Positions 1-34,986 of a DNA stretch of 34,986 bases are shown piece after piece. Every line of letters starts with the position of its first letter. Position 1 is the first letter of the stretch. The notes beneath the pieces were generated by a model that made no database searches, was not told the DNA's origin, and worked only from the letters and a program-made list of their open reading frames with translations. The stretch comes from Acidimicrobiales bacterium (GTDB lineage Bacteria > Actinomycetota > Acidimicrobiia > Acidimicrobiales > Ilumatobacteraceae), in the NCBI GenBank assembly GCA_030833305.1, contig JAURHL010000002.1:1-34986 (forward strand). The letters run 5' to 3'. The position numbers and the translations under genes were made by a program.

Positions 1-1
1 C

Positions 2-880
2 ATTGATAGTGGAAAGCTGGTCTCAGTTCCGGACGAAAGAGACTTTGTTGATCTCGTCAAAACCGAACGTTGTCTTCCCTCCATCTCTTGTGAGATCTGG
101 GACAACTGGATCTTCGTCAATCAAGATCCTGAGGCAATGGCGTTCTCCGATCACATCGGCAAGATCGCCGATGAAATGTCGGAGTTTCAAGGCGCCAATT
201 TACGTACTGTCGCCAAACAAAGCGAGATCGTTCCGTGCAACTGGAAGGTCACGGCCGAGGCCTTCCTGGAGGTGTACCACTTCCGGCACATCCACAGTCG
301 CAACGGCGAGAGTCTCCTCGACAACCGGGGCGCCACCATGGGTCTGTTGCCCAACGGGTGCTCGCGCATGGTCACCCCGTTCTCCAAGGCCTCGTACACC
401 GCCCTCGGCATGACGAACTGGGACGACTACCGGCACGTCGTCATCCCGGGGTTCACCGACATCGAGACCGTCAACGACATGGTCCGCTGCACCAGCAGCG
501 CCTACGGGATCTTCCCCAACCTCATCACCCCGGTGGCGGCCTACGGTTTTCCCTTCATCACCTTCTGGCCCCTCGACAAACGCACCACGCGGATCGACTG
601 GACGCACTACGCGCCGATCGACTTCGATCCCACCGACGGACTACCCGCCCACTGGCAGGCGCGACTGGACAACTTCGCGACGATCATGCAAGAGGACTTC
701 TGGAACATGGCGCCCATGCAACGGTCGCTGGAGTCACCCGCGATGCGCGGCATGCCCATCAACTATCAGGAACGGCGTATCTGGAACTTTCACGAACAGA
801 TCGATCGCCTGATCGGCATCGAGAAGATCCCCGAGGCTCTTCGCGTTCCGCAGTTGCTGGCGAACTGGATCGAACGCTGA
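2..880 (+). CDS. Rieske-type aromatic ring-hydroxylating oxygenase alpha subunit, 3' part (5' end outside the window)
   Basis: Frame 2 is open from base 2 (IDSGKLVSVPDERDFVDLVKTERCLPSISCEIWDNWIFVNQDPEAMAF...) and joins the 137..880 ORF. The catalytic-domain signature NWKVTAEAFLEVYHFRHIH is typical of RHO alpha subunits. The N-terminal Rieske cluster is not in the window. Confidence 0.88.
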   Translation: MDSGKLVSVPDERDFVDLVKTERCLPSISCEIWDNWIFVNQDPEAMAFSDHIGKIADEMSEFQGANLRTVAKQSEIVPCNWKVTAEAFLEVYHFRHIHSRNGESLLDNRGATMGLLPNGCSRMVTPFSKASYTALGMTNWDDYRHVVIPGFTDIETVNDMVRCTSSAYGIFPNLITPVAAYGFPFITFWPLDKRTTRIDWTHYAPIDFDPTDGLPAHWQARLDNFATIMQEDFWNMAPMQRSLESPAMRGMPINYQERRIWNFHEQIDRLIGIEKIPEALRVPQLLANWIER

Positions 881-882
881 GA

Positions 883-1350
883 TCAGCCGCGGGCCACTCG
901 CGGGTTGCCGTCGGTCCACATGACGGTCAACTTGCGGAACACGATGCGCCAACCATCGGGGGTGCGCTTCAATTCGTCCTCGTAGCGACCGGCGATGATG
1001 AAGTTGGGTCCTCCCTCGGCGGCTTTGCGCACGTGCTGTGACTGCAGATAGCAACGACACCAGGCCCGGTCACCCTCCACGCGAACCATGTGGTTGGCCA
1101 CCAGATGCTGGGTCTGTTCGAGCGGTTCGAGGGCCCGGCGAATACGGGCCTTGATGGCGTCACGTCCCCGAACGTCCTCCAGAAGATCACCGTTCGCATC
1201 GGGGTCGAACACTCCGTCGAGGGCCTCGAAATCCTTGGTGTCGAGGGCCCAGCAATAACGATGGGTCAGGTCGACGATGGCCGCACGATCGACCAGGAGA
1301 CGGGCGGCGGTGGCGGAATCGAGGTTCTCGATCGACTGGCTTTCGAACAT
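883..1350 (-). CDS. SnoaL-like / NTF2-fold polyketide-cyclase-like protein (possible ring-hydroxylase beta-like small subunit)
   Basis: MFESQSIENLDSATAARLLVDRAAIVDLTHRYCWALDTKDFEALDGVFDPDAN...RYEDELKRTPDGWRIVFRKL is typical of SnoaL_4/NTF2-like proteins. The start is taken at MFESQ rather than the longer track ORF. Confidence 0.75.
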   Translation of the reverse strand: MFESQSIENLDSATAARLLVDRAAIVDLTHRYCWALDTKDFEALDGVFDPDANGDLLEDVRGRDAIKARIRRALEPLEQTQHLVANHMVRVEGDRAWCRCYLQSQHVRKAAEGGPNFIIAGRYEDELKRTPDGWRIVFRKLTVMWTDGNPRVARG

Positions 1351-1415
1351 GACCGAACCGTACCCGAGCATCGTGTACCCGAACGACCGCTGCGTTCGTG
1401 TGGAATGCTGTGACC

Positions 1416-1889
1416 ATGCGCGACCTCGGAGAACCGGTGCAGATCGCCTACGCCGTGAGTCCGAACGTTCCCGTTCGCGAGCACGCGAATCGTCACGCAA
1501 AGCGTTGGGGATCCGGACCTTTCGTCGTGGCCGAGCACATCGATCTCGCCGTGTCGCTCGTGAACGGGGCACCCACGCCCTTCGATCACTCCTCGGCCTA
1601 CGGCTGGTGGGGTGAGCTCATGGTGGAGCTGGTGGTGGAACACACCGCCCCCCTCGTGCCTCCGGGTCGCGTTCACCACGTGGCGTACATGGTCGATTCG
1701 TTGCCCGCGGCCATCGAGCACTGTCGGTCGCACGGAGCCCCCGTGTTGCTCGAGGCCCGCACGAGAACCGGGACCGACTTCGTCTTCTGCGATGCCCGCG
1801 ACGAACTGGGTCACCTCGTCGAGCTGTACGAACGCAGCGCGGATCTTGTGGCGTTCTACGAACGCGTGCGGTCACTCGCCCGCGGGTGA
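1416..1889 (+). CDS. VOC/glyoxalase-like protein
   Basis: MRDLGEPVQIAYAVSPNV...WWGELMVELVVEHTAP...GRVHHVAYMVDSLPAAIEHCRSHGAPVLLEARTRTGTDFVFCDARDELGHLVELYE has the VOC beta-alpha-beta-beta-beta pattern ending GHLVELYE. Confidence 0.75.
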   Translation: MRDLGEPVQIAYAVSPNVPVREHANRHAKRWGSGPFVVAEHIDLAVSLVNGAPTPFDHSSAYGWWGELMVELVVEHTAPLVPPGRVHHVAYMVDSLPAAIEHCRSHGAPVLLEARTRTGTDFVFCDARDELGHLVELYERSADLVAFYERVRSLARG

Positions 1890-3260
1890 TCAGATCATCG
1901 AGTCGTCGACCCAGCTACCGTGGAATCCGTACGGCACCCGCTGGGGCAGGTGCACTCGTGCCACCGCGGGCTTCGACAGATCCGAGGCGTCGAGGATGAC
2001 CAGGTCGGTGCGGTTGGTGGATTCGTCGTGCACGAAGCCCATCGCCCATCCCTCGTCCTCGCCGGCCGTTGCCGAATCCTGAACGAACACGAATTCGCCC
2101 GGATGCGCGTGCGGACCGAGGTCGTGAACGGTCTTGGATCCGTCGCTCATGTCGTAACGCGCCACCACGCCGGGGTCGCCGCCGGGAACACCCGAGCCCG
2201 AACCGGTGACGGCGGATCGCGAGCCGGCCACCCATCCGTATCGGTGCTTCAACCCGACCAGGCGTTCGTCGACGCGCGGAAACGCGTGCGCCCAATCGTC
2301 GATCTGGGTCTCGCTCACCGCACCGGTACGCATGTTGAAACGCCAGCGGTACATGAAACACGGCTCGAAACTGTCCATCGATCCGCGCCACATCGACTCG
2401 TGACGTCCGACATCGCACACCACCTCGTCACCGTCGACGAACGCGTTCAACGGATGGAACACGTAACAGGGATCGATCTCGAACCAACGAACGTCCTTGT
2501 CGGTGCCCATGCGCGGCATGATGCCGATGCGGGCGCCGTAGTTATCGTCCCAGCCGATCGGTGGCAGCCCCTCGGCCATCTTGTCGAGGTTGAAGACCAC
2601 CGGCAGGTCCATGAAGATGGCGTGCTCGCGGGTGATCATGAAGTCGTGCATCATCGTGCCCTTGGGCGTGGTGATGGGTGCCGAATGGACCAACTGTCCC
2701 CGCCCGTCGAGGACGTGATACGTCACGAACGGGGCCACCGCGGAGTACCCGAAGAAGTGCAGTTCGTTGGTCTCGGCGCACAACTTCGGGTGTGCGGTGA
2801 ACGCGGTCGTCAATCGACCACCGAAGTCGTCGCATCCGATCGTTTCCAATTCCGGCGAGATCTCCCACGGAAGGTGACCCTCCTCGAGCGCCCAGATGCG
2901 ACCGGCGTGAGCCAGGACGTGGGTGTTGGCCGCGCTGGCGGTGGGGTCGAACATCGTCTCGGGGTCCATGGCGTCCATGCCGTTCAGGTACTTCGGAGTG
3001 CGCACGTACCGGTTGCGGTACCACTTGGCCTGGCCGTTTTCGATGCGCACGCCGTGCACCATGCCGTCGCCGAAGAACCAGTGTCCGGCCGTGCCGTCTT
3101 TCGGGTTGGAGCCGTTGCGCACGTACAGACCCGACAAACCGGACGGGATGGATCCGGTCACCGACAGATTGGTGTCGGTCACCTCGTCGAAGACGGGCGC
3201 GTAGTTGCCGCGCAGGAACCACGGTGTCTGTTCGGCGTTACGGTCGAGCATGTCGGTCAT
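1890..3260 (-). CDS. Carotenoid oxygenase family protein (carotenoid/stilbene-cleaving, RPE65-like fold)
   Basis: 456 aa. The four expected Fe-ligand His contexts are present (TAHPKLC, MMHDFMIT, VFHPLNAF, YGFHGSW), plus GLYVRNGSNPK and FFGDGMVHGVRIENGQAKWYRNRYVRT. Confidence 0.92.
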   Translation of the reverse strand: MTDMLDRNAEQTPWFLRGNYAPVFDEVTDTNLSVTGSIPSGLSGLYVRNGSNPKDGTAGHWFFGDGMVHGVRIENGQAKWYRNRYVRTPKYLNGMDAMDPETMFDPTASAANTHVLAHAGRIWALEEGHLPWEISPELETIGCDDFGGRLTTAFTAHPKLCAETNELHFFGYSAVAPFVTYHVLDGRGQLVHSAPITTPKGTMMHDFMITREHAIFMDLPVVFNLDKMAEGLPPIGWDDNYGARIGIMPRMGTDKDVRWFEIDPCYVFHPLNAFVDGDEVVCDVGRHESMWRGSMDSFEPCFMYRWRFNMRTGAVSETQIDDWAHAFPRVDERLVGLKHRYGWVAGSRSAVTGSGSGVPGGDPGVVARYDMSDGSKTVHDLGPHAHPGEFVFVQDSATAGEDEGWAMGFVHDESTNRTDLVILDASDLSKPAVARVHLPQRVPYGFHGSWVDDSMI

Positions 3261-3294
3261 GTCGGTGTTCCCTTCGTGAGGTGTGTGTCTGGCT

Positions 3295-3699
3295 TCAACG
3301 ATGTTCGGCCCACCAAGGCGCGACTTGGGCGGCGAAGCGTTTGGCGTACGCGCGCGTCAGTTCGTCGGTGGATCCGGAGAGGTCCTGGGCTTCGGTGCTC
3401 GGCAACGGGCTCGCGCCCTGCATCGGGTCGACCCATTCCAGGCGGAGACCGGCCAACACCGAGCCCAGTTGGGGTGACGCCGCTTCGTGGTGCTCGCTCG
3501 TCTGATGCGCGATGAACGCGGCGAAGTCGGTGAAGGCGAGCAACGTGTAGTAGGTGCTCGGTTCGGAGCCCCGCCAGTACTCGTAACGGAGCAGACCGGC
3601 CTCGGTCGTGTGGCTGAGTTCGTAGAGTTCGCGCGAGATCGCCTCGAACTCCGCTTCGGCACCCGCTCGTACCGTGATGTGCGCGAGGATCGTGGCCAC
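3295..3699 (-). CDS. Antibiotic biosynthesis monooxygenase (ABM) / quinol monooxygenase-like domain protein
   Basis: MATILAHITVRAGAEAEFEAISRELYELSHTTEAGLLRYEYWRGSEPSTYYTLLAFTDFAAFIAHQTSEHHE is an ABM-fold pattern. Confidence 0.75.
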   Translation of the reverse strand: MATILAHITVRAGAEAEFEAISRELYELSHTTEAGLLRYEYWRGSEPSTYYTLLAFTDFAAFIAHQTSEHHEAASPQLGSVLAGLRLEWVDPMQGASPLPSTEAQDLSGSTDELTRAYAKRFAAQVAPWWAEHR

Positions 3700-3739
3700 G
3701 ACGGCACCGTAACAAACCCCCCGCGTTCTGGGTAGGAAA

Positions 3740-3780
3740 AGTGCCCGAAACCGGCGCTTTCTCCGACCCGGATCGGGGTC
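3740..3780 (-). terminator. Possible terminator downstream of the minus-strand SDR
   Basis: Near-palindrome GACCCGGATCGGGGTC (two internal mismatches) at the SDR stop, followed in the minus direction by a weaker hairpin and a TTTT tract. Confidence 0.3.
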
Positions 3781-4756
3781 AGCCCACCAGTCGCTCGCTC
3801 AGAACCCAGAGTTCCCGGGCTCGCTCGGGGTCCACCGCGCGGGCGGCCACCCCGACGGCGGCCAAGGAATCGTCGTCGACCACCGGCGACACGTTGCAGT
3901 CTTCGCAGTACTCGCCACCGCGGCCATCGAGCAACGCCGACGTGGCCGCCCACACCGTGGTGGCGGCTCCTTGTTCCGGACTCTTCCACGTGAGCGCCTG
4001 GGGCCGGTCGCTGATGCGATCCATCAAGGACTGGATCACCTCGGGTGTCATGTACCTACCAAGTTCGGTGTGGATGCCACCGGGGTGAACCGCGAAGGCA
4101 CGAACGCCGAGGTCCCGGTATCGACGATCGATCTCGACCGCGTGCAGGACGTTGCAGGTCTTGGCTGCCCCGTACGACAGGAACGGGTCGTAGTCGCGTT
4201 TCGCGAAGTTCGGGTCGTCGAAGTCGATGTCACCCATGCGATGACCCGCCGACGAGAGCACCACCACCCGCGCCGGCGCCGACTGCACGAGCCGCGGCAG
4301 CAACTCGCGCGCCAACAAGAAGTGCCCGAGATGATCGACACCGAACTGTTGCTCGAAACCGTCGCTGGTGTGACCCAACGGCGTGGCCATGATTCCGGCG
4401 TTCAGGATGAGCCCGTGAAGCGGGCGGGAATCGGCGAGAAAGCGCGCCGACGCCGCGCGCACCGACGCCAGCGAGCCGAGGTCGATGTCCAACTCCTCGA
4501 GGTCCGCTCCGGGATGCGCGTCGCGAATGGACGTCATGGCCTCGCGGTTCTTGTCGGGATTGCGCGCGGCCATCACGACGGTGGCCCCGTGCGCGGCCAG
4601 TGCCCGGGTGGTTTCGAGACCGAGTCCGCCCGAGGCCCCGGTGACCAGGAACCGACGACCCGTGAGGTCGAGACCGGCGAGAACGTCGTCGGTGGTGGAC
4701 GCGGCCGAGAAGCCGCTCGCGGTGGGTGTGTGGGGTGCGGTCATCGCGTCACTCAT
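3779..4756 (-). CDS. Short-chain dehydrogenase/reductase
   Basis: FLVTGASGGLGLETTRAL (NAD-binding), NAG, YGAAK catalytic motif. Start MSDAMTAP at 4756. Confidence 0.88.
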   Translation of the reverse strand: MSDAMTAPHTPTASGFSAASTTDDVLAGLDLTGRRFLVTGASGGLGLETTRALAAHGATVVMAARNPDKNREAMTSIRDAHPGADLEELDIDLGSLASVRAASARFLADSRPLHGLILNAGIMATPLGHTSDGFEQQFGVDHLGHFLLARELLPRLVQSAPARVVVLSSAGHRMGDIDFDDPNFAKRDYDPFLSYGAAKTCNVLHAVEIDRRYRDLGVRAFAVHPGGIHTELGRYMTPEVIQSLMDRISDRPQALTWKSPEQGAATTVWAATSALLDGRGGEYCEDCNVSPVVDDDSLAAVGVAARAVDPERARELWVLSERLVG

Positions 4757-5226
4757 CCGAGCGGTCCGCCGGCGAACCAACGATCGAACATGGGCTTGAT
4801 CGCGCTCCAGACCAACTCCACGATCAGACCGCTGGGCGGTTGGACGTAGGTGAATGCTCCGTAGTTCTTCTCGGGTGGTGCCTGGGCCATGACGATCGTC
4901 CACCCCCGTTCGACGAGCGCCAACGACTCGCCCGCCACGTCGTCGGACCACACGCCGACATGATGCAGACCCGGGTTCGAGCGACCGTCCCAGATGGAAC
5001 CCGGCGCTCCTTCGAGCAACTCGATGTGCTGGGGTCCCTCGGCCGAATACGTGAACCGCAAGGGAATCTGCTTCTCCCCCTCGCCGGGCAACCACACGTT
5101 CTGCTCGCGGGTTTGCGGTTCGCACCACGTCACCCCGAGCGAATCACCCAACTCGGACATCGCCCGTTCCAGGTTCGGGACACGAATTCCTTGGTGGTAA
5201 CACCGGCTGTAATCGACTTGCTTCAC
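4753..5226 (-). CDS. VOC/glyoxalase-like protein
   Basis: GTG start; VKQVDYSRCYHQGIRVPNLERAMSELGDSLGVTWCEPQ...LHHVGVWSDDVAGE...GAFTYVQPPSGLIVELVWSAIKP. Its 3' end overlaps the SDR start by 4 bp. Confidence 0.8.
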   Translation of the reverse strand: MKQVDYSRCYHQGIRVPNLERAMSELGDSLGVTWCEPQTREQNVWLPGEGEKQIPLRFTYSAEGPQHIELLEGAPGSIWDGRSNPGLHHVGVWSDDVAGESLALVERGWTIVMAQAPPEKNYGAFTYVQPPSGLIVELVWSAIKPMFDRWFAGGPLG

Positions 5227-5246
5227 GTCTCCCCCTCGTTCGGAAC

Positions 5247-6824
5247 TCAGATGCGTCGCTGATGACCTTCCCAATAGGGCGCCCGCAGCGGAGCCTTTTG
5301 GATCTTGCCCGTTCCGGTGCGCGGCACGTGGGCCACGTAGTCGACCGAACGCGGCGCCTTGTAACCGGCCAGAAGTTCGCGACAGTGGGCGATCAATTCC
5401 GATGACAAGGATTCGTCGGCCATGACGCCGTCCTTCACCTGCACCAAGGCCTTCACGCTCTCGCCGAACTCCTCGTCGGGGACACCGATGACCGCCACGT
5501 CCTCGACCGCCGGATGCACCGCCAGGACTCCTTCGATCTCGGCCGGGTAGATGTTGACGCCACCGCTGATGATCATGTCGATCTTGCGATCGCTCAACCA
5601 CAAGTAGCCGTCGGCATCGAGGTAGCCGACGTCGCCGGTCGTGAACACGCCGGGCTCGAGATGAGCCGCGGCCGTCTTGCCTTCGTCGTTGTGGTACGTG
5701 AAATCGGTGCCCATCTTGTTGCGGAAGTACAACGTGCCCTCGGCACCCTGAGCAACGCGGTTGCCTTCGTCGTCGACCACGATCACTTCGACGGTCTCCA
5801 ACGGTTTGCCCACACTTCCACCCTTGGCCAACCACTCCGCCGAGGAGATCGTGGAGATGATCGAGCCTTCGGTGCTGCCGTAGTACTCGGTGATCTTCGG
5901 ACCCATCCATTCGATCAGGCCCCGCTTCACCGCCGGCGGACACGGGGCCGCGCCGTGCCACACCGTCGTGAGCGAACCACCGACGAAACGACTCTTCACG
6001 TCATCGGGCAGGTCGAGCATGCGCTTCATCTGCGTGGGAACCAGGTGAACGTTGGTGCAGGCATGGCGATCGATCAGCTCGAGCATTCCGGCCGAGTCGA
6101 ACTTGTGCTGCATGACCACCGACGATCCACCGATCATCGGCAGGTACGAGAACGCCCATTGCGCCGAGTGGTAGAACGGCCCGCACAACATGGTGCGACC
6201 GGGAATGGGCAGGAAGTTCGAGAAGCCCGCCGCCACCAGCTTCATGATGTCGGGCGTCATCGACAGCCCTCCGGACAACATGCCCCGAACCCCCTTGGGG
6301 CGACCGGTGGTGCCCGAGGTGTAGAACATCGGACCTCCGAGCATCTGATCCGCGGGTTCCGCGGGCGAGCCGGCCGACACGACGTCGTCGTATTCGCGGA
6401 ATCGACCGTCGCCGCGAACCACCGAGTCGGTGGCCGTTCGGATGCCGACCACCAAGCGAACGTTCGCACTGCGATCGTCGCGCAACGCCACGGCGGTGGC
6501 CTCGGCGAAGCGGTCGTCGACGAAGACGGCGGCGGCGTCGGCGTCGGCGAACACGTACGCCAATTCGTCGGCCACCCAGTGCCAGTTGACCGGCACGTAG
6601 GTCCAGCCGCCGTGAGCGCAGGCCATCGCCAGTTCGAAGTACTCGCAGTGATTGCCCACGATGACTGCCACCGTGTCACCGGTCCGCAGACCGGCGTCGC
6701 GCAGACCGTTGACGAGCCGATTCACGCGCTCGTCCAGTTGGGCCCAGGTGACCTCGCGGAACTCGTCGATCAGAGCGGCGACGTCGCCTCGATCACGAGC
6801 GTGGTCGGAGGTGAGAACGGCCAT
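5247..6824 (-). CDS. AMP-dependent acyl-CoA synthetase/ligase
   Basis: MFYTSGTTGRPKGVRG (AMP-binding), YYGSTEG, TGDVGYLDADGYLWLSDRKIDMIISGGVNIYPAEIE, RTGTGKIQKAPLR. Confidence 0.93.
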   Translation of the reverse strand: MAVLTSDHARDRGDVAALIDEFREVTWAQLDERVNRLVNGLRDAGLRTGDTVAVIVGNHCEYFELAMACAHGGWTYVPVNWHWVADELAYVFADADAAAVFVDDRFAEATAVALRDDRSANVRLVVGIRTATDSVVRGDGRFREYDDVVSAGSPAEPADQMLGGPMFYTSGTTGRPKGVRGMLSGGLSMTPDIMKLVAAGFSNFLPIPGRTMLCGPFYHSAQWAFSYLPMIGGSSVVMQHKFDSAGMLELIDRHACTNVHLVPTQMKRMLDLPDDVKSRFVGGSLTTVWHGAAPCPPAVKRGLIEWMGPKITEYYGSTEGSIISTISSAEWLAKGGSVGKPLETVEVIVVDDEGNRVAQGAEGTLYFRNKMGTDFTYHNDEGKTAAAHLEPGVFTTGDVGYLDADGYLWLSDRKIDMIISGGVNIYPAEIEGVLAVHPAVEDVAVIGVPDEEFGESVKALVQVKDGVMADESLSSELIAHCRELLAGYKAPRSVDYVAHVPRTGTGKIQKAPLRAPYWEGHQRRI

Positions 6825-6833
6825 GGTGCGACC

Positions 6834-7982
6834 TCAGCGCGACAAGATGGTGACGCCGGAGATTCCGGGAGCGCCGTACACGTGCGTGTAGGCGGTCTTG
6901 GGATCGTTCGGCACCTGACGGGCTCCGGCTTGACCCCGCAACTGCAACACGTTCTCGTACACCTGTCGCAATCCGGACGCGCCGATCGGCTCTCCGTTCG
7001 CCAGGCAACCACCGTCGGTGTTCACCGGGAACTTGCCGCCGATCTCGGTCTCTCCGGCCTGGATCATGAACTCCTGCTCGCCATGCTCGCAGAACCCGTT
7101 CTCGGCCATATGCATGACCTCAGCACCAGCCTCGGTGTCTTGCAACTGTGCAATGTCGATGTCTTCTGGTCCGATGCCAGCCATTTCAAAAGCGGCCTTT
7201 GACGAGTCAACAGTCGGTCCAGCGTTGTGCTCAAGAGCGATAGACGGTGCCAACACTTCGAAACTTCCGAAGCGACGGCTACGAACAACTGCAGCATCCA
7301 AGAAGATCGGCTTGTCGGTGTACAGGTGAGCCTTGTCGGCGCGCGCCAGGATGAGAGCCACACCACCCTCGCCGGGTGAACAGAACATGTACTGCGTCAG
7401 CGGGTACGAGAGCATCGCCGAGTTCAGGACCTCTTCCTCGGAGATCGGCTTGCGTCGCCACGCCATCGGGTTCATGGCTCCGTTACGGAACGCCTTCTCG
7501 GACACCTTGGCCAGCGTGCTCTGCGAGATGCCGTATTCGTGCATGTAGCGGTTGATCTTCATGCCGAAGAACTGCGTGGTGAGGGCCAGTCCGGACGCGC
7601 CGTACCAATCACCGAGGCCACTGCCCTTGGTGTTGACCCGGAACGCACCACGCTCGTGCTTGTCGAATCCGACCGCGATACCGAGGTCGAAGACACCCGA
7701 GCGAATGGTGTTGTAGGCCGAGAACAACGCCGATCCACCGGTGGCACAACCGTTGGCCACGTTGATGAACTGCAGACCGGTGAGGCCGAGCAACGACACC
7801 ATGGTGTCGGCCGCTCCGGCGGCCATCGAGCCACCGAAGGCGAACTGCATGTCCTCCCAACTGACGCCGGCGTCGGCACAGGCCCGACGAACGGCGATGA
7901 CTCCCTGATCCATGCCCGACACGCCTTCGGTGCGACCGAACTCGTGCATTCCGATTCCGACGATGGCAACTTCCGTGGTCAT
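6834..7982 (-). CDS. Thiolase / lipid-transfer-protein-like thiolase
   Basis: AIVGIGMHEFGRTEG, NVANGCATGGSALFSAYNTIRSGVFDLGIAVGFDKHERG, NTDGGCLANGEPIGASGLRQVYENVLQLRGQAG; SCP2/Ltp-type thiolase pattern. Confidence 0.9.
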   Translation of the reverse strand: MTTEVAIVGIGMHEFGRTEGVSGMDQGVIAVRRACADAGVSWEDMQFAFGGSMAAGAADTMVSLLGLTGLQFINVANGCATGGSALFSAYNTIRSGVFDLGIAVGFDKHERGAFRVNTKGSGLGDWYGASGLALTTQFFGMKINRYMHEYGISQSTLAKVSEKAFRNGAMNPMAWRRKPISEEEVLNSAMLSYPLTQYMFCSPGEGGVALILARADKAHLYTDKPIFLDAAVVRSRRFGSFEVLAPSIALEHNAGPTVDSSKAAFEMAGIGPEDIDIAQLQDTEAGAEVMHMAENGFCEHGEQEFMIQAGETEIGGKFPVNTDGGCLANGEPIGASGLRQVYENVLQLRGQAGARQVPNDPKTAYTHVYGAPGISGVTILSR

Positions 7983-8009
7983 ATTTGCTCCCTTGGATCT
8001 GGTCGTTTC

Positions 8010-8435
8010 TCAGGCCACCGGCGCGAACGCGAAGGTGACGACTTCGTTCCCGTTGGCATCGGTCGAGAGCGGCACGATGACCATCTCCATCTCCATGCCG
8101 ATCTTCAACTTCTCCGGATCGGCCTCGGTCAGGCGCGACTCGATCTTCAACTGTCCCGGCAATTCCACGTACCCGACCCCGAAAGCCTTGAACGTCTTGG
8201 GATCGACGTCTCCGGCGTAGGGCGGGGCCTTGGGCGGGAAACCCTGCACGGTCCAGGTCCACAGAGTTCCGCGACGACCCAAGAGCACTTCCTCGGTCTC
8301 GGCCCCCGTGCACTTCGGGCAACCCTGTTGGACGGGGAACATGTGGTTGCCGCACGTGACACAGCGACTGCCGATCAATTGCGGACTCTCCGAGGGCCAC
8401 GTGAACACCCCGTCGGTCACCGGAACCTGCGCCAT
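8010..8435 (-). CDS. DUF35-type OB-fold / zinc-ribbon protein (thiolase partner)
   Basis: SRCVTCGNHMFPVQQGCPKCTG (CxxC...CxxC zinc ribbon) followed by GTLWTWTVQGFPPKAPPY, an OB-fold DUF35 signature. It lies directly upstream of the thiolase on the same strand. Confidence 0.88.
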   Translation of the reverse strand: MAQVPVTDGVFTWPSESPQLIGSRCVTCGNHMFPVQQGCPKCTGAETEEVLLGRRGTLWTWTVQGFPPKAPPYAGDVDPKTFKAFGVGYVELPGQLKIESRLTEADPEKLKIGMEMEMVIVPLSTDANGNEVVTFAFAPVA

Positions 8436-8531
8436 CATTCCCCCTCCGCACCCTGCGGTGCTCTCCACCCTGGACTCCGACTCGCATCGGTGCTTCGACC
8501 TTAGTGAACCTCGCCCCCGGGAAACTTACCC

Positions 8532-8548
8532 GGCGATAATTGATCGCC
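8532..8548. promoter_or_regulatory. Inverted repeat GGCGAT-AATTG-ATCGCC in a divergent intergenic region, candidate operator/-10 region
   Basis: Perfect 6-bp arms with 5-bp spacer, between the starts of 8010..8435 (-) and 8561..9082 (+). Contains GATAAT. Confidence 0.4.
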
Positions 8549-8560
8549 TCGGGCACTACT

Positions 8561-9082
8561 GTGCCTGCGGTGACCACCGTTCCCGAGGCCCACGGTCCGT
8601 TGACCCCCGCCGACGCCGCCGCGGCGTCGATGGCGATCCAACGATGCCTGCTCGACTACTGCCGGGGCATCGACCGTTGCGACGCCGAGTTGGTGGCCAG
8701 CGTCTACCACCCCGACGCGACCGACGACCACGGATCGTTCGTGGGCCTGGGCGTGGACTTCGCCCGGTTGGCCACCGACAAGTTGCGCGGATACGCCATC
8801 GCCACCACCCACTACTGCAACCCGCCGCACATCGTGTTCACCTCGGTGACGTCGGCCGAGGTCGAGACCCAGGTGCTGGCCTGGCACCGTTGTCGTGACG
8901 AGAACGGCGAGTTCCTCGAGAAGTTCGCAGGACGCTACTTCGATCGATTCGAGTGTCGCGACGGCGACTGGCGCATCGCGCACCGCACCCTCACCCACGA
9001 TTGGGACGCCATCGAGCGCGTCACCAACGCGTTTCCGCCCGGCCGTTTCACGGCGTCACCTCGCATCCAGGAGAAACCATGA
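8561..9082 (+). CDS. SnoaL-like / NTF2-fold protein
   Basis: ADAAAASMAIQRCLLDYCRGIDRCDAELVASVYHPDATDDHGSFVGLG...FAGRYFDRFECRDGDWRIAHRTLTHDWD. GTG start at 8561 preferred to the TTG in the track. Confidence 0.8.
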   Translation: MPAVTTVPEAHGPLTPADAAAASMAIQRCLLDYCRGIDRCDAELVASVYHPDATDDHGSFVGLGVDFARLATDKLRGYAIATTHYCNPPHIVFTSVTSAEVETQVLAWHRCRDENGEFLEKFAGRYFDRFECRDGDWRIAHRTLTHDWDAIERVTNAFPPGRFTASPRIQEKP

Positions 9083-10155
9083 CCTCGTTCCCCGTTTCCA
9101 CCGCCGACATCGACGCGTCATGGTTGACCGCGGCCCTCCGAAAAGGTGGCACGATCGATGCCAGCACGTCGGTCTCGTCGGTCACGGTCAGCAACATGGG
9201 CGCCGGGATCGGTTTCATGGGTGAGGTCGGCCGACTGGAGGTCGCGTACGTCGGTGGCTCCGGGCCGTCCACGGTCATCTGCAAGATCCCCACGCAGGAC
9301 GCCACCGTGCGCGGACTGCTCGGTCCGGCCCGCGTCTTCGAACGCGAGGCCCGTTTCTATCTCGACGTGGCACCGTTGCTCGACGTGGTACCCGAGGCCC
9401 ACGCCGTCGTGGCCGACTTCGACAAGGATGATTACGTGCTGGTACTCCAGGACCTCGGATATCTGCGCGTCGGCGATCAGTCCGTCGGCGTGAACGCGAA
9501 CGAGGCCCACGCCGCGGTTCGCGCATTGGCTCGGTTCCACGCGCGCTTCTGGAGGTCCGCCGACCTCGATCGCATCGCGTGGATGCCCGAGATCAACGCC
9601 GAGGGCATGAAGATCGGTAGCGAGATCTATCGGGCCTCGTTGCCCGGTTTCTTGCAGGTGTTCGCCCATGCGGTCGATGCCGACATGGTTCCGATCATGG
9701 AACGATTCGCCGACAACGTGCACCAGTTGCTCGACCGTTTCGCCGCCATGCCGACCACCATCGTCCACTTCGACTATCGACTCGACAACTTGTTCTTCGG
9801 CTCCGGAGACGAGGTGTGGATGATCGACTTCCAGGCCTGCAGCAAGGGTGGCGGCGCGTACGACCTCGGATACTTCATCAGTCAGTCCGTGCCCGTCGAC
9901 GTGCGCAAGGCCGAGGAGCAGTCACTGTTGCGCGCGTACCACGACGAACTCGTGGCCCGGGGCGTGAGCGACTATTCGTTCGATCAGCTACGTGAGGACT
10001 ACCGCGCCGGAGTTCTGTACGGCTGGATCATCCCGGTGTACGCCGTCGGCACCCTCGACTCGTCGAGCGAACGGGCAATGGCGTTGTGGACCGAGGTGAT
10101 CAAGCGAGCCCAGTCGGCGATGCGCGACCACCACGTCGCCGACCTCTTGATCTGA
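9079..10155 (+). CDS. Aminoglycoside-phosphotransferase-fold (APH/EcKinase-like) small-molecule kinase
   Basis: VHFDYRLDNLFF (catalytic HxDxxxxN), VWMIDFQACSKGGGAYDLGYFI (metal-binding D). Overlaps the preceding CDS by 4 bp (ATGA). Confidence 0.82.
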   Translation: MTSFPVSTADIDASWLTAALRKGGTIDASTSVSSVTVSNMGAGIGFMGEVGRLEVAYVGGSGPSTVICKIPTQDATVRGLLGPARVFEREARFYLDVAPLLDVVPEAHAVVADFDKDDYVLVLQDLGYLRVGDQSVGVNANEAHAAVRALARFHARFWRSADLDRIAWMPEINAEGMKIGSEIYRASLPGFLQVFAHAVDADMVPIMERFADNVHQLLDRFAAMPTTIVHFDYRLDNLFFGSGDEVWMIDFQACSKGGGAYDLGYFISQSVPVDVRKAEEQSLLRAYHDELVARGVSDYSFDQLREDYRAGVLYGWIIPVYAVGTLDSSSERAMALWTEVIKRAQSAMRDHHVADLLI

Positions 10156-10176
10156 CCGCCGATCCAAAACGACGGA

Positions 10177-11094
10177 TCAGGCGTCGGGCAACGGATAATG
10201 AATTCCGGGAATGCCCATCTCCATGACCTGGTACCAGTCCGGACGGGGCAAGACACCGGGATAACCGGCGCCGACCTTGGGTGCGGTGTCCTTGTTCCAC
10301 TCATGGTGGATCGGCGGGATCTGGTACGTGCCGTTGCTGGCGTTGGTGCCACCGTCGACCAACAGATCGTGGCCCGTGATGTAGCTGGCCGCATCGGAGG
10401 CGAGGAACATCACCGGTCCGACGATCTCGTTGAGCTCGCCGATGCGACGCATCGGGGTACGGCTAGCGATCCACTTGTCCATGCCCATGCCCTCGAGAGC
10501 GACACGTGTCATTTCGGTGATGATGAAGCCGGGGCTGACGGCGTTGACGCGAACGCCGCGGTCGGCCCATTCGCAACCCAGCTGCTGGGTGATGTTGCGC
10601 AGCGCGCCCTTGGCCGCGGTGTAGGCGATGATGTTCAACTCGTTGGCACCGCTGCCCATGATCGAGCAGATGTTGACGATGTTGCCGCTCTGACGCTCGA
10701 GCATGTGCCGGCCGACCTCGCGCATGTACATGAACGCACCGTTGAGGTCGATCGACAGGATCCAGTTCCAGGTGGCCATGTCGTACTGCTCGGGCGCGAC
10801 GCCGCGCATGTCGCTGACGCCGGCGTTGTTGATGAGCGCGTCGATCTTGCCGTGCTCGGCGATGGCGGTCTTGACCACGCGGATGACGTCCTCTTCGACG
10901 GCCACGTCACCGGGAGCGACGGTCACCTTGGAGCCCATCGCCCGGCAGCGCTCGGCGACCGCGTCGAGCATGTCCTTGCTGCGCGCGGTCAACACCAGGT
11001 CGGCACCCTCCTTGGCGAAGCCTTCCGCGAAACCCTCACCCAAACCGTACGAAGCGCCGGTGATGAGAACCGTCTTTCCGGTGAACTGACCCAT
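10177..11094 (-). CDS. Short-chain dehydrogenase/reductase
   Basis: VLITGASYGLGEGFAEG, NNAG, YTAAKGAL, PGFIITEMT. Start MGQFTGKT at 11094. Confidence 0.9.
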   Translation of the reverse strand: MGQFTGKTVLITGASYGLGEGFAEGFAKEGADLVLTARSKDMLDAVAERCRAMGSKVTVAPGDVAVEEDVIRVVKTAIAEHGKIDALINNAGVSDMRGVAPEQYDMATWNWILSIDLNGAFMYMREVGRHMLERQSGNIVNICSIMGSGANELNIIAYTAAKGALRNITQQLGCEWADRGVRVNAVSPGFIITEMTRVALEGMGMDKWIASRTPMRRIGELNEIVGPVMFLASDAASYITGHDLLVDGGTNASNGTYQIPPIHHEWNKDTAPKVGAGYPGVLPRPDWYQVMEMGIPGIHYPLPDA

Positions 11095-11142
11095 GACTAC
11101 CCCCTGAACTGCCACCGGAACCGGTGGGACGACGCGCCGATC

Positions 11143-11835
11143 CTAGAGGCTGGTCTCGCCCAGACTCACCTCGGGGAGATCCATGTGCACGATGCCCGCC
11201 AGCATTCCGTCGAGGTCACCCTCGAAGTGCGCCGCGCGCATCTCGGCCATGGTTCGACGACTACCGAGCAAACGCAGGGTCTCGAAGGCCGTGGCCGTCA
11301 GGGTGAGCGTCGGATCGCCCTCACCCACCACGTGCTCCTCGCCGTCGATGACCGCGCGAAAAGCCCCCAGGCCCTTGGACCGCAGATCACCTTTCACCAG
11401 TTTCAGACCGAGCACCGCCGAGCGAGCCACACCCGTCGAGATACGGTCACCGCGCCGGCCCACCGCCGTGAACAGATCGTGCTCGTGAACCACCGTGTCG
11501 TACGTGAGAGTCCACAACGCCTGCGGGGCCGCGTCGATCATCGCCTCGAACGCCGGCGCGTTGGCGTTCCACTCCTCCACCACGCTGGCCAACGACCGCG
11601 ACCGACGATCAGCCACTTGGGCGTCCACCCACGCCTGGGTGTCTCCGCTCGGACGCTTGCCGGATCCGAGATCGGTGGCGATGCCCGTCACGTGCGAGAA
11701 CAGATCCTTCACGGTCCATTCCGGACAGGCGCCGACGACGCGGGCGGCATCCTGGTCGGTCAATTCGGTGGCCAGAGCCTGCATGCGCAGTCGGGCGTTG
11801 CGGTACTCGGTTCCCATCGAGATGTCGTCGGTCAT
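11143..11835 (-). CDS. Maleylpyruvate isomerase family mycothiol-dependent enzyme (MDMPI/DinB-like)
   Basis: RLRMQALATELTDQDAARVVGACPEWTVKDLFSHVTGIATDLGSG...YDTVVHEHDLFTAVGR is an MDMPI N-terminal type pattern. Confidence 0.8.
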   Translation of the reverse strand: MTDDISMGTEYRNARLRMQALATELTDQDAARVVGACPEWTVKDLFSHVTGIATDLGSGKRPSGDTQAWVDAQVADRRSRSLASVVEEWNANAPAFEAMIDAAPQALWTLTYDTVVHEHDLFTAVGRRGDRISTGVARSAVLGLKLVKGDLRSKGLGAFRAVIDGEEHVVGEGDPTLTLTATAFETLRLLGSRRTMAEMRAAHFEGDLDGMLAGIVHMDLPEVSLGETSL

Positions 11836-12662
11836 GCGAGGAACTTTCGCATACCCGTGCCCAGACGAGCGACATGAGCCTCGGGATCGGCCCAGCCCGC
11901 ACGGCTGGGGGCCTCGACCGACCACGGAATGGCGCAACCCGACGATCGCAAAATCTCCACGAGACCGGCGATGTCGAACTCACCGTCACCCGGTGCGCGT
12001 CGACTGGCCAGGCAGTCGGTGTAGTAGTCGTCGATCTCGGGCACGATCGGACCGTCGTTCATCTGCACACCCGTGATGAACTCGCCGGGGATCGACCGCA
12101 GCATGTCGACGTCGCGTGCGCCGCGCTCGTGGTGCCAGACGTCGATGCACACACCACCGTTCGGGCGACCGGCATCCTGAACGATCCGTAACGCGTCGGC
12201 CGCCGAATAGACGTCGTTGAACGGCAGGAACTCCAAGCCCAACACCAAACCGTGATCCGCGGCACGATCGCACAACGAACCGAACGCCCGAGCGGCGTCG
12301 GCACGATCACCCGCCGGGCCGATGACCTGCAGGTACCGACTTCCGAAGCGGTCGGCCATCCGCCAGGCGGCCTGCTCGAAGAGCGCCGCCTTCTCGCCAC
12401 CGGTTCCCTCGACGCCCAACCCGCCGATCACCTCGATCTCGGCGAGACATACACGGTGTTCGTCCAACAGGTCCTGCAGATACCCCTCGGCCAGACCCTG
12501 CTTCTCCAGTTCGATGTACTGCCCGACGTACAGACCGATGCCCACGAATCCGTTCCGTGCGGCCAGACGGATTCGATCCTCGACCGGATGCATCGGAGCC
12601 AGGCTGAAGTGGCTCAGGATCAACTCTTCGGCGCCGAGGGTGCGCGGATTAGGTTGGGGCAC
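11832..12662 (-). CDS. Sugar phosphate isomerase/epimerase-like TIM-barrel protein
   Basis: ILSHFSLAPMHPVEDRIRLAARNGFVGIGLY...LGLEFLPFNDVYSAADALRIVQDAGRPNGGVCIDVWHHERG; xylose-isomerase-like AP-endonuclease-2 fold. 4-bp overlap with the downstream MDMPI gene. Confidence 0.82.
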   Translation of the reverse strand: MPQPNPRTLGAEELILSHFSLAPMHPVEDRIRLAARNGFVGIGLYVGQYIELEKQGLAEGYLQDLLDEHRVCLAEIEVIGGLGVEGTGGEKAALFEQAAWRMADRFGSRYLQVIGPAGDRADAARAFGSLCDRAADHGLVLGLEFLPFNDVYSAADALRIVQDAGRPNGGVCIDVWHHERGARDVDMLRSIPGEFITGVQMNDGPIVPEIDDYYTDCLASRRAPGDGEFDIAGLVEILRSSGCAIPWSVEAPSRAGWADPEAHVARLGTGMRKFLA

Positions 12663-12669
12663 ACGTTAA

Positions 12670-12685
12670 GCATCGCACACGATGC
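12670..12685. promoter_or_regulatory. Inverted repeat GCATCG-CACA-CGATGC, candidate operator between divergent genes
   Basis: Perfect 6-bp arms, 4-bp spacer, inside the 47-bp gap between 12662 (-) and 12710 (+). Confidence 0.4.
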
Positions 12686-12709
12686 GCGGGGCCCAACGAG
12701 GGGGAACAC

Positions 12710-13549
12710 ATGTCAGCCAACGGACGTCTTGCCGGCAAGGTAGCGGTCGTCACCGGAGCCGCCAGCGGCATCGGCGAGGGTGCCGCTCGTCGATTCGTGG
12801 AGGAAGGCGCCAAGGTCGTTCTGGCCGACGTGCAGGACGATCGTGGTCGAGCACTGGCGAGCGAACTCGGCGCCGACACCCGCTACGTCCACTGTGACGT
12901 CACCGACGAGAGCCAGGTCGCCGCGGCCATCGATCTCGCCGTCGCCGAGTTCGGCCGGCTCGACGTGATGTTCAACAACGCGGGCATCGTCGGCGCCGTC
13001 GGTCGCATCGGCGAGACCACTGCCGAGCAATGGAACCGCACCGTGGCCGTCGACCTGAACAGCGTCTTTTTCGGCATGAAGCACGCTTCCCGGGTCATGA
13101 TCCCGCAGGGATCGGGTGTCATCATCTCCACGTCGAGCACCGCGGGAATCCTCGGTGGGCTCGGACCGCACTGTTACACGGCGTGCAAGCACGCCGTCAT
13201 CGGTCTCACCAAGTCGGTGGCGTCCGAATTGGCCCAACATGGAATTCGCGTCAACGCCATCTCACCGGGGAACACGGTCACCGCGATGACGTCGGCGGTC
13301 ATCACCGGCGACCACAACAACACCGAGTTGGCCACCAAACACATCACCTCGGGGTCGTTGCTCGGAATCGCCGGATTCCCCGCCGACATCGCGAATGCCG
13401 CCCTGTATCTCGCCAGCGACGAAGCCCGTTACGTCACGGGGCACACCTTGGTGGTCGACGCCGGTCAGACGACGTTGGGTGGCAGCGGGCGTTTCCACCA
13501 ACAGGACGCCGCGATCATGCGCGAGGCCGGCATCAAAGAGAAGGCCTGA
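12710..13549 (+). CDS. Short-chain dehydrogenase/reductase
   Basis: [31 protein letters not shown] catalytic motif. Confidence 0.92.
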   Translation: MSANGRLAGKVAVVTGAASGIGEGAARRFVEEGAKVVLADVQDDRGRALASELGADTRYVHCDVTDESQVAAAIDLAVAEFGRLDVMFNNAGIVGAVGRIGETTAEQWNRTVAVDLNSVFFGMKHASRVMIPQGSGVIISTSSTAGILGGLGPHCYTACKHAVIGLTKSVASELAQHGIRVNAISPGNTVTAMTSAVITGDHNNTELATKHITSGSLLGIAGFPADIANAALYLASDEARYVTGHTLVVDAGQTTLGGSGRFHQQDAAIMREAGIKEKA

Positions 13550-13555
13550 CCGCCT

Positions 13556-14590
13556 TCATCGTCGCGGGTCGACCAGAACCTTCGTCTCGGTCGAGGTTCC
13601 ACCGGCGAGATCGGCCAGGGCCGCGTCCAACCCGTCGAGGGACACCGTCGAAGAGTGCAACGGCTCGGTGCGGAATCGACCGTCGACGATCATTCCCATC
13701 ACCATGTCGAACTCCTCGTGGTTGTACGCCAGCGCCGAGGTCACGTCGATCTCCTTGATCAACCATGATCCCGGGGTGATCGGCGCGTCCTCTTCGGCGA
13801 GGCCGATGAGGCACATCGAACCGCCGCGTCGAGCCAGATCGACGGCCGACTGAACGGCGAAGGGACGACCGACGCATTCGTACACGATGTCGGCGCCGAG
13901 TCCGTGCGTCAGTTCCTTGACCAACGCGTCGGCGTCGGCGCCCGGCGCCACGCTGTGATGCGCCCCCAATTCGCGCGCCAGTTGTCGGCGACCCTCGTTC
14001 GGTTCGATCACGACCACCACACCCGCGCCCGCGGCGCGCACCCACTGCAGGGTTCCGAGTCCGATCGGCCCGGCACCCTGCACGACGGCCACGTCTCCGA
14101 GACGAATGCCGCTGCGACGGACGGCGTGGAAGGCCACCGTGGTCGGCTCGACCTGGGCCGCTTGTTCATCGGTCAGCGCGGAATGGGCCTTCACCACGCG
14201 CGACGCCTCGACCGGGATCCGCGACGCGAACCCACCGTGTGGCGGCGCACCCGGTTCACGTCCGAGCGCCGACAAGAACGACACCATGCAACGATCGGCT
14301 TGGCCGGCGCGGCACGGCGCGCATCGCCCACAGGCCGGCGCGATCGCCACCACCACCCGATCGCCTTCGCTCAGGCCCTTCACGTCGGCGCCCGTGGCCG
14401 AGATCGTTCCGGTCCATTCGTGTCCGCAAATCGCCGGGTTGTAGGGACGGCCGGACTGGTACGCGTGGATGTCGGTGCCGCAGATGCCGCAATACGCGAC
14501 GTCGACCACCACACCGGTGGTGCTCGGGGTGGGGTCGGCGAACTCGACCATCTCCAATTTGGACTTGCCGGTGATCAATGCCGCGAACAT
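13556..14590 (-). CDS. Zinc-dependent medium-chain alcohol dehydrogenase
   Basis: CGICGTDIHAYQ, ICGHEWTG, structural-Zn cysteines CGRCAPCRAGQADRC, Rossmann VVQGAGPIGLGTLQ. Start at MFAALITGKS. Confidence 0.9.
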   Translation of the reverse strand: MFAALITGKSKLEMVEFADPTPSTTGVVVDVAYCGICGTDIHAYQSGRPYNPAICGHEWTGTISATGADVKGLSEGDRVVVAIAPACGRCAPCRAGQADRCMVSFLSALGREPGAPPHGGFASRIPVEASRVVKAHSALTDEQAAQVEPTTVAFHAVRRSGIRLGDVAVVQGAGPIGLGTLQWVRAAGAGVVVVIEPNEGRRQLARELGAHHSVAPGADADALVKELTHGLGADIVYECVGRPFAVQSAVDLARRGGSMCLIGLAEEDAPITPGSWLIKEIDVTSALAYNHEEFDMVMGMIVDGRFRTEPLHSSTVSLDGLDAALADLAGGTSTETKVLVDPRR

Positions 14591-14663
14591 GCGCCCTCCC
14601 CCGTCGAACCCTCCCGACACTACGACAACGATCCGGACCCGAACGAACGCCTACAGTCGCTCC

Positions 14664-15011
14664 ATGAGCCTGATCGCCATCGAAGCCTCCATCACCCTGA
14701 ACGACGCCGCGGTGCGGGACGCCGCGGTCGCCGAATCCGCCAAGTACCAGAAGGCCACGCGTGACGAGGAGCCCGGTTGCCTGGTGTACTGCTTCGCCGC
14801 CGACCCCTGCGTGCCCGATCACATCCAGGTGTACGAGTTGTGGGCCGACGAGGAGTCATTGGCCGCGCACTTCGACCATCCCAACTACCACAACATGCGC
14901 GAGATGCTCGGTCGTTACGGATTGAAGTCGGCCGTCAGTCGCAAGTTGCGGATCGACAAGACGGCACCGGTGTACGGACCCGACTTCAAGGCCTCGGCGC
15001 GCTTCGACTGA
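14664..15011 (+). CDS. ABM / quinol monooxygenase-like protein
   Basis: MSLIAIEASITLNDAAVRDAAVAESAKYQKATRDEEPGCLVYCFAADPCVPDHIQVYELWADEESLAAHFDHPNY; typical ABM-domain layout. Confidence 0.82.
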   Translation: MSLIAIEASITLNDAAVRDAAVAESAKYQKATRDEEPGCLVYCFAADPCVPDHIQVYELWADEESLAAHFDHPNYHNMREMLGRYGLKSAVSRKLRIDKTAPVYGPDFKASARFD

Positions 15012-15051
15012 CGTCACCCCGCGACGTCACCGTACGACCACGGCCGCTGGA

Positions 15052-16686
15052 TCACCCCGCGGCCACCGCCGCTTCCTTGGCCCAGCGGTAATCGGCCTTG
15101 CCCGACGGGCTGCGGTAGACGGCGTCGACGAACACCACGCGGCGCGGCGCTTTGTAGGTCGCGATCTCCGCCTTGATGTGATCGATCACCTCGGCCTCGG
15201 TGACCGTGGAGCCCGGTGCGCGCGACACCACGAGACACACGGTCTCGCCGTAACGCTCGTTCGGAAGTCCGACCGCGACGCAATCCAGCACCCCGACGTG
15301 ACTGCGCCCGGCCACCTCGACTTCCTCCGGGTACACCTTCTCCCCGCCGGTGTTGATGCAGACCGAACCCCGACCGCGCAGGTGCACGGTTCCGTCGGCG
15401 TCGATCTCGGCGTAGTCACCGGGAACCGTGTACCGCACTCCGTCGACGGTTCGGAACGTCTTGGCGGTCTTCTCGGCATCGCCGAAGTACCCGTCGGGCA
15501 TCGAACCCGACGCCGCCAGAACACCGGCCCGTCCGCTACCGAAGGGGATCTTCTCCCAGGTGTTCTCGTCGAGCAACACCGTGTTCGGCGTGGCCATGAA
15601 CTGCGCCGTGCTCACCGGATCCTGACCGGGCATGGTCATGGCCACGGCGAACGGTCCGCCTTCGGACGCGCCGATCATGTCGAGGATGAGCGCGTTGGAA
15701 GCCCTCTTCATCAGTGCACGCTTCATCTCGGCCGACAACGTGGCGCCGGTCGACACGATGCGACCGAGGCTCGACAGGTCGTAAGGAGTGCCCGCCGCCT
15801 CGGCGCGTTCGAGCTCTTCGACGATGGGACGAGCGAAGGCGTCGCCCACGATCGACAGCTGGGTCACCTTCTCGCGTTGAACGAGTCGCAACAGTTCCGA
15901 CGCGTCGAATCGTCGACCGGCGAGCAGTACCACGGTACCGCCCAACACGAACGTGGAGAACGCGAGGAACATCGCCGTGCCGTGCATCAAGGGTGGTGCC
16001 GTCATGTTGACGGGCCCGGAACCCTTCTCGTTCAGTTCGCGCGCCACGCGGGCGACCTCGTCGGGCGTCTCGGGAACCGGCAAGCCCATCGAGGCGTAAC
16101 CCGTGAAAGCCAGAGCGCCGAACAATCCGCTGTGGCTCCACACCACACCCTTGGGTAGTCCGGTGGTTCCACCCGTGTACAACAGCAACGAATCCGCTCC
16201 CGATCGAGCGATGGGAGCCATCGGTGAGGCCGCTTCGATGGCCGTGGCATAGTCGAGCGCTCCGTCCAGTCGATCGCCCGGCGTTCCGTCGGCCACCTCG
16301 ATCAACAACGTCAACTTGGGTAGCGAACGGCGTGCTTCCCCGACCACGTCACGGAACGCACCGTGGTAGACGAGGGCGCTGGCGCCGGAATCCGAGAGCA
16401 CGTGAACGATCTCGGGGGCGCGGTAGCGGTAGTTCACGTTCACCGTGCTGGCCCGCACCTTGAAACTGGCGTACGCCGACTCCAGGTACTCGGGACAGTT
16501 GTACATCAACTGGCCGACCTTGGCGTCGTGTCCCACACCGGCACCGTCGAGCACGCTCGCCAACCGCGCCGCGCGTGCGTCCAGATCGCGCCAGCGAATG
16601 CGGGTGTCCCCGATCACCACCGCCACGTGATCGGGCTGTCCGACGGCCAGTGCCTCCCAGAGCGTGGCCCAACTCTCGTTCAACAT
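15052..16686 (-). CDS. AMP-dependent acyl-CoA synthetase/ligase
   Basis: LLLYTGGTTGLPKGVVWSH, VPGDYAEIDADGTVHLRGRGSVCINTGGEKVYPEEVE, SPSGKADYRWAKE. Confidence 0.93.
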   Translation of the reverse strand: MLNESWATLWEALAVGQPDHVAVVIGDTRIRWRDLDARAARLASVLDGAGVGHDAKVGQLMYNCPEYLESAYASFKVRASTVNVNYRYRAPEIVHVLSDSGASALVYHGAFRDVVGEARRSLPKLTLLIEVADGTPGDRLDGALDYATAIEAASPMAPIARSGADSLLLYTGGTTGLPKGVVWSHSGLFGALAFTGYASMGLPVPETPDEVARVARELNEKGSGPVNMTAPPLMHGTAMFLAFSTFVLGGTVVLLAGRRFDASELLRLVQREKVTQLSIVGDAFARPIVEELERAEAAGTPYDLSSLGRIVSTGATLSAEMKRALMKRASNALILDMIGASEGGPFAVAMTMPGQDPVSTAQFMATPNTVLLDENTWEKIPFGSGRAGVLAASGSMPDGYFGDAEKTAKTFRTVDGVRYTVPGDYAEIDADGTVHLRGRGSVCINTGGEKVYPEEVEVAGRSHVGVLDCVAVGLPNERYGETVCLVVSRAPGSTVTEAEVIDHIKAEIATYKAPRRVVFVDAVYRSPSGKADYRWAKEAAVAAG

Positions 16687-16689
16687 GAC

Positions 16690-18135
16690 TCAGCCCTCGG
16701 GCACGAGGAACGGAGCGACGGTCGCCGTGTCCCGTCCGTCGGCCGCCAATCCCTCGAGAATGAACCGGTCGATGTGGCGGTGGATCAGACGCATGCGCGC
16801 CTCTTGGTACAAGCCGAAGGACACACCTTTCTTGGCGCGCTTGGCGGTCATCTTCAAACCGAGTTGAACCTTGGGAAGGTTCTCCATGTCCTGTTCGAAC
16901 ACGTCGGCCAGTCCACCCATGCCTTCGGCTTCCTTCCACGACTGTTCCAGACGCAGAACCTGCATCGGCGCGGGCTTGGGTCGCTCCTTGCCCTCGGGCA
17001 CCGGCATCATTCGCAACACGTCCATGTAACAGGTGTCCGCCGTCGGACCGGGACGCCAGCGATAGGTCAGGGACTGACCGACGCCGGCCCACGGGGCGAA
17101 CGCGGGAAACAGGTGATACAGGTGCGCGTCGAGAATCTCGGAGTCCGAGACCTGTGTCAGATCGACCTGGAACACCTGACCCATCACCGAACGGAAGACG
17201 TCGGCCACCACTTCCCGCGCGGTCTTTCCCTCGGGAACCTCCACAGAACCGCGCGACGCACGAGCGGAAAATGCCAGGTACGCGTCGGCCACTTGTTGTT
17301 CGCTCAACGAACCGAGGTGCGGACTCTGGATGCCGAAGCCGTTGACGAAACGGGTGACGTACGGGGAGTCGGGCCAGATGGAGTATTCGCTGTTGGCGTC
17401 GCCGGCGAACTCGAGGATCTGCGGATGCGTGGCGATCACGTGGTAACCCTCGGCGAAGGCCTCCATGACCACTTTCCAGTTGGCGGGCACTTCCTTCACC
17501 GCATGGAAGGCCTTGTAGCGCTTCTCCATGGCGAAGTCGCGTCCGAAATGTTCGATGAGCTTGCTGGCCACCTTCTCGAACGCCGGGGCCTCGGGATCGA
17601 GGTTCACGAACACGAAACCACACCACTCCGCCACCTGCACTTGCGGCAGACAGGAGTCCGCTTGGTTCCAGACTTGGGGAAAGTCCCACTCGGCGGGCAG
17701 TTCGACCAGATCGCCGTCGAGATCCCAACGCCACCCGTGGAACGGACAACGGAACGATGCGACACGACCGGACTCCGTGCGCAATTTCGTTCCGCGGTGC
17801 AGACACGAGTTGTGATACGCCTTGATCGAACCGTCTTTCGTGCGGGTGACGATCACCGACTGATCCGCGACGTCGTACACGACGTGATCACCGGGCTGAG
17901 CGAGTTCGTCGGCGGTGCAGGCCATCTGCCACGTGCGCGTCCAGAGGTACTCGTTCTCGAGCGCGGCGAACTCGTCGGAGGTGTACCGCACCTTGGGGAT
18001 GTCCACGCTCCCCTGCGGCACGTACGAGTGGTCCTTCAACGACTCCGGTACGGGTCGCGTGTCGGCCGCCAGGAGATCCTGGACGCTCGGTCCCGTGCTT
18101 CTCGCTTGTCCGATCTCCGGATCGATGGTGGTCAT
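16690..18135 (-). CDS. Rieske-type aromatic ring-hydroxylating oxygenase alpha subunit
   Basis: Rieske motif CLHRG-x14-CPFHGW (CxH-x16-CxxH) and mononuclear Fe region NWKVVMEAFAEGYHVIATHPQ. Confidence 0.94.
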   Translation of the reverse strand: MTTIDPEIGQARSTGPSVQDLLAADTRPVPESLKDHSYVPQGSVDIPKVRYTSDEFAALENEYLWTRTWQMACTADELAQPGDHVVYDVADQSVIVTRTKDGSIKAYHNSCLHRGTKLRTESGRVASFRCPFHGWRWDLDGDLVELPAEWDFPQVWNQADSCLPQVQVAEWCGFVFVNLDPEAPAFEKVASKLIEHFGRDFAMEKRYKAFHAVKEVPANWKVVMEAFAEGYHVIATHPQILEFAGDANSEYSIWPDSPYVTRFVNGFGIQSPHLGSLSEQQVADAYLAFSARASRGSVEVPEGKTAREVVADVFRSVMGQVFQVDLTQVSDSEILDAHLYHLFPAFAPWAGVGQSLTYRWRPGPTADTCYMDVLRMMPVPEGKERPKPAPMQVLRLEQSWKEAEGMGGLADVFEQDMENLPKVQLGLKMTAKRAKKGVSFGLYQEARMRLIHRHIDRFILEGLAADGRDTATVAPFLVPEG

Positions 18136-18153
18136 GTTTCCCCCTGTCGTCGC

Positions 18154-19785
18154 CTAGCTCGCGGCCTCGAACAACTTCTTGGCCGAGACGTAGTCGGCCT
18201 TGCCGTTCGGAGCCCGCGGAACAGTGGTCACGAAGACCAATTGCTTGGGCACTTTGTAACTGGACAACTTGGTCTTGGTGTGAGCGATCACCGCATCCGC
18301 ACCGGGTTCGGCCTGGCCCGGCGCCAGCGACGCCACGCCGACCACGCGCTGACCGTATTTCTCGTCGGCGACACCGAACACCAGGCAGTCGGCCACCGCC
18401 GGATGCGTCTTGACGGCCTCTTCCACCTCTTCGGGGAACACTTTCTCGCCGGCGGTGTTGATGCAGTTGGAGCCGCGGCCGAGCAACGTGATGGTCCCGT
18501 CGGCTTCGACGACGGCCATGTCGCCCGGGAAGCTGTAGCGAACACCACCCACCTCGCGGAACGTGCGGGCCGACTTCTCGGGATCCTTGTAGTACCCGAT
18601 CGGGATGCCGGGGCCGCTGACGCCCACCATTCCCTGTTCGCCGGATCCGGGTGCCACTTCCTTGCCCGTTTCGAGGTTGATGACCTTGGTCGTGGGCATC
18701 GCGCCGAACTTGGCCGTGGTGTTCACGTTGGCCTTGGTGGCCATCGTCTGGCCCATGCCGCCCTCGCTCGATCCCAGGATGTCCATCACCGCCGCACCCG
18801 GAATGAACTCGAACATCTCGGCCTTGACCTCGGCCGAGAACATCGCCCCGGTCGACACAATGGTCGTCACCGACGACGTGTCGAACGGACTGCCCGTGGC
18901 GGCCTGAGTGCGTAGCGCCTGCACCATCGGGCGAGCGAAAGCGTCACCCACGATCACGAGCGTGCTGATGCGATGCCGTTCGACCGCACGGAACAATTCG
19001 GCGGCGTCGAAACTGCGCCCCTCCAACAAGACCACCTTGCCGGCCACCAAGTGCGGCAACAGAGCGCCCAACCACACGCCCGTCCCGTGCATCAACGGGC
19101 AACACGGAACCGCGACCGGCTGGCCGAGCCCGTGAACCATCTTGGTCATCCCGGTCACCTCGGCGATGCTCTCCACCGGGGGCCGGCCCATCGGGGCCGT
19201 GTAGAAACCGAGGAAGCCGGCGGTGAAGTTGCCCATGGCGTACATCACTCCCTTGGGCATTCCCGTGGTGCCGCCGGTGTACAGCATGTAGAGGTCGTCG
19301 AGACCTCGTTCGATGCGCGGGGCCGGCGAGTTGGCGGCCAAGACCGCGTCCCAGGACGACGCCCCGGGCACATTCGCCGACGGACCGTCGGCGACCTCGA
19401 TCAACAACCGCAACTTCGGCAGTCGATCCTTGATGCGCGCGATGCGATCGCCGAGGCTCGCGTGGAAGACGACCGCCTCGCAGTCGGCGTTCTCGAGCAG
19501 GTAGAGAAGTTCGTCGTCCAGGTAGCGGTCGTTGACGTTGACCGGGGTGATGCGCTGCTTGAACGCGGCGAACTGCGTGATCAGGTACTCGGGACAGTTG
19601 TACAGGAACATGCCCACCTTGGACTCGCGCGACAGGCCGTTCGCCGACAACGCCGACGCCAGTCGGGCCGCGGCGTTCTCGTACTGCGACCACGTCAACT
19701 CGCGATCCCCGTACGCGATGGCGACGGCATCGGGAAATTCGTCGGCGTGCGCCTCGAAGATGTTCGGATACGTCAACATGCCCAT
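18154..19785 (-). CDS. AMP-dependent acyl-CoA synthetase/ligase
   Basis: MLYTGGTTGMPKGVMYAMG, FPGDMAVVEADGTITLLGRGSNCINTAGEKVFPEEVEE, APNGKADYVSAKKL. Start at MGMLTYPNIFEAHADEF; the longer track ORF (to 22500) is antisense read-through. Confidence 0.92.
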   Translation of the reverse strand: MGMLTYPNIFEAHADEFPDAVAIAYGDRELTWSQYENAAARLASALSANGLSRESKVGMFLYNCPEYLITQFAAFKQRITPVNVNDRYLDDELLYLLENADCEAVVFHASLGDRIARIKDRLPKLRLLIEVADGPSANVPGASSWDAVLAANSPAPRIERGLDDLYMLYTGGTTGMPKGVMYAMGNFTAGFLGFYTAPMGRPPVESIAEVTGMTKMVHGLGQPVAVPCCPLMHGTGVWLGALLPHLVAGKVVLLEGRSFDAAELFRAVERHRISTLVIVGDAFARPMVQALRTQAATGSPFDTSSVTTIVSTGAMFSAEVKAEMFEFIPGAAVMDILGSSEGGMGQTMATKANVNTTAKFGAMPTTKVINLETGKEVAPGSGEQGMVGVSGPGIPIGYYKDPEKSARTFREVGGVRYSFPGDMAVVEADGTITLLGRGSNCINTAGEKVFPEEVEEAVKTHPAVADCLVFGVADEKYGQRVVGVASLAPGQAEPGADAVIAHTKTKLSSYKVPKQLVFVTTVPRAPNGKADYVSAKKLFEAAS

Positions 19786-19905
19786 GTCCCCCTTGGTGCG
19801 AACCAGTCCCACCATTATGTTCGCTTCGCCGCTGTTCGCGTCCCCGCCTCCCATGCTGTCATCTGCGTAGTGGACGGAACTAACCCGACGGTCAATAATG
19901 GCTCC

Positions 19906-21279
19906 ATGACCGCACTCGACCCGCGACCAGCACGTTCTCCCGGCGTCAGCTATCAGGACCTCCTGGACGCCGACACCCATCCGGTGCCCGATGTGTTGCG
20001 TCTGGAGTCCCCCCGTTTCCTCGGCGACGACGACATCCCGATCGAGCGCTACACCTCCCGCGAGTGGCACGAACTGGAAAAGGAGTACCTCTGGAAGCGG
20101 GTCTGGCAGTTCGCCTGCCGCGAGGATCACATTCCCGAGGCCGGCGACTACATCGTCTACGACATCGCGGGTCTGTCCTACATCGTGGTCCGACAGCCCG
20201 ATCTGTCGATCAAGGCCTACCCGAACGCGTGCCTGCACCGTGGCCGACGTCTGAAGGATTACGACGGTCACTGCTCGGAGATCCGTTGCCCGTTCCACGG
20301 CTTCGCCTGGGCGCTCGACGGGGCGTTGGCCGACGTTCCCGCCAAGTGGGACTTCCCCCACGTCGACGAACGACCCGACGACTTCCAATTGCCGGAGTGT
20401 CGCGTGGGCACCTGGGCCGGTTTCGTCTTCATCAACCCCGACCCCGACGCCGAACCCCTCGAGGATTTCCTCGGCGGCATTCGCGAGCAGTTCGACATCT
20501 GGAAACTCGAGGATCGTTACGTCGAGACGCACGTGACGCGGGTGATCCACGCCAATTGGAAGGTGGCCCAGGAAGCGTTCAGCGAGGCGTACCACGTGAA
20601 CGCCACGCACCCGCAGATTCTCTACTACCTCGCCGACACCAACTCGCAGGTCGACATCTGGGACGACTTCGCGCGCGTCATCACCGCCGGCCTCAGCACC
20701 AGCCCCTTGCTGTGGTACCCGGTCGACGAGAACACCATGATGCGTTCGATGCTCGACGTCCGCGAGGACCAAGAGAGCCCCATCCAGGTTCCCGAAGGTG
20801 GGTCGGCGCGAGCCATCGCGTCCCAAGCCTCGCGTGAACGTTGGCGACCGGCCGTCGGCGACCGGGTCGACACGATGAGTGATTCGGAGATGATGGACAG
20901 CATCGACTACACGGTGTTCCCGAACTTCCATCCCTGGGGAGCGTTCAACCGCATCGTGTACCGCTTCCGACCGAACGGCGACGATCACCGCTCGTCCATC
21001 ATGGAAGTGTTGTTCTTGTCGCCGTATTCGGGCCCCAAGCCACCGAACGCCACCATTCGACATCTCGCTCATGACGAGCCCTTCACCAACGAGCCCGGTC
21101 TCGGAATGCTCGCCAAGGTGTTCGAACAGGACGTGTTCAACATGTCGAAGGTCCAGCTCGGTCTGGAGACGACGCGCAAGCCCGGCATCACGTTGGCCAA
21201 CTACCAAGAGGCCAAGGTTCGCTGGTTGCATCAGCGACTCGGCGAGTTCATCGACGAGGGTCGAAAGGCGGCCGGCTGA
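19906..21279 (+). CDS. Rieske-type aromatic ring-hydroxylating oxygenase alpha subunit
   Basis: CLHRGRRLKDYDGHCSEIRCPFHGFAW (CxH-x16-CxxH) and NWKVAQEAFSEAYHVNATHPQ. Start MTALDPRPARSPGVSYQDLLDADTHPVPD parallels the N-terminus of 16690..18135. Confidence 0.94.
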   Translation: MTALDPRPARSPGVSYQDLLDADTHPVPDVLRLESPRFLGDDDIPIERYTSREWHELEKEYLWKRVWQFACREDHIPEAGDYIVYDIAGLSYIVVRQPDLSIKAYPNACLHRGRRLKDYDGHCSEIRCPFHGFAWALDGALADVPAKWDFPHVDERPDDFQLPECRVGTWAGFVFINPDPDAEPLEDFLGGIREQFDIWKLEDRYVETHVTRVIHANWKVAQEAFSEAYHVNATHPQILYYLADTNSQVDIWDDFARVITAGLSTSPLLWYPVDENTMMRSMLDVREDQESPIQVPEGGSARAIASQASRERWRPAVGDRVDTMSDSEMMDSIDYTVFPNFHPWGAFNRIVYRFRPNGDDHRSSIMEVLFLSPYSGPKPPNATIRHLAHDEPFTNEPGLGMLAKVFEQDVFNMSKVQLGLETTRKPGITLANYQEAKVRWLHQRLGEFIDEGRKAAG

Positions 21280-21497
21280 TGTTGGGCATCGTCCATCCCT
21301 TCTCCGGCGCCTTGTACGAACAGGACGGCCACGGGAACATCCGCGTCTCCAAGGACGGCAAGTGGGGCATCTTCCGCGTGAACGGACAGCACGTCGACGG
21401 CGAGATCCGCGAGTGTGATCCGCAACTGTGCGGTTGGGTCGGCGGACCGCAGGTGGCCAACCACCGGGTTTCGGCCAGCCCACGCGCCAAGCAATAA
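21279..21497 (+). CDS. Small hypothetical protein (72 aa), translationally coupled to the Rieske oxygenase
   Basis: ATG overlaps the Rieske stop (TGATG). MLGIVHPFSGALYEQDGHGNIRVSKDGKWGIFRVNGQHVDGEIRECDPQLCGWVGGPQVANHRVSASPRAKQ has a plausible composition and is in the same operon. Confidence 0.65.
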   Translation: MLGIVHPFSGALYEQDGHGNIRVSKDGKWGIFRVNGQHVDGEIRECDPQLCGWVGGPQVANHRVSASPRAKQ

Positions 21498-21525
21498 TCG
21501 TCGCGTCGACCAACGAGGGGGAACA

Positions 21526-22539
21526 ATGATCGATCCGAATGTGATGCCCGCCAAGCTCGCGGCTTTTCTCTCCACCCACGGAGGGCAGAAGGCCACCGTG
21601 ACGGCTTACGAACCGATGTCGGGCGGCTACAGCCGCCTCATGGCCAAGGCCGCGGTCACCTGGGCCGACGGTCGTTCCGAGCATCTCGTGTTGCGCGGTG
21701 ACCCGCCCCCGGGCAAAGCGATGATGGAGACCGATCGCGCCACCGAATGGGCGCTGTTGAGCGCTCTCGGTCGTGCCGACAGCATCCCCATGCCCAAGGC
21801 CCGTTACTTCGACGCCACCGGTGACGAGCTCGGGACCAAGTGCATCGTGCTCGACTTCGTGGAGGGGCGGTCGTTGCAGTCGCACATCAACGAATGCGAG
21901 CCGGGCGACTACGGGCGTCACACGTTCGACCTCGTCGACACCATGGCCCGGGTGCACTCGATCGATCCGAACGACGTCGGTGACGCCATCGCACGCCCCA
22001 GCGACTGGTCGACCTATCTGAGCGGTCTCATCGATCGATTCCGGCAAGCCGACCGAGCGCACGCGGAGTCCAACCCGTTCCTGCGCTACGTGGCCGAGTG
22101 GCTGGACGCCAACAAGCCCGCGCCCCTGCCCCTGCGCATCGTGCACAGCGACTTCCAGCCCGCCAACATCATGGTGGCGGCCGATGGCAGTCACCAGGTG
22201 ATCGACTGGGAACTCACCCACATCGGTGACCCGCGCGAGGACCTCGGCTATTACGCCGTGTACTCGGCGTCTTCGGGGCCGAGTCTGATCATGAACGATC
22301 CGATGGCGTTTCTGGCTCGGTATCGCGAGAAGACCGGCTTCGGTGAGGACACGGTGAACCTGGCGACCCTCGGTTTCTTTTCGTCGCTGGCCGCCATCTC
22401 GGTGTACGCGCAGATTCTCGCCGGAGCCGCCGCCATGTCCAAGGGTCTCAACTCGGGGATCATGACCACCTACACGCTCAACGCGCTCACCGTCGGTCAC
22501 GCCAACTTCATGGGCGGTTGCGTCGCCCCCACCATCTGA
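21526..22539 (+). CDS. APH-fold phosphotransferase (ACAD10/11 kinase-domain-like)
   Basis: RIVHSDFQPANIMVAADGSHQVIDWELTHIGDPREDLGYY (HxDxxxxN and IDWE), LVLRGDPPPGKAMMETDRATEWALLSAL. Start MIDPNVMPAKL. Confidence 0.9.
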   Translation: MIDPNVMPAKLAAFLSTHGGQKATVTAYEPMSGGYSRLMAKAAVTWADGRSEHLVLRGDPPPGKAMMETDRATEWALLSALGRADSIPMPKARYFDATGDELGTKCIVLDFVEGRSLQSHINECEPGDYGRHTFDLVDTMARVHSIDPNDVGDAIARPSDWSTYLSGLIDRFRQADRAHAESNPFLRYVAEWLDANKPAPLPLRIVHSDFQPANIMVAADGSHQVIDWELTHIGDPREDLGYYAVYSASSGPSLIMNDPMAFLARYREKTGFGEDTVNLATLGFFSSLAAISVYAQILAGAAAMSKGLNSGIMTTYTLNALTVGHANFMGGCVAPTI

Positions 22540-22553
22540 ACCGGAGACGAACC

Positions 22554-23018
22554 ATGTTGTCCAAGCCCACCACCCCGCAGGTCCTCCTCGACTGTCGTCG
22601 CGAGTTGCTCGAGACCATCGATCCCGCGGTCAGCGATCCGAACGTCAAGATCGCCATCCAGATGTTGGAGAACGTTCTGCGGAACTGCGCCGAACGGTCG
22701 GCCCACGAGATCGCGTGGATGCGCGAGGAGTCCGACCTCATGGTCGCGTTCGCGCGCGACGTGAAGTCCGCCGTCGGGTCCACACCCGAGATCGACGCCG
22801 CACTGGCCGCGTACGAGAAGGGTGACAACTCCACGCTCCATCTCGACGCGGTGAGCGACTCGTACAGTCGCGCCGGAGAGTGCCTCTCGGTCGCCATGGA
22901 AAAGGTGTTCGCCGCCGGCCACACCGAGCTTCACCTTCGCGGTCGCGACATCCTCGCTCTGCGTCTGGCCCACGAGGACGCCATCAAGGGCGACTGGGCC
23001 TTCGTCGGTCGCGGCTGA
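22554..23018 (+). CDS. Hypothetical helical protein following the APH kinase
   Basis: MLSKPTTPQVLLDCRRELLETIDPAVSDPNVKIAIQMLENVLRNCAERSAHEIAWMREESDLMVAFARDVKSAVG. Good start context, 14 bp after the kinase stop. Confidence 0.75.
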   Translation: MLSKPTTPQVLLDCRRELLETIDPAVSDPNVKIAIQMLENVLRNCAERSAHEIAWMREESDLMVAFARDVKSAVGSTPEIDAALAAYEKGDNSTLHLDAVSDSYSRAGECLSVAMEKVFAAGHTELHLRGRDILALRLAHEDAIKGDWAFVGRG

Positions 23019-23023
23019 CGTCG

Positions 23024-23803
23024 ATGACCATCCGCCTGCACGTCGTCACCGGCGGGCACCCCTTCGTGGCCGCGGACTTCTTCGCCGTGTTCGATTGGTT
23101 GTCGTCGTTCGAGGACGTGGTCTGGACCGCGGTGAACTCACCCTCGGTGCCCGATGTCGACCCACCGGACGTGATCCTGTTTTACGACATGCCCGGACTC
23201 ACGTTCACCCGCGACGCCCAGGCCCCGCTCGAAACGCCGGAGCCCACCGAGGAGCAACGTCGTGTGTTCGCCGAGCTGTGCGAACGAGGAATCGGAATGG
23301 TGTTCATGCACCACGCCGTGGCCAGTTGGCCGGCATGGGAGGGTTTCGCCGAGATGGTCGGGGGGCGTTTCCACTATCGCCCTGGCAGCTTGCGGGGCGT
23401 GGAGTATCCGGATTCGGGTTACGTCTTCGACGTGGCGCACACCGTCGAAGTGCTGGCGCCCGAACACCCCATCTGCGAGGGGCTCGGAGATTCCTTCGTG
23501 CTCACCGACGAGCTGTACTGCTTCCCGGTGTTCGAGGACGACGTGGTGCCGATCATGCGCACTACGTTCCCGGTGGACGAGCCGACGCGCTTCTTCTCGG
23601 CCGACCAGGCCATCCGCGGTCGGCGCAACAGCAACGAGGGCTGGACCCACCCCGCGGGGAGCGCGCTGGTGGCGTGGGTCAAGCGTGTCGGGAACTCGTC
23701 GCTCGCGTATCTGCAGTTCGGAGACGGTCCGACGACGTACGCGGACCCGACGTTCCGACGGATCATCCGCAACGCGGTCCTCTGGTCCGCCCCAACCCCC
23801 TAA
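23024..23803 (+). CDS. ThuA-like domain protein
   Basis: IRLHVVTGGHPFVAADFFAVFDWLSS...VFMHHAVASWPAWEGFAEMVGGRFHY...HPICEGLGDSFVLTDELYCFPVFE...AYLQFGDGPTTYADPTFRRIIRNAVLW; ThuA (GATase-like) pattern. Confidence 0.85.
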   Translation: MTIRLHVVTGGHPFVAADFFAVFDWLSSFEDVVWTAVNSPSVPDVDPPDVILFYDMPGLTFTRDAQAPLETPEPTEEQRRVFAELCERGIGMVFMHHAVASWPAWEGFAEMVGGRFHYRPGSLRGVEYPDSGYVFDVAHTVEVLAPEHPICEGLGDSFVLTDELYCFPVFEDDVVPIMRTTFPVDEPTRFFSADQAIRGRRNSNEGWTHPAGSALVAWVKRVGNSSLAYLQFGDGPTTYADPTFRRIIRNAVLWSAPTP

Positions 23804-23810
23804 CCAAACG

Positions 23811-23877
23811 AAAATGCGACAATTTGTCGCTTTGTGTACACCACCCGTGTACACAAAGCGACAAATTGTCGCATTTT
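23811..23877. repeat. Perfect inverted repeat: 31-bp arms, 5-nt loop (CACCC); nested palindromes in each arm
   Basis: AAAATGCGACAATTTGTCGCTTTGTGTACAC / GTGTACACAAAGCGACAAATTGTCGCATTTT, checked base by base as reverse complements. Sits between convergent stop codons; could act as a bidirectional terminator. Confidence 0.95.
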
Positions 23878-23888
23878 TGACAAGGGGG

Positions 23889-24527
23889 TTAGGACCAGGT
23901 GTCCCAGCGGACGAACTTCTCGGCGGGAACTCGGGACGCCAGCTTGAAGTCGGTTCCCACGGTGTACGCGATCGGGAACAATCCTGCCTGGGTGTACTTG
24001 TCGAACGGAATGCCCAACAGCTCCGCGGCTTCTTTCTCGTGCGGCAGGTGCAGGGTGGTCCACGCCGAGCCGAGTCCGCGCTCGCGCAGGGCGAGCATGA
24101 AACTCCAGACCGCCGGCAACAGCGAACCCCACGCCGACGCCTGCCCGAACGTCGGGGTGCCGGCGTCGAGTCGTCCGGCGATGAGCGGAATCATCAGAAC
24201 CGGAACCTGGTCGAGAACCTGGGCCAGATGCATCGACGAGTCGACGATGCGCTCGCCTTGGGCGTCGCGCTTGGGGCGATTCGGGTCGTTCACGTACGGG
24301 TAATAGTTCGCTCGGTACATCTCGGCCAGCGCGGTCTTCTTCGCCTGATCCTCGACGAACAACCACCTCCACCCCTGCATGTTGGAACCGGTCGGCGCTT
24401 GATGCGCAATCTCCACGCACTCCATCAACACCTCTCGCTCCACCGGTTTGGTGAGATCCAGACGCTTGCGCACCGCACGGGTCGTGGTGAGCACCTCGTC
24501 GGCGGACAATCCGAGTTTCATGGCCAT
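23889..24527 (-). CDS. Nitroreductase family protein
   Basis: TTRAVRKRLDLTKPVEREVLMECVEIAHQAPTGSNMQGWRWLFVED...WSFMLALRERGLGSAWTTLHLPHEKEAAELLGIP; FMN nitroreductase pattern. Confidence 0.9.
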   Translation of the reverse strand: MAMKLGLSADEVLTTTRAVRKRLDLTKPVEREVLMECVEIAHQAPTGSNMQGWRWLFVEDQAKKTALAEMYRANYYPYVNDPNRPKRDAQGERIVDSSMHLAQVLDQVPVLMIPLIAGRLDAGTPTFGQASAWGSLLPAVWSFMLALRERGLGSAWTTLHLPHEKEAAELLGIPFDKYTQAGLFPIAYTVGTDFKLASRVPAEKFVRWDTWS

Positions 24528-24555
24528 GTCGTTCTCCTTAGCGGGACGGGGTGGT

Positions 24556-25074
24556 TCAGGCGTTCTTGGCCTGGGCGGCCATCCATTCGGCGGTGGCCTT
24601 GCCCATCTTGGCGCCGTCGTAGCCGATTCGTTGGGTCGGAGTCACTTCGATGATGACACGACGCGGTGAATCCAGGAACTTGGCGAAGGTGTCACGACGC
24701 GCGACATCCGATCCCATGATGGCCTCGGCCAACTCGGGGTAGAACCACGCCTTGGTCGCATCGTCGTCGTGCAGGGTGCAGGTGCCCTTCCACGTGATCG
24801 CCTTGTTGCGGGGCAACGACGAACCGGTGGACGTGACCACCACGCACACGCGCGGGTCGCGACGGATCGCCGAGATGCGCGCGCGTTGACTGGACGCGGT
24901 CAACCAGAACGAACCCCTGCGCCACACGTACGACATGATCACGCCGACCGGCCACCCCTCCTTGTTGGACCAGATGAAGGTGCACTCGTTGTGCGCGAGC
25001 AGCAACTTCTCCTCCATGTCCTCGTCCAATCCGTAGACGGTGACGTCCTCGTAGTTCTCGGGATGTTCGGCCAT
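24556..25074 (-). CDS. Pyridoxamine 5'-phosphate oxidase-like split-beta-barrel flavin/F420-binding protein
   Basis: ECTFIWSNKEGWPVGVIMSYVWRRGSFWLTASSQRARISAIRRDPRVCVVVTSTGSSLPRNKAITWKGTCTLHDD. Confidence 0.82.
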   Translation of the reverse strand: MAEHPENYEDVTVYGLDEDMEEKLLLAHNECTFIWSNKEGWPVGVIMSYVWRRGSFWLTASSQRARISAIRRDPRVCVVVTSTGSSLPRNKAITWKGTCTLHDDDATKAWFYPELAEAIMGSDVARRDTFAKFLDSPRRVIIEVTPTQRIGYDGAKMGKATAEWMAAQAKNA

Positions 25075-25107
25075 GTCTTCCTCCAATGTGAGTCGTTCGT
25101 TGCGTGG

Positions 25108-25860
25108 TCAGGATTTCTCGCGCGGCAGGAATTGGCCGGTGTTGGCCGTGATTCCGCCGTCCACCGGCACGACGGCGCCGGTGATGAAACTGGCCGCCGG
25201 GGACACCAGAAAAGCGATGACCGCGGCCACCTCGTCGGCGCGACCCCAACGTTGCATGGGAACCGCGCGTCGCAGACCCTCGTACACCGCCGGAACCGAC
25301 TTGATGCCCGAGGTCATGCCCGTCTCGGTGGGCCCGGGACAGACCACGTTCACGGTGATGGCGTCGGCCGCCAGGTCGAGAGCCGCACCGCGGGCCAGGT
25401 TGATGGCCGCGGCCTTGGCGGTGTTGTAGGGCCACATGTTGGGATCGGCGGCGATACCCGACGTCGATGCCGTGACGACCACCCGCCCACCACCACCGCG
25501 GCGCATCGCGGGCACCGCGGCGCGCAGACCGAGCAACACGGCCCGCACGTTGACCTCCATAGTGCGATCGAACTGTTCGATGGGCATCTCGAGGATGTCA
25601 CCACTGCACGGCATACCGGCGTTGAGAACGATCGAATCCAGCCCACCGAACTCGACGACCGCCATCTCCACCGCGCGACGATTGGTTTCCGGATCGGTCA
25701 CGTCTCCGACCACGGTGGTCACGTTGGTCAGCCGGGAGAGCGACTCGACCGGAGCCCCCGGTCGGTCGACTGCCACGACCGCACCACCTTGTTCGACCAA
25801 CGCCTCGACCGTGGCCAGTCCGATGCCGGAGGCCGCCCCGGTGACGATCGTCGTGCGCAC
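25108..25860 (-). CDS. Short-chain dehydrogenase/reductase
   Basis: [49 protein letters not shown]. Confidence 0.92.
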
Positions 25861-25869
25861 GACCGAAGA

Positions 25870-27090
25870 CTACGCCGTCACCGGGTCGGGGCTTGACCCC
25901 GGCGAACGCACGGTCCAACGGATGGGCAGAGTGGTCAGCCCGCGAAGGATGAACGGTTGATTCACCTTCACCTCTCCGGTCAGTCCCACCGTCTCGAACG
26001 TGTCGATCATCCAACGCAGAGCCAGTTGTCCCTCGCGTCGTGCCAGCACGTTCCCGATGCAGTGGTGCACTCCCCAACCGAACGCCAGATGCGGGCGCGA
26101 ACCGGGTCCGAATCGATTCAAACGAATGGCGTCGGGATCGTCCCACACGCGCGGATCACGGTTGGCGGCGGCGAACAGCAGTTGCATCTTGGTGCCCGCC
26201 GCGATGGTTTCGCCGCGCACCGGACAGTCGCGGCTGTTGGTGCGGAACAATCCTTGTACCGGTGAGTCGTAACGCAGGAACTCCTCCACGGCCCACGGAA
26301 CGAGGTCGGGATCGGCGCGCAGTTCGGCGACCAGACGTGGTTCCGTGATCAAGCGATACAACATGAGGCTCAACAAACTGGCGGTGGTCTCGTGGCCGGC
26401 CACGAGAACCTGTTGACACAGTCGGCGCACCTCGCCGTGGGCCAACTCTCCGGCCAGGTGCGCGCGCGTCAACACCGTCACCAGATCGTCGGGTGGTTCG
26501 GTTCCGGCCTCGAGGTGAGCACGCCGCTCGGCCACCAGATCGTCGACGAGGGCGAAGATCCCCTCGTTCGCCTTCTCGACCAGACGCAGGTCTCCGCCTC
26601 CCAGTCCGTTCACGATGTCGTCGGACCATTGTCCGAACCGATCGCGATCCTCGGCGCGGATGCCGAGCATCTCGGCGATGACGATGGCCGGGAACGGAAA
26701 CGCGAAGAGGTGGACGAAATCTCCTTCACCGTCGGCCGAGAACGCCGCGTCCCAGAGTTGTCGACCGATCTGCTCGACGCGCGGTGCCAACGAAGCGATG
26801 GCCGCGGGACGAAACCCATCCTGCAACACCTTGCGTTGACGTCGGTGGTCCGGATCATCGGCCGATCCGAGCACCCCACCCACCTGATGAAAGACACCGG
26901 GGCCGTCACCGTTCCGCCACAGTTCGGGATCGGTCACCATCGACAACACGTCCTCGTGGCGGCTGACGACGTAGAACGGCGGGTCGAAGGATTCCTCGCG
27001 GTGGATCGGGCATTGTTCGATGAGATGGTGGTGACCCACCGAAGGCTCGAGGTCGTTCGCGTGCTCCAGATGCGAGTACGTCACGGTCAC
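25870..27090 (-). CDS. Cytochrome P450
   Basis: Heme loop FGWGVHHCIGNVLARREGQLAL, I-helix VAGHETTASLLSLMLY, WAVEEFLRYDSPVQ. Confidence 0.96.
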   Translation of the reverse strand: MTVTYSHLEHANDLEPSVGHHHLIEQCPIHREESFDPPFYVVSRHEDVLSMVTDPELWRNGDGPGVFHQVGGVLGSADDPDHRRQRKVLQDGFRPAAIASLAPRVEQIGRQLWDAAFSADGEGDFVHLFAFPFPAIVIAEMLGIRAEDRDRFGQWSDDIVNGLGGGDLRLVEKANEGIFALVDDLVAERRAHLEAGTEPPDDLVTVLTRAHLAGELAHGEVRRLCQQVLVAGHETTASLLSLMLYRLITEPRLVAELRADPDLVPWAVEEFLRYDSPVQGLFRTNSRDCPVRGETIAAGTKMQLLFAAANRDPRVWDDPDAIRLNRFGPGSRPHLAFGWGVHHCIGNVLARREGQLALRWMIDTFETVGLTGEVKVNQPFILRGLTTLPIRWTVRSPGSSPDPVTA

Positions 27091-27734
27091 CCCAGAAGTC
27101 CGCGAAGCGCGTCCTTGATCCCCACGATCGCCCGACCCTGTTCGTCGATGTCGTCCGACACCGCATCGGTCAGACCGACGAGCACCGTCAGGATGTAGGC
27201 GAAAACGACCGCCCGACGTTGCGGGGAGATCTCACCCGTCGACACACCCACCTCCACCATGTCGGCGAAGAAGCGCTCACGTTGACGACTGCGCGGCTCG
27301 ACCGACACCCGCATCTCGGGGTGGCGACGAACGTCAACTCGAACGGCACCGAGGAAACGCGCCACCGAGTGATCGGTCCTGTTCATCTCGTGAGCCACGT
27401 CGAGAACCGCCGTGAATTGGTCGACGAACGTGTGACGACCCACGATGGCCTCGCTGAAGCGGGAGTAGACCAGGTCCTGCGTGTACTCGTGAACCGCCAG
27501 GTACAGGTCCATCTTGGATCCGAAGTAGTGATAGAGGGCGCCGGGCGTGACACCGGACCGGGACGCGATCTCACGGTTGGTGGCCACTTCGTAACCCAGA
27601 ACCGAGAACGTCTCGCGCGCGATCCGCAGGATCATGCGCCGGGTGTCGGCCGAATCGGTGTCCGGGGGGCGACCGAGCCTCTTGGCCGACTCCCTCGGCA
27701 CGACGTGCAGCCCGACGGCCTCGCGTTTCCCCAC
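27087..27734 (-). CDS. TetR/AcrR family transcriptional regulator
   Basis: RRMILRIARETFSVLGYEVATNREIASRSGVTPGALYHYFGSKMDLYLAV is a TetR HTH. A GTG start at 27734 is preferred; the ATG at 27782 is possible. 4-bp overlap with the P450 start. Confidence 0.9.
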   Translation of the reverse strand: MGKREAVGLHVVPRESAKRLGRPPDTDSADTRRMILRIARETFSVLGYEVATNREIASRSGVTPGALYHYFGSKMDLYLAVHEYTQDLVYSRFSEAIVGRHTFVDQFTAVLDVAHEMNRTDHSVARFLGAVRVDVRRHPEMRVSVEPRSRQRERFFADMVEVGVSTGEISPQRRAVVFAYILTVLVGLTDAVSDDIDEQGRAIVGIKDALRGLLG

Positions 27735-27753
27735 GAAACGAGTATGACCGCAC

Positions 27754-27774
27754 CGACCCGCTCGGATCGGGTCG
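27754..27774. promoter_or_regulatory. Inverted repeat CGACCCG-N7-CGGGTCG, candidate TetR operator
   Basis: Perfect 7-bp arms with 7-bp spacer in the region between the TetR and acyl-CoA dehydrogenase starts (if TetR starts at 27734). Confidence 0.4.
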
Positions 27775-27849
27775 AGCGTCACGTCCCCGACGGGACCAAC
27801 GCCCCGCCACGGTGCGAATACTGATCAGCGGGTCAATTACGGTGGGGTC

Positions 27850-29133
27850 GTGGACGCGCACACCGACTCCGTCACTCCCCCGTCACTGGAGGAGTTCACC
27901 AAGACCGCCCGCGAATGGCTGGAGGCCAACGCCGAATACCGCACCGGCGGCAGCGACGAGAAGGAATTGGTCTGGGGCGAGGGCGAGTTCTCGGTGTCGG
28001 TCTTCCATTCGCTCACCTTCGAGGAGGAGTCGGCCCTTCTCGAGCGGGGCAAGGCCTGGATCCAGAAGAAGGCCGAGCACGGGTACCACGCCATCACCGC
28101 TCCGGTGAAGTACGGCGGCCTCGGATACCCGCGCGCCTACTCACGCGCGTTTTCCAAACTCGAGTCGCAATTCGCCACGCCGACCGGTCACGAGACCCTG
28201 AGCGTCACCGTGGGCCTGATCGCACCGACCATCGACCTGTTCGGCACCGAGGAGCAAAAGCAACAGTTCGTCGGACGATTCATGGCCACGCGCGATCTGT
28301 GTTGCCAGTTGTTCTCCGAACCGGGGGCCGGCAGTGACCTGGCCTCGCTGGGCTGCCGCGCCGATCGCGATGGCGACGAGTGGGTCCTGAACGGCCAGAA
28401 GGTCTGGAGCTCGGGCGCCCAATTCAGCGAGTGGGGCGAATTGATCGCCCGAAGCAACGTCGACGTCGTCAAGCACAAGGGCATGACCGCGTTCATCATT
28501 CCGATGGACCTTCCCGGCATCGAGATCCGCCCGATCAAGCAGATGAGCGGTGGGTCGTCGTTCAACGAGGTCTTCTTCAACGACGTGCGCATCCCGGACT
28601 CCATGCGCCTCGGACCCGAGGGCGAAGGCTGGAAGGTGGCGCTCACCACCCTCGGCTTCGAGCGTGACCACTCCGGTGATGGTGGCGGCGGCAACCGCGT
28701 CGGCGGGTCGTGGCGTCAGGTGCTGGCGACCGCACGGGCCATGGGGGTCACCAGCGACCCGATCCTGCGTCAGGAACTGGCCAAGGCCTACACGCACTTC
28801 CGCGTGGAAGGTTTCGTCAATCGACGAGCCGCCGACATGCGTCGCGCCGGCTCGCCCCCCGGACCCGAGGGCTCGTTGGGCAAACTCATCTGGACCGAGG
28901 GCATGACCCGCATCTCGGATCTCATCTCGCGCATCCTGGGTGCCGCTCTCGTGGCCGACACCGAGGAATGGGGAACGTTCGCCTGGGGCGAGCACGTGCT
29001 GGGCGCACCCGGTTACCGCATCGCGGGCGGCTCGGACGAGACCCAGCGCAACATCATCGGCGAGCGCGTTCTCGGCCTGCCCGGCGAGCCGCGCGTCGAC
29101 AAGGATCTGGCTTGGAAGGACACTCGTCGCTGA
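27850..29133 (+). CDS. Acyl-CoA dehydrogenase
   Basis: CCQLFSEPGAGSDLASLGCRADRDGDEWVLNGQKVWSSGAQFSEWGELIARS...FNEVFFNDVRIPDSMRLGPEGEGWKVALTTLGFER...YRIAGGSDETQRNIIGERVLGLP. GTG start. Confidence 0.95.
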   Translation: MDAHTDSVTPPSLEEFTKTAREWLEANAEYRTGGSDEKELVWGEGEFSVSVFHSLTFEEESALLERGKAWIQKKAEHGYHAITAPVKYGGLGYPRAYSRAFSKLESQFATPTGHETLSVTVGLIAPTIDLFGTEEQKQQFVGRFMATRDLCCQLFSEPGAGSDLASLGCRADRDGDEWVLNGQKVWSSGAQFSEWGELIARSNVDVVKHKGMTAFIIPMDLPGIEIRPIKQMSGGSSFNEVFFNDVRIPDSMRLGPEGEGWKVALTTLGFERDHSGDGGGGNRVGGSWRQVLATARAMGVTSDPILRQELAKAYTHFRVEGFVNRRAADMRRAGSPPGPEGSLGKLIWTEGMTRISDLISRILGAALVADTEEWGTFAWGEHVLGAPGYRIAGGSDETQRNIIGERVLGLPGEPRVDKDLAWKDTRR

Positions 29134-29200
29134 CGAGGGCTTCCACCGGTACACACACCGACGGCGTCGCCGTCGCACGACACACAACCAGGGGGAAATC

Positions 29201-29956
29201 ATGGATCTCGGACTCAAGGGCAAGAAGGCTCTCGTCACCGGTGCGACCAAGGGTCTCGGACGCGCCATCGCCGAAACGTTGCTCGCCGAGGGCGCGTCGG
29301 TCGCCATCTGTGCGCGCAACGCCGACGAGGTGGCCGCTGCGGTGAAGGAACTGTCGGCCAAGGGCACCGTCGTGGGTGCCTCGGTGGACGCCGGCAATCC
29401 CGAGGCTCTGCAGGCGTGGGTCAACTCCTCGGCCGAGCAACTCGGCGGCATCGACATCTACGTGCACAACACGTCGGGCAAGCCGGCGCGCAAGCTCGAG
29501 CAGTGGGTGAACAACTTCAACATCGACCTGATGGCGTTGGTGTACGGCGTCGAGGCCGCCAAGGCCGCGCTGGCCAACGGAGGCGGATCCGTCATCAGCA
29601 TCGGAACCACCGCGACCACCGAGCACTTCGCCAGCGGTTCGGGCAGCTACAGCGCCTTGAAGTCCGCGGTCACGAACTGGACCCTCGGTCAGGCCCAGGT
29701 GCTCGGCTCACAGGGCATCCGTTGCAACGTCGTCTCGCCCGGACCGATCATGGTGCAAGGTGGCGACTGGGACATGATCAAGAACGCCATGCCCCCGTTC
29801 TTCGAGGCCACCGAGAAGGCCCACCCCGGCGGACACATGGGCGAACCCAGTGACGTCGCCAACGCCGTCGCTTTCCTCGCCAGCGATCGGGCCCGCCACA
29901 TCAACGGTGTCAACCTCACCGTCGACGGCGGTTTCCTGAAGCGCGTCGACTTCTGA
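29201..29956 (+). CDS. Short-chain dehydrogenase/reductase
   Basis: ALVTGATKGLGRAIAETL, SGSYSALKSAV (YxxxK), NGVNLTVDGGFLKRVDF. Confidence 0.9.
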   Translation: MDLGLKGKKALVTGATKGLGRAIAETLLAEGASVAICARNADEVAAAVKELSAKGTVVGASVDAGNPEALQAWVNSSAEQLGGIDIYVHNTSGKPARKLEQWVNNFNIDLMALVYGVEAAKAALANGGGSVISIGTTATTEHFASGSGSYSALKSAVTNWTLGQAQVLGSQGIRCNVVSPGPIMVQGGDWDMIKNAMPPFFEATEKAHPGGHMGEPSDVANAVAFLASDRARHINGVNLTVDGGFLKRVDF

Positions 29957-29966
29957 GCGACGAGCC

Positions 29967-30737
29967 ATGAGCCAGAAACCGGCCTCGCGTCGGATCGAGG
30001 TGACCCTGGTCGCCGGTGGCAAGTATCACGACATCGACTTCGCTCGTCGTGAGTTGCTGACCTTGCTCGCCGAACACGATGAGTTCCGGGTGCGGGTGCA
30101 ACCCGACTACGAGGACGTGGACGGCATCACGTCGGCCGAGATCCTGGTGTCGTACACCTGCGACGTGCGCCCGAGCGAGAACGCCCAACGCGCGGTGCGC
30201 GCATGGGTGGAGAACGGTGGGCGCTGGGTGGCCCTTCACGGCACCAACGCCGCGCTCACCCTGGGTGGACCCAACGGCGTCGAGTCACCACGAATCTTCC
30301 CCTTGTGGGCCGAGACCCTCGGCAGCCAGTTCGTCGCCCACCCGCCGATCCAGCCGTACACGGTGTCGGTGTCGGATCCGTCGCACTGGTTGGTGTCGGG
30401 TATCGAATCGTTCGACACCGACGACGAGCTGTACCTCAGCGAGTACGCCGACCGCGCCGCGCTGAAGCCCTTGTTGCACACGACGTGGCAAGGGGACGCG
30501 GTCGGTTTCGCCGAGGCCGATTGGACCACCGGCGATCCGACCCACCTCGTCATGTATCTGCGCGATCTGGGCAAGGGCTCCATCCTGTACAACACCCTCG
30601 GTCACTGCCGGGGCCACTACGACATGAAGCCGGTCCTCGACTACTACCCGCGCATCGAACGCTGCTCGTGGGAGAAGCCGGCATATTACGAATTGCTCCG
30701 TCGCTCACTACGGTGGGCACGCGGACTCGACGCCTGA
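29967..30737 (+). CDS. ThuA-like domain protein
   Basis: VTLVAGGKYHDIDFARRELLTLL...AVRAWVENGGRWVALHGTNAALTLGG...HWLVSGIESFDTDDELYLSEY...GKGSILYNTLGHCRGHYDMKPVLDYYPRIERCSWEKPAYYELLRRSLRWARG. Confidence 0.85.
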   Translation: MSQKPASRRIEVTLVAGGKYHDIDFARRELLTLLAEHDEFRVRVQPDYEDVDGITSAEILVSYTCDVRPSENAQRAVRAWVENGGRWVALHGTNAALTLGGPNGVESPRIFPLWAETLGSQFVAHPPIQPYTVSVSDPSHWLVSGIESFDTDDELYLSEYADRAALKPLLHTTWQGDAVGFAEADWTTGDPTHLVMYLRDLGKGSILYNTLGHCRGHYDMKPVLDYYPRIERCSWEKPAYYELLRRSLRWARGLDA

Positions 30738-30776
30738 CCCGACGACCGACCACTCGAACCAGAAGGAAAACCACTC

Positions 30777-31760
30777 ATGGACCTACCCGTACACGTGCAA
30801 CTCGACCTGCACCGACGCATGGTGCGCATCCGCTTGTTCGAGGAGGCGGCCGGTCGCCTGGCCGAATCCAATCGCCTGCCCGGATTCCTCCACCTCTACG
30901 TGGGTGAGGAAGCGGTGGCTGCCGGCGTGTGCGGAGCCCTGAACGACGACGACCACATCACCTCCACCCACCGCGGTCACGGACACTTGGTGGCCAAGGG
31001 CGGCGATTTCAACCGCATGATGGCCGAACTGATGGGCAAGGCCACCGGCTACTGCAAGGGCAAGGGTGGCTCGATGCACATCTCGGACACCTCGCTCGGC
31101 ATGTTGGGCGCGAACGGCATCGTGGGCGCCGGATCGCCGATCGCCGTCGGCGCGGCCTTCGCGAATCGTTACCGTGGGCGTGGCCAGGTCGCCGTGGCGT
31201 TCTTCGGTGACGGTTCCACCAACATCGGAGCTTTCCACGAAGCCGCCAACATGGCGTGCGCCCTCCACCTTCCCATCGTCTTCGCGTGCGAGAACAACGA
31301 GTACGGCGAGTTCACCCCGCGCGACAAGACCATGGCGATCACCGACATCGTCGACCGCGCCGCCGGTTACGGAATGCCCGGTGTCATCGTGGACGGCATG
31401 GACGTCATCGCGGTTCACGAGGCGGCCGTGGAAGCGGTCGAGCGCGCGCGCACCGGCGGCGGACCGTCGCTGATCGAGGCCAAGACCTACCGCTTCTACA
31501 ACCACCATGGCGTGCAGAACCTCGGCCTGAAGTACCGCTCCGACGACGAGGTGGCCATGTGGAAGCAACGCGACCCGATCTTCACCCTCGAGGACCGCAT
31601 GATCGAGAACAAGGCGGCCACTCGCGATCAGTTCGATGCCATCTGGGCCGAACTGCGCGCCGGCATCGAGGCGGCCATCGCGTTCGCCGACGAGAGTCCC
31701 TACCCCACGCCCGACCAGATCATGGTCGGCGTGTACACCAGCATGAGCGGAGCGAACTGA
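30777..31760 (+). CDS. acoA-like: Thiamine-pyrophosphate-dependent dehydrogenase E1 component, alpha subunit (acetoin/pyruvate dehydrogenase type)
   Basis: HRGHGHLVAKGGDFNRMMAELMGKATGYCKGKGGSMHISD and TPP motif GDGSTNIGAFHEAANMACALHLPIVFACENN. Confidence 0.92.
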   Translation: MDLPVHVQLDLHRRMVRIRLFEEAAGRLAESNRLPGFLHLYVGEEAVAAGVCGALNDDDHITSTHRGHGHLVAKGGDFNRMMAELMGKATGYCKGKGGSMHISDTSLGMLGANGIVGAGSPIAVGAAFANRYRGRGQVAVAFFGDGSTNIGAFHEAANMACALHLPIVFACENNEYGEFTPRDKTMAITDIVDRAAGYGMPGVIVDGMDVIAVHEAAVEAVERARTGGGPSLIEAKTYRFYNHHGVQNLGLKYRSDDEVAMWKQRDPIFTLEDRMIENKAATRDQFDAIWAELRAGIEAAIAFADESPYPTPDQIMVGVYTSMSGAN

Positions 31761-32749
31761 TGGCCGACGAACGCAAACTCGCCTACGTGATGGCCTTCAA
31801 CGAGGCCGTCAAGCAACAGATGGAGGCCGACCCCAACGTGTTCTGCGCCGGTGAGGACATCGGCGCGTTCGGTGGCGTGTTCGGAACCTTCGGTGGACTG
31901 CAGGCCAAGTTCGGCGCCGATCGCGTGGTGGACACCCCCATCAGCGAACAGGCCATCGTCGGCCTCGGCGTGGGCGCGGCCGTCACCGGATTGCGCCCCA
32001 TCGTGGACCTGATGTTCATGGACTTCATCTGCGTGGCCCTCGACCAAATCGTGAACCAGGCCGCCAAGTTGAAGTACATGTTCGGCGGCGACGCCGTGTT
32101 GCCCCTCACCATCACGACCGCTGGTGGCGGTGGCTTGTCCGCGGCGGCACAGCACAGCCAGTCGCTCGAGGCGTTGCTGTGCCACATTCCGGGCCTCAAG
32201 GTCGTCATGCCGTCCAATCCCTACGACATGAAGGGTTTGATGACGGCCTGCATCCAGGAGAACAACCCGACGGTCATGATCAAGCACAAGCGCCTCCTGG
32301 GCATGACCGGACACGTTCCCGAGGAGAGCTACTCCATCCCGCTCGGCAAGGGCAACATCCTGCGTCCGGGCAAGGACGTCACCATCGTCGCGTACGCGCG
32401 CATGGCGAACGAAGCCCTCATCGCCGCCGACGAACTGGCCAAGGATGGCATCGACTGCGAGATCATCGATCCCCGCACGCTGCAACCCCTCGACACCGAC
32501 CTCATCGTGTCGTCGGTCAAGAAGACCAACCACGCGGTGGTGGTGCACGAGGCCGTGCGCTTCGGTGGACTCGGAGGCGAGATCGCCTCGCAGATCCAGG
32601 AGCTGGCGTTCGATTATCTCGACGCTCCGGTGACCCGTATCGGCGCTCCGTTCTCGCCCGTTCCTTTCAGCCCCGCGCTCGAACAGCACTACATCCCGGA
32701 TTCCAAGACCATCGTCCAGGGAATCCGCGACGTGATGGCCCGCGTCTGA
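31760..32749 (+). CDS. acoB-like: Dehydrogenase E1 component, beta subunit (acetoin/pyruvate dehydrogenase type)
   Basis: AFNEAVKQQMEADPNVFCAGEDIGAFGGVFG...DTPISEQAIVGLGVGAAVTGLRPIVDLMFMDFI...IDPRTLQPLDTDLI. TGATG overlap with E1 alpha. Confidence 0.94.
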   Translation: MADERKLAYVMAFNEAVKQQMEADPNVFCAGEDIGAFGGVFGTFGGLQAKFGADRVVDTPISEQAIVGLGVGAAVTGLRPIVDLMFMDFICVALDQIVNQAAKLKYMFGGDAVLPLTITTAGGGGLSAAAQHSQSLEALLCHIPGLKVVMPSNPYDMKGLMTACIQENNPTVMIKHKRLLGMTGHVPEESYSIPLGKGNILRPGKDVTIVAYARMANEALIAADELAKDGIDCEIIDPRTLQPLDTDLIVSSVKKTNHAVVVHEAVRFGGLGGEIASQIQELAFDYLDAPVTRIGAPFSPVPFSPALEQHYIPDSKTIVQGIRDVMARV

Positions 32750-32758
32750 TCGACGTCC

Positions 32759-33835
32759 ATGTCCACCGTCGGCATCATCGTCAACCCCAACGCGGGTAAG
32801 GACATTCGACGATTGGTGACCCCGGCCACCCACACCTCCGACGTCACCAAGGTGGGCATCGTGCGTCGCGCCATCGTGGCCGCGGCCGAAGCCGGCGCCA
32901 CCCGCATCTTGTTGATGCCCGATCGCCACCGTCTCGCCGAGCGCGCGGCCGAAGGTTTGGGTCTCGACGGCCGGGATGGGCGCTGTTCGGTGGAGATCGT
33001 GGACGAACCACTCAGTGGTTCGCGACACGACACCATCGCCGCCGCGCGACGCTTCTGGAAGGAACAAGCCGGAGCCGTGATCGCTCTCGGTGGTGACGGC
33101 ACGTCGCGCGACGTGGCCCTCGGTTGGCCCGACGCTCCCCTGATCGCCATCTCCACGGGCACCAACAACGTGTACCCCAGTGCCATCGACGGAACGTCGG
33201 CCGGAGCCGCCGCGGCGCTGGTCGCCGCCGGTCACGTGGACATCGCCGTGGTCGGACGTCGTTCCAAGCGCGTCACCGTTCGCATCGACGACGTGGTCGT
33301 CGAAGGTGACGCGGAACGAACCGTGTCGCGCGACGATCTGGCGTTGGTGGATCTGGCTTTCATCGATGCGCAGTTCGTGGGTGCCCGGGCGGTGCGCGAT
33401 CCGAACACGGTGCGCGCCGTCATCGCCGCCGTCGCCACACCGGCCAGCACCGGGCTGTCCAGCATCGCCGGTCGGGTGCACCCCGTCGACCGCTGGGACG
33501 ACACCGGCGTTCTCATCCGCCTCGGTCACGGTGGACGGCGGGTGCGCGTTCCGCTGGCGCCGGGATCATTCACGACCCTCGACATCGCCGAGGTGCGTCC
33601 CTTGGCCCTCGGTGAGAGCGTCGAGATCGCAGGCAAGTGCGTTCTCGCCTTCGACGGCGAGCGCGACGTGCCCGTGAGCGAACGCGGACGGGTGACCGTT
33701 CGCGTCGACAAGAGTGGTCCGCTGCTCATCGACGTGGACGCCACACTCATCATCGCCGCTCGTGATCGACGTTTCGACGAGAAGCAGACAACGACCCCCG
33801 ACCCCGAAGCAGACGGAGCCCCACATGGCCACTGA
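32759..33835 (+). CDS. acoX-like: AcoX-like / ATP-NAD kinase-fold protein
   Basis: VGIIVNPNAGKDIRRLVTPATHTSDVTKVGIVRRAIVAA, AVIALGGDGTSRDVALGWPDAPLIAISTGTNNVYP (GGDGT). Located within an E1/E2 operon as AcoX is. Confidence 0.88.
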   Translation: MSTVGIIVNPNAGKDIRRLVTPATHTSDVTKVGIVRRAIVAAAEAGATRILLMPDRHRLAERAAEGLGLDGRDGRCSVEIVDEPLSGSRHDTIAAARRFWKEQAGAVIALGGDGTSRDVALGWPDAPLIAISTGTNNVYPSAIDGTSAGAAAALVAAGHVDIAVVGRRSKRVTVRIDDVVVEGDAERTVSRDDLALVDLAFIDAQFVGARAVRDPNTVRAVIAAVATPASTGLSSIAGRVHPVDRWDDTGVLIRLGHGGRRVRVPLAPGSFTTLDIAEVRPLALGESVEIAGKCVLAFDGERDVPVSERGRVTVRVDKSGPLLIDVDATLIIAARDRRFDEKQTTTPDPEADGAPHGH

Positions 33836-34986
33836 ATTCATCATGCCCAAGCTCGGCCTCACCATGGAGGAAGGCACCATTCTCGAATGGCTCGTCGAGG
33901 ACGGCGCCGCCATCACCCCCGGCATGGCGGTGTTGCGCATCGAGACCGACAAGGTCGAGAGCGACGTCGAGTCCCCCGCCGCCGGAATCCTGCATCGCGC
34001 CGCCGGCGTCGGTGACACCTTCGCCTGCGGAGCCACCATCGGCTTCTTGTTGGCCGAGGGCGAGCAACCTCCGGCCGCTACCAAGCCGACCTCCGCGGCG
34101 CCAACTCCGGCAGCCGCACCCGTGGCGGCGACGGCGACGGCACCTGCCGTGGCGCGCGCCTCCTCCGATGGCCGTACGTTCGTCTCGCCCAACGCCAAGC
34201 GCGTGGCGCGCGAGTTGGGGATCGACGTCGCGACCGTGGTCGGCACCGGGCCCAATGGTCGCGTGGTGGCCGCCGACGTGCAGAACGCCCACCAGAACCC
34301 CGGCGCCCGCCGTGCACCGGCGGCCGCGTTGCCCACCGTGGCGCCCATCGTGTCGTCGAACGGACAGGTGCTGGCCACCGCGGCCGCGCGTCAACTGGCC
34401 GAACTGCTCGGTCTGGATCTGTCGCTCGTTCCCTACGACCCCACCGACGGACGCGTCACACGCGACGGTGTGGCCGCCTACGTGCGCTCACGGTTGGCCA
34501 CACCGGTGTCGTCCGGTGCGTCGGGTGCGACTTCTCCGACGACCAAGGCTCCGCTCGCGCCGGCGTCGCAGACACCCGCGTCGGTCAAGAAGATGTCGGG
34601 TATGCGCGGCACCATCGCCAAGCGCATGCACTCCAGCTTGCAGGAGATGGCCCAGCTGACCCTGCACATGGATGCCGACCTCGACGCCGTGGTTGCCGAC
34701 CGTGAAGCGCGCAAAGCCCACGGCGGCGCGACCCTGCCCGGTTTCACCGACTACGTCATCGCCGCGTGCGCCCGCGCTCTGCGTCTGCACCCCATCGTCA
34801 ATTCGCAGGTGACCGACGACGGAATCGCATTGTTGCCCGACGTGCACGTGAGCATGGCCGTGGCCCTCGACGAGGGCCTCATCGTGCCGGTGATCAAGAA
34901 CACGCTTTCGCTCGACCTGCCCGGTCTGGCGGACCAGACCAAGCGTCTTTCGACGGCCGCTCGCGAGGGCAAGTTGGCCCTGGGCG
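33825..34986 (+). CDS. acoC-like: Dihydrolipoamide acyltransferase E2 component, 5' part (runs off the window)
   Basis: Open in frame 3 to the window end and therefore absent from the ORF track: MATEFIMPKLGLTMEEGTILEWLVEDGAAITPGMAVLRIETDKVESDVESPAAG (lipoyl domain, ETDKVE), PSBD FVSPNAKRVARELGIDVATVVGTGPNGRVVAADV, catalytic-domain start KKMSGMRGTIAKRMHSSLQEMAQLTLHMDADL. Confidence 0.93.
   Translation, partial: MATEFIMPKLGLTMEEGTILEWLVEDGAAITPGMAVLRIETDKVESDVESPAAGILHRAAGVGDTFACGATIGFLLAEGEQPPAATKPTSAAPTPAAAPVAATATAPAVARASSDGRTFVSPNAKRVARELGIDVATVVGTGPNGRVVAADVQNAHQNPGARRAPAAALPTVAPIVSSNGQVLATAAARQLAELLGLDLSLVPYDPTDGRVTRDGVAAYVRSRLATPVSSGASGATSPTTKAPLAPASQTPASVKKMSGMRGTIAKRMHSSLQEMAQLTLHMDADLDAVVADREARKAHGGATLPGFTDYVIAACARALRLHPIVNSQVTDDGIALLPDVHVSMAVALDEGLIVPVIKNTLSLDLPGLADQTKRLSTAAREGKLALG

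Follow-up and report, generated by a model that had tools for sequence, protein, structure and literature searches.

Dispersed palindromes are common in bacteria, and to our knowledge the REP/RAYT systems are the only ones for which an enzyme is known. AbiEi-DUF559 proteins are widespread in Actinomycetota, where they are usually annotated as antitoxins or as proteins of unknown function. RAYTs or other transposases are a common means by which short dispersed palindromes move (PMC2817692, PMC3733652). In the logic of REP/RAYT, the enzyme gene lies between two copies of the repeat, enzyme and repeat co-evolve, the enzyme evolves fast and the copies follow genes (PMC2817692, PMC3733652); no enzyme is known for the CGTC-tagged REPs (PMC3733652). 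A further point of reference is the AbiE type IV toxin-antitoxin system, in which AbiEi reportedly binds a pair of inverted 23-bp sites separated by 3 bp (PMC3985639).

Here we describe a hairpin in a 34,986-nucleotide stretch of DNA (the window) from a freshwater Ilumatobacteraceae MAG of 2.18 Mb in 399 contigs, about 80% complete. The main finding, invisible to the first-pass annotation of the window, is a nuclease gene placed between two copies of the same element, together with many lineage-specific sister families. From the comparative analysis we think it probable that this is a REP/RAYT-like system with an unrelated enzyme, in which the window hairpin would be a non-autonomous copy whose spread is driven by a partner AbiEi_4 + DUF559 nuclease. 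In the open-access literature that we searched, we found no description of DUF559/AbiEi genes linked to dispersed palindromes.

The hairpin and its dispersed family

A ThuA-family gene (23024-23803, plus strand; Pfam ThuA, E 2.6e-22) and a nitroreductase-family gene (23889-24527, minus strand; Pfam, E 7.4e-20) converge on a gap at 23804-23888. An inverted repeat at 23811-23877 begins 7 bp after the end of the former and stops 11 bp before the end of the latter. Its arms (23811-23841 and 23847-23877) are 31 nt each, 100% complementary and separated by a 5-nt loop; like the palindromes within it and the gap itself, it is given without strand. No other inverted repeat of the window comes near it in strength, the runner-up being 17 nt at 94%, and its RNA fold of -63.4 kcal/mol has a z-score of -14 against shuffles. 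The hairpin is real, and chance is ruled out. Each arm carries an outer palindrome, P1 on the left (GCGACAATTTGTCGC, GCGACAA-T-TTGTCGC; 23816-23830) and P1' on the right (GCGACAAATTGTCGC, GCGACAA-A-TTGTCGC; 23858-23872), 42 bp apart from centre to centre, and an inner palindrome GTGTACAC (23834-23841 and 23847-23854). A further outer match, AACCCCCT/AGGGGGTT, overlaps the stops of both genes, TAA at 23801-23803 for ThuA and TTA at 23889-23891 for the nitroreductase. The perfect hairpin between convergent genes, the nested palindromes, the match across both stops and the identity of the two neighbours had all been proposed in the first-pass annotation, and every one of these features was verified. 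Rfam returned no match to the hairpin, so that a known RNA family is out, and the structure is not an assembly fold-back artefact, because independently assembled MAGs carry the same element at the same site.

The earlier suggestion of a dispersed REP/MITE-like element proved right. The window genome contains 10 full copies (20 exact GCGACAAWTTGTCGC sites, paired), and about 8-13 copies each were found in three relatives (G002, G003 and G023) and in the more diverged G015; the copies, which are intergenic, frequently lie at convergent gene ends. The remaining 19 genus members hold none, or only chance or partial matches to the window's element. When 85,000 species genomes (GTDB) were scanned by pattern, the element turned up only in freshwater-type Ilumatobacteraceae/Acidimicrobiia MAGs. 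Scanned viral contigs contained no copy and phage and plasmid records no good homologue of the nuclease, and on these grounds we rejected a phage or plasmid origin. All source genomes are MAGs, many of them incomplete.

Alignment of 48 copies from five species defined a core that is always 59 bp long (TGCGACAAWTTGTCGCTTTGTGTACA-N7-TGTACACAAAGCGACAAWTTGTCGCA; 23815-23873 in the window), often inside ACC-N4...N4-GGT. Throughout the family P1 (GCGACAAWTTGTCGC) is almost unchanged, and the inner palindrome is less conserved than P1, the inner part drifting in G015. Covariation within clade 1 is uninformative, as P1 hardly varies there and pairing was no higher than in shuffles. The loop is 7 nt in most copies; the extra pairing of the window copy is due to a C/G pair that closes its loop and to flanking A/T. 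A U-tract is not part of every copy, in that several end in GCAAAGTGG on one side, and the window copy has T-tracts.

Two further sites in the window genome were recorded. One of them (GCGACCATTTGTCGC; G000:C233:4575-4589) is a P1-like site that has a single mismatch and no partner and is either a remnant or a chance match, and a copy of a second family (G000:C87:3517-3557, locus L191) is 90% like the element that flanks a paralogous nuclease of G002 on contig C289.

Placement at gene ends, gain and loss

Copies of the element sit at gene ends: according to gene calls made with our own codon-based caller, 41 of the 46 cores have a stop codon no more than 17 bp away. Where both neighbours were called, 24 cores were between convergent, 19 between tandem and 3 between divergent genes; among gaps of at least 40 bp at the same loci, divergent ones are the commonest. 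The neighbours, named by eye, are functionally unrelated and include PEPCK, argininosuccinate synthase, a NifU-like protein, SecG and acyl-CoA dehydrogenase among others. Most element loci are common to several species.

The window site is filled in four species (G000, G023, G002 and G003) and empty in 16 of the 21 genus genomes with a readable gene pair (G015, G012 and others). In most of these element-free relatives the two stop codons abut or nearly do so; the element was therefore gained, or cleanly lost, at this site. When filled and empty states were compared at one locus, an insertion between abutting stops was seen, with no clear target-site duplication. Orthologous cores at the window locus share 95% identity between G000 and G002/G003, against 53-56% at fourfold sites of the nitroreductase gene, and at the PEPCK locus the cores of G000 and G003 are 98% identical, against 75% at fourfold sites. 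Clade-1 copies are mostly inherited vertically at orthologous sites, and the activity of the element is therefore old or slow.

The 3' end of the PEPCK gene holds four different element families across species, and nothing in eight others. The family found there is generally that of the genome's own nuclease, the exception being G007, which carries the G009 type. This gene end is a hotspot, where elements were gained repeatedly or replaced in concert.

In the close relative G008, both elements that were found, one at the window locus and one at the PAC2/sulfhydrylase locus (L090 and L091; G008:C143 and G008:C232), are collapsed single-P1 remnants, with P1 mutated, the outer flanks kept and about 42 bp between the P1s seemingly deleted. 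The DUF559 gene went undetected in this assembly, which is 53% complete, and the collapsed elements suggest decay without the nuclease. At the end of an M20 peptidase gene (L047, L080) the final residues, ...MRQFVALCT, are encoded inside the element, and many copies start with TAACC or TAG at their edge; on both grounds, the element seems to provide stop codons to the genes that border it.

The partner nuclease and its sister palindromes

Two copies of the element bracket one gene in four of five species, the first lying 44 bp ahead of the gene's start and the second about 10 bp past its stop. In the window genome the gene is found on contig C49 (locus L046:1038-1976). It encodes an AbiEi_4 winged helix (PF13338, E 3.8e-8, above the cut-off) followed by a DUF559 nuclease domain of the PD-(D/E)XK type, has a low codon fit and is named AbiEi by PADLOC (E 1.5e-19). 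Catalytic-type residues D237, E248, D250 and E206 are kept in 97-100% of 64 homologues. A PDB sequence search with the protein returned nothing meaningful, and an AlphaFold model built from three near-identical sequences reached a pLDDT of 35, too low to be of use. The DUF559 gene was undetected in three genomes in which elements are present (G014, G015 and G021), and it is possibly missing from incomplete assemblies, the MAGs of G014 and G015 being only about 80% complete.

Genus members that lack the window's element carry nuclease homologues bracketed by other palindromes: GCCACTCTGTAC... in G009, CCACTTTGGAAT... in G004-G007, G016 and G017, CACCCTGATGCG... in G011, and still others in G001, G010 and G019. 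These sister palindromes are dispersed in their own genomes and are likewise located at gene ends, and in G019, G001 and G010 side-by-side pairs also occur without the gene, like REPIN doublets. We scored such bracketing with a flank test, in which the best ungapped match, in either orientation, between the 300 bp before and the 300 bp after the gene had to score at least 15, and used windows shifted 700 bp outwards at the same loci as controls. Homologues passed in 17 of 17 cases in the genus, 17 of 19 in other genera of the family and 13 of 23 in a phylum sample, compared with 0 of 48 shifted controls, counts that are not fully independent since the loci include orthologues. Ten of the 23 phylum-sample homologues have no flanking palindrome. 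Within the genus, a set drawn by the DUF559 profile alone gave 12 passes among 13 further full-length genes; the two failures outside this class were a 97-aa fragment and a DUF559 protein that is large and multidomain.

Element and nuclease change together. In both clades the nuclease occupies one ancestral locus, with a gene for a substrate-binding protein on one side and an amidohydrolase gene on the other. Between clades the nuclease is 46-51% identical and these neighbours 65-68% and 85-88%; the nuclease therefore evolves faster. Over its first 60 residues, which form the winged helix, G000 and G003, whose element is the same, are 100% identical, whereas clades with different elements are 30-48% identical. 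Clade-2 elements (29 distinct sequences) are arranged exactly as 23-3-23 with the outer 12 bp invariant, and their Watson-Crick pairing (588) exceeds that of every shuffle (at most 578).

Near the nuclease, a second nested palindrome, TCTGACGnnnCGTCAGA, was noted at L062:5805-5842, L074:1141-1178 and L084:1352-1389 and also at L098:5734 and L118:2034. Ahead of the substrate-binding protein gene it occurs twice, with AATT as spacer, and elsewhere nearby, apparently near the amidohydrolase start, it occurs once; it looks like a regulator's operator for the nuclease neighbourhood. Beside the nuclease unit of clade 2 (L138, L141, L143, L144 and L145) there is also an ordinary-looking G+C-rich hairpin, GAGGGCCGCC..GGCGGCCCTC, with T-rich sequence behind it. 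This hairpin, which is distinct from the element, is probably the real terminator for the adjoining gene.

Comparison with described systems and rival explanations

Several properties are common to these elements and REP/REPIN-RAYT: both are short, extragenic, dispersed palindromes that tend to follow genes and to lie where genes converge; both surround an enzyme gene with two copies; and in both, enzyme and repeat co-evolve, the enzyme evolves rapidly and paired copies occur. However, RAYT is an HUH tyrosine transposase, whereas the enzyme here is a winged-helix PD-(D/E)XK nuclease. REPs and REPINs measure 20-40 bp, exceed 100 copies and bear a GTAG or CGTC tag, whereas the present elements measure 41-59 bp, number roughly 10-50 copies and have neither tag at the palindrome end in the consensus (ACCNNNNTGCGACAAWTTGTCGC...). 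The RAYT domain (Y1_Tnp, PF01797) was found in 0 of 24 genus genomes by a search that detected its positive controls, and a RAYT-mobilised REP was rejected on this ground. The system thus appears to work like REP/RAYT without being a member of it, because its enzyme differs and the tags are missing. MITEs resemble the elements in being non-coding, intergenic inverted repeats that are gained and lost at orthologous sites, but here the palindrome is almost the whole element, no target-site duplication was recognised, and the related autonomous unit encodes a nuclease instead of a DDE transposase.

Likeness to AbiE resides in the N-terminal AbiEi_4 winged helix and in the 23-3-23 arrangement of the clade-2 element, which is the geometry of the published AbiEi operator; because of this match, our best hint, the winged helix probably binds the element as duplex DNA. 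The multi-site operator put forward in the first-pass annotation was to this extent right in spirit. The C-terminal domain of the nuclease is, however, DUF559, and operator-like sites here are dispersed over gene ends instead of lying at a single promoter. The palindrome-nuclease pair is not an AbiE toxin-antitoxin system, because no toxin gene (the nucleotidyltransferase AbiEii) adjoins the nuclease, whose neighbours are the substrate-binding protein and amidohydrolase genes, each beyond an element.

In the mechanism that we propose, the element-nuclease-element arrangement would act as the autonomous unit, and palindromes that stand singly or in pairs would be the dispersed units; the dedicated nuclease of the window's non-autonomous hairpin would be the one encoded on contig C49 between two other copies. 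The winged helix would most likely recognise the inverted arms much as AbiEi does its operator, and the nuclease domain would cut at or near the element, which could then be copied or moved into gaps just after stop codons. There it would be harmless and might also end transcription, a terminator activity that we regard as plausible. Binding, cleavage, the manner of mobilisation and any terminator role are steps that we infer. Weighing against the mechanism are the mostly vertical inheritance of clade-1 copies, the lack of a clear target-site duplication at the locus compared, the genomes with elements but no detected DUF559 gene and the phylum-sample homologues without a flanking palindrome. 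In its general form, the proposal is that AbiEi-DUF559 proteins act as the enzymes behind a new class of mobile palindromic repeats, and that they recognise 40-60-bp hairpins, spread them to gene 3' ends and co-evolve with them as an independent counterpart of REP/RAYT; we place its chances slightly above even.

Three other explanations were weighed. The palindromes could be fixed operator or self-recognition sites of a winged-helix nuclease that serves as regulator or defence marker, immobile and multiplied by ordinary duplication and selection. Although the 23-3-23 geometry and the near-invariance of P1 speak for such sites, and a copy placed 44 bp ahead of the nuclease gene would suit autoregulation, we judge this unlikely: the sites follow genes instead of lying at promoters, the neighbouring genes are functionally unrelated, and gain/loss polymorphism, gene-less paired copies and whole-family turnover at one hotspot resemble spreading DNA.

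Bidirectional terminators selected at gene 3' ends, flanking the nuclease merely as they would any gene that needs them, are in our estimation quite improbable. Intrinsic terminators share with the element a stable hairpin between convergent stops and, in some copies, a T-tract; the tight 3'-end location, the very stable hairpins, the A4/T4 flanks of many copies, the terminator-like sites reported by a terminator scanner and an element identity between species of 95-98%, versus 53-75% at fourfold sites, which suggests selection or homogenisation, all agree with this account. Yet the element is a near-identical dispersed sequence linked to a nuclease, many copies end in GCAAAGTGG with no T-tract, about 10 copies per genome cannot be the general terminator, and the same gene pairs in relatives manage without it. 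Left unexplained are the copy upstream of the nuclease start, the phylum-wide matched pairs around AbiEi-DUF559 genes as opposed to none in shifted controls, and an element sequence that shifts by lineage together with the nuclease. A local terminator alone is insufficient, the element being a dispersed family tied to a nuclease. Finally, the elements could be MITEs or REPs that an unrelated transposase moves, with the nuclease as passenger. This would accord with how short dispersed palindromes commonly move and with the inferred nature of the nuclease's tie to movement, but is very unlikely given the lack of Y1_Tnp, the transposase domain searched for, in the 24 genus genomes and the fact that AbiEi-DUF559 is the only gene class found recurrently bracketed.

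Our data point to a family of DNA repeats in many Actinomycetota that spreads, is linked to a nuclease and has been little noticed. If the proposal is true, a second enzyme class follows the same genomic logic, so that this lifestyle arose more than once, and a large family filed as 'DUF559' or 'AbiEi antitoxin' acquires a testable function. Defence-gene scanners may then miscount such genes as defence, as PADLOC's AbiEi call illustrates. The elements are candidate recognition sequences that can be used directly in binding and cleavage assays.

The near-complete G019 assembly (loci L304-L321), in 7 contigs, has AbiEi-DUF559 genes in four copies and dispersed palindromes of several distinct families, side-by-side doublets at convergent gene ends among them, and offers a good model genome for the palindrome-nuclease system. 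A different arrangement was seen in G187 of the same phylum (L252), where an AbiEi-DUF559 gene lies between long inverted arrays of a GGTTCCGGCG.../CCCGGGCAGCGACGG unit, which replace the single palindromes.
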